Below are positions 1-64,000 of a stretch of DNA of 64,000 nt, in pieces. Position 1 is the stretch's first letter, and every line of letters starts with the position of its first letter. The DNA comes from Liolophura sinensis (Eukaryota > Mollusca > Polyplacophora > Chitonida > Chitonidae): positions 50,128,046-50,192,045 of the forward strand of contig NC_088302.1 in the NCBI RefSeq assembly GCF_032854445.1. The letters run 5' to 3'. The notes beneath the pieces are model-generated. The model saw nothing but the letters and a program-made list of their open reading frames with translations. It was not told where the DNA came from and ran no database searches. Both the position numbers and the translations under genes were made by a program.

Positions 1-695
1 GCTCGTTGGGCCGGGGTGATCTTTTGCGCAGACGTAGGCCTACATTCGTGGAAATAGGTTACAAATCTCTGGTTGATTTTTCCTTACCATTCATGTGATA
101 AATTTATCGGCGTCAGCTAAAAGGATGTATCCCCCAAGCCCTCACGTGGTATTGTACCATGTACTACAATGACAAGTTTCAACTTTTATCTACATTATAT
201 GAAAATTCAAACGTAGCATGACCTTGGGATTTTTAAACTGTTGCTAATGGAAGAGAATTTTCGCACTGTATGGCAGACTTATCCACGCAATGCCCGATGA
301 CGATTCGGGGACAAATATTGGGTCCACGAATTCCCTGAAATGCCCGTGTATAACCTATGTACATTCCACGTGTGTAACTTTGGGCAGTAAATTGTCAATT
401 TTTCCCCGGGAACGCCGGTTCTTATATCTAGAAAACGATTATCATATTTGAGTATGACTTTAAACAACAATCATTTATAAATAAGTAAAACAGATCATAA
501 ATTTTAAAATCACAAAGCATGCTTTGTATTGCAATAAAAATGGATCAAATTTTATACGATTAGGCTGGTTGTATTATAGTATCGCGATTTTTTCCGGTTT
601 CATGGTAACCAGTTACCAATTCTCCTAAATATTATATATACACAGGAATATATTTCTTCAGGTATATATTAAATTCATCTTAATTCTTCTTACAG
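1..695. other. Intron of gene A (5' part cut by window edge)
   Basis: This is AT-rich DNA before the first visible exon of gene A. The exon that should precede it (the TM6-TM8 equivalent, ending in LDSQ in the paralogues) is not here, so it lies left of the window. A pyrimidine-rich stretch and TACAG at 681-695 form the acceptor for the exon at 696. I see no repeat or other gene. Confidence 0.6.
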
Positions 696-824
696 TTTGT
701 GATGGTGGAGAACGTAATCAGCGCTATTGTGGACGAGTACCCGGTACTGAGAATCAGGAAGACGTGGGTGACGCTGGTCACGTGTGTGGTCATGTGTCTG
801 CTGGGCCTCCCCATTTGCACACAG
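696..824 (+). CDS. Gene A exon a1 (TM8 end to TM9)
   Basis: Acceptor TACAG precedes 696 and donor GTAACA follows 824. 129 bp, phase 0 to 0. It encodes 43 residues, FVMVENVISAIVDEYP..., ending GLPICTQ. Gene B's equivalent (28342-28473) has 44 residues, [16 protein letters not shown]..., ending GLPCVTQ, so a one-codon indel separates them. Apparent ATGs inside it are internal methionines, not starts. Confidence 0.92.
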
Positions 825-3800
825 GTAACAAGCGCCGGAGTGGCTGCTAGGGACAATCACGGCCTGTTACAATGCATTCTCATTACAACGCTTTAGACAG
901 CTCAAATCAAAAGGGAAGTGTGTCTTTAATCGATAAAATAAAAATTGTTACTGATAGATTGGCAAATGTTTGAGCACTGCATCAAGGCGAAAGACAATTT
1001 CTGATTTGTTGAAATCCCAGCACGTCTTTCACAACGCATGCGTGAGGTCTCTATCAATGTATCCGGGTTGAGAGATGACTGAATTGAACCAATGTAGTAG
1101 GAAACCTTTTAGCAATATAACAATACTGTTTTAAGAACAAAATGATGGCCTCGCTAGCTTTACAAGTTCACTCGTGAAACTACTAATCATGACTGTATTA
1201 CCAAAGTTGTTCAAAGTCTGTCAAGTATATCTTAAGAGCGGCTCGTCTTAGTTTCTTACCTAATAAACCTTCAATAAACGAGTAGGCCCCTATCATTTGA
1301 CATGATTTAGTGTATATACCAATGCGAGGTTGAACTAATGCCGTCTGATATTGTTTTAGGGGGGGATATACCTTTTTGTTCTGCTGGAGAACTACGCCGC
1401 GGGATTTTCACTACTTATCGTCGCTTTCCTCGAATGTATCGTTCTTACCTGGGTGTACGGTAGGTCTCCTCTCGGAGGGCTCCTAATTGTATGCTTTTTC
1501 CGTCAAACGGAAAAGCTGTATAATGACGTTATAGGCAAAGACCACTCTAAAATGAAGTATATATCAGATAAAAGGCCACAAAGATAGTTGGAATTTATTT
1601 GTTTTAGAATTTTCTAACCGAGAAAAATTGTGTTAAAAGATCAGATTTCACGGTGGTCTGTTGTGACCCAGAAAGTATCGATTAGGGCATATCTATCCTT
1701 TTTGTTTGAAATAATTCGTTCCAAGGTCTAATCAGCGAATACATTCATGGGTCTATATGCATTTTGAATGATGAAATGTAGCAGTCTAACGTGTGTTAAT
1801 TTGCAAAACCCGTATGTGGTTCCCATTGTGGTCATGTAGAAATGCCACCATTGAATAAAATATTCAAATGCATTTTACTAAATTAAAGGGTAAAATAAAA
1901 TAAATCCAACTATTTTCCCTGGACAATTTTTAATGGCCTTTTATCTGATACATACTCATTTTAATGTTTTTAGTGTTTAGTGCCTTTAAGTGAAAGGAAA
2001 AAATAATCTACTCATATAATCCGCCTCGTATGAACCGCATGATACACTGAACAAATTATCGCCAAATTACATCAGTGAAGAATAAACTGATATAAACCTT
2101 ATAGCAAAGAGTAAAGGCATTCTGTTTTGTGTTCTGTTTGCTAGAGGAGCCAGTTCCACAAAGCCATTTCTGATCAACTCAGAACGTTGTGCAAAATTAT
2201 GAGACCTTTAATTATCACCGTGTCCAGATTAACTAAGCATATTTAAAAAGTTTTTAATTTTGATTTAAATAAAAAAGCCGCAATGTGGAATTTCATCTTG
2301 TCAGGCTGTAAATCCCTAATATTTTCTTCTATGTCTGCAGGTTACGAAAACTTTGCTAATGACATACACATGATGCTGGGATTCAAACCGAATATCTTCT
2401 GGAGATTCTGCTGGTGTTTCCTCACTCCCGCCATTTTGTTGGTAAGGACATCTTACTAGATCTTACTTCATCTAGATCCGTCGGGCAAAGGTCTCCCAGA
2501 AAGATCCCTAATGCTCTACTCCTGAATCTTGACGTTACAAACATGGGCTACCCCGGCTCATAAGGCCACAGACTCTGAAAGATCTTGTGTCCACTTCAGA
2601 CAAAAACGGGCCATCTCATAGCAACAAACAGAAAAATAAACGTTACCTTCAGACCTACATGTGTATGTACATTACACATTTTCAGAAAATTATCTTTTGG
2701 TTGTTTCGATCTTTACGCAATTATTGCGGTAGGGCATCAAACGTAACAGTTCGGATAAACCATAAGTGGGGTAAACAGGCAAGAGGCCTGATTTCACCGG
2801 CTAGGTATGACCGTTTGCCAACTATCACACCGTCGTCGCTAATATGGCTTTGTTTTTCAAGCTGTTGTCTTTTCCATTTATCATTGTTTCCCATCTGTAC
2901 AGAAAGATTCTACTGTTCTAACCATCTCGTGCGATTTGTTAACGCCGGTATCGCAAATTCTACTTACAGTGTCGTTTCACTGTTTCAGGGTATCATGGTA
3001 TTTTCGTACGTCCAATACGCACCATCCGTTTATAACCTCTACGTGTTCCCGGCCTGGGGAGAAGCCATGGGCTGGCTGATGATGTGCTGCTCTGTTATCC
3101 TTATCCCCACCTTTATGGTCATCCAGTACTGCCGATCTGTCGGATTTGTTCAGGTAAGGACGTATATATCAAGCCATAGCTCTAGGTCCCCACCTTTATG
3201 GTCACCCAGTACTGCCGGTCTGTCGGATTTGTTCAGGTAGGGACGTCTATATCAGGTCATCGCTGCTCATCCCTACCTATATGGTGATCCAGTACTGCCG
3301 ATCTGTCGGATTTGTTCAGGTAAGGACGTCTATATCAGGTCATCGCTGCTCATCCCTACCTATATGGTCATCCAGTGCTGCCAATCTGTCGGATTTGTTC
3401 AGGTAAGGACGTCTATATCAGGTCATCGCTGCTCATCCCTACCTTTTTGGTTATCCAGTACTGCCGATCTGTCGGATTTGTTCAGGTAAGGAGGTCTATA
3501 TCAGGCCACAGCTCCTCGTCCATATTTGTATGGTGATCCAGTTGTGAGGGTCTGTCGGATTTGTTCAGGTAAGGAGGTCTATATCAGGCCATAGCTCCTC
3601 GTCCATATTTGTATGGTGATCCAGTTGTGAGGGTCTGTCGGATTTGTTCAGGTAAGGACGTCTATATCAGGCCATTGCTGCTCATCCCTACCTTTTTGGT
3701 TATCCAGTACTGCCGATCTGTCGGATTTGTTCAGGTAAGGAGGTCTATATCAGGCCATAGCTCCTCGTCCATATTTGTATGGTGATCCAGTACTGCCGAT

Positions 3801-6800
3801 CTGTCAGATGTGTCCAGGTAAGGACGTCTATATCAGGCCATCGCTGCTCATCCCTACCTTTTTGGTTATCCAGTACTGCTGATCTGTCGGATTTGTTCAG
3901 GTAAGGACGTCTATATCAGGCCATAGCTCCTCGTCCATATTTGTATGGTGATCCAGTTCTGAGGGTCTGTCGGATTTCTTCAGGTAAGGAGGTCTATATC
4001 AGGCCACTGCTGCTCATCCCTACCTTTTTGGTTATCCAGTACTGCCGATCTGTCGGATTTGTTCAGGTAAGGAGGTCTATATCAGGCCATAGCTCCTCGT
4101 CCATATTTGTATGGTGATCCAGTACTGCCGGTCTGTCGGATTTGTTCAGGTAGGGACGTCTATATCAGGTCATCGCTGCTCATCCCTACCTATATGGTGA
4201 TCCAGTACTGCCGATCTGTCGGATTTGTTCAGGTAAGGACGTCTATATCAGGTCATCGCTGCTCATCCCTACCTATATGGTCATCCAGTGCTGCCAATCT
4301 GTCGGATTTGTTCAAGTAAGGACGTCTATATCAGGTCATCGCTGCTCATCCCTACCTTTTTGGTTATCCAGTACTGCCGATCTGTCGGATTTGTTCAGGT
4401 AAGGAGGTCTATATCAGGCCACAGCTCCTCGTCCATATTTGTATGGTGATCCAGTTGTGAGGGTCTGTCGGATTTGTTCAGGTAAGGAGGTCTATATCAG
4501 GCCATAGCTCCTCGTCCGTATTTGTATGGTGATCCAGTTGTGAGGGTCTGTCGGATTTGTTCAGGTAAGGAGGTCTATATCAGGCCATTGCTGCTCATCC
4601 CTACCTTTTTGGTTATCCAGTACTGCCGATCTGTCGGATTTGTTCAGGTAAGGAGGTCTATATCAGGCCATAGCTCCTCGTCCATATTTGTATGGTGATC
4701 CAGTACTGCCGATCTGTCAGATGTGTCCAGGTAAGGACGTCTATATCAGGCCATCGCTGCTCATCCCTACCTTTTTGGTTATCCAGTACTGCTGATCTGT
4801 CGGATTTGTTCAGGTAAGGACGTCTATATCAGGCCATAGCTCCTCGTCCATATTTGTATGGTGATCCAGTTCTGAGGGTCTGTCGGATTTCTTCAGGTAA
4901 GGAGGTCTATATCAGGCCACTGCTGCTCATCCCTACCTTTTTGGTTATCCAGTACTGCCGATCTGTCGGATTTGTTCAGGTAAGGAGGTCTATATCAGGC
5001 CATAGCTCCTCGTCCATATTTGTATGGTGATCCAGTACTGCCGGTCTGTCGGATTTGTTCAGGTAAGGACGTCTATATCAAGCCATCGCTGCTCATCCCT
5101 ACCTTTTTGGTTATCCAGTACAGCCGATCTGTCGGATTTGTTCAGGTAAGGAGGTCTATATCAGGCCATTGCTGCTCATCCCTACCTTTTTGATTATCCA
5201 GTACTGCCGATCTGTCGGATTTGTTCAAGTAAGGACGTCTATATCAGGCCATTGCTGCTCATCCCTACCTTTTTGGTTATCCAATACTGCCGATCTGTCG
5301 GATTTGTTCAGGTAAGGAGGTCTATATCAGGCCATAGCTCCTCGTCCATATTTGTATGGTGATCCAGTACTGCCGGTCTGTCGGATTTGTTCAGGTAAGG
5401 ACGTCTATATCAAGCCATCGCTGCTCATCCCTACCTTTTTGTTTATCCAGTACTGCCGATCTGTCGGATATGTTCAGGTAAGGACGTCTATATCAGGCCA
5501 TCGCTGCTCATCCCTACCTTTTTGATTATCCAGTACTGCCGATCTTTCGGATTTGTTCAGGTAAGGACGTCTATATCAGGCCATTGCTGCTCATCCCTAC
5601 CTTTTTGATTATCCAGTACTGCCGATTTCTCGGATTTGTTCAGGTAAGGACGTCTATATCAGGTCATAGCTCCTCGTCCATATTTGTATGGTGATCCAGT
5701 TGTGAGGGTCTGTCGGATTTGTTCAGGTAAGGAGGTCTATATCAGGCCATAGCTCCTCGTCCATATTTGTATGGTGATCCAGTACTGCCGATCTGTCGGA
5801 TTTCTTCATGTAAGGACGTCTATATCAGGCCATTGCCGCTCATACCTACCTTTTTGGTCATCTCGTACAGCCGATCTGTCGGATTTGTTCAGGTGAGGAC
5901 GTCTATATCAAGCCATCGCTGCTCATCCCTACCTTTATGGTCATTCCAGTACTGCCGATCTATCGGTATTGTTCAGGTAAGGACGTCTATATCAGGTCAT
6001 AGCTCCTCGTCCATATTTGTATGGTGATCCAGTTCTGGCGGTCTGTCGGATTTGTTCAGGTAAGGACGTCTGTATCAGGCCATCGCTGATCATCCCTACC
6101 TAAATTGTTGTCCAGTACTGCCGATCTGTCGGATTTGTTCAGGTAAGGACGTCTATATCAGGCCATTGCTGATCATCCCTACCTAAATTGTTGTCCAGTA
6201 CTGCCGGTCTGTCGGATTTGTTCAGGTAAGGAGGTCTATATCAGGCCATCGCTGATCATCCCTACCTAAATTGTTGTCCAGTACAGCCGATCTGTCGGAT
6301 TTGTTCAGGTAAGGAGGTCTATATCAGGCCATTGTTGATCATCCCTACCTAAATTGTTGTCCAGTACTGCCGATATGTCGGATTTGTTCAGGTAAGGACG
6401 TCTATATCAGGCCATTGCTGATCATCCCTACCTAAATTGTTGTCCAGTACTCCCGATCTTGTTCAGGCATCACTGGAAGTCTATATCAGTCACTGTTCGA
6501 GCTCCATTACAAAACGCAAAATGAAATTATTTTATTTTTATTTATATATGAAATATAGCATAGCGTTCAAAGACAACATACACTGTACAAACACTTTGAC
6601 AGCATGGTTTGAATTAACCAAATTTTTGTTCAGGTTCATGCATATGCTTGAGGTCAACATTCCCCCAATGTTTCCACCTTCGAAGAAACAAAAGCTTGAA
6701 CAGCTAAATTTGTCCTCACGGCGGCTTTAGATCTAGGATGTGGTCATTGCTGTGGTCAAATCTCTAACCTTAACACTTGTTTCCTATTTTGTTTTACATC

Positions 6801-7036
6801 AGTCTTGCCGTAAAGTGGTGAACCACAGGAGCGACTGGGGACCGGCCTTAGAGAAATACCGGGCGTTGGATCCGAGGTATAAAACGCGTCTGGAAACAGA
6901 CCTCGACGTCATAGAACGGAAATCAACGTCAGGCGTCAGTGTTGGGGCCACAGTCAATGACGAAGTCCGGACGAACAATCAACGCAAAGCCGCTTGTAGC
7001 AGAACAAATGCGGCATATGAGGAGGACCCTATATAA
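696..7036 (+). CDS. Gene A: SLC6 glycine-transporter-like, 3' part (5 exons)
   Basis: This is the carboxy-terminal part of a Na+/Cl--dependent amino-acid transporter of the plasma membrane. CDS exons are 696-824, 1360-1459, 2341-2441, 2989-3153 and 6803-7036 (TAA at 7034-7036). Their first four lengths (129, 100, 101, 165) equal or nearly equal gene B's 132, 100, 101, 165, and the intron phases (0,1,0,0) are the same. The protein shows late TM8 to TM12, with family motifs such as ISAIVDEYP, GLPICTQGGIY, IHMMLGFKPNIFW and LGW-type MGWLMM, then a 77-residue tail starting SCRKVV with the DWGPAL motif also seen in vertebrate glycine transporters. The fourth intron is filled by an 83-bp tandem array of the preceding exon end. 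The tail ends EEDPI. Substrate cannot be assigned because TM1, TM3 and TM6 are outside the window. Confidence 0.9.
1360..1459 (+). CDS. Gene A exon a2 (TM10)
   Basis: Acceptor TTTTAG ends at 1359 and donor GTAGGT begins at 1460. 100 bp, phase 0 to 1. Reads GGIYLFVLLENYAAGFSLL... ending VLTWVY. GGIY plus a Y/D-YAA-F core is the conserved TM10 signature of the family. Same length and phase as gene B 29156-29255. Confidence 0.92.
2341..2441 (+). CDS. Gene A exon a3 (IL5 to TM11)
   Basis: Acceptor CTGCAG ends at 2340 and donor GTAAGG begins at 2442. 101 bp, phase 1 to 0. Reads GYENFANDIHMMLGFKPNIF followed by WRFCWCFLTPAILL. The DI-MM-G--PN-(F/Y)W pattern is the family's TM10-TM11 loop signature. 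Matches gene B 30457-30557 in length. Confidence 0.92.
2989..3153 (+). CDS. Gene A exon a4 (TM12)
   Basis: Acceptor TTTCAG ends at 2988 and donor GTAAGG begins at 3154. 165 bp, phase 0, the same length as gene B's TM12 exon (30883-31047). Reads GIMVFSYVQYAPSVYNLYVF, then PAWGEAMGWLMMCCSVILIP, ending YCRSVGFVQ. An earlier TTACAG (to 2969) was not chosen because the B alignment is gap-free from 2989. Its last ~50 bp are the founder of the 83-bp array that follows. Confidence 0.92.
3154..4979 (+). repeat. Higher-order repeat, two 913-bp blocks of 11 units
   Basis: Within the 83-bp array, units 1-11 (3154-4066) and units 12-22 (4067-4979) have the same order of variants: CCGG, CCGA, TGCTGCCAA, CCGA, TTGTGAG, TTGTGAG, CCGA, a CAGATGTGTCCAG variant, TGCTGA, TTCTGAG, CCGA. 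Both blocks share the rare GTAGGG donor (3237 and 4150). The distance is exactly 11 x 83 = 913 bp. This is a recent block duplication, with few differences such as TTCAAGTAAGG at 4312-4322. Confidence 0.93.
3154..6480 (+). repeat. 83-bp minisatellite made from an exon-intron junction, ~40 copies
   Basis: The whole first half of gene A's last intron is a tandem array with a strict 83-bp period: donors at 3154, 3237, 3320, 3403 and so on to 6392. The only one-base slip is near 5945. Each unit is ~50 bp from the end of exon a4 (ATGGTCATCCAGTACTGCCG to TTTGTTCAG) plus 33 bp of the start of the intron (GTAAGGACGTCTATATCAGG...). Each unit therefore carries a 5' splice site, usually GTAAGG; exceptions are GTAGGG at 3237 and 4150 and GTGAGG at 5893. 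Variants of the last 27 nt include TACTGCCGATCTG, TTGTGAGGGTCTG, TTCTGAGGGTCTG and TACTGCTGATCTG. The final unit (6443-6480) is decayed. Period 83 is not a multiple of three, so read-through is not open. Confidence 0.97.
6803..7036 (+). CDS. Gene A last exon a5 (cytoplasmic tail, stop)
   Basis: Acceptor TTTTACATCAG ends at 6802. 234 bp, phase 0, stop TAA 7034-7036. Encodes 77 residues, SCRKVVNHRSDWGPALEKYR..., ending NAAYEEDPI. WGPAL aligns with WGPALPENR in gene B and with the WGP-L motif I recall in vertebrate glycine transporters, just after TM12. The rest of the tail is hydrophilic and shows no similarity to B's tail. The last four residues could act as a type III PDZ ligand; this is only a motif guess. 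Confidence 0.9.
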   Translation, partial: SCRKVVNHRSDWGPALEKYRALDPRYKTRLETDLDVIERKSTSGVSVGATVNDEVRTNNQRKAACSRTNAAYEEDPI

Positions 7037-8085
7037 TGGGTATTTAGGATGGCCCTATATGATGCGTAACACGAACCGTGACATTATGTATAGAAGGGGC
7101 ACTTTTGGGTAACCAGGGCTAACTACGTATTAATCAGATGAACGTCTGTGAGTCGGGCAGAGTCACTGTTTACCATGTCCAGTGACCCCTCAAAATCTAC
7201 ATCACAACGGTTATTGTTTGGCTCTAGTAAACTCCTGCGGGGCACAGTGTAAGCCGCATATATCGAGAATGAAGAGGATCATTTAATAGGACTCATATGC
7301 ATGTGTATATACCTGTACATACACGTTGTGTGTCCACCCAAAGTGGTCCAACAAATGGATTTATTCCCTTTTTCCACGGAGACTGTAATGTGAACTGAAT
7401 GTCCAAGGCGGGATCCCATAAGATGGATGCACGTGAATGCATTCAATGGAGGTATTCACAGTGCAAATAGTACTCGCTCTATGGTACTGAACCAAAGGAC
7501 GTCGTCAGCTGTTTGGCAACAGGGGACAACTGATAGTGATGCTTTGAGCGTCAGTACTTTTCATCTGCCATGTTGACGTACCTGTATAGTATAAAGAAAA
7601 TAAGAAGAACATTCCACAATGTCAGGTTTCACTGGGTAGTTTTCCACATGTTGCCGATGGATACAGCGAACATTATGCTCATCTTCTCTGAACCCAGTGT
7701 TTAACCAGATCCTGTTAAACATTCCCATTTGTAGGACTTGCTCTCATATAGTGAATTTTTTCTACGTAGACCATTTCACCGGCTTTCATTTGGTCCCTTT
7801 TGTTGTTGCCTAGAATACATTGTTTGAGTCAAAACTGGAGTTCAAGTCGGCCCTAAGTTTCATTACGAACTCGTATAAGAGGTCGAAGCACGACCGGCAT
7901 TTTAAATTCTAGCACTACCAACTGAGCGAAATGGTATAATATCCAGTATCTTCATCTTTAGAGCCATCATGTCATCTTGTTTTTCATCATGAAATAATCA
8001 GATTTATTTTTAAAATTAACATGTATATTCTTTTTTTAATTTGAACATTTTGTACTTAATAAATTTTGTTTTTTACACCACATCA
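7037..8085 (+). other. Probable 3' UTR of gene A
   Basis: About 1 kb of AT-rich, unrepeated sequence follows the stop. The first AATAAA downstream that I notice is at 8058-8063 (TTAATAAATT). No coding signal is seen here. The real cleavage site is unknown. Confidence 0.35.
8058..8063 (+). promoter_or_regulatory. Candidate polyadenylation signal, gene A
   Basis: Canonical AATAAA in an AT-rich, T-rich context about 1.02 kb after the gene A stop. Only position and sequence support it. Confidence 0.35.
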
Positions 8086-8270
8086 TCTAGCGGATCTATC
8101 TATCAGACGCTTTCATTGGCATGTCCCTCTTAATACTGATAAATCTCCAGGGCAATATTTAGCAATACTGACTTAACAAGCACAAGTAAACTGACAGAAA
8201 AGTTTGTGTCAGCTGACACCAAAATTCGAGATTTCTGAAAAGTGAATCTGATGGTAGGCTAAACATTCCG

Positions 8271-8592
8271 TTGCATTGTTTTAATGCGATTGTATGTTAA
8301 ATGTGATGAGAGCAGGGCATTGAGAGAAGTTCTAGATTTATGACGTCTAACAACTTACAACTATCATCACTGTTTGTTTTGTTTTTTTTTTACCTAATTC
8401 GGCTGATAAGCGATGATGCTAGGTTACGTGTATATTTCTACTTCCAGGCATCTACATGAACAGTTAGAATGAAACACTAACTGGGTTAATTTGACAAATG
8501 GCCGTATTTTACCAGTTACGTGTGATCAATTGCCAAGAATCAGGAAGTCGTCATTGCTCTGGTTATACTCTCTGAGCCCTGTCTTTGAAGAC
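8271..8592 (+). mobile_element. Foldback-family element, single arm
   Basis: It begins TTGCATTGTTTTAATGCGAT, continues through a GTTAAATGTGATGA block and ATGAACAGTTAGAATGAAAC, and ends near GTCATTGCTCTGG. The same order of blocks is found in the left arm of the palindromic element at 32973 and in 35905-36150, and in reverse complement at 17940-18222 and 40490-40745. No open reading frame, so it is non-autonomous. Confidence 0.65.
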
Positions 8593-11500
8593 TGGTCCTA
8601 TATTTTCTTGACTAACAAAAGCTGGATTAGTCCTTTGATCACCGCTACAAATCACCTAAACAATCAGATGAGTCTTCAGTGATCTACATATATGACTGAG
8701 TTAAACTGATTAAATTGGAATACTCAGATTTTTTAGTCTTCCGCCTCACATATTTCTCTTAAAGTACATTTGTTCTTCTGACAAAATGATTTATTTCCTA
8801 GTGACGTCATACGAAACATTATCAATCTGATTGAATTATCGCATTTACTTTTTGAATTTATTATTGAATTTACTTAGGAATTTACCGTCGCGTTCACGAT
8901 TTTTTCAGTCATATCACGATATCATGTGTCCATGTTGCAGGTCGATATCAGTTGTTGTATACTACCAATGCCGATAGTGTACGGACATGGTGTCAGCCAG
9001 GATTTGGAGTACCATTTACACCGTGGGTAACCAAATACCAATATTGTCGCCTTTGGAGATTTAACCCTCTTTCTCCAGTACAAAGCTATGGAAGAATTAA
9101 CAAATCCAATGATACGATACATTTATTGGTTGATTGATTTGTTGGTTGGATGATTTATTTATTTACTCATTCATTCATTCATTCTTTATTGATTCAATGT
9201 TCATCCATACATTTCACCCATTATTTCTTTTCTTTCGTTTTCTCCTCCGTGTATTCCTCCCTTCCTTCTTTCACTCCATTCATTCATTCCTTAATTCCCT
9301 CATATCAGCTTGTCTGTTGGTTGTTGTTAAACTGAGTTGATTCACAAAATGCCTATTTAATGATATATGATTCTAGTTTTATCAAGAACATTTCGCTTAA
9401 ACGATGAAGGCGATCAGATTTATAGAGGGGAAGAAATGTTTTTCAGCAATAACCCGAGCCCTCGGGCCTAATAACCACACATTTTTTATCAAAATCTGAC
9501 AATATTTTGCACACGGAAAGCAAGGCGGTACAGACGCACATACAGACAGACAAAATGACAAACATTCGCTATAGTGAGGGATAAAGAGGGTTTACCAAAG
9601 TGATTTTACATGTTGAATATATTGTATTACGTCTTCTTTGATATACAAATAGTCGTACTCTTATACGTGATATGTAATTTATTTCATATGCTCTGCATTT
9701 AACGCCTACTGAGGAATATTTCATGTATATTTTAAACTACAGGCGGGTTGCGCAAATCAGCATTTGTGTTGCGTCACAGCTTTCACGCTCTGTTGATCAC
9801 AGCGTTCATTAGGTGCAATATTCCTGGACCCTGTTGAAATGTGACTTGTCCTTTGCTTTGAACATCGTGAGTGTTCTGTTTTATTCTCTGGCATATTTGG
9901 AAAACGTGCAAATTTGACGTGCAGAGTCACTTGGTAGAAAGTTTGAAGCCAGCTGGATCCGTGGATTAGTTTTACACATTCAGTGGATTCCGTGATTATC
10001 ATTGATGGTTGGTTTCCTGAAAATAGCTCTAACTGTTGTCCGATTTTGATTTTCATTAGTGTACAGGCTCATACTGTGAGAAAATGTCAGATCCGTGCAT
10101 ATTTGACCGATTGTCCGATTTGGATCAAATTTTGTGTGCATATTTATTTTGTGGGCCTTGGGGGCAAGATACAAAAATAAACAACAAAAAAAAAAACAAC
10201 CAGCGTCAGTATTGCATATTTACCGTAGACTAGCCTAGCTCTATGTCTTCTATGGATGGCCCAGTGTTCAGGTTTACACTATAAGCGCATAACGTTTTAC
10301 AAATCTGCCGGAACGAAACATCAAGCGCATTTACCATGGTGACTTATCTCTTCACTATGTTTTACCATGGACGTTACGCCAGGCGCATTGTGCGACTGCT
10401 TCGTGAGATGTGTCCCAGGCGTATAAGTGTCCCAAAAGCACTGACAATTTCCAAAACAACGTTCATCGCAAATTCTCGCAATGGCCCATCTAAATAGATT
10501 AATAAATTTGATGGTTATCACGCAGTGATTGAAGGCCGAGTGGTCACTATCAGTGTATTGTTTCACATGAACAGCTGGTATATGTATGAACTGAAGCATT
10601 ACATGAGGATACCATATATAACGGTGTTACTTTGAGAACTTTACTCTGCTGAATAGGAAATGCCATACATACACATGGTATGCTTGACAAACTACTCTAT
10701 TACTCTGATTTCATTTTAATCCTTGTTTTCATTTTGCAGTCGTGATTTTCTCAACCCGGATACCATGTGAGTCGCCCTTGGCAACGCTGAGTATATCGTA
10801 AGTGCCCGGACGTGGTGAATGAGTGGTTGCCACATGATCACTGCCTTGTGGTAAACAACTCATTTCCCTAACAATTATAGCACCAACATTTTGATGACAA
10901 TTTATATTTTTGTGAATGAAAAGCATTCTGACTGACATAGATATAACCTGAATTGACCCGACTTATAAAAAATTCATCCTACACATCATTTGGGATTATA
11001 TAGTGGGACGTCTAGAGGATTTACGTAGGATGATTTTACATACCTTTTTCTGTTTTACTTTTTGTATTTGCAGACCTCGTCAGACTTGAATACATACTGA
11101 TGTGTACATAGATATTCTCTTCTCAAAAAATGAGCTAGTAGGTTGATATTAATTAACATGGATAACAGACCTGTTTTCTGCTCTAATTTTATCCCCAAAC
11201 AAGACACATAACATAATTGTTCAGTGCGTGACCGTAACATGGAGTCAAATCGACAATGATTAATTATGAAGGGAATTTCTTTAGATTGAGTTAAATAGCA
11301 TACAGCTTGGGAGAAATTAAGTTTCAGTGTTGCTTAACTTTTGTTCAAATCAATCACACAATCCGAGGCTCCCTACCCAATGTTTTAATCGGTACCACAT
11401 GATTCCATATCCTTTATCCAAGGCCTACAAACTTTTTTAAGAAACGAGAATAATCGATTAACAGCCCGTGACTGGAAACAGTTCATAACATCGTGTGATG

Positions 11501-13098
11501 TTGTTGTTGTTTTCCAGGTTCCTTGGAGCTGAAAGGGTATTGGTTCAAAAACTGGTGGGAAAACTGCGCAGTGAACAGGTTCAGAGAATTATCTGATATA
11601 TCACCCCGTATAGCCCTATTTATTTATTCATTTATATTTAGTATCTCATTTACATAATAATATCTCACTTAGGAGATGTTCTCTTTCGTACCAGATAAAC
11701 AAACAACATACAAGTGTTTGCAGACGCCAAATCCCATCCAAGCTTATTGCAACTTTTTACTACCTTATTACAAGTGGCTTTAGTTTTACTTCCATGCTTA
11801 GTTTTACATCCTTACCCAGACTAATGTATTCTTCTCATCAGTTAAGGTGCTTATAAAAATCTTATTTGCTCATTACACGTATACTCTATGCTGTGCATGT
11901 GCGTATCAGATATATTCTATCTCGCCGGTGAGAATTCAGTTCTCCTGTCAGGGTTTAGCTATTCGAGAAAGGCCGAGGCAGGGCAATATATCATAGTTCT
12001 CGGGTTGCCAGTGTGAACACATCGCCCCATTTTCCTCTCCTTTGTTGTAGTTAGCGCTTTGTTACCAAGATTCGCCGTGTTGTTGACACATGTTTATGAG
12101 GTGGAGAAGTACGAGCGCAGGTATTCACAAAATGGACGTCTGGTCTATTTTTTTTTAATATCTCAGGTTAGCCAGAGGTTTGTCCATGAACGCCATTGTC
12201 GCGATACAACTGTGATGGTTGGATTATCTTTGAACTGCTTGGATACTCGAAGATTCCTTGTATTTTGATGTTCATCTTTTAATGGATCACACAATAAAGA
12301 AAGTGTTTCTTTTATAAACACATTTTTGTCACAGTTTTCAAACGCGCCCTGCATACGTCATAACGACTACGTTTAACAATTTAACAGATGTTTACATAGT
12401 AATGTGGTGGATATGTTAAGCAACCACAAATAAAAGTGTTCAATATGTGAACCTGTGACACGTTGTAAACACTTTTACACGTTTATCAGATTTTTATCAC
12501 CGTATTACTAATAAAATATTTCATGCGTTTATTATAATAAGCTCATTTCTTATTCCTAGACATATACTTTAAATATTAAAACCATGGCGTAAAACTGTAA
12601 CAAAATATGCTTACAAACGAAACACTTATGTTTAGAGTGCATGGAATCTTGCTGTATGCTGATCAAGTTATAAAGGTTCAGCATATTATGATTCCAGGCT
12701 ATGTTCGTCTCAACTCTGATGTTCCGTGACAAATTTATGTACAACTCATGTTTGTAAATGTGTAGAAGGTAGATCAGCTAGAGGTTTTTGGGCAAGATTT
12801 ACGGGAGGAGTAAAACAGAGTATAACACTGCATATAGGTGCCTGTAAGAAAAAATCAACTTACTTTAACTTTGTTGACAATCTCTAAATAGATAATAGAT
12901 AATTATGAACGTATAGTACACATATATGTTGGTTGGTTATAACACTGTATTACTAGTTTTGATCCAGAAATCTCTTCCGTTTTCCCTGTTAGGTTTATGT
13001 TGATTAGATTCACCGCGCGAGGAAGGGTGTTGGTGGCTGAGACTCAGACCTGACTAATCGGAATAACGGATAACTTATTGTAACTTGCAACATCGCGT

Positions 13099-13495
13099 AT
13101 GTGTAGATGGGTGTATGTATGTATGGATGGATGTATGAATGAATGGATGGATCAGTGTATGTGTAGGTGGGTGTATGTATGGATGGATGTATGTATGAAT
13201 GAATGGATGGATCAGTGTATGTGTAGGTGGGTGTATGTATGGATGGATGTATGTATGAATGAATGGATGGATCAGTGTATGTGTAGATGGGTGTATGTAT
13301 GGATGGATGTATGTATGAATGAATGGATGGATCAGTGTATGTGTAGATGGGTGTATGTATGAATGGATGTATGTATGAATGAATGGATGGATCAGTGTAT
13401 GTGTAGATGGGTGTATGTATGGATGGATGTATGTATGAATGAATGGATGGATCAGTGTATGTGTAGGTGGGTGTATGTGTGGATGGATGTATGTA
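13099..13495. repeat. 60-bp minisatellite, ~6.6 copies
   Basis: The unit is built from ATGGATGGAT/GTATGTAT words (e.g. GTATGAATGAATGGATGGAT, then CAGTGTATGTGTAGRTGGGT) and repeats exactly every 60 bp with few changes. Because 60 is a multiple of three, long frames stay open on both strands and would encode low-complexity MCRWVYVWMD or HPSIHTPTYT repeats. I read these as artefacts of the repeat. It ends about 450 bp upstream of the gene B start codon. Confidence 0.95.
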
Positions 13496-13941
13496 CAGAG
13501 TTAGGGTAGAACCCGTGCCCATTCTCGACCACCCATAAATACTGGGTCAGATTAGTGTAACTTTCCGTCGGAATCGTTTAATCATGACCGAAAACAGGAT
13601 GTACACCGGATTCTTGACACTGAGAAACTCAACACATATTACTGTTATTAAGCGTAAAGTCAAACGCACCCCCCCCTCTCCCCTCCGCCACACCCACTTC
13701 TCAACCACACACTTACTGTGCCTTACCCTTTCCCCTTCCTATGTGTAATGTTTTTAGTGGCGGCATTGGGGACACAACTTCAGGTGTTCTGACATGCGCA
13801 TCTTGAACCAATGAAAGCGCTTGGTTAAGCCGATATAGCCAGGTGAAGTGGAGACATGGTTAGGTAGAGCTTAGAGGAGCTGATCAGAAGCCAGTCACGG
13901 AGGTAAAAAGACACAAACTGTGTATGACCCGATGATTCGCC

Positions 13942-13968
13942 ATGTCTAAAGACGACATCGGGAACGAG
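13942..13968 (+). CDS. Gene B exon 1 (start, 9 codons)
   Basis: ATG in the context CGCCATGT, encoding MSKDDIGNE, then donor GTAAGA at 13969. Phase 0 joins KAEAALND at 23347. Chosen because gene C has the same design: a short first coding exon ending in an acidic residue at a phase-0 GTAA donor. An alternative upstream 5' exon cannot be excluded, since intron 1 is 9.4 kb. Confidence 0.7.
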
Positions 13969-14813
13969 GTAAGAATAACTGTTGATCTATACCTTCACTT
14001 AGTATGCAGACCTCTCTGTCTACTTTTCACGGCAGTTTTCATTCATCTCGTATTTTCAAATTCCTCTCCGAATGTTCACCTTCTCTGTGTGTCTCTCTAT
14101 TTCCTGAGATTTTGCTATTGCATACGTCAGCATATACATGTACAGTATGCGACAGAACAATAGGCTTCCATTGTACTTGAAACTATGCGTAAAAAACAAT
14201 AGCTAGTATTTATACCCTTACCTACGGCTATCTACATCACTGACATCGACGTACATAGTGGCTTTGGGCATTTCTCTACGGTTAATCTCGTCCTACGCCC
14301 GAAATCTCGAGGATTTCTGTAATCCGAAGAACAGGTGAAAAGAGATGAGGGGTGTAAGCTGGAGACGAAGAATTCCCGGTATTTGGCCTGTCCTCATCAA
14401 CCGCTTACCTGTATCTACCTGAGCCGGAGAGAGGATCGCGTAGAACACACGGAGAGAAGCCAATCGTTTGTACACACCAAAGGTCACCTATTCCTAACAA
14501 ACCTGCTGAGTATTTCAAAATCCCGAAGGCTTTTTCTGCGCATCGCTGTCGTTAAGTTTAAAGCTAAACGTGCTGCAGTGGTGTTTAGGAGATATTTAAA
14601 GCGGTCTTATACATGAAAACAGCAGATGTTACATAGAGAGATGTAACATTGTAATGTTTTTATCTTCAGCCTCGTATTATATCAAACCTGTGGAGATGTT
14701 AACTTTTTTGTTTGTCCTTGTTCACGGCACATCAATACTTTCCCGCGAGACTCAAGGGGCAACGTGATTTAATGCAAACAAGTGACCTGGTCGACATTGG
14801 GCAGCTGTGTTAT

Positions 14814-14878
<65 letters not shown>

Positions 14879-17800
14879 GCAAAACAATAATCGAATCGCT
14901 ATTTATAACTGTCTCATATCGATCTGGTTGAAAGAAGAGTTCCATAAGGTTAAGAAAAATTTCTAATTTGTAGGTTTTGCATAAAACGGATCGGTGTATA
15001 TAATACAATGTGACAAATTGTATCGCCAGTCACACTGTATCCCAGGTATAACTGTCTTATACCGATAATATGATTGAAACAAGGCTTCTGTATTAGTATG
15101 AAGTAATGTCAATTTGTAGGCCTGTATATGAACCAATGATCAGCCCAGATATGGTTAAAGCTTTTGCTCGCAACATCAATGAGATTGTGTTTTCGAATCC
15201 AGCTCCTGCCATTCCGGCGTTGCTTAAAGAGACTGTTCCGGAGATTTTTGCACAAATCCAATCGACGTTTTGCTATTATTTTAGAATAACTCAAATGATA
15301 ACCTTTCACAAAACATCCACCTTGTCTGTGCACGCGATAGCGTTCAAAATCGGTATAAAGTTAAGCGGATCGCATTATGACTTTTTCAACCTTAGAATCA
15401 TTTCCACACAGTAAATAGTTCAGGTACGAGTCTGGTATTTACTAAAAGGCAATAAGTTGAGCTATTCTTGGGAAATACAGAAAATTTGATTTGATTCGCG
15501 AATATGGATATTTTATGGAACATTTCCGGTATAGCATCTTTAAAGTCCGCAAGTTTGTCAGGTTCCGAGATAAAGTCGGTGTTTAAACCCTCGGAGCAAT
15601 CCGGTTTCCTTCGTGGTTTATTACCTCCGAGCACTCCGGTTTCCTTCGTGCTTTACAATCTCCGAGAACTACGGTTTCCTTTGTGGTTTGTAATCTTCGA
15701 GCACTCCTGTTTCTTTCGCGTTTTATAACCTCAGAAAACTCCGATTTCCGTCGTGGTTTTATAACTTCCGAGCACATGACCGCGGTGATATAAAAGTGAA
15801 ATTACAGTCTTGAACGTCACCAATCAAACAAACAATCAACAAATCTTTATTTATCAGCGCTGTTATATCGGATCAAAAAAGTGTTCCCATGAGTGGTTAT
15901 GAGATCTTGTTAACAGTTATGCAGTCCTGTATAAACTGATGTCAGGTATTTTTCTGACGTTACGGGCCTTACCAAAGCTCCTTATTTAACAAATATGTAG
16001 TGAAGAATAAGAGAGTTCTTAATATATATTAGAAAACTTCAGTGAATAGCATTATTTGTTTGCTCAGTATACCTGCCATGGAATGCTCACGTGACCTATA
16101 ACGAGATCTCGGGAGACTGCCATACTTTTTATAACCCAGATTAAGAGAACACACATCATACCCGCGGAAGACAAACCGACACACGACAGCGCGCACGTGA
16201 CAAGGCAAGACGATACAACTCACTATAATTATCACCCAAAACTCATTATGCCTGTAAAATGACAGAGATGGGTCACTTTTATGTCTTTGTTCAGGTAACC
16301 CTATTGACTAGCACAGACCGTATGGTACAGTGTTGAACATTCACAAAGGAAGAAAAATTTGGCATGCCGTGAATAAAGAGACCAATTGGCATTTTCTCTA
16401 TTCACCTGTACAGGCAGAGTTTACATAAACAGATTTACATGCATGAATTCCGGCATCACGGGAGGCTTTGTATTGAAATTTCTTTTCTTGTTTTTTTTTT
16501 CTTGCAGTTTTGTGTCACTTGTTCAACATCTATACACTCCATCTGAACACTACCAACGTTAGCTCTATATACATATCGTCTTATCGCCCTTAGCCCCTTC
16601 CCCATCCCAGCTACCAACAAACAACTGTAAAACGACTTATTTTCACCAAGGATCTGGTTTAGCAATAGTGGGCATTTGCGTCAATTTGGGTAAGCTGACG
16701 AAAGGATGGCTGGCAACAAAACAGTTCACAGGCCAAAATGGGTTAAGTAAATAAACAATTACGTAACACTGAGCCTTGCATGTTTGCAGGACGCTGGAAG
16801 CTAGGGTGGTTAAAACTACTACACACACCTTCCAAAAGTTGTTCTCTGTAAAGTACCTCATACTCATTATCAAAATTGTCTTTCATAAGAGACACGTATC
16901 ACCATCAGATCTATAAAGACACGGGATGATCATATTGTAACTCTGAAAGTGCAGTTAGAACACAGTTTTTTAAAATCATAATGTTGAACCCCATGAGCTG
17001 ATTGGGTTTTTTTTCTACCTTTCATCGCCTCGTCTTTGAAATGGTTCTCAAGTTTTTCTATAATATAGCAGTAAAGGTGAGGAAATTCTGTTCTATAAAG
17101 AAAAACCAATTTAGTCCATTCGCAGACACATGTAGAGTTTTTTTTAGTTAATATACCGTTACACCATTAATTTCGGACTAAGTAAAACTGGAAGACCTGC
17201 CTTTGAGTTAAATCTGGTATGAAGTTTTATGGGCCATGGAACAACCGGATCTTGGTTTCCAACTGGGGGTTAAACATTATGAATTAGATTATTGTTCTGG
17301 ACAATAACATGGACATCCAACATACCGGTGTGTATCTAGCTGTCACTGACGAACGTAGTTTTGGAAGAGACCACGAGTGATAATATAACAGATGACAGAA
17401 TACAGGGCTAAGTTAAACGAAGCTGGCAGCGGTACAGATAGCCGTGTGGTACCAGTGTTCTGGTTTTCCCTAGTGAGGAATCCGACATTCGTATACCACA
17501 CGTAAACCATAAAGGGATGTTCCTAGTGAAAAATCGCAAAACCAGTCTCCAATAATTCCCAAGGTTCGGGCTTGTAAGCTTATTTAGCCCCTAGACCAGG
17601 GTTAAGCGGAATTAGATACATTTATGACGCATATCTCGGTCAGTTCTTGCGTTTGTATCACCGATCGCGATCATGGGCCGATTCCATAAAGTTATTTCTG
17701 ACGCAAGTCAAAATTTAAAATATTTTCCCAACAGTTAGTTTTTGGCACTGAAAATCAAGATTCTAGCACATTTGCCTTAAGGTGACACCGATGAGGTGGT

Positions 17801-20800
17801 CCAAATTTTTCAGTTTCTACGGCAAAAATCTATCCCTAAAAATCGTTCTTCAAATTTTGACGTACCGGTAAGTCAGAAATGATTTTGTGCAAACGCCTCC
17901 ATATCTTAGTTTGATTACGCTTCCTTAGCTCATACTGTGTAAAGGACATGGAGAGTAAAATCAGAGCAACAATGAGAGTGTGGTAGTTGGCAAAGGGTCT
18001 CGGGTAACCAGTGAAATACGACCTCCTGTCAATTTACCTCAGTCAGGGTTTTATTCTAACTATTCATGTAAATGCTTCAAGAGCAGCTACTTATACGCCC
18101 CTAGCACCATACCTTAAACAGGATTATAGGTAGATAAGGTGCAGAGATGTTTGTTACAATATGTTAAGATGCCTAGATCGAGAATTAGTATGACTCAGAT
18201 GCTGAGTTGTCATCACATGTAATAAACAATATTATGAAAACATTAGAAAAAAGGAACTAGGCGTCGGGCATTGTGTGCGAGTCTCGGGGCATGTCCACCT
18301 TGGCTGACACATTTTCACATTGAAAAGCTCGGGAACAAAGCATACAGACAAAGCCCTGGGCATATAGATCAAGCAGTATTTCTTATACACACAGCGCCTT
18401 CACAAAACCAGCCCCTTACGTGACGCATATATATATATACTCAAAACACGGTGCCAAAACCAGCCTTTATACATTTATGAACTACATGTCAAGACTTGTA
18501 TCAGAATTTTACGTAGCTTTATTCACGCATCCCGATGATACTTCAGGTTTACATTAAGCCTATGTAAGTGATTGTCAAAGGCGTGTCTATTGGATGAATC
18601 CGTTAGAATCTGGGTCTGGGAACTCAGGTCATCACCGAGATGGAACAAAATCCATCCTCGAGACACGTGTGCTATAGAAACCACTGAGGAGAACGGCTAC
18701 CTGTGTAAAGTGAACATTGTGAATGTTAACCAAGGTACCACTAGAAACTGTCCTTTCACAGTAAATATACAGCTATATTCAGACCACGAACCTGACTGTC
18801 ATTGTGTCTCTGAAAAAAATGTCCAAAATACATATTGACACACATATATATATATATATATATATACCTGACCACACTCCGGTTTCATATGTGTTTGAAA
18901 AAATTTGAAAGGCAACCATTAATATATATTGATGGATGCGGACTTTCAGTTCGTATACTGCCAGTTTTATATCTTTCAATCCTCTATGTACGTCGTTGCA
19001 TGTTCGACAAAAACTTATTATCCCAGTGTAACCTGTATTTCCAGCTTGACACATTTCAGTGCGAACATAATTCCAAGGACACCTGACCCAGAATCATGAA
19101 GCTGTCTTGGTGTCCCAGGCTTAACCTTACTGCGTTACCTTATACAACTTGCCTTATGGCGGTTTTAATTTTAATACTTAGAGTTGTCTTGGGCTTTTGT
19201 GACATATTTGACAGTAAGCGCTTACATTCACAACTAAGTTCAGAACAGATACCACAAGTTAAGATCAAATCTGATTTAAATCTATGACATGTTCGTGATC
19301 ATGGGGCTTGGATAATCTGACCTTGATGCTGTGTATATATGTTGCGTAACAACCTGCTTGAGGTTTTCATGGGTCATTCAATTCAGTATACTCTCTATAT
19401 ATTACGTGGCTTTGTACAAACTGTACCTGTTTACCGTCTGTGAGTCTAGACTAACACTACTGGCTCTTCGGTACAACTATCTACTTTTTGCAAATTTAAT
19501 GTAGTCCATAGGTTGTAGGGTTGTTTAAAACATCCCAAACAGGTTGTTTACATAATATGTCTGAAGCAATTTAAACCCATGCGCCCTGGTCTTTGTACCA
19601 TTAAGCATAATAAAAAGTGTACATGCCCGCATAAATCATTGCGGGTGATATAGGTATACCCTATTCATGCAGGCGCTGTCTCCTCGCACAATACAAAATT
19701 ATCATCTGAGGAATCTAAGTACAAAATTACGTAAACATATTAGACTATGGAGGCCTCTGTGGATTACTTGGCTAGCGCGCTAGCGCAGCGAAAGGACCCA
19801 GAAGCATCTCACTAATGCGGTTGCTGTGAGTTCAAGTCCAGCTCATGCTGGCTTCATACGTGGGAAGGTCTGCCAGCAACCTGGGGGATATTCGTGGGTT
19901 TCCTCTAGGCTCTGCCCGATTTCCTTCCATCCAATGATGGCCGCCAACGTATAAGTGAAATATTCTGGAGTACGGCGTAAAGCGCCAATCAAATAAAATA
20001 AATAAATACCAGACTATTTATTAAAATAACATTTTAAGAACCCCTTTTATCTACTCTTTCTTTTGTATGAACTTTGTTAAAGTAGCAATGACGCATAACA
20101 AAGCAAAATATAATACGTATATCATTTTAAGAACGCGGGTAAATGCTTCAGGATAAAAGGATTACAGATGAAATGAAGCTTGCGGAACATGCAGTGCGTG
20201 GCTATTCCGTCAAGGTAAAGTTAAAGCATTGACAAGTTTTGTAAACCTTTCCCCAGCCTCGTTTCCTTCTTATTGCTCCAGTATTGAAAGTTATCACGTT
20301 CGTGTTTTATAGAAGATTTAATTGTTTACTCTGTGCAAATTGTTCGGAATACGTTAAAACATACGCCCCTATAATAAGACAAATAGCGTAGCTTTCCACA
20401 TGGCAACATCTACATCGGGTAAACCATCGTGTATGAACGTGTTGTTATTGATGAAGTTAGAATACCCACCAGAAAAAAATTCTTTACAATATTTTAACAT
20501 ATGTAACACAAAGATCAAAAATTAAAACAATTAACCGGTTCTTTCTTTTTTTTTAAATTGTGTCTAAAAAAATACTGATACAAAACTATTGCGTTCTACA
20601 TTCGAACAACTTACAGTTCAGTAACCATTTTAAACTGTTTTTAGGAGATCAATTTCTTCAAGAGCTCAGTATGCAGTGGTTCAAAACATTGATAATGTCA
20701 TAATGCTTTGGCCTATATAGCATACTGCATATTAGAAGAAGAAAGCAAGGATGAAGCTTTGGCAGTAACCGACTTCGCAAGAACGGGCAAGCCTTCTGCT

Positions 20801-23800
20801 ATGTTACACAATATTACATACTGTTTTCGTCGATCATGTTGCCTAAACTATTTCAGGCGTGACTTGATGCAACATTTTCACTTTATTATGTATACCGCTT
20901 CATATGTTAACCAACAAAACATTCTTTGACGAGTCTCCATATTACTTCCTCATTCATGAACACTATTTCTGTGTGATCAGTCCTACATTTGGTGGGACAT
21001 GAATATAATGCAGACAGAAACGACGTTTGATATAGCCTACTGCCCAGTGTGACCCAACAGTGGAAAATCCCCAAACTCTGTCACACCCAGAATTGGCAAC
21101 TAGCAACCACAGCAAATGGGGTCAGCTTGAATAACATATCAAGCGAGAAAGTCAAAGGGTTGTGTAAATATCGCATACGGGGGTAGGGGTATAATTGGTG
21201 GGAGTGGCTCCACTGGGTGCCTGGGTCATGCATGGTGTGTCCACATAATAAGTCTCCAGGTAAATGCGTTGTGTAAAGTGTATTGGTGTTGCCCAACACG
21301 AATGACAAAGAAACCCATGCCAGGTGTCTGAGGTAGGGCAAATTAACCTTATAGTGACGTGTCCAGATACGCCACTGCATGGCAACGGTGTTTTTGATTT
21401 TTTGTTGTTTTCTTTATCTGCTGTAAAAACCCAAGGAAATGCCTCAAGATATATAGATATACTTTAATCATGAGACTCGGTGCTTTAGATCCCTAATTAA
21501 TTCGCTATTTCCCCCACATTATTCAGACGTCATTATATAATGAAAAGCACCCATGAACCTGTTATATCCTTCGCATAATATTTTCACAGAGAAGGCCGCT
21601 TAACAAATGGCGATCCTGTTGGAAGGGATAACCCGCGCAGAATACACCTATGCTTCCCGATTACAGTGAATTTACGTGCAGCGGATCCAAGATTTCTTAT
21701 TTTCTCTTTATTAGACCGACAAACAAACCTTACCGACACGGTCGCTATAATGGCGTATGGGTCATGTCTATATCACATGAGATAAGTTTATTTTATACTC
21801 AAAGCCTTGAAGAAGTCTCATCGAAATGATGCCCTCGGTTGTTAACCACGGACGCTCTTTAAGTTACCCATGATCCATCAGATATAAACGAAGCATCCTA
21901 CACTTTTTGTTAAATATTTCTGTCGATACACCGACCTGTACGAAGTCAGTGTCGACATAAGACACCCGGATCAGAATACGCACGCACAGAACAAATCTTA
22001 GCCGTCTGCGGTTTTGGGTTGTTAACACAGTCGTCTCAAATCTCCCGTTTACTCCGGCAAGTCAGGAGACAGATGAGACTGTCTTTTTGTCTCCCGTAAC
22101 ATTTTCATCGACCCCATTTGCCGCATCACGTTTCTTCATCCCAGGTCAGACTTATTTAAAGAGGCTAAGATGATGCCATGTATTGTATACATGTCTGAAT
22201 ATATTAATTGTTATCCAATCGAAGGGGGATAACTCCGGCTATGTAACCGAACAGGTCGGAATATCCGTTTGTATCTCAGACGCCGGAAGTCGGTTATGAA
22301 AAGTGCATGTATAAGCATTGCTTCAAACTCATTAGGATCTGACTCCCTGACGCATAAATACATGTAGATTAACTGAACCGATAAAAATTAATGCATGACG
22401 ACCATCAAATAAGTGAAATATTCTTGAGTGCAGTGTAAAACACCAAACCAATAAATAAATAAATGTAAAAATGTTTGTCTTAATTTTTTGCATTAAATAA
22501 AATGAAGTCTAATTTTCGAAGACGCTACAATCAGTGTTTCACTTCACGTGACCTGTTTTATGTTGGAAGAACTCGTTTTTGTACATACTTATGGAGCCCT
22601 CCGTGGCCCAGTTGGTTAGCGCGCTAGCGCGACATAATATCCCAGGAGCCTCTCACCAATCCGGTCGTTCTCAGGTCAAGTACAGCTCATGCTGACTTCG
22701 TCTCTGACCGTACGAGGGAAGGGTTGTCCCGGGGCTCTGCCTGGTTTCCTCCCACCATAATGCTGACCACCGTCGTATACGTGAAGTATTCTTGCGTACG
22801 GCGTAAAACTAACTAAATAAGTAAATACCTATGTATCACACTAGCAATCCAAAGTACATTTGAACCAAGGTAAAACAGAAGCATAACAGCTGAGTTTAAC
22901 ATTAGTGCCACCCAACACCATCAGTATGTTCCATGAATAACCTAGCAGAATTCAAGTACATAACTCCATTTTATTACGTTAAAAATATCTTAGAAAAAGA
23001 ATTTCAAATTTCTATTGGCCTTCCCACTCACGTTTATCTGTTTGTGAGCTATTTTCACTTTTAACATGAATTATATGACGAATCAAACAACTGGTCCATG
23101 CTACTAAGTCATTACCAATAATGCGCAGGTCTAGGACACGTGACAATCCAGATTTCTCTTGGTCTGTTGGGACTTTACGTCAGTATGATTATTAGGTACT
23201 TGGCGAAGGGCGATCATTTCCAAAGGGCGCTTTCTTGCTTTGCTCATAAACTTGAAGGCGCTGATATTGGTGAAACATTCTTGAGCACGGCGTATAACAT
23301 CAAGAGAATATGTAAATAACTAATTCAACATGTTCTTGTGTTGTAGAAGGCGGAGGCTGCCTTGAACGACCAGGAGCTGAAGGATGCGGCTGAGGATGCT
23401 AAGGAGCGTGGTCAGTGGGGTGGCAAGCTGGACTTCCTTCTCTCCTGCATCGGCTATGCGGTCGGCCTGGGTAATGTCTGGAGATTCCCCTACCTATGCT
23501 ACAGAAACGGAGGAGGTAAGACATCTGGTGAAGGTCACCTGTTTGACACTAGGGACACCTTAAAAATGGTGTGCTTCAACGTTTTGTTGGGATACGCATC
23601 TAATGATATGTCCGGGACTAGTATTTCAAACAAGCTGAAAGAAATGGTGATGTTAACTTATTCGCGTTGTGCTCAGAATGATGTCTTCATTGTGAAAAAC
23701 AAAAAAAAAAGCAAAATAACCCCATGATCGCCGTTGAATTATTAAATGATGCATATGCTAAGAAGAAAACGACAAATGATTAATTTGTCTATAATTACGC

Positions 23801-26800
23801 AAAAACTAAAACGGCTAAACATAAATGTCCGTATTTGCCCTTTCAGCTGTGTTCCTCATCCCCTATATTGTTATGTTGGTACTTGCCGGACTTCCCCTCT
23901 TCTTCATGGAACTTGCCTTTGGTCAGTTCAGTTCCCTCGGCTGTATCACCGTCTGGAGGGTCAACAAGCTGTTTAAAGGTAATCCTTACTGTCCATCCTG
24001 CTGACTATCGGTTATCCGAAATTTTTATCATGTAGTCTAACGGTAATCCTCGCTGATCATCCTACAGTCAAACGGTAAACCTTCCTGACCGCCTTGTGGT
24101 CTAACCGTGATCTTTAATGCTCATCCTGCACTCTAACGGTAATCCTCTTTATTCCTCTTGAAGTCTAACAGTAATCGTCGCTATTCCTCCTACAATCTAT
24201 GCTCAGAGTTGGATTTTCGAGAGCATGCGACGCACTGGTCTTGTATCTCGAAAAGCTCCGTCCTGGATATATCACTAATCAACCTATAAGCTGTTCGCAT
24301 ATCCCTTACTTTCCTGCTCAGTTTCCTTAAAGCTCTATGGTCCTCAGTCTGCTAAACGTGTATCCACCAGGAACACAAAAGATTACCAGCTTGAACTCGT
24401 AAAATGTTAACCACATTAGCTAATAATATTAGTTTTTTTAGTTTGTTTTCAAGATTTTTAATGGATACATGAAATCCTTTATTTCTTAATATGGAGTATA
24501 CGAGGTGCCTAACATATAAAAGTGCAAGAAAGTTTCTCAGCATTATTTTTGGGGGTGAAGAGAGCCCAAACTGGGGACGCTTAGCTGGTCCCGCGTTCCC
24601 AGTATGTTCTTCGATGACGTCATTTCCGAATATTTCCGACTCTTAACGGAAATATGCATAAACAGAGGGTTATTAAGAAACATAAAATATGCCTCAGAAA
24701 TAAAATAAAAAAATTCTCATTTTTTGGCGTATCTTTTTCATTTTCTTTAAAACCATAATTTTGATTTATACATGTAGTACCTTTTCATGTAACATTTTAA
24801 ATTAATAAACATTTTATTTTTTTTTCAACATAATAGACATTTTAGACTAAAAAATTGCATAAGAAAAAAGACCCCCCCCCCTCCCACTCTCTCTCATTCT
24901 CCTTATGCTTTTTAGTGTATATGTAATGTATCATTTACATCTTCTGCGCAGGTCTGGGCTGGGCTATGATCACGGTGTCCTCGCTGGTCAGTGTCTACTA
25001 CAACGTGATCATCATGTACGCGCTCTTCTACCTGTTCGCGTCCTTCACCTCGGAGGTTCCCTGGCAGGAATGTCAGGAACCCTGGGCATCCAGCACCTGT
25101 CTAAAGCTTCAGAGGATCCAGGACTACGAGACAGACTTCGAAAAGCTGTCGTCCATCACAGGTAAACACAGGTTCATATTGAGGTTGTGTGACCGTGTCT
25201 GGTTGAGCAGTACACGTGCTTAGACGATAAGGTCGAAGTTCAAATCCAGCCTTCGCTGGATTGGCTGTGGCTTTACGTCTGATGCTTTGCCGTGAGACTA
25301 ACATGGTGCGGTGGCTTTCCCCAAGTTCTGACTGGTTTCTCCACAAACAGACGTATATAGAATATCTTCGGGTACATTTTCAAGTATTGCTTGCCATGAG
25401 AAGATTATATTTACAACCTAAAGCGCAATCTCAAAGAATCGCAAAGACGGTGGTTTACCCCGGGCACTTCGGTTTTCTCCACCCATCAATAATTCTGACT
25501 GTCATCGTGGCATTCCTCCACCTATAAACAAAACTGACTGTCATCGTATAAGTGGCATTCCTCCACCTGTACACAAAACTGACTGTCATCGTATAAGTGG
25601 CATTAAACAATCAATCAATTAATCAACCAATATCTTCTTGCAGATCGGTACAATATGTCGTGCACGGCAGACACTTTACCAATGGTCAATGTGTCCGTGA
25701 ACGGGTCTCTGCTATTGGACACAATGATCAGCGACACCAACATAACCCTGGACAACCCAGCACTGGCAAACTTCACCGTTGATAAACTAAGAATAGACCT
25801 GTTGCCGAATGTTACCTTACTCCTTGACAATTTACCGGCACCTAACGCCACCGTTGGAAACACGGTCTACTACATTCTCAGGGAATATCTTTCAGCTTGT
25901 AAAAACAAAATTACTTCGCCGAGCTCCGATTTTTGGAGGTAAGAGTACTGTGTGCCGTTTTGGTAGACCCTTGTTGGAAAAATGTAGATTGCTGCTTAGT
26001 AGATGCTAGACCTCTGTTTATAATTCTTTGTGGACTACCGTTTTGTAGACCCCTGGTTGAAAATCTTTGTGGACTACCGTTTTGCAAATGTTTTTATGGA
26101 TCCCTAATGGAAAACCCCTTTAGACTTCTTTTTTGCAAATGTTTATGTAGACCCTTTTGGGAAACCTGGAGGACTACCGTTTTGTAGGTGAAAAATCCTT
26201 TTTTTACTGTTTTGTGAATCCTTTCTGGGGAAAAGCTGCAGGGCTACGGTTTCGTAGATGTTTACGTAGACCCATGGCGTGAAAAGCTAGAGGACTACCG
26301 TTTTGTAAATGCTTATGTAGACCACTGTTGATAAATTTTTGTGGACTACCGTTTTGTAGATCTTTATGAATGTCCATGGTTGGAAATCTCATATACCCCC
26401 CCAAAGCTATAATTTCGAATCGGTAAATGCTTTAATTCATTTTAATTGGGTGTGGTCAACAGCTATTACATGTACGAGCTGGAGGAAGGCAAAGGGATCG
26501 AAAGCCTAGGAACGGTCAAATGGCAGTTGGCCTTGACCTTGCTCCTAGCCTGGGTCATCGTGTTTCTGTGCCTAATGAAGGGAGTGAAGTCCTCAGGAAA
26601 GGTTAGATCTTACAAATTATACTGTTTTCTGCCTCTTCTATCTCTTCCAGTACGCAAACAACATAATACACAGCTGTTGGTCGAGTTTCCAAAGACGATT
26701 TGCTTCTGCCCACGTTTATTTAAGACTCATGTTCGAATGCATTTACCGACGGCTTTCTGAAGATCTGCTCTAAAATGTATGTCACATTCGACAAAGGCCA

Positions 26801-29800
26801 TGGTTATGGACCTGACAGAGTTTAAGAGACACATTTGGCATATAACCTGAGAGTCGTGGAAATCGATGTGAGCTCCGAACCAACCAACCCAACACTCTTA
26901 TCGCCTGTACGCATAGGAGTATCCCTGAAAGTCAACCATTAAAAATATCATCATAAGCACTCAGACAGCTTCATGGCTGGTCATATTTGAGGTTACATTC
27001 CATTTTTGTTGTCCAGGTCGTGTACTTTACAGCCACGTTCCCGTATTTGGTACTGGTCATTCTGTTGGTCCGAGGGGTCACTCTTGATGGTTACACGAAA
27101 GGTATAGAGTTCTACATCATTCCAGACTGGTCCAAACTGGCCAATCCGAAGGTGTGGGCAGACGCAGCCACGCAGATTTTCTACTCACTGGGGCCAGCAT
27201 TTGGAGGATTGATAACGTTTGCCAGTTACAACGAGTTCAACAACAACTGTCTCAGGTACTCTTTATAACCTTCAACATCCGCCACACAATTTCTCTACTT
27301 GTCAAGATCACACTTTGTCGGGATCGTAAACCAGACAGAAATTTCACCCTGACCAAGATTATTAGAAATATACAAATCCTCATCAAAATAGGAAATAGTG
27401 GTAGCAACGACTACTTGAAAAAAAAAACGTATATAGAAACACATTTGTCGCAGCTCTGTTTAAGCAGAGCGAACGTGTGTGTTGGCGGTAAATCCAAGTG
27501 TGAAACCTCACGTAAGCGAATGATTATGAATTCAAATATATTTTGAATGTATTTTTAGAGTGCATGTGTTGCAAAAATTGCTGTTGTGGTGAAATTAGTA
27601 TGTTTAGTAAACCCACTGTAAAACCGTGTGCCAAGGGTTTTCGTGCCTATAGATGCTTTCATTATCTAGTTTTTATATAGCTTTCATTAGTTCAGTTCTA
27701 AGCCACCCTATGTACTGTTGTTTTTGTTTTGTTGTCTCTCAGAGATGCCGTGTTGGTCACCGTGATCAACTGTGCCACGAGTGTGTTTGCTGGATTCGTC
27801 ATCTTCTCCGTCCTGGGCTTCATGGCCTATAGCACGGATCAGTTGGTGTCAGAAGTGGCAGCTGACGGACCGGGGTTAGCCTTTATTGCTTATCCAGAAG
27901 CCATAGCCAAGATGCCTGTAGCACCATTGTGGGCTATTCTCTTCTTCTTCATGTTGCTGACTCTGGGTCTAGACAGCCAGGTAATATCAGGCGAAGTGTT
28001 AAGATACGCCGTTCAAGAATAACACGAATGAAAATACTTCCCAGAAGATCATTTTACTATGCTGTCCCGACGTTACCAATGCATTTACCATGATGACGTA
28101 TACCTTCAGTGGGGAATGCTCCGTCATGGTTTGATAGTCGTAATCAAACGTAATCGAATACTTTAACTGTTGTAAGGTCAGTGATTTAGTGTTTGTAAGT
28201 GTAAACCAAATGAATAGTATACTTTTCCATTTTAGTGACGTTTTTATTGCACTTGAAAGAAGGGAGGGATGATCTTGTTACTTTCTTATGCTTTTTAACC
28301 ATTACCTTAATAACTGCTGCAAACCTATTTTATGTTTTCAGTTTGGAATGATGGAAACGATCATCAGCGCCATTTCCGATGAGTTTCCGAACATTCTCCG
28401 ACATCGAAAGATGCTCTTGACAGCAGTTTGTTGCTCCGTAGGTTTTCTAGCTGGGCTTCCTTGTGTTACTCAGGTATGTGCAGAACAATATTGACCTTCT
28501 CACACATGAGTGTTCAGCATGGTTTAACTCGTGTGAAAAGATAGGCAAATGTATTCTGGTTACAATGTATGAAGCAACACTGGTATCGTCAAAGCTTTGT
28601 TCATTATTGGTAGACTCATATAAGTGTTTTTACAACAGTTTCTTAGGTAAAAAGATATGTAAAGTCATCTGATGTATGTTTCAATGTCCAGACCTACGGA
28701 AATATTAAAACGGGTATTTGTATTTATCATTGTGTTGTTTAACGCATATACTCAAGCATTTTCAACTGATACTAAAGCGTCCAGTTTTGTGGGTGATTGA
28801 AATCGGAATACCCGGGTAAATATCAATGTTTGGCAGGTCACTGACGGACTTTACGATGTAAAACGTGTACATTTGCTCGCCATATTCGTGAAGGCTATTG
28901 ACCTTCTGTGAACGTAAGACTGCACAAAACGAGCACCGTGGACTGTTTTTTGCGGAGAACTTTCTGACCAACAAGTTTCTCGCTTTACAGTTCAGAGACA
29001 TGCTCAATTATTATAATATGAAAACATAATCCTTTAAGGAATTGTTAATGGCGTTTTACCGAGGTTAATTCCACTTGAGGCCATGCCTGATTTTCTACGC
29101 CATTTTAAAGTTTCTTTCTACCATTTAACTTGGCCTAACTTTGCTTTCTCCACAGAGAGGTATCTACGTCCTACAGCTAATGGATTGGTACTGCGCCAGT
29201 TATTCTCTTCTCATTATCTCGTTTTTTAACCTGGTCGTCATCATGTGGATTTACGGTACGCCACAAATCTGTGTAAACTTGTGTATATACCCCCTCCCCT
29301 CTCCTCCTCTCCCATCCCCTCCCCCCCCCCCCAACACACACACAAAAGTATGTATCAGCTGTATTGCTCAAACAACACTCGAAACATACAGTAAAAGATC
29401 ACCGAAAGAAAAACAATGGCCAATTAATTAGTTATGACGAACAAGATAGTGACAAATTACAAAAACGTCTGCACCACAGGGAAAGTAAAGCTAAGACAAC
29501 CCATGTATAACACAAAAGACAATGGCAAAGTATTTTAGTTATGTACCACTCGCAAAACAATGATGAGAGAATGATAAAATGGTTACGCACCACAGAAAAG
29601 AGAACGAAAACATGCTTAATTACCATATGAAAAACAAAAACAAATTCAGCAGCTATCACACTAAAGCCGCTTAACGACACGAAAGACAATAACGAAATGG
29701 TTAAGTCTGTCACACGAAAGACAAGCCTAAATTTTGTATATATCACACTATTAAAAGACAGTTGCAAAGTGCCCAGGTTATACTCGAAAGCCAGATAAGC

Positions 29801-31844
29801 ATTCTGTCTAAATATACCAATTGCCAGATTTCATAACGTGTGAAAATATCCTGAATTGGTTGCCATTCTGCGGCCGCTGAGATTTCAGAGTAGGCATATT
29901 TATCACGCATTAAACCCCTCGCCAACAAACAAAAGCCACCTGTTTTACCCTTGAAGCCACGAAAAGTCATAATAACAGTTGTACTCTTGGCAGCTTTGGT
30001 GGCCTAATGGCTAGAGTGTCCGCCACGAAGTCATTGCATCTGGAATCCATTTGGGTCGTTGCATACCAAAGACTTTTAAAATGCTACTTGTTGGTACCTC
30101 CCTTTGCGCTTAGAACTGAGAGGTTGGAGCAAAGAAAGAGGACTAGTTGGCTGGTAATGTGACTGGAAGGGGTGTCATGTCTGATGCCTTCGGCATGGTA
30201 TTTAAGTCGCGTCAGCACTTTGGCTCAATGGACTCGCCACAAGAATGTACAATAAACTGGCTTGATTGAATATTTTATGACATGCTGTCTGTTGCTAGTT
30301 GTTATGATCTGATGTTACTGTCCTAATATTTTGTTTTCTCGTTTACTAATAACGACAAACACCCATATGCTCTTCTATAATCCTGACGTCAGCTCACCTC
30401 AATACATTTTTCAAAGTTATTCTTTTTAGTTTTCATTCTGTAATATTTTTTTTCAGGTTACCGAAGGTTCTCGCGAGATATTGAGATGATGATAGGGAGC
30501 CGCCCTAACTACTACTGGGCCTCCATGTGGTGTGTGATCACACCCCTTGTACTCGTGGTAAGTATGTGTGAGAGTACTTCTTGTCGTATGGATATTGAAT
30601 CTTAGTTTGTTACAGGATACTGTTTCATTCTTCTTATTGTATTTGGGCACATTTATTACGCTAACTTATTTCAATAATCTTTGTTCAGATCTCTACCATG
30701 AAAATTTTATTTTTACTGCTGACACAATGGCTGGTTCTTAAAACTTTATGCAACTGACCTCTGTTACAATTACTTCATGCCAGAAATCTTGCGCTTTATT
30801 GAAATCCTATCTAAATGTGGGTGATGATGTAAAATAGTTTCCTCCTTCATATATAAACTAATGATGGTTTTGCTTTACACAGTTTATCTTCATATCATCG
30901 GCTGTTCGGAACACTCCGGCCTCGTATGGAGATTACGTGTTCCCCGAATATGCTCAAGGCCTGGGTTGGGTTATGATGGCAGTGTCTATAATCAACATCC
31001 CTATCTTCTTCATTTTCGAGGTCATCCGTGATAACGAACTGATGAGCGTAAGTCAAGCCCCACTGTTTACATTCCAGGGATAATCTGACCCTGCATGGAA
31101 AGCACAGTAGGCCTACATGTACATTATAGCGCCTCGCTGTAAGACTTCTACTCCTCTACATTTTACTGTGCTAAAATGAACAAGAAAGACTAGATAAATA
31201 TCATTAAGATTGAGACTTACATGAGATTATTCTTATTTATTTATAACACTGTTTTAGTCGTATGTAGCCACATTCCTGTTTTTCATCATGTCTGTGAAGA
31301 GCTATATGCTATGTATGCGCTCCCCAACTTTCATATCGATGCCCCAAAATGTCTGAGTTCTCTCTACGACAATCTAGGGTCGCAGAGCTTCCAGGTCATA
31401 GGCGGCCACGGGACCCCCACCGGTAATAAGCTGAGATGGTTGCTCGCCTATTTTTGGGAATGTATTTTGTATTGTTTTTTTTATACTTTGGTTTTTTTTG
31501 TTTTGTTTTGTTTATTTCCTTTTTTCAATTTAGTGACTTTTTTTAAATTTCAGGCTATTAAAGAAGCGATGTCCCCGGCAAAGACATGGGGTCCCGCCCT
31601 GCCAGAAAACCGGACGGGTGATTATGCCTATACCAACAGTGCGTATCAACCGGACGAGGTCGTGCTGGACACCGTGTCCAGTGACAACATCACTGCTAAC
31701 GGTCAGACGAAGGGTCATCTCAACGGTCAAGCGAACGGCAAAGCCAACGGTCAAGCTAATGGGCAGAGCCCACCAGAGTATCCAGGAGAACCAGCAAGAT
31801 TTTCTGCTTTAGACCGAGCGGAAGAAGCAGACACGCACATGTAG
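13942..31844 (+). CDS. Gene B: complete SLC6 glycine-transporter-like protein, 13 coding exons, 745 aa
   Basis: Predicted plasma-membrane Na+/Cl--coupled transporter of a small amino acid or related amine. Exons: 13942-13968, 23347-23515, 23847-23978, 24952-25161, 25644-25938, 26463-26601, 27017-27255, 27743-27980, 28342-28473, 29156-29255, 30457-30557, 30883-31047, 31554-31844. All junctions are GT/AG and keep one frame; the CDS is 2,238 nt. Conserved features: [15 protein letters not shown] (TM1, N52, R55), IPY (Y72), a C-x8-C pair after VPW in EL2, [10 protein letters not shown] (TM6a region), TQIFYS (Q377, S381), NCATS (N413, S417) and GLDSQ (D481, S482). By homology to SLC6 structures these are Na+ and Cl- ligands. 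FGQFSSLGC and LFKG-LGWAMI favour the glycine-transporter branch. Odd points are NGGAVF in TM1, AFGG in TM6, an EL2 of ~130 residues with seven N-x-S/T sites, and an NGQ-rich tail ending ADTHM. Confidence 0.93.
14816..14875. repeat. (TA)n microsatellite
   Basis: About 30 uninterrupted TA dinucleotides in gene B intron 1. It produces spurious IYIYIY open frames on both strands. Confidence 0.97.
15590..15775. repeat. Degenerate ~35-bp tandem array, 5 copies
   Basis: CCGGTTTCCTTCGTGGTTTA-like units recur at about 15602, 15637, 15673, 15706 and 15741, separated by TTATAACCTCCGAGCAC-type spacers. The period is 33-36 bp with substantial drift between copies. Confidence 0.85.
17940..18222 (-). mobile_element. 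Foldback-family element, single arm, reverse orientation
   Basis: Contains GAGAGTAAAATCAGAGCAAC, then GTGGTAGTTGGCAAAGGGTC, then TCAGGGTTTTATTCTAACTA and CATGTAAATGC, followed by CGCCCCTAGCACCATA and GTCATCACATGTAATAAAC. This is the reverse complement of the arms at 8271, 32973 and 35905. No coding capacity. Confidence 0.65.
18844..18866. repeat. (AT)n microsatellite
   Basis: Short run of alternating A and T, about 11 repeats, inside gene B intron 1. Confidence 0.9.
19749..20008 (+). mobile_element. tRNA-derived SINE copy
   Basis: Starts GGAGGCCTCTGTGGA and has an A-box-like segment with the hallmark GCTAGCGCGCTAGCGC. A B-box-like GTGAGTTCAAGTCCAGC follows, then a body with TACGTGGGAAGGTCTGCCAG. 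The 3' end is GAGTACGGCGTAAAGCGCC and an AATAAA-rich tail. The same body is seen at 22592, 34170, 44277 (reverse), 49785 and 56456. The Pol III box assignment is by consensus resemblance. Confidence 0.8.
22395..22462 (+). mobile_element. 3' fragment of the same SINE
   Basis: ATAAGTGAAATATTCTTGAG then TGCAGTGTAAAACACCAA and an (AATA)n tail match only the 3' end of the SINE family. Confidence 0.7.
22592..22828 (+). mobile_element. tRNA-derived SINE copy
   Basis: Contains GGAGCCCTCCGTGGCCCAGT, TTGGTTAGCGCGCTAGCGCG, CAGGAGCCTCTCACCAAT, a body with CGTACGAGGGAAGG and the tail CTTGCGTACGGCGTAAAACT. Slightly shortened in the middle compared with 19749-20008. Confidence 0.8.
23255..23320 (+). mobile_element. 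SINE 3' fragment just before gene B exon 2
   Basis: GGTGAAACATTCTTGAGCAC and GGCGTATAACATCAAGAG resemble the SINE 3' end. It lies about 30 bp upstream of the acceptor of exon 2, so it may contribute to that acceptor's upstream context. Confidence 0.45.
23347..23515 (+). CDS. Gene B exon 2 (N-terminus, TM1)
   Basis: Acceptor TTGTAG ends at 23346 and donor GTAAGA begins at 23516. 169 bp, phase 0 to 1. Reads [20 protein letters not shown], then [20 protein letters not shown], then [28 protein letters not shown] is the TM1 signature, and RG-W-GKLDF is the usual lead-in. The charged helix before it has no match in gene C. Confidence 0.95.
23847..23978 (+). CDS. Gene B exon 3 (TM1b-TM2)
   Basis: Acceptor CTTTCAG ends at 23846 and donor GTAATC begins at 23979. 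132 bp, phase 1 to 1, identical in length to gene C exon 3. Reads [20 protein letters not shown], then [20 protein letters not shown], then KLFK. The IPY tyrosine (Cl- site) and FGQF motif are present. The usual NGGGAF reads NGGAVF across the junction. Confidence 0.95.
23979..24202 (+). repeat. 32-bp tandem repeat starting exactly at a splice donor, 7 copies
   Basis: Units start at 23979, 24011, 24043, 24075, 24107, 24139 and 24171, each 32 bp. Each begins GT(A/T/G)A(T/A)CC-like and ends TCTAACG or similar. The first unit's GTAATCC is the active donor of exon 3. GTAATCC or near copies (GTAAACC, GTGATCT, GTAATCG) recur at each unit start. Copies are diverged but in strict register. Confidence 0.85.
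24952..25161 (+). CDS. Gene B exon 4 (TM3, start of EL2)
   Basis: Acceptor TGCGCAG ends at 24951 and donor GTAAAC begins at 25162. 210 bp, phase 1 to 1. Reads [20 protein letters not shown], then [20 protein letters not shown], then [16 protein letters not shown]3 contains the conserved VYYNVI tyrosines. VPW and the C-x8-C pair mark the EL2 disulfide. Gene C has no intron at this exon's 3' boundary. Confidence 0.94.
25205..25615 (+). repeat. SINE-like and short tandem repeats in gene B intron 4
   Basis: AAGTTCAAATCCAGCCTTCG at about 25237 resembles a B box, and CTGACTGTCATCGTATAAGT recurs at 25494, 25534 and 25579 with CATTCCTCCACCT spacers (40-45 bp). It ends in CAATCAATCAATTAATCAA. Probably a decayed SINE whose tail was locally duplicated. 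Confidence 0.5.
25644..25938 (+). CDS. Gene B exon 5 (EL2 glycosylated loop)
   Basis: Acceptor TTGCAG ends at 25643 and donor GTAAGA begins at 25939. 295 bp, phase 1 to 2. Begins [20 protein letters not shown] and ends SPSSDFW. It is the unusually long second extracellular loop, with sequons NMS, NVS, NGS, NIT, NFT, NVT and NAT. It joins exon 6 as [12 protein letters not shown], equivalent to [12 protein letters not shown] in gene C. Confidence 0.93.
25948..26385 (+). repeat. ~51-bp degenerate tandem repeat just after a splice donor, ~8 copies
   Basis: The core GGACTACCGTTTTGTAGATG recurs at about 26032, 26071, 26171, 26292 and 26343. Decayed copies start near 25955 (GTGCCGTTTTGGTAGACCC), 26122, 26205 and 26241. 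The full unit is about 51 bp and includes TGTAGACCCTTGTTGGAAAA. Shorter 34-40 bp units also occur. The first copy lies within about 15 bp of the exon 5 donor. Confidence 0.85.
26463..26601 (+). CDS. Gene B exon 6 (TM4-TM5)
   Basis: Acceptor GTCAACAG ends at 26462 and donor GTTAGA begins at 26602. 139 bp, phase 2 to 0. Reads [20 protein letters not shown], then [20 protein letters not shown], then [23 protein letters not shown] is a strong SLC6 TM5 signature. It is two codons longer than gene C exon 5. Confidence 0.94.
27017..27255 (+). CDS. Gene B exon 7 (IL2/TM5-TM6)
   Basis: Acceptor TGTCCAG ends at 27016 and donor GTACTC begins at 27256. 239 bp, phase 0 to 2. Reads [20 protein letters not shown], then [20 protein letters not shown], then [20 protein letters not shown], then [19 protein letters not shown]. 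Exactly the sum of gene C exons 6 and 7 (135 + 104), so this gene lacks the intron C has before VWGDAA. The TM6 core is SLGPAFGG. Confidence 0.95.
27743..27980 (+). CDS. Gene B exon 8 (TM7-TM8)
   Basis: Acceptor CTCTCAG ends at 27742 and donor GTAATA begins at 27981. 238 bp, phase 2 to 0. Reads [20 protein letters not shown], then [20 protein letters not shown], then [20 protein letters not shown], then [25 protein letters not shown] and GLDS hold Na+/Cl- ligands by homology. It equals gene C exons 8 and 9 fused (125 + 113). Confidence 0.95.
28342..28473 (+). CDS. Gene B exon 9 (TM8 end-TM9)
   Basis: Acceptor TTTTCAG ends at 28341 and donor GTATGT begins at 28474. 132 bp, phase 0. Reads [20 protein letters not shown], then [20 protein letters not shown], then CVTQ. 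ETII-AISDEFP is a family-wide motif close to the glycine-transporter version. Confidence 0.95.
29156..29255 (+). CDS. Gene B exon 10 (TM10)
   Basis: Acceptor CTCCACAG ends at 29155 and donor GTACGC begins at 29256. 100 bp, phase 0 to 1. Reads [20 protein letters not shown], then [13 protein letters not shown]. Same boundaries as gene A exon a2. Confidence 0.94.
29996..30265 (+). mobile_element. Second tRNA-like SINE family copy (gene B intron 10)
   Basis: Begins GGTGGCCTAATGGCTAGAGT (A-box-like, tRNA-head style). It continues with ACTGAGAGGTTGGAGCAAAG and GTGACTGGAAGGGGTGTCAT, and ends GTCAGCACTTTGGCTCAATGG...AATAAA. The same body is at 45716-46000 and a partial one at 45530-45650. Confidence 0.65.
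30457..30557 (+). CDS. Gene B exon 11 (TM11)
   Basis: Acceptor TTTTTCAG ends at 30456 and donor GTAAGT begins at 30558. 101 bp, phase 1 to 0. Reads [20 protein letters not shown], then [25 protein letters not shown] is conserved in glycine-type members. Confidence 0.94.
30883..31047 (+). CDS. Gene B exon 12 (TM12)
   Basis: Acceptor TTACACAG ends at 30882 and donor GTAAGT begins at 31048. 165 bp, phase 0. Reads [20 protein letters not shown], then [20 protein letters not shown], then [15 protein letters not shown]. The LGW core of TM12 is kept. Unlike its twin exon in gene A, no tandem array follows it. Confidence 0.94.
31554..31844 (+). CDS. Gene B exon 13 (cytoplasmic tail, stop)
   Basis: Acceptor AAATTTCAG ends at 31553, and TAG ends at 31844. 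96 residues: [20 protein letters not shown] at the start, then a hydrophilic middle with [20 protein letters not shown]. It ends [16 protein letters not shown] matches WGPALEKYR in gene A. The NGQ/NGK run is a short internal repeat of the ACGGTCAAGCGAACGGC type. T-H-M fits a class I PDZ ligand (T at -2, hydrophobic last), as described for mammalian glycine transporters; function here is inferred. Confidence 0.93.
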   Translation, partial: AIKEAMSPAKTWGPALPENRTGDYAYTNSAYQPDEVVLDTVSSDNITANGQTKGHLNGQANGKANGQANGQSPPEYPGEPARFSALDRAEEADTHM

Positions 31845-32625
31845 AGAAGGATAAAGATGTCTCGAAGTTTACCTGCTCATTTATCAATCAGCAAACTGTT
31901 CATATATGCAGATTTACAGCAAAATGCGGTCTGGTGTAAAATACCAGGGCTTTATAACTTTAATGTCCACAGCTTTATGAGAACCAGTAGTTCCAGAAAC
32001 TTTCAGTTACACATTCCATAAATTTTGTTTTAGAAAATATACATATCGAGAACTCGTGTCAAAATACTCAAGTTTTATCCAGGTATACTATATGTAGTTT
32101 TGTCATGTGCGGTTTAACGCATTGCTATATCCGTTGATATGAATACGTTAGCCTTTAGTGGCAATTTCGAGCTTATATCAATGTTTGCGTTTTCGGAATT
32201 TAATATTTCTTTTCCTCGTTCCAATACAGCCCGGATTCTCCCCATATTTTTTTTTACAGATGAGCCAAGCTCTAAATACTCCATCCGTAAATTTTAGTGT
32301 AAATGTATTTAAGATGTATACAAAATTTAAGTGAACAATACTGACTGACAAATCTATCGGGTATATTCCATAGTAGAATGAGTTCAGGGCTTCCTTATAT
32401 ATTTCAGGCTTCCACCATTTAGCCACGTGAATGACACGTGATCATGATGCGGTAAATTATCAGGGAGTTTGTTTATGACTACCGTGGTATTACATATCTG
32501 AAATAATTTTTGTGATGTTTATATTTCTGTAAAAATTACCAGTTGTGTTTCCTTTATATATACTTTTATTTGATCATGTAAAGACTTTTTCATATTTTTG
32601 AATAAAATAATGAATAAGCAACATC
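31845..32625 (+). other. Probable 3' UTR of gene B
   Basis: AT-rich unique sequence from the stop to a candidate AATAAA at 32601-32606. No coding or repeat signal. Confidence 0.45.
32601..32606 (+). promoter_or_regulatory. Candidate polyadenylation signal, gene B
   Basis: AATAAA in TTTTTGAATAAAATAATGAA, about 757 bp after the stop of gene B. Confidence 0.45.
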
Positions 32626-32972
32626 AAGCATATGATGTAATATACAATACTTGACACTAAGGGGTATATATGCTGTCAGAAGATCGTGCCTGTAACGAAT
32701 GACACGAGTGACACACAGGCTGCGGCTTTTCGTAAGGATGTTTATCGGGTACCTCGTAAAGGGAGGTAATTTCAAACACGCCCACTCCACCCGATTTCCT
32801 CCTGTCCCAAATCTCACCTCTGCTTTACAAGCGAAATATTGAAATATTAAGTTTTTGAACACTACTCACGTAAAAAATATGGAACCATGCATAGCGTATT
32901 TGTAGTCAGATTCAAACTGTGCCGCTAGGGGGCGTTCCCCTGGTGGACTAAGCCCCCAAGGCCTGGTCCCTT

Positions 32973-33690
32973 TGCATTGTTTTAATGTTATTGTATATTA
33001 AATGTGATGACACCACAGCATTTTGAGTGACCAGTGACGCATAATAAATTGCAATTAACATCAATGCATGTGAATGGGTGGGGGGGGGGGGGGATTTGCT
33101 ACTATTTATGCATTTACATGAACAGTTAAAATAAAACCCTAACTGAGGTAAATTAACAAGAGGCTGTATTTCACCGATTACGTGTGAACATTTGCCAACT
33201 ATTACACTGTCGTCGCTGCTCTGGATTTACCCTCGGTGCTGTACGTCTTTTAAGTATAGAGTACCACCGCAGCTTAGGTCAAATGACAAAGAGGTCGTAT
33301 TACACCCGCTATATTGTGACCATTTTTCAGCCCTGCTCTTCTTGTTTCCTCACCGTGCTGTAGAGTTATGTATCTGAAGCTACTGATAATTCCTATAATA
33401 CAATTGAAGAGTGCAACCAGAGCAGCCGTGACAGTGTGATAGTTGACCAATGGTCATACCTAACCGGTAAAATACGGCCTCTTGCCAACTTACCTCAGCT
33501 TAAATGCTCATGTAAATGCTTAAATGCTTATTAGCAAATTATACGCCCCCTAGCACCATGGCTTAAGCAGAATGAGATAAACATATAGTGATGTTAATTG
33601 CAATTTATTACACTTCACTGGCATGGAATTAATCAGAATGTTGCGTTGTGATCACATTTAGCGTACAGTAGCATTACAACGATGACCTTT
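32973..33690. mobile_element. Palindromic foldback (MITE-like) element, ~720 bp
   Basis: The left arm (about 32973-33240) and right arm (about 33413-33690) are inverted copies. CATTGTTTTAATGTTATTGT and TTAAATGTGATGA on the left mirror TGTGATCACATTTAGCG and TACAACGATG on the right. TAATAAATTGCAATTAACAT mirrors ATGTTAATTGCAATTTATTA. CCAACTATTACACTGTCGTC mirrors GACAGTGTGATAGTTG. The central ~170 bp is not paired. There is no transposase frame. Both arms also occur singly elsewhere in the window. Confidence 0.75.
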
Positions 33691-34169
33691 GTCCTTCAGC
33701 CCAGAACCATGCCTCTGATGCTGAGACTGACCCGTGATATGTTCTTCCAGTAAAGTACATATCTGTTCGTCGGGTAAGTTCCCAAAGGTCGGTAGTTTAC
33801 CACAACACCCCACCCCCTCCACCTCCGCAGTCCAGTTGACTTCAGCCATAAAACTGACCGTCATGACACGGCGTTTTCTTTCCACAAAGATATAGGCCTA
33901 CACCATTAAATTGTTTGCATTCAGTGAGGGTGAGAAGTAATGCTATGGCTTTCAACGCAATGAATGAAGCTCGGCCCTTGATATATAATATAATAGACCC
34001 ACTCTGATATCCAAACAAGGTATCCATGTGTGGAATAATTCCATAGGTATATGACATATAAAAATGTAGAATAAAACCATGCCTTATATTTGAAGATGAT
34101 AATTTTGACTGCCTATACGCGCGCTCTTGAATCAAACGTCTTAAGTGAATTACACGTCACATCATATAA

Positions 34170-34341
34170 GCATCATACTGACTTACTCTCCGGCCGTACG
34201 TGGGAAGGTCTGGCAGCAACCTGCGGATGGTCGTGGGTTTCCTACGGGCTATGCCCGGTTTCCACCCACCATAATGCTGGCCGCCGTTGTATAAGTGAAC
34301 TATTCTTGAGTACGGCGTAAAACACCAATCAGATAGTCATT
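34170..34341 (+). mobile_element. tRNA-derived SINE, 5'-truncated copy
   Basis: Starts within the body (CTCTCCGGCCGTACGTGGGA), continues GGTCTGGCAGCAACCTGCGG and ends TTGAGTACGGCGTAAAACAC. Clearly the family of 19749-20008. Confidence 0.8.
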
Positions 34342-35556
34342 TAATACTGAAGTGGGAAAAAATGACGTATTGGATGTCATCCAATACGTGGACCCTTTTG
34401 TAAAAGGTAATATTCACAGCTCTGTCGGAAATTGGTGCAATGGTTCCGCTGCAGTGGACCCTTGTAAGCGCTATCGTGCTCGTGGCTCTGTCAGAAGTGG
34501 GTCTTTGGTATGGTAATTGGTGCTCATGGTTCTGTCCTGCCTCGTATCCTCTATGCCACCTATGGCTGGTTCGACTCTTCGGTTCGTGTAAAGAAATTTA
34601 ACACGGGTCTGATAAGGAGCAGTACTATCCATGGTCCATATTTTATCAAATGTCTTAATATAATTAAAAAGGTGTACAGACTTAAGTAAATTATTCACAC
34701 ATGTACAATTTAAATGGTTTGTTCTAGGAAATTAAAAATTTGTACACTGTTTTCTTTTTACTGCAGTGCAACAATATACTGCCTACAATTTGAGCTCTTT
34801 TTTGTGCTGAGTTTGACTTTTTAAGCATTTGCAATGTTTGACTTATGTCAAATGTTGCTTAATGAACACGAGGCGATTCCTTACTGGTCCGGCAGACTTC
34901 GATTTTTCTCCTCTCTGTGTGGTTTTCTTCCATATAAACCCATTGTAACTGAGCTATTCGTGAGCTACTGTGCAAACCATTAAGTTTTTAATAAGTAATA
35001 AATGAAAGCAAACAGAAGCCTTCTCTAATCGATAATATCGAAAGTGGATGATATTCTTATATTCGGAACCAAACAATATATTAGATCGTTATACATGCAC
35101 CAGGTGTGTCATTCATTACACTTTTCATAAAGATAACATCAGTAGGTAAAAGGCAACTGATGCATAACAGACGATCTGAACATTTATCTGTTATCAATTA
35201 TTAACAAGTTCAAGTTAGAAAATATTGAGGTAAATATTAACAGGCTTAAGTTTTGTAAGGCTGTCACAGTCCTGAGGCATACTGAAACTTGAAACTGAAA
35301 TACTATACGATTGTTTCATATATATATATACGAGGCATTCCTGACTTAGGGTATTTAGCTGCCGAGAAATAATCATCATTCGGTAAGTAAAAATTTCAAC
35401 AAAATTTGATAGAATTTCTGCCCAGGTAAGGGAAGTAACTCTAAACGCCTTGGGTAACGGCTTTGTTCTTGATCGCATCTCTCACCTGGATCAGACAACT
35501 GTGGTTAATTTTAGCATTAACACCCTAAACTGTGTTTGTGAGGATTTTCACTGCCC

Positions 35557-35564
<8 letters not shown>

Positions 35565-35593
<29 letters not shown>

Positions 35594-35595
35594 GC
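35565..35595. repeat. (TGAT)n microsatellite
   Basis: GATTGATTGATTGATTGATT run, about seven units, in the B-C spacer. Confidence 0.85.
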
Positions 35596-35904
35596 AAAGA
35601 TCGTAGGCACCGCTTACAACATTGTCTACGTCGTTTGACGGCCGTTGTTGAGCTTGCGGACAAGTGCCGTTATATTCATGATATCAACTCAATGAAGCAT
35701 TCCAAAGACGGAGCCCTACACCGACACAGTCGTTACGCTTAACCAGGGGCTAGGAGCATTTTATTCATCGTGTTGATTAGATCGCCACACTGCAATCAGA
35801 ACTGGCCTTGCGATTATTGTCCGGGAACGTCCTTATTGGTTTACGGCTGGTATACGAATGTAAGTTTCGACCCTGAAAGTGTAGAACCTGAAAGCTCCTG
35901 CAGA

Positions 35905-36150
35905 GTATTGGTAATGATGCTTTTGTAAAATGCAATTAACATCATTGCATTTTTTTTAAACCTAGTTCTGCTTAAGCCATGATGATAGGTGGTGTGTAAT
36001 TTGCTACTATTTATGCAGTAACATGAACAGTTAGAATAAAACCCTGACTGAGATAAACTGACTAGAGGTCATGTTTTACCGCGGTTACGTGCGACCATTT
36101 GCCAACCATCACACTGTCGTTGCTGCTTTGGTTTACTCTCCATGCTATTT
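35905..36150 (+). mobile_element. Foldback-family element, single arm
   Basis: Contains AAATGCAATTAACATCATTG, TCTGCTTAAGCCATGATG, ATGAACAGTTAGAATAAAAC and CCAACCATCACACTGTCGTT in the same order as the left arm of 32973-33690. Confidence 0.7.
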
Positions 36151-36414
36151 CTGCCTTTAATTATATTGTTTGCCTTCCATTAGTTAACAGCTACATTTTA
36201 AAACAGAAAGACACCTTTGCTTATATAATCAGTTCCATGTGATGAGTTCCAATACTGACTATTACCGAAATATATTTCCCATATTTAGTATTAATGTTTA
36301 AGTCAAGGTTTCTCCTCTTAACTAGTTACAACCGTAAAAACAGTTGTGTTTTGTGGAAGATATAAAAGACCAATGATATTTTTGTCTTGTTCGAAAGGTG
36401 CTATTGCCTGACAC

Positions 36415-36655
36415 CCACAGCAAAATGCGTTCCACGGCCAAATACCTCACCTCCACTGGAGAATACGCCCCACCCACAGCAAAATATGCTCCACCTACAT
36501 CCAAATACCTCACGTCCACAGGAGAACACGCCCCACCCGCAGCAAAATACGTTCCACCTACAGCCAAATACCTCACCTCCACAGAAGAATACGCCCAACC
36601 CTCAGCCAAATACCTCACTTCCACAGGAGAATACGCCCCACCCACAGCAAACGTT
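36415..36655. repeat. 63-bp minisatellite with 21-bp sub-period
   Basis: AAATACCTCAC recurs at 36440, 36503, 36566 and 36608 (63, 63, 42 bp), joined by CAGGAGAATACGCCCCACCC and CAGCAAAATACGTTCCACC. All periods are multiples of three, so frames stay open on both strands. One plus frame (36398-36676) would encode a 21-residue Lys/Tyr/Pro repeat such as AKYLTSTGEYAPPTAKYAPP. I see no splice context or family motif that would make it a gene. Confidence 0.85.
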
Positions 36656-38593
36656 TTTGCAGTTTTGTCTAAGTAAGCATCCAGTTAGGATGACGGTAAC
36701 CCACAGCCTCAGAGGCGTGTGAAGAACAGCGTGACAGTAAGGATGAGGTACTCGGTTTGATGTCTTGGGAGGCCGCGAGTTGCACCTGACAAGGGATGTT
36801 GGGGCAAAGAGATGGAGGGCGTTCTGCGATTCCTGGTTTCACAAGTAACCATGCACCACTGGTATATCGCAGATTAGTGGGTGTTGGTCGAGGGGAACGT
36901 CGGAATCAGTGCAGCATTCTTTGTGGGAAACAGTCTAAAAGGACTGCCGATGTCAATGGGCGTAGGTGCAAATTCATCCAGAAATGGTGTGTTGAACAAT
37001 GTTCGTAGATTATGATCTCATAACATTCCATTTGTTGATCGCGTGAAATTGTCCCATTAATCTTCTTATGTTATGTTTTCTGTACGTATGCTTTTATGGT
37101 GAGGACCAGTCTATGATGTTGTCTTTTGTATACTGTATCTTCGCAGTCCCCTGGCATCTCTATATGTGACATGGAATGAGAACCACACATCGAATGGATC
37201 CAGTTCCCGAGAAAAGTTTAATCTGTTACTATAACTAATCTAGCTTTTTCACCACAAACTTGGTACTATGCTGACCATTAACTACGTGTATAGTTCTGGG
37301 ATCTGTTTCATTCTACCCAGCTTAGCTTTTATAAATGCAGATCTGTACTCTTCCAATCACTAACATAGAACACTGTCTTTTTACGTGTGCTGTCCTCAAC
37401 CTCAAAGCTCTACGCTACAAAATCATGTTTCCGTCAATCTGCAAGAATTTAGATTTCATACCACCTATGGCTTCACGTGAATAGCAACTAAAACAAATGT
37501 ACCTGTCTCACTGAAAGCAAGCCAAACTTCGCTGGCAAGTCCACCTTAGCAACAGATACACCTGCTTCGAAAATGGAGAAGCTAAGCTGTTAATATGGCC
37601 TACCGATGTCAGAGTTAGACTTTGACGATTGGATAACCATACGGTTTAATGCTACGTAATGATGTGCCTGTCCATCACACCAAAATCTGGTTGTCGGGTT
37701 ATAATTCTATGCAACCCCTTCTTAGAAGAAATGTGGTTTTGACATGTCCGATATTTTTGGTATAAACACGCCAATACTAAAAAGCCATATAGGCCTGTGA
37801 TATGGCGTTCTGATCTGTCGGTCCGTCTGTCTGTAATTATTTATAAACAGAGCCTTTTCGTCAACAGTTTTCAAGCAATATCAATGGGGGTTTTGGGGCA
37901 AACATCACCACCCTGCATAGAGATGTGTCTAGGACATTTTTGTCGCGGTCTTGCTTATTTTAGCTTTACAGCTGACATTATATTAGCCTATATTTATTAC
38001 TGTAGACATCGACCATGTGGATTAGCTATATTGCACGCCTATCGTCCTTGTCTTTCGACACTTGGCAGCCCAAAACGCCTGTTATACATGACAGGATTGT
38101 GGTTGTTTTTGGTAAATCTACAAATCGTCAAGATCGGACGAATCTTAACCTGGCAGAGTCATAGCTTCCACGGTCCCGCGTCCAAATGCGACAGGAGAAT
38201 ACCGCGTAATACGAATTGTGCATAATATCTTGCATTGATAGATTGGAGTCTCCTGAATCATTATTCTATGCTAGCGCGCTAACCACTCGGCCACGAAGGT
38301 GCCCATATTAAGATTTATGTTATCATGGTGTTACTTCACCATCCATCAATAGGTTAGAATCTGATATACTGATGATATGTTGTCGCCCCATCGCCTGCCA
38401 CCTCCGAGACGCACCCTGACCACGAAGTACTGGGGAATGAGTAATGGTACGGCTCCATGGGCGATACCAAAGGTGTACTCTCTTAGGCGGGAGATGCTAA
38501 TCCCTGACAAGGTGCAGATGTTAAAAACAGATCAGATAGACTTGCTAGCGTTGCTTGTCTGTGACTACGCAAGACGATGTATTTTCAGGATAC

Positions 38594-38786
38594 CTTCCAA
38601 GAGCTGTTTGTCAGCAGGCTTCGTCAAGCTGACGTAAAGCCTTGGGTTGTAAGGAGTGACGTCTTCCTGTGGAATTTTCCACACCGACTCGGGTCTAATT
38701 AGAGAATCGACCCATCTATTCATTTCGTTCAAGGGCAAATCAAACATTTTTATTTGCCACGTGCCATGTCTAACTCTATAAGCCAC
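38594..38786 (-). CDS. Candidate internal exon of an unrecognised minus-strand gene
   Basis: On the minus strand, a good pyrimidine tract (TTTTCTCTTCTTTTCGAAG) is followed by 193 bp open in one frame. It reads VAYRVRHGTWQIKMFDLPLN, EMNRWVDSLIRPESVWKIPQ, EDVTPYNPRLYVSLTKPADK, QLLE, then a possible donor GTATCC. The composition is protein-like (W, P and charged residues spread evenly, no simple repeat) and unlike the random frames nearby. I do not recognise the family and find no partner exons, so it may be a lone exon, a pseudogene fragment or chance. Confidence 0.25.
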
Positions 38787-40489
38787 CTTCGAAAAGAAGA
38801 GAAAATACGTAATTTGTAGTTTGTATCCAGCTTTATTTTGGATAAATTCACAGTCATGATGAGGGCATATCGATTGTAATCAAGCAGTGTGCTGGTGCAG
38901 CTGATAGCTAGATCACTCATTGATCCGGGATACAATCATGACGCCAGCTATAAAACGGTCCGTGCTGTCACCATTACTGGCTGGAGGGCTTGCGGAATAT
39001 ACGGAACAGTATTTTAACCATCCATTACAGTTAAACAAAGAAAAATTCAGAGGTGAAAAACATTTTGCAGCCACAACTGCTTTACTCTTGTTTAAATAAC
39101 ATATATTTTTCTCGGACCAAGAGATAACGTTTTCAAAAATGGGAACAACAGGGTACGAGAAAATATTTTTTCTTTTTCGAATGTTCGGTTTACGGCTCCC
39201 TATAGGAATGACTGGACACAAACGCAGAAAATTTAAGTGAAACAACAGAATATGCCATTATAAGTTTCAACAACATTATAAGTATGCAATTTTTGTGACT
39301 TCCCAAATTAGTAAATTTAGATTTTAGTTATATTTAATAAAACCACGTAAATTTTGTCCAACGTGCTTTATAGTTCTGTAACTTCACTGGCACATTGGCT
39401 TCATGTTAGACTACTTAATTATCACTCGGCTATTTTCGTGTCTTTGACTGAGGTATATATACGATTACTATTGAGATATATCTAAACTTACAAAAAGCCT
39501 GAGAGCTCATGCACACTTCTTTTCTACATGTTCATTTCATTACTAACTATTTATCCCCTCCCATTCATGTTTGCTCTGAAGAATGGGATTTTCTTGGGGA
39601 TAGTGCTAGGTCACAGGTTATATATACACATATATCGCTGTCTCTAGCTCGCCTGCTATAGCATGCAGAAGGACACACTATGTTAATAATCAGTGAGATA
39701 TCTTCATCAGATTCCTGGAGTACAGTTATGTGAGACCTGTATCATCTAAAAGCATGTCAGGTCCAAGCTGTGCAGTCCATTGTTCATTGCTGTCTTTACT
39801 ATGACGATTTGTGAACAAGCTGGTCAGGTATTATTGGCGTATTACAAAGAAGAATAGTCAATCTGGCATTGTGTGGCAAAACCTACCGCATTATGCTTGT
39901 CCTTAAAGTGACCCCAAAACCCTGTCCGGTGATACAGAGCTCACATCCGGAGCGTCATGCTGTTATAGTTATGCAATATCTGGGCACTACGTTGCCCACA
40001 GCAGTGCATGGCCTTAAAAGCACTTAGGCATAACAGCCATTGCTGAAAACCGCTTGAAGTCTACACAGTTAATATACACCATGATTCCGGAATTGCGTTT
40101 TCAGGTCTTTCGGATCCCTGGTATGTCATGTATAAAAATGAGTCTACCCCATAGGGTGGTATTTGCGTTTATATTTCAGAGAAGATTCTGTCAACTTGCC
40201 GAGTTGATGGCGAGAGTCACGACGAGGAAATGATCTAGCTGGAAATTCTGGATAAACCATCGTGGCTAATCTGTGTTATAGATCTTCCCCTAAATTCCCC
40301 ATGCACCAGAGCATTGACAACTGTTGCGTGGCAACACAGGCATGACGAAAGAGAATAATCCAAATAAACATTCTTTACCCCTTGGAACCCTCAGTTAAAA
40401 CCACTATCAGTAACAGTTACACATATCATAAAGGTGCATATACAGCCTTTCATTCTGTGTATTCATGTGGACTACGAATTTAATTAAAC

Positions 40490-40745
40490 ACGAAAAGCAT
40501 AGAGAGTAAAACCAGAGCAGCGACGACAGTGTGATAGCTGGCAAATGGTTACATATAACCGGTGAAATAGACGCTCCTGGCCGACTTACCTCAGGGTTTT
40601 ATTCTAACTGTTCATGTAAATACATAAATAGGAGCAAATTACATCCCCCCCCCCCCCACCAGCGCTCTGGCTTAAGCAGAATTAGGTAAAAAAGAAAAAT
40701 GCGATGATGCTATTTGCAATTTATTAGAAGAACAACTCGTCCAGT
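40490..40745 (-). mobile_element. Foldback-family element, single arm, reverse orientation
   Basis: Contains GAGAGTAAAACCAGAGCAGC, GACAGTGTGATAGCTGGCAA, TCAGGGTTTTATTCTAACTG and GCTTAAGCAGAATTAGGTAA. Same order as 17940-18222 and the right arm at 33413. Confidence 0.7.
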
Positions 40746-42144
40746 TCTATGTCCAATTCCGTGAGGTAACTGACCTGTTTTTAGTGCCTTACTTTGGTGT
40801 ACGTGCCCAAGGTGGCCCGAGCGTGCGAGATTTTACCAGTGTCATACACGGTCATCTTGGCCTGGGCATCCTTCGAAGCACCCACCGGGATATATATACA
40901 TGCCCACCTTGATTTGGGTATCTAGGCAAGCACCGACTGGAATATATATATACATGGTCAGCATCAGGACGTCTGGTTTGGACACTGATCTACGGTGCGA
41001 GTATATAGGTGTGAGAATCTCACAGTGTACCAAACGAATACATTATCATAAAATATCAGCGATAAACCATGAAAAATGAAGTAAATAAATAATTAGATAA
41101 ATAACTATTTAAATAAAATATGAAATAAAATTTAGAGAAAGGCACATGATACAAAAATTTCATGTTTTGTTTGCTTTCGCTTTTGTTTTCTTGTTTTTTT
41201 TTGTAATGTTTTGGAGAGTTTTTTTGTTGTTTTGTTTTTTGAAATTGTATTTTTTTTACCTTCTTTTGTTTTACGACAATACGCATGAATTAAACTGAAA
41301 TAAAGCATTCAGTTCAATTATTGTCTACATTTTGTGTTTTTCATATTTATTTTTTATATTACTGATATTTCCTTCGTGTAAACATTGATACTTCGAAAGC
41401 AGTCGGTCCATGTAGATAAGATTAGGCATATAACCATATATATCCAGAAATCATTTCACCAGCGGTAGCTAGTATTGATTCAGCAAAGTAATAGAACAAG
41501 TTGTTTTTCGACGTGTTTCATATTTTGGCAGATGAGACCTGCCACCATATACACTGTCATAATTCTTGGATAATGTGGTACAACGCAAGAGAGTATAAAA
41601 AGTTATTTTGCCGTTCATGTGATGTAGGTGAATGAGAAGTGATCAGTTAGAATTCAGCATTCTTGTGTAAATACATAAAGAAATAAACAAATAGATAAAT
41701 AAATAAATATTAACACCTGTCAATCATCTGTGTTTTCGTTGCCGTTTATATCGCCTCACTATATTCTTATATGGTCTTCCTCATAAAGCTAAACTGAAAT
41801 TACATATCAGCTTACAAAGTATGATTCCGGTTAACCAACAAGATTTTATTTCATTCGATATACATGTACTTATATATATATACAGCTGATACATATATTC
41901 TCTTGAACTGGACCCTTTAATTCCCTAAATCATACAGACAATGCCCAAATAATCAGTTTTTTAAAAATGTTTAAATGGGTATCCCTGCATTTATTTTCCA
42001 GAATATTAAACCATCCTTGTTGTTTGATATTTTCACTAATTTACAAATCATATCTCTTCTTCTGCATAATTTTATACATTTCCACCTTAAACGCACACCC
42101 TTAAATTGTTAAAATTCCGTGTGTTTATGCATGTATTATTTTGG

Positions 42145-42366
42145 TTCTTGCTGCGGTGAATGCACTGTTATGGCTGTACACACATTTAATGTTTTATTAG
42201 GAAGGATTTGTTAGCCTGTATGTCAGTGTAACAACATGTAATCTAATTCATCATGTGTATTCTTGCGGTGAATGTACTGTTATGGCTGTACACACATTTA
42301 ATGTTTTATTAGGAAGGATTTGTCAGTGTAACAACATGTAATCTAATTCATCACGTGTATTCTTGC
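42145..42366. repeat. Tandem duplication, 115 and 100 bp units
   Basis: Two near-identical copies (42145-42259, 42260-42359) share GGTGAATG(C/T)ACTGTTATGG and ACATTTAATGTTTTATTAGG and end in CATGTAATCTAATTCATCA. The second lacks about 15 bp. A third TTCTTGCG start at 42360 is truncated. Confidence 0.9.
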
Positions 42367-44270
42367 GAATCTTTAGCATTATTATTTTTTGCAGCATTTA
42401 TACAATCCATTATATACCCCATAGTTAATTCGTGTATAAATGCACTTTTTAAAAAAATACATCTAAATATATATGTGCAATGTCTAAAGATATATCTTGT
42501 TATTACGGTCTATGTCAATTTCAGGAGACCCACTTGTGGGCAAAATGCCGTAGGCAATTCCTCGTTTAAAAAAGAAATCCAAAGATTAAAACCTTATATG
42601 TTGATGATTTTCTAACACGCTAACATGATGAAACTATGAAACACCTAGTTAAGGACAATTAAATCTTTGCAAGATCCTGAAATATGCATGATGAAATGGG
42701 TTTAGAATTTGGAATTTAAAGACATTTGGCTTGGAATACTTTCATTTAAAGATACATTAAGAGATACATAAAGATACATCCTGTACACCAGTGTATACGT
42801 TTTCCATCTGTCCACTTGCCTACAGCACGCTTTACTAGATGTATATTTGTTCAAAACATAATTCTCAATACCGGTATGAAAAATTCGATCGAGTTTCTCA
42901 TTGTAAGTATCGGCACACACATGTTCCGATATATACTGCAGCCTATCAATAATCTTCATGAACGGATATTTAGTTTATTTAAATCGCCAAGACACCAGGG
43001 TAACGGGGACAATATAACAGATATATGTAGGTGTTAACCGATTCAGCAACATGGTCAGAGAAATTATGGGAAAATTTGTATTTATTTATCTATTTGATTC
43101 GTGTTTAATGTGATGCATAGTCAAGAATTTCCAGTGACATGTTATCAGATTGCAACCATTGATTTGGAAGGCGACATCTTCGGCTTCTGCCTTTCCTGTA
43201 ACATGCGTGTCATACAATCCACAGGTACAAATAAAGAAATTTTCACTTGTACGATTGGTGCCAGCATATTGTACCTGCAGGAAATCGGAGTAGGCCTACC
43301 CGGAAAGTCATTTTTCCCTACAAGTCTTTTTTATGACTAGCATATATATGTATTCCCCAGTAAAGCCCAACACAGTTGTTCACATGTCGAAACAGATAAA
43401 TGATAACTGCGGCAGTTTTTACTTGTGAACTTTTCTACGTGTGACAAGTGCATGCCAGGCTGGTGGAAGTCAAACAAAAGTCATCTAGGACCAACCAATA
43501 GAGCACCGTCGACCGCTTATTGCCACCATAGGAACCCAGAGGATTGGAGCACCGGATGCATGTATGCTTTTGAAGTGTTTATTAAGGGCGCAATAATTTC
43601 TTGATAAACAACATTTTGGGGAATATGTTGCTTTTAATTGAAATGGAGTGCAACTGCTAAATGTTAGTTCTTATGATAAAACAATGGTTTTAAAACACAA
43701 AACAACCGACTTGCTCATGGCCACTAAGGAACAAAAAAAACAATGATTGGAAGCAGGCCAATCCGGAAAATGTCCTGTTCAAGTAGATTAACCATATAGA
43801 GAACAGAAATGTTGCACTGACAAAAAGAGGTAAAACATCCATGCGGACGTGCGGTTTTGTCATTTGTCCCACATTGCGAACAGGAAACTTGCAGTGTCAG
43901 GAACGAAATTTGTCAAATAAAATATTACACATGTGGTCTTGAAAGTTAGGGGGCACGTGAACACCGGCTGTCGTACATATACAAGGTACATATATGGAGA
44001 AAAGTATTTATAGATAGGCATGTATAGCTTGGGAAGGGAAATTATCCAGGTAAAAAAAATTGCAAGGGAACGACAATTACATCGAAGTTAACTTAATTAA
44101 GAGCAACAAAATCTCAGTAATAGCTCATATAAGTGCTACGACTCCTAGACGAGCAGGTCACGGCTCCTGTATGTGGGTCAGGGGAAAAGTACTCGCGTGT
44201 ATAAGCGTTGTTATGCCATCCGTATTACGACATTCAGTCAGCCGTGTAAAGTGATGAAGTGTGCAGCTTC

Positions 44271-44276
<6 letters not shown>

Positions 44277-44312
<36 letters not shown>

Positions 44313-44426
44313 ATTGGTGTTTTACGCCGTACTCAAGAATATTTCACTTATACGACGGCGGCCAGCATTATGGTGGGTGGAAACCGGGCGGAGCCCGGGG
44401 GAAACCCACGACCATCCGCAGGTTGG
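44277..44426 (-). mobile_element. tRNA-derived SINE on the minus strand with long A tail
   Basis: A run of about 34 T (44278-44311) is the A tail in reverse. It is followed by GATTGGTGTTTTACGCCGTA, then CTCAAGAATATTTCACTTAT and CCACGACCATCCGCAGG, the reverse complement of the SINE 3' half. The long unbroken tail suggests a fairly recent insertion. Confidence 0.85.
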
Positions 44427-44567
44427 CTTCATTAATAAAATGTTAGGTATAAGGTCACTGTGGAGAATACTACGCCAGTACTTTTCCTCTGATTTACATA
44501 TGTATAAATACACTTCATTAAACATTAATACACACCGCCACCAATTTCAATTTTCCAAGCTTATTAC

Positions 44568-44935
44568 CGGCCCGGATAGCACAGATGGTAGAGCGTCCGC
44601 TTCGGGACCGGTAGATCCAGGATCAATCCTTGATCGAGTCACACCTAAGACTTTAAAAGGGGAAGTTGTAACTTGGCGTTCAGCATGAAGGGGATAGTGC
44701 AACGACTGGTTGACCCGTATCAGTATAATGGCTCGGGCGGGGAGACTTACTTGCCTTCGGTAAGTCGTCTCAGTGAAGCAGCACTGAATAAAAGAGCGGT
44801 GGATATCTGTCCTGCAACAAGGAGTCACATTACACGTACATGCACCCTAAGGATTCCTTGGTCGTCATATGACTGAAGAATTGTTGAGTACGACGTTAAA
44901 CCCCAAGCACTCACTCACTCACTCACTCCAAGCTT
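44568..44935 (+). mobile_element. tRNA-headed SINE of another family, (CACT)n end
   Basis: A tRNA-like head has the A-box-like GATAGCACAGATGGTAGAGC. The anticodon-like region GTCCGCTTCGGGACC and the B-box-like GATCCAGGATCAATCC follow. The body contains GACTTACTTGCCTTCGGTAA, and the end is TTGAGTACGACGTTAAACCC followed by CACTCACTCACTCACTC. No reading frame of note. Confidence 0.7.
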
Positions 44936-45380
44936 ATTTTGCTGTAAGTACCCAATAAATCAGAGCACCACCTTCTCTGGAGAAAAGAACTGACCATTAA
45001 TGTCTGACCAATAAATTCGTCAGATCAACCTGTCATTATCCACGGTTGTTCGAATCACTCTAGTGCTCTTTTAAATCACATAGTTTGCCCATTGCCCAAT
45101 GAACAACTCCATGCACATTTATCTGGAAACAATGTCAGTAATGATCTAGGGGATTGTGCGTGTGACCTTAAAGGAAGACGTGGAGAAGAACTGAACTGGG
45201 ATATTAACCCATAACTCTCTTGGGTTCGTCATCTCAAAGCTATTATATGAGACCCTCTAAAAACTAATCTGTTAAATTAATAATACGGTGTTTTCTATAT
45301 TGATACAATATAGGCCACTAATCTTACATAAGACCGTAATTCACTTTCAAAAGTTAACACACTTGTATGGGTTTCGGACC

Positions 45381-45381
<1 letters not shown>

Positions 45382-45457
<76 letters not shown>
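45382..45457. repeat. (AT)n microsatellite, ~38 repeats
   Basis: The longest dinucleotide tract in the window, uninterrupted. Confidence 0.97.
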
Positions 45458-45458
<1 letters not shown>

Positions 45459-45529
45459 TAGGTAGATCGAAAAAAGTTTTGCAGGTATTTGATTACTTTT
45501 GTGACCATCTTGTGGCCTATGCATCGTTT

Positions 45530-45650
45530 GCCACTCAGTAATGAGAGGCTAGAGCCAGGAAACCGAACTGGTTGGCCTGGTGGCAGTATAATTTGACTCG
45601 ATGGGGTGTTCGGCACGATATTTCAGTGACGACATTAAACCTCAAGTGTA
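45530..45650 (+). mobile_element. Truncated copy of the second SINE family
   Basis: GAGAGGCTAGAGCCAGGAAA, GGTTGGCCTGGTGGCAGTAT and GATGGGGTGTTCGGCACGAT match the middle of 45716-46000. The tail GACGACATTAAACCTCAAGT follows. Confidence 0.6.
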
Positions 45651-45715
45651 CATGCATATATAGTTATAGACAACGCACTCTGGTGCATGATTTCTCCGTT
45701 ATCCACGTACTACTT

Positions 45716-46000
45716 CGATGGCCTAATGGTTAAAAGGTCTGCCTCCAAATCGGGAGACCCCGGGATCAAACCGGGTCGGGCCATACCAAAGGCTCTAAAC
45801 ATGGCATTTGTTACCGACTCGCTTGGCGCTCGAGCACTGAGAGGTTAGAGCAAGGAAACAGGAGTGGTTGACGCGGTGTCAGTATAGGCCTAATGTGACT
45901 TGGCGGGGTGTAATGTCTGGAATGATACTTCAGTGGCGGCAGCACTTTGGGGCTTGGACTCTCTCTGCCATAAGAAGACACGTAGTATGTACATACACAC
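45716..46000 (+). mobile_element. Second tRNA-like SINE family copy
   Basis: The head CGATGGCCTAATGGTTAAAA with GGTCTGCCTCCAAATCGGGA and GATCAAACCGGGTCGGGCCA resembles a tRNA with A and B boxes. The body matches 29996-30265 (GAGAGGTTAGAGCAAGGAAA, GGCAGCACTTTGGGGCTTGG). Confidence 0.7.
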
Positions 46001-46054
46001 ACCTAACAATACACACATCAAATGGCTGAATTTTTTTTAGTATGACGTAAAACT

Positions 46055-46310
46055 CCCAGAATGAATGAATGAATGAATGAATAAATACATGCATACATAC
46101 ATACATACAAACATACATACACACATACACACAAACATACATACATGCATACATACATACCGATGCATGTAAATGGATACATACATACCCTTTCCACAAC
46201 ATATCTTAACTGAGAGGGAGCCAACTCACAATCACTTATCGCCACGATATGGCTGAAATATTGCCGATGTGGCGTTTAGCAATAATCATTCATTCATTCA
46301 TTGATTCATT
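46055..46310. repeat. (GAAT)n / (CATA)n patch and a SINE 3' tail
   Basis: GAATGAATGAATGAATGAAT followed by CATACATACATACATACA-type repeats to about 46195. At 46236-46312, ATATGGCTGAAATATTGCCG then ATGTGGCG and ATTCATTCATTCATT appear. The latter motif recurs at 50077-50137 and looks like another SINE tail. Confidence 0.7.
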
Positions 46311-47112
46311 CACAATCGCTCATATGCTAGTGCATGCTTGTATAGATTTAACACACAGCTAAGTTTCCTCAATTAACTACTTTTTGTTTTTATAAAAACT
46401 GAAGTGGTGTGGAAAATATTAAGAATTCTTTCTAAATCTGAATTTGTTCAGGGGTGGAAATATTTCTGGTTTCTCTTCTTTCTTTCCTTCTTTTTCTTCA
46501 TTTATTTGTGACAAACTTTTACGTCTTAAACAAACTTAAGGTAAACAAGGTAAAAATAAATGGGTTACCGTTGTTAAGATTGTGCCCCACTGACACGCTG
46601 GAGTAAAGCATGCTGGCATTTGTCACGCTTTTTGTCTCAGCTGCTCATTTTCAAGTGTTTCATGTTACCTGTTTAATTCTCTGCTTATTTGATGAAAAAG
46701 ATTGTAATCAATTAATTCAGCTGTATTTGGATTTACACATACGCATATTGTGTCTAAATTACAGTGACACGTGTATGGGAAAGAAATGCGCGAAGTGTGT
46801 TTTATTTATCGATCTGTGTTGATCCTGCTGGCTTATGCACGTCAGCCTGACATGGCTCTACAAATTATGTGCACAAGCGAAGGCTGCACACATGCTGCCT
46901 ACATATGCTACTTCTTGTGGAGAGTAATTTTCCACTGCGTTGTCTGATTTCTTATTTGTTTTCTCCAGTCAGTCGCGTCTGTACTTAAACCGAGCAAGGT
47001 TGATTCAACTGACTTTAATTGTTATCATGACTTGTATTTTTCTAAACTTTCTTTTGCATTAAGTTGCCGAACCCTCTTCCCCCCTCCCGGAAGTCAAAAT
47101 GAGTCCATCCAG

Positions 47113-47120
47113 TGACGTCA
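47113..47120. promoter_or_regulatory. Candidate CRE (TGACGTCA) upstream of gene C
   Basis: A perfect palindromic cAMP-response-element octamer lies 127-134 bp upstream of the gene C start codon and is followed at once by TTACGTC. TGACGTCA also occurs at least three times elsewhere in non-promoter DNA (near 8803, 24613 and 30384), so chance is a real alternative. Confidence 0.3.
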
Positions 47121-47246
47121 TTACGTCTATGACTTGACTGTCTGAAACTGGAAAAAGGTCTTAAGTAACGTTCAATTCATAGTGCGTGTCCAAACGTGGA
47201 TTAGTACTACAATCTGTGAAGAAATAATTTCAAGGAAAGTAAAACC

Positions 47247-47276
47247 ATGGATTATGAAAAATGCAAAGGAGATGAG
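47247..47276 (+). CDS. Gene C exon 1 (start, 10 codons)
   Basis: ATG in a good context (AAAACCATGG), reading [10 protein letters not shown], then donor GTAATT at 47277; phase 0 to the exon at 49246. An ATG at 49216 lies in the intron just before exon 2 and could be an alternative start, but it has no upstream stop-to-splice support and breaks the parallel with gene B. Confidence 0.72.
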
Positions 47277-48261
47277 GTAATTTTATTGTTGGATCTCTTA
47301 ATATTTATCAAGGCCTGGCCAGACAATATTGCAGCCGCATCCCAGTCGAGTTCATTTCCTATTGTGATGCGGAGAGTCCTGTGAGATGAAATGAGATCTT
47401 TGGTTATATTTGCGACAGGTGCTAATTCACGTAGTGAGACCTGTAAATGTTTGATTTAATTAATGTCAGCAATATGCGAGAGTTAAATTTCATTTTTTGT
47501 CCTAGCAGTTTTAATCCAAGTGCCTTGCTTTTATTTTATTAGACATTGTTCCTGGCAAAAGTCACGTGACACAATAAGATTACAACGTTATTTTCAATGT
47601 TAACATTGTCTATCTCACCAGTTCTTGTTTCGGGGTCTAATCCGTATTTCCTATCAGATACTTCCAAATGTATAGAATGCCAAACCATTGGCGGTAAACG
47701 GGGCAAACTATAAACGGTTCACTCCAAAGTACAGTATATCACTGTCGGCACACGTGGTCGAGCACTTTTTACTTTCAACAGAGTGGCCGAAATATTGTTA
47801 TCAGCTACGGCGCGGAACCAGGTTTGTGACATTGTCAGAGTGTTTCCTTACAAGTAATCAGAGTGCATGATCAGTTTTCTTAGTAGACGAGGAAGTTTTT
47901 CTCTTTTCGGACTCTTGACTTTGTGACTATAAATGTACAATATGACTCGTAAATAAGAATAGATGCACACTATTTAGCTACTGTGAAACTTGTAGTGAGA
48001 GGGGTTTGCATAGTTACCTCTTGTAACTAGTAATTTCATTATGGAGAGGGAGAGAGAAAAACAAATGCTTTGAAAACAAAAATTTACATATCTCCTGTTA
48101 ATTTGTTGCAATTCATTGTGTGTAATACATTTATATGCTGATTTTCTTAAACTACAGCTGTACTGGTAATGTTTTTTTTTTAGTTTTTTTGTTGAATCAA
48201 AATAATTCAGTGGCCATGAATGCTGTACTGAGCTCTATGCTTGATTTATTGATGGAGAAAA

Positions 48262-48311
<50 letters not shown>

Positions 48312-51300
48312 TGATTTATTGAGGGAGAAAAGTGTCATTATGAGTACATTCTCATTGTTCCAATGGGAATTCAACCATCTGTCCATGGAAATTGTAACTA
48401 GAGTACTTATATATTAGTAGATAACTTAATTTAAAGAAGGTATCAAACCAGTTTAAGCTGGTGTTGTTGGCCTTGGGAGTTTATTCATTTGGGCACTGGG
48501 AGAGTCACAGTCTGTCATTAACTTCATTGTAACCTTGTAACCATACATGTACCTGTGACACCTTTTTAGAAGGTATGTTGTGCTAGACACGTTCTTTACT
48601 GCTTTTTCAAGTTTGTCTTATTGGTATCTGTTGTGCATGGCATAAATTGTACATTGTATGATATTGATACATAACTTATTTCTTCTCATTTTTGGGACAC
48701 CTGGTCTGGTTGTTTTAGCTAGTGTACATGGAATTGTAGCAAGAATATTGAGTTTCTTTCTACTCACATGGTTACACCAACTAATGAACATACTGTCTTC
48801 ACTTTTCCAGAAAGCTAGGAAAGATATGTAATATTCAGCTTTCAGCACTACTAATATCTGTTCCAAAAATTAGAAGAATTAGGGTAAAAATATATATATA
48901 TATATATATATATATTATGTGTTAAAAAAATAAGTGGCGGATTCACTTAGCTACTTGAATGTTGATTCTGTAAATGACAAAATGCAAAGGAAGTATATTT
49001 TATGGAAGAAGCAAAATTTACTAAATTAATGTGTAAATAGCCTGATATTGTTTAACAGGCCATACTGTTTTTTGGTCTTGAATATTGTTTTTTTGAAACC
49101 CTTAAAGATTGATTTTTACGTGTAACAGTCACTATTGTAGTGAGAACTCGCTCTTTTTTTTTTTACAAGAACAGTCTTAATATTGTCCAGTCACTAAGCA
49201 TATCTAGAGTGAAATATGAAAGAAAAGAATGCTCTCTCTTTTCAGGATAACAGTGGAAAGCAGTTATCAGTTTCAAGTGGCAGTTCAATAAGTATGGGGA
49301 GCTCTGGTAAAAGTGATGAAAATAAGCAACGTGGCAACTGGACAGGGCGGTTAGACTTCATTCTTTCTTGCATTGGCTTTGCAGTTGGCTTAGGCAACAT
49401 ATGGAGATTCCCATATTTGTGTTACAAAAGTGGTGGAGGTGAGTTTGAAATAATTCCAACTTTTAATATGTGCCTTCAATGTAAGATACATTTTAGACAT
49501 TGTTATTTGTATGGTTTTTTTTTATTCCTTCTTCCAGTATATATATTTTTACTCCCTCCTGAATAATTTAAAAATTGCATTGTCCCTCACTAGCTTAAAT
49601 TAGTTTATAATGCCACACTTCAGGTTCGTAATTCATAGATACATTTACCTAGTTACTCTTCAGGGTCCTTAAGGTTCAGACCACTTGCACTTTTTAGCTT
49701 TGACTATGCAGTTCCACAGGTGTAAATCAGTTGTTCTGTCTGTTGGTCCGAACATTTTTGACATCCTGCATGTATCTTATAACATCGCCTCCATAGCTGA
49801 GGGAGTTAGAACGCCAGCACGGCACAATGACCCAGGTGCCTCTCACCATGCTGGCTTCCTCACCGGCTGTAATGGCCGTGGGTACCTGGCTGGGTGATTT
49901 TTTTCTCTCACCTGCAAATCAGATGTATAATATATGATCTATCAATATGGCATAAATCACTAATCAAATAAATACAAATGGTACATATTACTTTGATGCT
50001 TCAGATTTCTAACCACTCTTAAATACTCTTTAATTTATTTACCTATTTAACATATCTTCACCAGTAAGATGTTCTCAACATGATATGGCTGCAATACTGC
50101 TGATGTGGCAGTAAGCCATAATCATTCATTCATTCACCTGTGAGAATATTACTGAGGTTACATTTGCTGTTCAGCTTTTTTTTTTATACTTTAGCTAAAT
50201 GCCAAGGTGAAAGATCAATTTATATGCTAACATTGAGACAATTATTTGTGTTAGTTTCGTGATGTATTCTCATTTGTAACTTAATGAAAGGCATTTTTCA
50301 TCTGTTCTCTTTCCAGGTGCTTTTATGATCCCATATTTAACGTTCCTTATACTTTGTGGTGTCCCACTGTTCTTTCTGGAGATTTCATATGGGCAGTTTT
50401 CCAGCCTGAGCCCTGTATCTGTTTGGAGGTTTTGTCCGCTGTTTAAAGGTAATGTAGTCTTTGTTATATTCTTTCCCTTCTTTTGATTACCTTTAAATAC
50501 AAATTGAGTATAAATATTGTTAACACATTGTGTATTCATATCAACTTTATCTCTTGGGAGTATACCGTAATATCATGATTGAGAACAAATGCGGTTTCAG
50601 TATATTAAACCATAAGAGATAGGTTTTACTAAGAGATAAGTCCTGTGATAAGAATGTACTTGTCTGACATCTTTTCCTGAAGTGCATATGAAGAGGCTCA
50701 GCTACATGTAGCATTGTAGTAGACACAGAAGAACATTTAGCACATCTATACTCTTGAACGTATAGTTTACTGGATAGAAGGTTCAAGAGCACTCTGGGGC
50801 CGCTGTTGTGTAGACAATCATTTTCAGTCTGCAAGGTTACAGATTTACAAATTTGAAGTATTTTCAGATGAACCAAAAAAAAAAAAACCGAAAGAAGAGA
50901 TTTGTACAACATTAATTGTACCTTGGTATGTGAATAGAAATTTTGGGTCAAGATTTAAATGTGAAAAAAATTTGCTTTTAAACACTTCAAGGTATACGTC
51001 CCTGTGGAAGTTTTTTGGCGATACCAAACCAAAAGAACTGTGGTCAAATTAAATAAATCTTTAATTTTTGAATTGTGTATAAAAGTGTTAAACTGTGCAA
51101 GCATGTCAAATGTGACAAAACATTCTCTTCCAAACACAAGTGAAGTTGGCTGATTATGTTTATGCTGAGTGTCATAAATGTGTTGAAAATGTATTACAGT
51201 TTTCCCATTTTCTGTGATGCATTTTACAACATCATGGTTCTTTTTGGGATCTCAAGATCTTCATTGTTGTGTCAGACTTACATTGGATTCATCACATCTT

Positions 51301-52778
51301 CTAGATATGCAGACAGTGAATCTTCTTCAAACTTCATAGCTAAAATATAGGTCCAGTGTAATCCAGAGTGTCCTAGCAATTACGTATAGCTATAAATCTT
51401 TCTTCCTAATTATAGTATTAAAGACACCTGAATTTCGCATTGTATACACTCAAGAGTACTCTTGATTTCCCTTCTTCCTTATAACAAGTGTTCATGCCGG
51501 CATGTATAAGAAAGATCCTGTTGCTGTTTGTGTGACCTTTATTTTAAGAATCTGAGCATGGCACATGGGTAAGGCTGCAGACAGAACCATCCTTCATTCT
51601 TCAGGGTAATTTTCCATCAGGCTGGCCAGCAGTGGAGCTCATTGATATACAGCAGCTCAATTCTGATTGGCCAAGCTTATTTCTGCCATTGATCTAGCAA
51701 ACACACCAGTGGCTGGCTTAACAGTTGGACAGGCAATTTGAATATCATACAATAGGTTGCCAAGAAACAGGGCTTGACTTTTAGGCAACTGGCGGGCTAA
51801 CATTTTAATGTTTTGTTTTTAATTAAAGGAACAAAAAGCTTTTGTTAGTGTTGTTTTTTATTTTTTTTTTTGTCCAGACAAAGATGTATAATCTTGAATT
51901 GTTTTCAATTAAAAGTTTACTCAAAATTATTTAATTAAAATGAATAATTAATTAATGAATGATGTACCCACAGCTTTGAATCTGCTCTTTTTCAGCAGTA
52001 TACACATATGTTCATGCAGCCACCTGTACTAATAGAAAAAGTGCAAGTTTACACAATTAATCTTTATTAGAAATTTATATTCTAATATTGCAGTATGTTT
52101 GGGCGTTCAGTGGCCAATGATAGTCAGCATATAAATCCAGTGTACACATACACAAGTAGTAGCACATAATAAACACTTACATGTGTTTCTAAACAAATTA
52201 TTCAGTCATATCCATTAGACTGAATCATTTGTTTAGTGTTGATGATGCATTACTACTTGTGTACATGCCTCAGGTTTCAAAGGCTTTATCTATATATCTA
52301 CAAGTATTAATTACATTAAATATGCACTTACAAGATTTCCTTGGGTCAACAAAAACATTCAAGCCTACTTGCATGTATCCAGAACATTTGCAACCGTTGT
52401 AAGCATGTAAGTATAGTTGATGTGTGTAAACTGATAAAATATTTTTATACTCTTCATCCAGATTGGCTTAAGGGTGTTGCCCTAGCAGAGAAGTGTTTAT
52501 CTGTTCACTTGACTGGCCTTCTGTTTGTATATTTACGTAGACTCTTTAAAGCTTGTAAACAGGATTTCCAGGTTTCAAACTTCACAGTGGAAGGGTACCG
52601 CTATCAGAGAGTAAAGATGAGAAACGACTTGTTTAACTCTTACATCAGCAATAGGCCTTATACAAGATCAAACAAAGAAACACGAAGATGCTGGAATAAA
52701 TTCAGCACATACATGTGAACAAAATAGATAAATAATACTCCAGACAATAATATACAAAAACAATACAAATAATTACAA

Positions 52779-52818
<40 letters not shown>

Positions 52819-55800
52819 TCTTACTGAAGACAACGTCCAAATCAGGATGGAATATTCCAGCTTTTAAAGGTGAGTCAGTTCAGGTAAATATGGAATCCAC
52901 AGTTAAGATGAATTCTCCTCTGACGATGTTGGTCACCGCTGCCTTGAAGGTATAACTTCTCAAGGTAGACGGTTTGACAGTAGCGCCTGTGATGCAGAGC
53001 TGTCGATGAACATTTTACTCCTCGGAAATATACACAAAGGCAATGTCAGGGTAAACTGGGATGAAATGTATGTAATTGCACCAAGAGACAATGAGTGATG
53101 CAAGCTCCAAAATAACATCTCCAAATTATAGCAAGTGGCAAAACACAAACATGTTTTGACAGTAAACATGTTTACAACACCGATACATATTTTGAGAATG
53201 TACACTGAATTTACAATGACACTAGACTCATAAACACCAAAGCCACGAAAACGCTCAACTGAATTACAGTGCAGGCTTTATAATACACAGAGAGAAAAAT
53301 GTAGGTCAGACACTGACAAATAAAAAATATAATACAATGTTTAAAGACAGGGTTCGTAACAATAGGTATCAGTGTAAAGGAATAGACATTGAGAAGATTC
53401 AACCGTATTCATTTTGGTGACGTTGGCTGATTGTTTCAAGGTCATTGGTGTTGTTTGTGACGGACTTGTAACGCATCTTGAATTATAAGCAATTATCATC
53501 AAATTTGTACCATATGTATTTTTTTTATTTTTATTTATTATTTTGTCAAGGCCGTTGATTTTCATTGATCTTGTTTGATTTTTTCAATGCCGTTAAACCT
53601 GTGCCTCCACTACTGTGTAAACATTCTATCTCTTTAATGCTTATAAAGCTTATAATCCAGGTTTACTAAAAAATACCATGTTTACCAGTTTACAGGCATT
53701 GGAAAGAAACCTGTTCTTTTTTGATGACAGGCTTGGCAACTTTATTCAAATGTCACTGGTTTCTTTCAGTTACACATGCATGTTGTGATAGCTTGTGAGC
53801 ACAATATATATCTCTATATGTATCTTGTGTAACGTGTACATACATGTACTCATGTGACCGACCTATTGCTTTTCATCTATTGCAACTGTGCCTTTTGGCC
53901 AAGGGGTATTTAGTGCTTTGAATGGTATTTTTAATAATGTATTGGAGAGAACTTCTCAGCTGTAGCTTCATGAAAACATTATTAGGCCAATTATTTCTGT
54001 AAATAACCAGTGATGTGATGATTTGACCACTGATCACTTGTGCAGTAATTCCAAGTTGCTCCGGACTGAAAGCATTAAAGAGAAACTCCAAACATATCCA
54101 ACTTCTTTCAGTAGAAGTTTTACCATACCTCATAAGCCAAATATACTGTTATAGCAGTTTTCCTTAAATTGACTACTTTCACAGGATTAAACTTACACCA
54201 TATGCCTGTTTGTACAGTTGGCCATAGAATTTGTTGTTCATAAGACCTCCTTCATGTATTGCTGTGTACATACGTTTTTCAAAGCTCTGGAACATGCTGC
54301 TTAGTATTAGAATATTTAGACATTGCTAAAATTGAGGACTGTAAGGAAGATAGGTCATGGTTATGTTCTGTATTTGACAGGTGTGGGCTATGGAATGGTG
54401 ATAGTGTCCGGGATTGTTTGCATCTATTACAACATCATCATCACATGGACTCTCTACTACCTGTTCATGTCCTTCAGGAGGGTTTTGCCGTGGAGCACAT
54501 GTGACAACGTCTGGAATACTGTGAATTGTGCTTTACGAGGCATTCATGCTGGCAACAGCACTGACAATGACACGCTGTCTGCCAATGAAACCAGCTTTCC
54601 ATTTCAGGATTTTGGTAACACCGTGCAAGAAATGGTTCAGAACAGCTCTGCCTTGTCATCTGCAATCAACAAGTCTACTAAGGTGACTGCAAGTGAGGAA
54701 TACTGGAGGTAAGCATGTATGCCTTTGTCAAATTTATGGTCTGAAAAGATTGTAGAAAATATATTAATATAATGATAGATATGTTTCAAGAAGATTACAG
54801 TGGCAAGAATTCAGTAGATAACTAGTTAGCCCATCAGTTGCTTTGAGAGTCCCAACATGTCATGCACCAGCTGTTTTGAATTATTCCATGGAAATACTCT
54901 GAGAGATGTACATTTTCATGATCATGCTGTCTCGTGTGGTATGGTTTGATGTTCGTGTACAAATATTGGAAAAAATGCTTAGGATTAGGCTTAAGCTAAT
55001 TATACAGACGTTGGTCAAATGGGATTTCCATCTTCTCCTTCAGCATGGATGTGTCAGTCAGTATACCTAATTATAAAGCTAACATAGTGATTTTTTTCTT
55101 GCCGCTCTAGTCTGTTATCCTTATCCTGTAAGAGCAAACTATACATATATGGAATAGCAGACTCTTTTTCTTTGTGTGAAAACATTTCGAGTAAAGCTTT
55201 GAAATAAAGTTTGTCAGTAAGTGTTAACTGTGAATCATTTGATTTCAACATTGATGATAACATTTATTGGGAATGTGTTGCATTCAGATATGTAGTGATT
55301 ACAAATGTGACAAAACCAGGACTACATGTATGTTGATGAAATCTATGCCAGTATGTATATCAGTATATGTGTTTATTTGATGTCATTGGTGTTCAACCCT
55401 GTAGGAGTATTTCACCTAACAACAGCAATCGGTTTTCATATAAGATCTGTAATCTCTCAACCATTTTGTGGCAATAAAGCAAATGTTATTTTGAAATTTC
55501 ACTGTCAGACAATATATCAATATATGTACCTGTCTTTTTGACACTGCACTACTCCAGGTAAATTTTGTCATTCTGTATTGCAGATATATTTTTTTTGATT
55601 AAAAAAAATAAAGAAAAACAAAATTATTTCTCATGTTATATTTTACATTTTTATTCAGGAACCATGTGCTGGAACTTTCTGATGGAATTGATGACATTGG
55701 TCAAATTCGGTGGCAGCTCCTACTCTGCTTGGCCCTGGCCTGGATCTTAGTCTTTCTCTGTCTATGCAAAGGGATCAAGTCTTCTGGAAGGGTAAGATCA

Positions 55801-58800
55801 TTGAATACTTGCTCATTACACCCAGCCAAGCCCTAGTGAGAATGATAAAGGCCTGTTAAGTGGAGACAAGGGTCACCGATAAAGGATCACTGACTACTAG
55901 CTTATTACACCCTGGTCAAGCCCAAGGAAGAATGATAAAGGCCTGTTAAGTCGAGACAGGGTCACCTGTAGAGGTTGATTTATTGCAGTCAGAAGGAACA
56001 AGTTTGCCCTGAGTAAACAATGTACAGTGAAGAGTCTCCAAAAATTTATGGCACTATCTTATCTTACCTTTTACTTTAGGATAGTTGTCCTGTAATAACA
56101 CCGTTAAAGGCCAGGGTTGCTGACACCCAAGGTACTGAATGGCAATCTGTTATGTAGGTTAAGATTGATAGCATACTGGAAGCCTACTTTCTGGCCATAG
56201 GTGAATCAAAGACTTCCTTTCTTTGAGTACATTGACCAGCAATGAAGTCCCTTAATCTTGTTTACATGGTGAAATAGTTTGTTTAAACGAGGATATTTAG
56301 GCATGGTGAAGGGTCGTGGTGCAACAATTTCTGACAGCATGTGCTAAAACTTACAGAAGAAATGGGAAATTCAAGCACTCTGATTTAGTGTTCATGCGCA
56401 CTGATACAGGTGATACTGGTGCAAAATTTGTATGTGAAATTTCCTTAATTTGTCAAGGGGGCTAAGGTGGTTAGCATGCCAACGTAGCGCAATAACGCAG
56501 GAGCCTCTCACTTATGCCGTCCTCCTCCAATAATACTTTGCCACCATTGTAAAAGTGAAATATTCTTGAGTACGGCATAATTAAACACCTATCAAATAAA
56601 TAATTTTTTTGCGGAATTACCCACTTGCTGAGTTCTGTCTGCCTTTCCTGTTATGAACCTTGACCTTACAAAGGTATATATTTCGTACTGGAAGATATTA
56701 TTTTGTTGGGCCTTTTTGTGGGGATGATGGGGCTGTGTGAAGACTAGTATAACATGCAAGAATGTTACTTCCCCCGGTCAAAAGCTTTCACCCAGATTAC
56801 GTTTACCTACTGGCCTGTATTTTCCAGCATGCCCTTTATTTTATCTTTTGCATGTTGGTATAGTTTCTTGTGGTAGTAAAGGTCAGTTGGACGTATTTTT
56901 GCTGCAAGGAGTGTGTACGTGGTGTCCTATCTTTAGGAGTCCCAAAATGTCATGTCTTATCAGCTAGACTATACAGGGTTTGATAATGTTATGCTACATA
57001 CACATGAACACATGTTCTGGTAATGTACACAGTAAGAAATAAGTAAATAGAAGATGAAGAAAATAAGGCCTTAAACAGTGAGTTTAGAGGAGATCTGGTT
57101 ATTTAAATTGTCAAGATTACATTTTCTTGAAAGAAAATGAAAACTATTACCCTGTGTAACTCTTATAAACTTTGAACTTCCTTTGTTGTCTGATAGCGTA
57201 CATATGCTTGTATCTGTAAGCGATATAAATATATCTCCCATCAGAAGGTTAAACTGAAGATGCCTGATCTGCAGCCCACTCAAATCCCAATGGAAGTCCT
57301 CTTAGATGTGTGTTCTTGAGAAACCTGCTGTGGGTGTTCTTTCCCAGGGACCAAAGTGGCTTGCAGTTTGCTGATTCATATTGCAATGAATTTTCTTTTA
57401 TTCTGAGATTATAGTTGTTTACAGCCATTTTTGTGCCAGCATTATCAATATGTAGTATACAATTAGGATCAACACTAATTCCTTCAGAATTATTGATTTG
57501 ATTAAGGCTTACTTGATAAGGATCTCCATAGGCTGGCTGTCATGTTATCAGATATAATTTTACTGACACTAGGTTAGCTAGGCCATCATGACCAAGGATT
57601 GGCTCATATTATACATGTTGCTGTATTCTGATTTTGATTTATGCTTTTTTTCCCTGGGAATAGGGGAGTTGAAACTCTTTTGTCGTCAAGGTAAAACGAG
57701 TACTACTGTGTCTTGTGAAAAGTGTTAGGCAACCTTTGTTGACATTAATTTACAGGTTACATGTCTGACTCTGTTGGAGGGTACAAATGACACTTTTTCC
57801 TTTAGGAACTTCTCAAGTTCACAAACATTCGTTATCTCAATTTTCTCAGCCGCCTAGTCTGAAATTACTTTTCTGAAACTTTTTTTTGGACATCCATGTT
57901 ATGATAGATGTGGTCAAAAACAGTTGCCTAACATTTTGACAGGTCACATGATACCGTTCGACTTTTCTACTGATAAAAGAGTTCAAACTGAAAACTCCCC
58001 TATTAGATTGCCTGAAATCTCACTGACTAATAATAATTAATTGATTAATAATGTACCTAAAAGAAAGAAAAGAAAAAAAAAATAAGTGGTCTTATAGCAT
58101 AAAGAGGACAAATGCAGGAGGGAATGTTTACAAGATTGGAAAGCCTTGAAAAACATAAAAATCATAAAAACATCAAGGTGGGAGAAAATAAAAAGTTAGA
58201 TTGTCAGATTTACTTTTATCGCATTCAAATAAAACGTAAAATAAAATTGTAGTTGCCTAATGCTGGTAAAAGGTAAAGGAATTATGTGAGATGAAAGTTA
58301 TTTGTGATTCTTGGAAGGGTATAACTATGTAGGTCGCTTCAGAATAACGCTGCGCTGACAACTGATGCACTCACTGTCTACTAGTTGCTATAAACAAATC
58401 TCACACAAAGAAACAGATTGATGTCAAGAATTGCGAATTTTCTTTTAGCCCATACTCACATCACCATACATGTACATGGAGACAGATCACATTTTTTTTA
58501 TGAGCTAAAGTATGGTGAAGGCTGTACATGTATATGTATCATATGTTTGTCTGCATTTGCTTATTACCAGATTTTTTCTGTGTTTTAACTTTTTGGCCTT
58601 ATCATAGCAATGTGGCAGAGAGATGAGTGTATTAATCTTAATGAACCATTTTATAGAGACCATTTTCGTGCACAGTTTCTGAAGGAAATGTTTCAGTATT
58701 TTTTTTTGTTCGTGAGATTGTAATCATTAGCTCTGTAATACATTAATAAGGTCTTAAAGCTACATAGCTATTTCCAGATGAGCAAATTGATAACATGTGT

Positions 58801-60079
58801 ATGTTACATATTTATTTGGGTAGTTTTTTTAGTTTAACACAAACATTTGCATACTTATGTATGTACATGTAACTAAAGAAATTGGGGTAGCCATCATATG
58901 TACATTGTATGAACTGGATGGGACCATGGATTGTTGAAATATGGTCGACAAGCTGAGCACATGCAGTACAACTCCAGATTTCCATCTCCTATTTTGTTTG
59001 TATAAAGTACTGTGTGGATGTAAAGCCTCGTTTGTGATGGCCTCCTCCCCTAGAAGGCACGAGGGCTTTAAACCAGCTGTTACAATAATGATCTCATGCT
59101 AGTGACAAGAACACACAGTTAGCTGACTCGTGCCATTTTTTGTGTATTTTATGAATGTGCATGTGGCTATAAATGTTCGCCAATTTGACAAATAGTTCTG
59201 TTCCCAGATGTTTTTACATTCACTGTTCACCACTTTAATATTGATCAGGCCCTGCTTTAATTTTGGTGTTCTCTCACTGTGCCACAAACATCAGTGTATG
59301 TATAGTTACTGTCAACTATTTTTTTTTTTTTTTATGGCAGCATAGTATAAATTCTTCACCAAGAAGTTGGTGAGCTAGGAGATAAAACTTCTTTTTGCCC
59401 GTCTTTGTGGTTGTGTGTCTGGATAACCATGTGGTTATGGTTCACTTTAGCTTCAGTCTGTTTGCTCAGTTTGCATATATATTTATATTATGCATGTAAG
59501 TTTGTGTGAGGTCAACACATCACATCGACAGAAAAAAGTATTGAAAGTTCTGCGTGAAACAGTCTGTTGTAAAATACCTTGCACCACAAAATACACATAG
59601 AGATAATTCAAAAACCACTCAGGTCATATGTTTTATTCTGGAACGATTTTAACACTTTTTAAAACACAAAACACAAGTATTTGGATGTTTCTGTACTGAT
59701 TACTTTGTGATGATGGTGACTGAAGTAACTGTGAAACTAATTAGAAAGGGCTTTGTATAAAGTTTCATTTGACCATGCTTGAAAACAAAATGTAAATGCA
59801 TAAAAACCCATTTTCAATATATACACAGTTAATATCTTGATTGTAATCTGTCCTTTGCTGATTGTGTTCATTTTGTATTGTTTTGTATAGCATATAATTA
59901 CTGAATTCATGGTAACTTTTGATACCCTTATGCGTTTAAACTGTTCGTCTGGTCACTGTTAATATTAACTTGTAAATGCGTGTTTGTTTTGTCACCCTGT
60001 CAGATGGCCTCCGGGAAGAACAGTTTTTGTAACTGACAGAGTAAATGTTCATCATTTGTCACCCTCAGAAAATAAAGTT

Positions 60080-60145
<66 letters not shown>

Positions 60146-62837
60146 CTGTTAACAGGTAAGGACACATGAGATTAATTTTTATACTGGTGTTGTATTCTGT
60201 ATGTATATTTTTCTTGCGTTACAGGTTGTCTATTTCACGGCCACATTTCCATACCTAGTTCTGCTGATTTTGTTGGTAAGAGGAGTTACTCTCCCAGGCT
60301 CCATGGACGGAATAAGATTTTACATGGTTCCACAGTGGGAAAGACTTCTTGAATTCAAGGTAAATGCATTGCAAGGTTTTTTTGGTGTGTGCATGTGGTC
60401 AGTATGCAAGTACGGAATAAATATTAAATGGTCCAGAATGTACATGTAGGTGTTTTTAAAACAATATCATGAATTATGTTAATTTTTGTACAGGACACCA
60501 CAAGAGCTGATGTTGAACATGCGACCTCATTGGTCAAAGGCAATCCAGGTGAACGCATTAGAGGGCGAATGCCTGAAACCTTTTTGCATTTGTGTATTGT
60601 TATACGTAAGTCATAGCCAGCTAGCTCCAGCTGAGCTTGATCTGATGCCAATTTAGTAAGCCTATCTACTGTCAAAAACATAAATCACAATGTTGTTTTG
60701 GGTGAAAACTTGTGAAACACACTGATGGTTAAAGTAGACCATAGTACTCTGTAGTTTCTGTAAAACAAGGAAACTATATTATTGGGACCTTAAAGTACAT
60801 CTGTACCAATGTAATGCTGAGATCCTTTCAAGTGTGTGTCAAGAAACCAAACATCCTGTGTATGCATAGCCAACATAAACTGAATTTGATTGAAAACCTG
60901 AAGGACCTCTGAAAGTTGGAAGAATAATTCTATGAAGTCCTATACATCAAAGAAAATCACCAGCTCGAATGATGGTTATTGCCAGCATTGTGATTATTGC
61001 TGCTTAATTGTACAGGTGTGGGGAGATGCTGCTGTTCAGATTTTCTACTCTGTTGGAATGGCCTGGGGTGGATTGGTCACCATGGCCAGTTACAATAAGT
61101 TCAACAACAACGTGTACAGGTAAACATCGTTCCCCTAATTCCATATTCATGTATTGTCTTCTCCTTGGGTGGATTTATAAACAAAATCAGTTCAGCAACA
61201 ATGTTCACATGCAGGTGAAACATCCTTCTCTTATTTCTGTATTAATGTATTGCCTGCGTGAATATGTAAATACAATCATTCAACAACAGTGTCTGTGTTC
61301 CTGAATTCCATTTTGATGTATTAAATTGTCTGGTACATGAAGGTAATATTGGTCTGTGTCTGTGTGTGTGAACTACAACACTACGTGTGTGACCATTTTC
61401 TACATCACTGATACTGCTATTTCACCATTTTTTTCACTGGAGATGACTCCACTGTCTAAAGCTGGACAACACTTCCAATAGTATATATGAAATGCCCTGA
61501 CCCTGTTTTTGTTACATCTTGTAGAGATGCTATGATGTTGCCTTTGATGAACTGTGGAACGTCTGTTTTTGCCGGCTTTGTCATTTTTTCCATCCTTGGA
61601 TTCATGGCTCATGAGACTGGAGTTAGCATTGACAAAGTGGTCACACAAGGTAATGTCCTATATACAGTACATATGTACCTCTTATCTATACACACTGTTA
61701 CATCTATGTCTGTCATGTAAGTACATGTATGTAATTTCTGATAACATGACACATTTGATTAGCCAAAATTACTCAAGTCTCACCTGACATATTCTAAATG
61801 TGCTATACCATAGTTCAGTGATGGTTTCCAAGAAACCAGATAATTGTCAAAGGTAGCTATCCTGAGGTACAGTACTGCTCAATCCTGACGATATATTATT
61901 TGGCGGGGATATGGGTGGGAACATCCACGTAGGAAGGGGGTATTGTCACAGGAAGATTTTCATGTCATACACGGATCATACAGCCAAGACAGGTGTACCA
62001 TCCTTGTATGATGGGTGCATAGGATCCGGGAATGATGGGCGTAGGATACGACCATCATCCGCATAGGGTTTCAAGACATATAGAAACATTCACACATAAA
62101 CTCATGTAACTTACAACAAATGCCACGTTGTTCAACACCAACCGTGTTATAGATGGAGTTTTGACTGTTTCCACAATAATTCGCTTTGAAGTGCCATCTC
62201 TAATGTATGAGTTATAACAGAAATTTTACATGATAATTTAGGCACCATGAATGGCTAATTTGTCATATTAGTACAGCTTTTAGCGAGAACTTATGTCATG
62301 GGTTGTCCTGGACTGGGGTTACGATTTTACTTTTGGATGGGCAGATTACGCGCGTAGAGTATAGGATATTGTTAGGATCAGGCAATACTGTAGCCGGAAG
62401 ATGATGTAGCTCTTTATGTATTGGTACTGGTATCTATTACATGTTTCAGCATGAAGTTTAAAAAAAGGTAATAATTTTATCAGGTTGTATAATAAAAGGA
62501 AAATGTCAGCTCTTAAGAATGACTTAAGAATTGGCAATACATGTTGTGAAACATGTATACACGGCAGGGTTTATTAATAATTAATTTACCTACAAAACAT
62601 GTTATTTTGCCCTTGCTGATGGCATAATGTTGTTTCATTTATGTGTGGAGCATTGTGGTTTAATAAAGAATGCTATGTTGTGGTTGTGACTGAGTGTTAA
62701 AATTGTTGCTGACTTGTGTGACAGGTCCAGGCTTGGTGTTTGTGGTGTACCCAGAGGCTGTGACCAATCTTCCCATCTCCCCGCTCTGGGCCATCCTCTT
62801 CTTCCTCATGCTGTTCACAATTGGACTGGACAGTCAG
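47247..62837 (+). CDS. Gene C: SLC6 glycine-transporter-like, 5' part (9 exons, 431 codons)
   Basis: A second Na+/Cl--coupled carrier paralogue, cut by the right edge after TM8. Exons: 47247-47276, 49246-49438, 50317-50448, 54381-54708, 55659-55791, 60225-60359, 61016-61119, 61525-61649, 62725-62837. All have GT/AG junctions and sum to 1,293 nt in one frame. The N-terminus is Ser-rich (res 11-40). Key residues: GLGN (N61), [11 protein letters not shown] (Y81), QIFYS (Q325, S329), AWGG (W334), NCGTS (N361, S365), GLDS (D429, S430). EL2 is ~74 residues with a C-x8-C pair and sequons NST, NDT, NET, NSS and [17 protein letters not shown] and SVGMAWGG point to the glycine-transporter branch more clearly than in gene B. 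Missing relative to gene B: TM9-TM12 and tail, beyond the window. Confidence 0.92.
48240..48334. repeat. (TA)n flanked by 25-bp direct repeats
   Basis: CTTGATTTATTGATGGAGAA (to AAAGTG) starts at 48240 and CTTGATTTATTGAGGGAGAA starts at 48310, with one mismatch. They enclose about 22 TA repeats. This looks like a slip-strand duplication that includes the microsatellite flank. Confidence 0.9.
48887..48916. repeat. (AT)n microsatellite
   Basis: About 14 alternating AT repeats in gene C intron 1. Confidence 0.9.
49246..49438 (+). CDS. Gene C exon 2 (N-terminus, TM1)
   Basis: Acceptor CTTTTCAG ends at 49245 and donor GTGAGT begins at 49439. 193 bp, phase 0 to 1. Reads [20 protein letters not shown], then [20 protein letters not shown], then [20 protein letters not shown], then KSGG. 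The Ser-rich start is a likely phospho-region by composition only. TM1 is typical, except that the usual N before GGG is S. Confidence 0.94.
49785..49976 (+). mobile_element. Degenerate tRNA-SINE copy (gene C intron 2)
   Basis: CGCCTCCATAGCTGAGGGAG, CAGGTGCCTCTCACCATGCT and the ending ATCACTAATCAAATAAATAC match the first SINE family, with many changes and internal loss. Confidence 0.5.
50077..50137 (+). mobile_element. SINE 3' tail with (ATTC)n
   Basis: ACATGATATGGCTGCAATAC then TGCTGATGTGGCAGTAAGCC and ATAATCATTCATTCATTC. Same motif as 46236-46312. Confidence 0.55.
50317..50448 (+). CDS. Gene C exon 3 (TM1b-TM2)
   Basis: Acceptor TTTCCAG ends at 50316 and donor GTAATG begins at 50449. 132 bp, phase 1 to 1, as in gene B exon 3. 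Reads [20 protein letters not shown], then [20 protein letters not shown], then PLFK. Confidence 0.95.
52781..52815. repeat. (AT)n microsatellite
   Basis: About 17 AT repeats inside gene C intron 3. Confidence 0.95.
52880..52986 (-). pseudogene. Weak candidate for a minus-strand terminal exon or gene relic
   Basis: On the minus strand, TGCATCACAG (acceptor-like) is followed by a frame reading [20 protein letters not shown], then [15 protein letters not shown], then TGA. The peptide looks non-random, but I do not know the family, and no further exon was found. It could be an old retrocopy fragment or chance. Confidence 0.15.
54381..54708 (+). CDS. Gene C exon 4 (TM3 and EL2)
   Basis: Acceptor TTTGACAG ends at 54380 and donor GTAAGC begins at 54709. 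328 bp, phase 1 to 2. Reads [20 protein letters not shown], then [20 protein letters not shown], then [10 protein letters not shown] and a glycosylated loop, ending EEYW. It corresponds to gene B exons 4 and 5 together; the B intron inside EL2 is absent here. Confidence 0.95.
55659..55791 (+). CDS. Gene C exon 5 (TM4-TM5)
   Basis: Acceptor TTATTCAG ends at 55658 and donor GTAAGA begins at 55792. 133 bp, phase 2 to 0. Reads [20 protein letters not shown], then [20 protein letters not shown], then KSSGR. Confidence 0.95.
55792..55975 (+). repeat. 89-bp tandem duplication starting at a splice donor
   Basis: The first copy starts within four bases of the donor (GATCATTGAATACTTGCTCA at 55796) and the second (GATCACTGACTACTAGCTTA) at 55885. 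Both contain GAATGATAAAGGCCTGTTAA and GGGTCACC. Two copies, about 85% alike by eye. Confidence 0.88.
56456..56605 (+). mobile_element. tRNA-SINE copy with internal deletion
   Basis: GTGGTTAGCATGCCAACGTA, CAGGAGCCTCTCACTTATGC, then directly CACCATTGTAAAAGTGAAAT and TTCTTGAGTACGGCATAATT. The central body of the family is missing. Confidence 0.65.
60083..60142. repeat. (AT)n microsatellite
   Basis: About 30 AT repeats close to the acceptor of gene C exon 6. Confidence 0.97.
60225..60359 (+). CDS. Gene C exon 6 (TM5-TM6 loop)
   Basis: Acceptor GCGTTACAG ends at 60224 and donor GTAAAT begins at 60360. 135 bp, phase 0 to 0. Reads [20 protein letters not shown], then [20 protein letters not shown], then [15 protein letters not shown] is one of the strongest SLC6 signatures. 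Confidence 0.95.
61016..61119 (+). CDS. Gene C exon 7 (TM6)
   Basis: Acceptor TTGTACAG ends at 61015 and donor GTAAAC begins at 61120. 104 bp, phase 0 to 2. Reads [20 protein letters not shown], then [15 protein letters not shown] and S of the Cl- site and the glycine-type tryptophan of AWGG are present. Its last 21 bp are also the start of a tandem repeat. Confidence 0.95.
61099..61345 (+). repeat. ~90-bp tandem repeat spanning an exon-intron junction, ~2.7 copies
   Basis: Copies start at 61099 (GTTCAACAACAACGTGTACA), 61190 (GTTCAGCAACAATGTTCACA) and 61278 (ATTCAACAACAGTGTCTGTG). They share downstream blocks TAATTCCATATTCATGTATT, TTATTTCTGTATTAATGTAT and AATTCCATTTTGATGTATTA. The unit contains the last 21 nt of exon 7 and the donor. 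Copy 2 keeps a donor-like AG-GTGAAA at 61213; copy 3 has lost it. Confidence 0.85.
61525..61649 (+). CDS. Gene C exon 8 (TM7)
   Basis: Acceptor ATCTTGTAG ends at 61524 and donor GTAATG begins at 61650. 125 bp, phase 2 to 1. Reads [20 protein letters not shown], then [20 protein letters not shown], then TQ. NCGTS carries Na+/Cl- ligands by homology. Confidence 0.95.
62725..62837 (+). CDS. Gene C exon 9 (EL4-TM8)
   Basis: Acceptor TGTGACAG ends at 62724 and donor GTAAAA begins at 62838. 113 bp, phase 1 to 0. Reads [20 protein letters not shown], then [18 protein letters not shown]. The next exon (the FG-ME-type start expected) is not in the window. Confidence 0.95.
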
Positions 62838-64000
62838 GTAAAACACTGTTTCTCACAACTCCATTTCTGACAGTTTAGTGCACATTGCCTCCAGATGACA
62901 CATGTGTAGTTAGGATTGCAGCTTTCTTGCTGACGGGATCAAAATTCTAGAATGTTTTGATCATTATATATGTAAGTGTACTGCATATAAACTCTCTCTA
63001 GTTTCAATGCCAGTACTTTTTCTATTCCAGTCTGAGTAACAGGACTATCCCTGAGAACCTACCTTAAAAAAATAAATAAATAAATAAAATAAAAATAAAT
63101 TTGCATTGTTCTGCACTGTGCCATAAAAGTTTTCTTGCTGAAAATTTGTATATGTATGTATATACCAAAAACAAAAACTGATTAATTTCTTTAGGAAATA
63201 ACCTGAGAAACATAGAAAACTGTAATTCTAGTTCCACATATCTGAAGCATGTTACTGACTAGTCAGCATTGTCTTTGTATCAGAACAAAGTGTTTTTAAA
63301 CAGCAGATTAAATGAAAGGTGCTTACATGTTTGCTAACCATGTCCAGAAGATGATGGTTCAGTTACCTGTATTTCCATCTTCTCCTACCATAAGTGTGAC
63401 CATGATTTTGGAGAATCTATAGTGTGTTCCATTTTCAAAATGCATTTTGAAAATTAAAGCTTGGTACATTGTATCATAAGCCATGCATTTATGAACTGAG
63501 ACATACATGTAGTATATGTATATGCACAGCAAGAACTTATGGCAGAAATGATGTTCATGTAGCATTGGAGAGAAAGTAAAAGCCAATGACCTAATGAAGA
63601 ATCCTATCTGGTTGATTTGAGTAATACTATGAAATATGTACTCTGGAATGTCTGATGTGTTGGCTTTCTAAACACACGGTGGCGCCAGTGTATAAATATG
63701 AAAGGCTGTATCACTTTCACCTTACATTACTCTCCAGCCTTATGCAATCTCTAGTAGATTCCTGGCAAGTAGAGATATGCTGACAAGCATACACTGTATA
63801 TGTCAGCCCCAAAAATTCCTGCTGACTTTTCCATTTTTCCATCCCCTAGTTGCACAGTGACCTCACCAGAATGTTTCTTAATTTTTGTGTTCTTAAATTT
63901 GTTCCGTAAATTATTTACAAAAGGCTTGGCATTTAAACTGCTGTTTTAACTCACTTTGATCTATTTGAACTCTTACAGATTTGAATTATGTTTATGGTTC
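62838..64000 (+). other. Gene C intron 9, cut by window edge
   Basis: AT-rich, with an (AATA)n stretch at about 63065-63100. No acceptor followed by SLC6 coding sequence was found up to position 64000. Confidence 0.6.

Follow-up and report, generated by a model that had tools for sequence, protein, structure and literature searches.

The stretch of DNA analyzed here, which we call the window, comprises 64,000 nucleotides of the Liolophura sinensis assembly (C8:50128046-50192045; genome 609,464,459 bases in 632 contigs). It contains the 3' part of a gene, gene A, whose exons a1 to a5 (Table 1), when joined, stay open through to a TAA stop. The exon-intron model was built on homology and reading frame. 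Sequence around exon a4 has a Pfam match to the SLC6 family (PF00209, E 2.9e-9) and PDB matches to transporters of GABA and of glycine (best E 5.5e-9), which bears out the original prediction that this is a transporter gene, and by the same homology and frame the joined exons are read as a putative SLC6 C-terminus. Intron 4 directly follows the last membrane segment (TM12), so the choice of donor at this intron would affect the cytoplasmic tail only. The acceptor had been placed at 6802, a position that does belong to the acceptor as the last intron base, with exon a5 starting at 6803.

Table 1. Features of gene A and of the repeat array in its fourth intron, in window coordinates
Feature	Position	Strand	Basis or remark
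Exon a1, gene A (SLC6 transporter, 3' part)	696..824	+	Frame through joined exons; 94.8% identity to paralog exon
Exon a2	1360..1459	+	Joined-exon reading frame; single donor in gene A
Exon a3	2341..2441	+	Joined-exon frame; SNF match in Pfam for the reading that continues into a4
Exon a4 (TM12 region)	2989..3153	+	Homology and frame; unit seeded by its last 51 bp
83-bp minisatellite, 40 full units and part of a 41st	3103..6459	+	Tandem Repeats Finder and grid segmentation
Intron 4	3154..6802	+	3649 bp, ~91% array
First donor, CAG/GTAAGG	3154..3159	+	Frame kept by it alone among translated donors
In-frame stop TAG within donor 2, GTAGGG	3238..3240	+	Hit by transcripts spliced from donor 3 or later
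Units 3-12, first block copy	3269..4098	+	Repeated 11 units (913 bp) away
Units 14-23, second block copy	4182..5011	+	3 differences in 830 nt
Degenerate downstream end of array	6424..6480	+	Repeat finding and segmentation
Last exon a5 (cytoplasmic tail, TAA stop)	6803..7036	+	Joined-exon reading frame

For the interval 3103-6459, Tandem Repeats Finder reports a period of 83 with 40.4 copies, 87% matches, and a score of 4357. Segmentation on an 83-bp grid resolves this interval into 40 full units, with one extra base in unit 35, and a broken 41st unit that begins at 6424. Each unit spans the exon-intron boundary, joining 51 bp of the end of exon a4 to 32 bp of the start of the intron, and of the 40 donors the first two are at 3154 and 3237 and the last is at 6392. 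The first copy is, as judged by homology and frame across exons a1-a5, the authentic junction of the SLC6 gene. All 40 units retain the GT, and the donor hexamer is GTAAGG in 37 of them, GTAGGG in two, and GTGAGG in one. The length and identity of the array are far beyond chance. An 83-bp minisatellite of about 40 copies of an exon-intron junction, nearly every unit of which keeps GTAAGG, had been predicted at this position, and both points agree with our count; the unit is likewise composed of exon end and intron start as described, with the lengths revised from about 50 plus 33 bp to 51 plus 32 bp.

Growth of the array and the arrays of a tandem paralog

Units 3-12 and units 14-23 differ at only 3 positions in 830 nt, with no difference at all in 8 of the 10 unit pairs. 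A recent duplication copied 913 bp, or about 11 units, as a block, and the units have undergone concerted evolution within the array, in keeping with the recent unequal exchange that was originally proposed. A tandem paralog located ∼21 kb upstream carries six units of the 83-bp array (L010:1750-2235), the sixth of which has a broken donor, and the copy number of the array therefore differs between the two genes (40 vs six) in the one assembled haplotype. Units 3 and 4 of the paralog are each identical to gene A unit 3 at 82 of 83 positions, whereas the 114 bp of exon a4 that precede the unit are only 81.6% identical between the genes; the first units of the two arrays match at 73 of 83 positions. 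The comparison points to an exchange of sequence between the paralogs after their divergence.

The paralog contains a second array at the donor of its exon a2 (L009:9269 to L010:486), which is different from and unrelated to the first. In this case the unit is 38 bp long, consisting of the last 20 bp of exon a2 and 18 bp of intron, and it is present in ∼32 copies, with a GT donor in 30 of the 32.

Donor strength, donor constraint, and predicted products

Pairing energies were predicted for each donor against the 5' end of U1. For 37 of the 40 array donors the predicted pairing is -11.2 kcal/mol or stronger, and scoring unit by unit thus agrees with their earlier description as strong donors. 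The three other gene A donors examined give -8.0, -9.0, and -8.5 kcal/mol, and among 130 other GT sites in parts of the gene A introns a single one reached -7 kcal/mol.

Constraint on the donors was assessed in 29 units, with units 13-23 left out as a recent copy, by means of circular 9-column windows (83 in total). The donor 9-mer holds 4 private changes in its 9 columns, close to the mean for the unit; 51 of the 83 windows are as low or lower. When all minor alleles are counted the donor 9-mer shows 4, and just 4 of the 83 windows are as low, which ranks it with the most conserved parts of the unit. We weight private changes above minor alleles because a variant shared between units is as much a product of array turnover as of selection. 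On this basis we find no good evidence that the donors are under selection, although the minor-allele count points the opposite way. Retention of donor function, one of the two origins suggested for the regularity of the array in the original prediction, is therefore not supported; of the original refuting condition, the part that unit donors are no better kept than the rest of the unit agrees with the private changes and disagrees with the minor alleles. The exonic part of the unit carries on average 2.65, 2.71, and 3.35 minor alleles at codon positions 1, 2, and 3, with no clear codon-position signal, and several units contain stops; the coding reading of the unit decays.

Among the donors that were translated, donor 1 alone leads in frame into the SLC6 C-terminus. 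Splicing from donor 2 would shift the frame and end at a stop 16 nt into the last exon, to give 42 residues counted from YCRS, compared with 86 via donor 1. Transcripts spliced from donors 3-7 would end at the TAG within donor 2, at least 82 nt upstream of the last junction, and because that TAG lies upstream of all later donors, transcripts from donors beyond 7 would meet it as well.

These predicted products could serve a regulated tail switch or unproductive splicing, in which donor 2 supplies a short new C-terminal tail and the later donors supply NMD targets that lower transporter output. The uniformly strong predicted U1 pairing of the downstream donors is consistent with such a role, as are the location of the intron just after TM12, where the cytoplasmic tail alone changes, and the positions of the stops, in the last exon for donor 2 and at least 82 nt before the last junction for the others. 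However, private changes are not depleted in the donors, the 83-bp array of the paralog has just six units with the sixth donor broken, and the 32-copy array at a different paralog exon argues for a mutational habit rather than for one regulatory design. We consider a regulatory role of this kind improbable.

The donors could instead act by recruiting U1, such that the array would hold many U1 snRNPs and thereby guard the intron from premature polyadenylation, slow its splicing, or titrate U1 locally. The 37 sites with strong predicted pairing, set in introns where one other GT in 130 reached even -7 kcal/mol, would suit this function, but the private changes give no signal of selection on the donors, and an intron that would be ∼0.3 kb long without the array needs no guarding, and we judge U1 recruitment to be quite unlikely.

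There is a still smaller chance that the units are themselves splice units, either as recursive AG/GT sites or as 27-nt micro-exons (YCRSVGFVQ), bounded by an internal CAG and the donor, that could be removed or included in frame, 27 being a multiple of 3. CAG/GT is present in 37 of the 40 units. In 38 of the 40 an internal CAG precedes the donor by 27 nt (unit 35 was read one base off), with 9-14 pyrimidines among the 17 bases before it, compared with 11-13 in the five genuine acceptors. Against this, the tract upstream of the AG/GT site is poor by the same measure (9-11 of 17), the 27-nt segment is open in 31 units and contains a stop in 9, and the intron between adjacent units would be 56 nt only.

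Donor-motif arrays elsewhere in the genome

The genome was scanned for three copies of CAGGTAAGT at 45-75 bp spacing, with the reversed motif and a one-base variant, CAGATAAGT, as controls. The scan returned 437 triples of CAGGTAAGT compared with 106 of its reverse, with 9807 and 4849 single occurrences, respectively, and 70 triples and 5601 singles of CAGATAAGT. The shorter motif AGGTAAG gave 3086 triples, compared with 1452 for its reverse. A count of arrays by eye over one shared span (C1 and the part of C2 up to 22.3 Mb) gave 16 donor arrays vs 4 control arrays; these 16 separate arrays come from the 100 triple places listed among the 437, and 10 of them were read. The excess of donor-motif arrays over the expectation from motif abundance is about twofold and borderline, and blind minisatellite formation throughout the genome, with some arrays happening to cover donors and surviving, explains most of it. 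The first 100 listed CAGGTAAGT sites, 56 of which fall in clusters (0 of 100 for the CAGATAAGT control), represent the minisatellite-rich end of C1, where most arrays showed no exon.

Several of the arrays that were read begin at the end of a coding exon. Three CAGGTAAGT arrays start at the end of exons with clear homology to DNA-PKcs (L060, E 6e-41), a glycosyl hydrolase of family 31 (glucosidase; L063, E 6e-13), and fumarylacetoacetase (L064, E 5e-14). A fourth (L059) starts at the end of an open exon that follows an AG, for which no family match was found, and a fifth (L065) starts at a GC donor whose exon bears a weak and nonsignificant likeness to polycystin-2 (E 0.04). No clear exon accompanies L061, L062, L066, L067, or L068. 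The resulting rate of 5 anchored arrays in 10 is biased, since L059-L062 were chosen partly for their regular look. Eight arrays were also read from the AGGTAAG list, all within the first 3 Mb of C1; a small three-donor array that is not called by Tandem Repeats Finder (L055) follows a Raptor exon (E 5e-11), five show no exon, and two (L054 and L056) are ambiguous. In total, 6 of the 18 further arrays inspected are anchored at a coding-exon end, two of them with weaker support, and the other 12 show no clear exon. We note that 4 of 9 anchored arrays (paralog exon a4, L059, L063, and L065) open with a donor weaker than the one usual in the array, and that none of the 9 opens with a stronger one. 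This observation is biased, since the search that detected most of the arrays used a strong motif, and it is not used as evidence.

The assembly was published under the name Liolophura japonica, with 609.5 Mb in 632 scaffolds (the longest 96,433,062) from HiFi reads at 14x, according to the available portion of the report (PMC11068029), and the species name has since been corrected to L. sinensis (PMC12441733). An amphioxus source for the window, considered because of the likeness to mirages, was rejected: a GFP protein search of the genome gave no match, a negative of little weight without a positive control, and the order of the mitochondrial genes looked molluscan. Tandem repeats are prone to misassembly and the coverage given there is 14x, but HiFi reads averaging 8,347 bp (PMC11068029) can span the 3.4-kb array, 29 of the 40 units are distinct, and a shorter array of the 83-bp unit in the paralog and like arrays elsewhere in the genome exist, so that a true locus of one or few units is the most remote of the explanations we weighed.

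A probably tolerated repeat and its relation to known systems

We think it probable that the array is a minisatellite of the type called a mirage, the neutral and tolerated product of repeat expansion through unequal exchange, and that splicing proceeds from the first donor. What is seen directly is the array itself, in register with the exon end, together with the recent duplication of a block of units, the exchange with the paralog, and the like arrays in the genome. The process would have started with a tandem duplication covering the donor of exon a4 and the exon end before it, growth to 40 units would have followed by unequal exchange (or slippage), and sequence would have been exchanged with the tandem paralog. 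Such an array would be tolerated because each added copy sits behind an intact exon a4 and donor 1, and hence falls within the intron whenever splicing starts from donor 1. We infer that donor 1 is mainly used, that the array is without benefit, and that occasional splicing from the other donors would produce messages with a swapped tail (donor 2) or of the NMD type (donor 3 on) at levels that can be tolerated.

Tolerance is supported by the second paralog array, with its distinct 38-bp donor unit, and by the arrays at the donors of other genes. Three observations weigh against it. Tolerance must explain why strong downstream donors (-11.2 kcal/mol or stronger vs -8.0 to -9.0) do not win; by minor-allele count the donor 9-mer ranks with the most conserved parts of the unit; and the roughly twofold excess of donor arrays, itself borderline, is not needed by a purely blind process. 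A bolder proposal, which we regard as doubtful, is that exon-donor junctions are a preferred minisatellite seed genome-wide, that the spliceosome picks the first donor by position or transcription order and not by strength, and that the arrays form a lasting reservoir of tail variants and of introns yet to arise.

Choice among identical donors is normally studied in made constructs of two or three sites, and natural sets of 40, 32, and 6 donors in two paralogous genes make position, order, and number separable. If the array is read as a tolerated mirage, the known range of mirages widens from cephalochordates to include a mollusc, in which several conserved genes provide examples. It is now directly possible to count junction-born repeats across the whole genome, along with any introns that they may have founded.

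Mirages were described in amphioxus as minisatellite-like tandem duplications of exon-intron boundaries in Adh3 and the globins, with lengths that differ between haplotypes and RT-PCR that suggests regular splicing (PMC3087553); a later report added troponin C and PGBD5 (PMC3902484), and in the available portions of both reports mirages are said not to interfere with regular splicing. The amphioxus cases (Adh3, BflGb6, BflGb9, troponin C, and PGBD5), as far as those portions describe them, resemble the chiton arrays in the tandem duplication of an exon-intron boundary, in the range of unit sizes (10-72 bp in Adh3 and 150-160 bp in the globins; PMC3087553), in the many copies that keep splice signals, and in concerted evolution inside the cluster. 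They differ in copy number, 3-6 in BflGb6 vs 40 and 32 in the chiton, in involving both boundaries rather than the 5' boundary, and in their host, a cephalochordate, in which splicing was followed by RT-PCR, as opposed to a mollusc.

Other systems share fewer features. The Rogers model of intron gain from tandem AG/GT proto-splice sites, as outlined in the accessible text of PMC3087553, likewise involves tandem AG/GT copies within a gene, but the chiton intron pre-existed and contains the copies, and a new intron is not shown. Tandem alternative 5' splice sites, the subject of PMC2423196, also line up more than one donor after a single exon, although they lie a few nucleotides apart, whereas the chiton donors are 83 nt apart, number 40, and arose by segmental duplication. 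Ordinary intronic minisatellites share the period, the unequal exchange, and the higher-order repeats; the chiton array differs in starting inside a coding exon and in having a donor in every unit. No molluscan mirage was found in the literature searched, most subscription papers being outside its reach, and no mention of minisatellites was found in the available portions of two chiton genome papers (one of them PMC11068029). Within that literature, the phylum, the size of the array, and the recurrence across genes are new, and the kind of structure is that already known from amphioxus.

Exon identity between gene A and its paralog

Exon a1 of the SLC6 transporter gene A (window 696-824) is 94.8% identical to its counterpart in the upstream tandem paralog (L009:8496-8630), whereas exons a3 and a5 fall below this, at 81-83%, and this difference suggests, at the level of sequence, that gene conversion between the two genes may have taken place at exon a1 too.

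SLC6 exons and repeats

More SLC6 exons are present in the window at 23347-31844 and 49-61 kb, and by sequence the SLC6 exons of the window are a tandem cluster of transporter genes. The TRF output for the whole window contains no second 83-bp array.

Further tandem repeats in the window and the upstream paralog
Feature	Location	Copies	Remarks
60-bp tandem repeat	window 13097-13495	6.7	97% identity; TRF; GTATGT-like words abundant
38-bp minisatellite spanning donor	L009:9269-10000 to L010:1-486 = C8:50107268-50108485	~32	upstream SLC6 paralog; different exon than 83-bp array

Other contigs

The chromosome end at C1 0.49-2.95 Mb (L050-L058) is dense in minisatellites with units of many kinds; for most donor-motif arrays there, no exon was found. 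Contig C99 carries seven COX1 copies spaced ~15.5 kb apart; here the mitochondrial genome was probably assembled as a multimer. COX1 also occurs on C632.

First donors of the arrays

Four arrays start with a donor of lower strength than the one typical of their units: GTAAAT in L059, GTATGT in the glycosyl hydrolase family 31 stretch L063, GCGAGT in L065 and GTAGGG at paralog a4. The comparison is biased by the array-finding route. These first donors are presumably the authentic ones.
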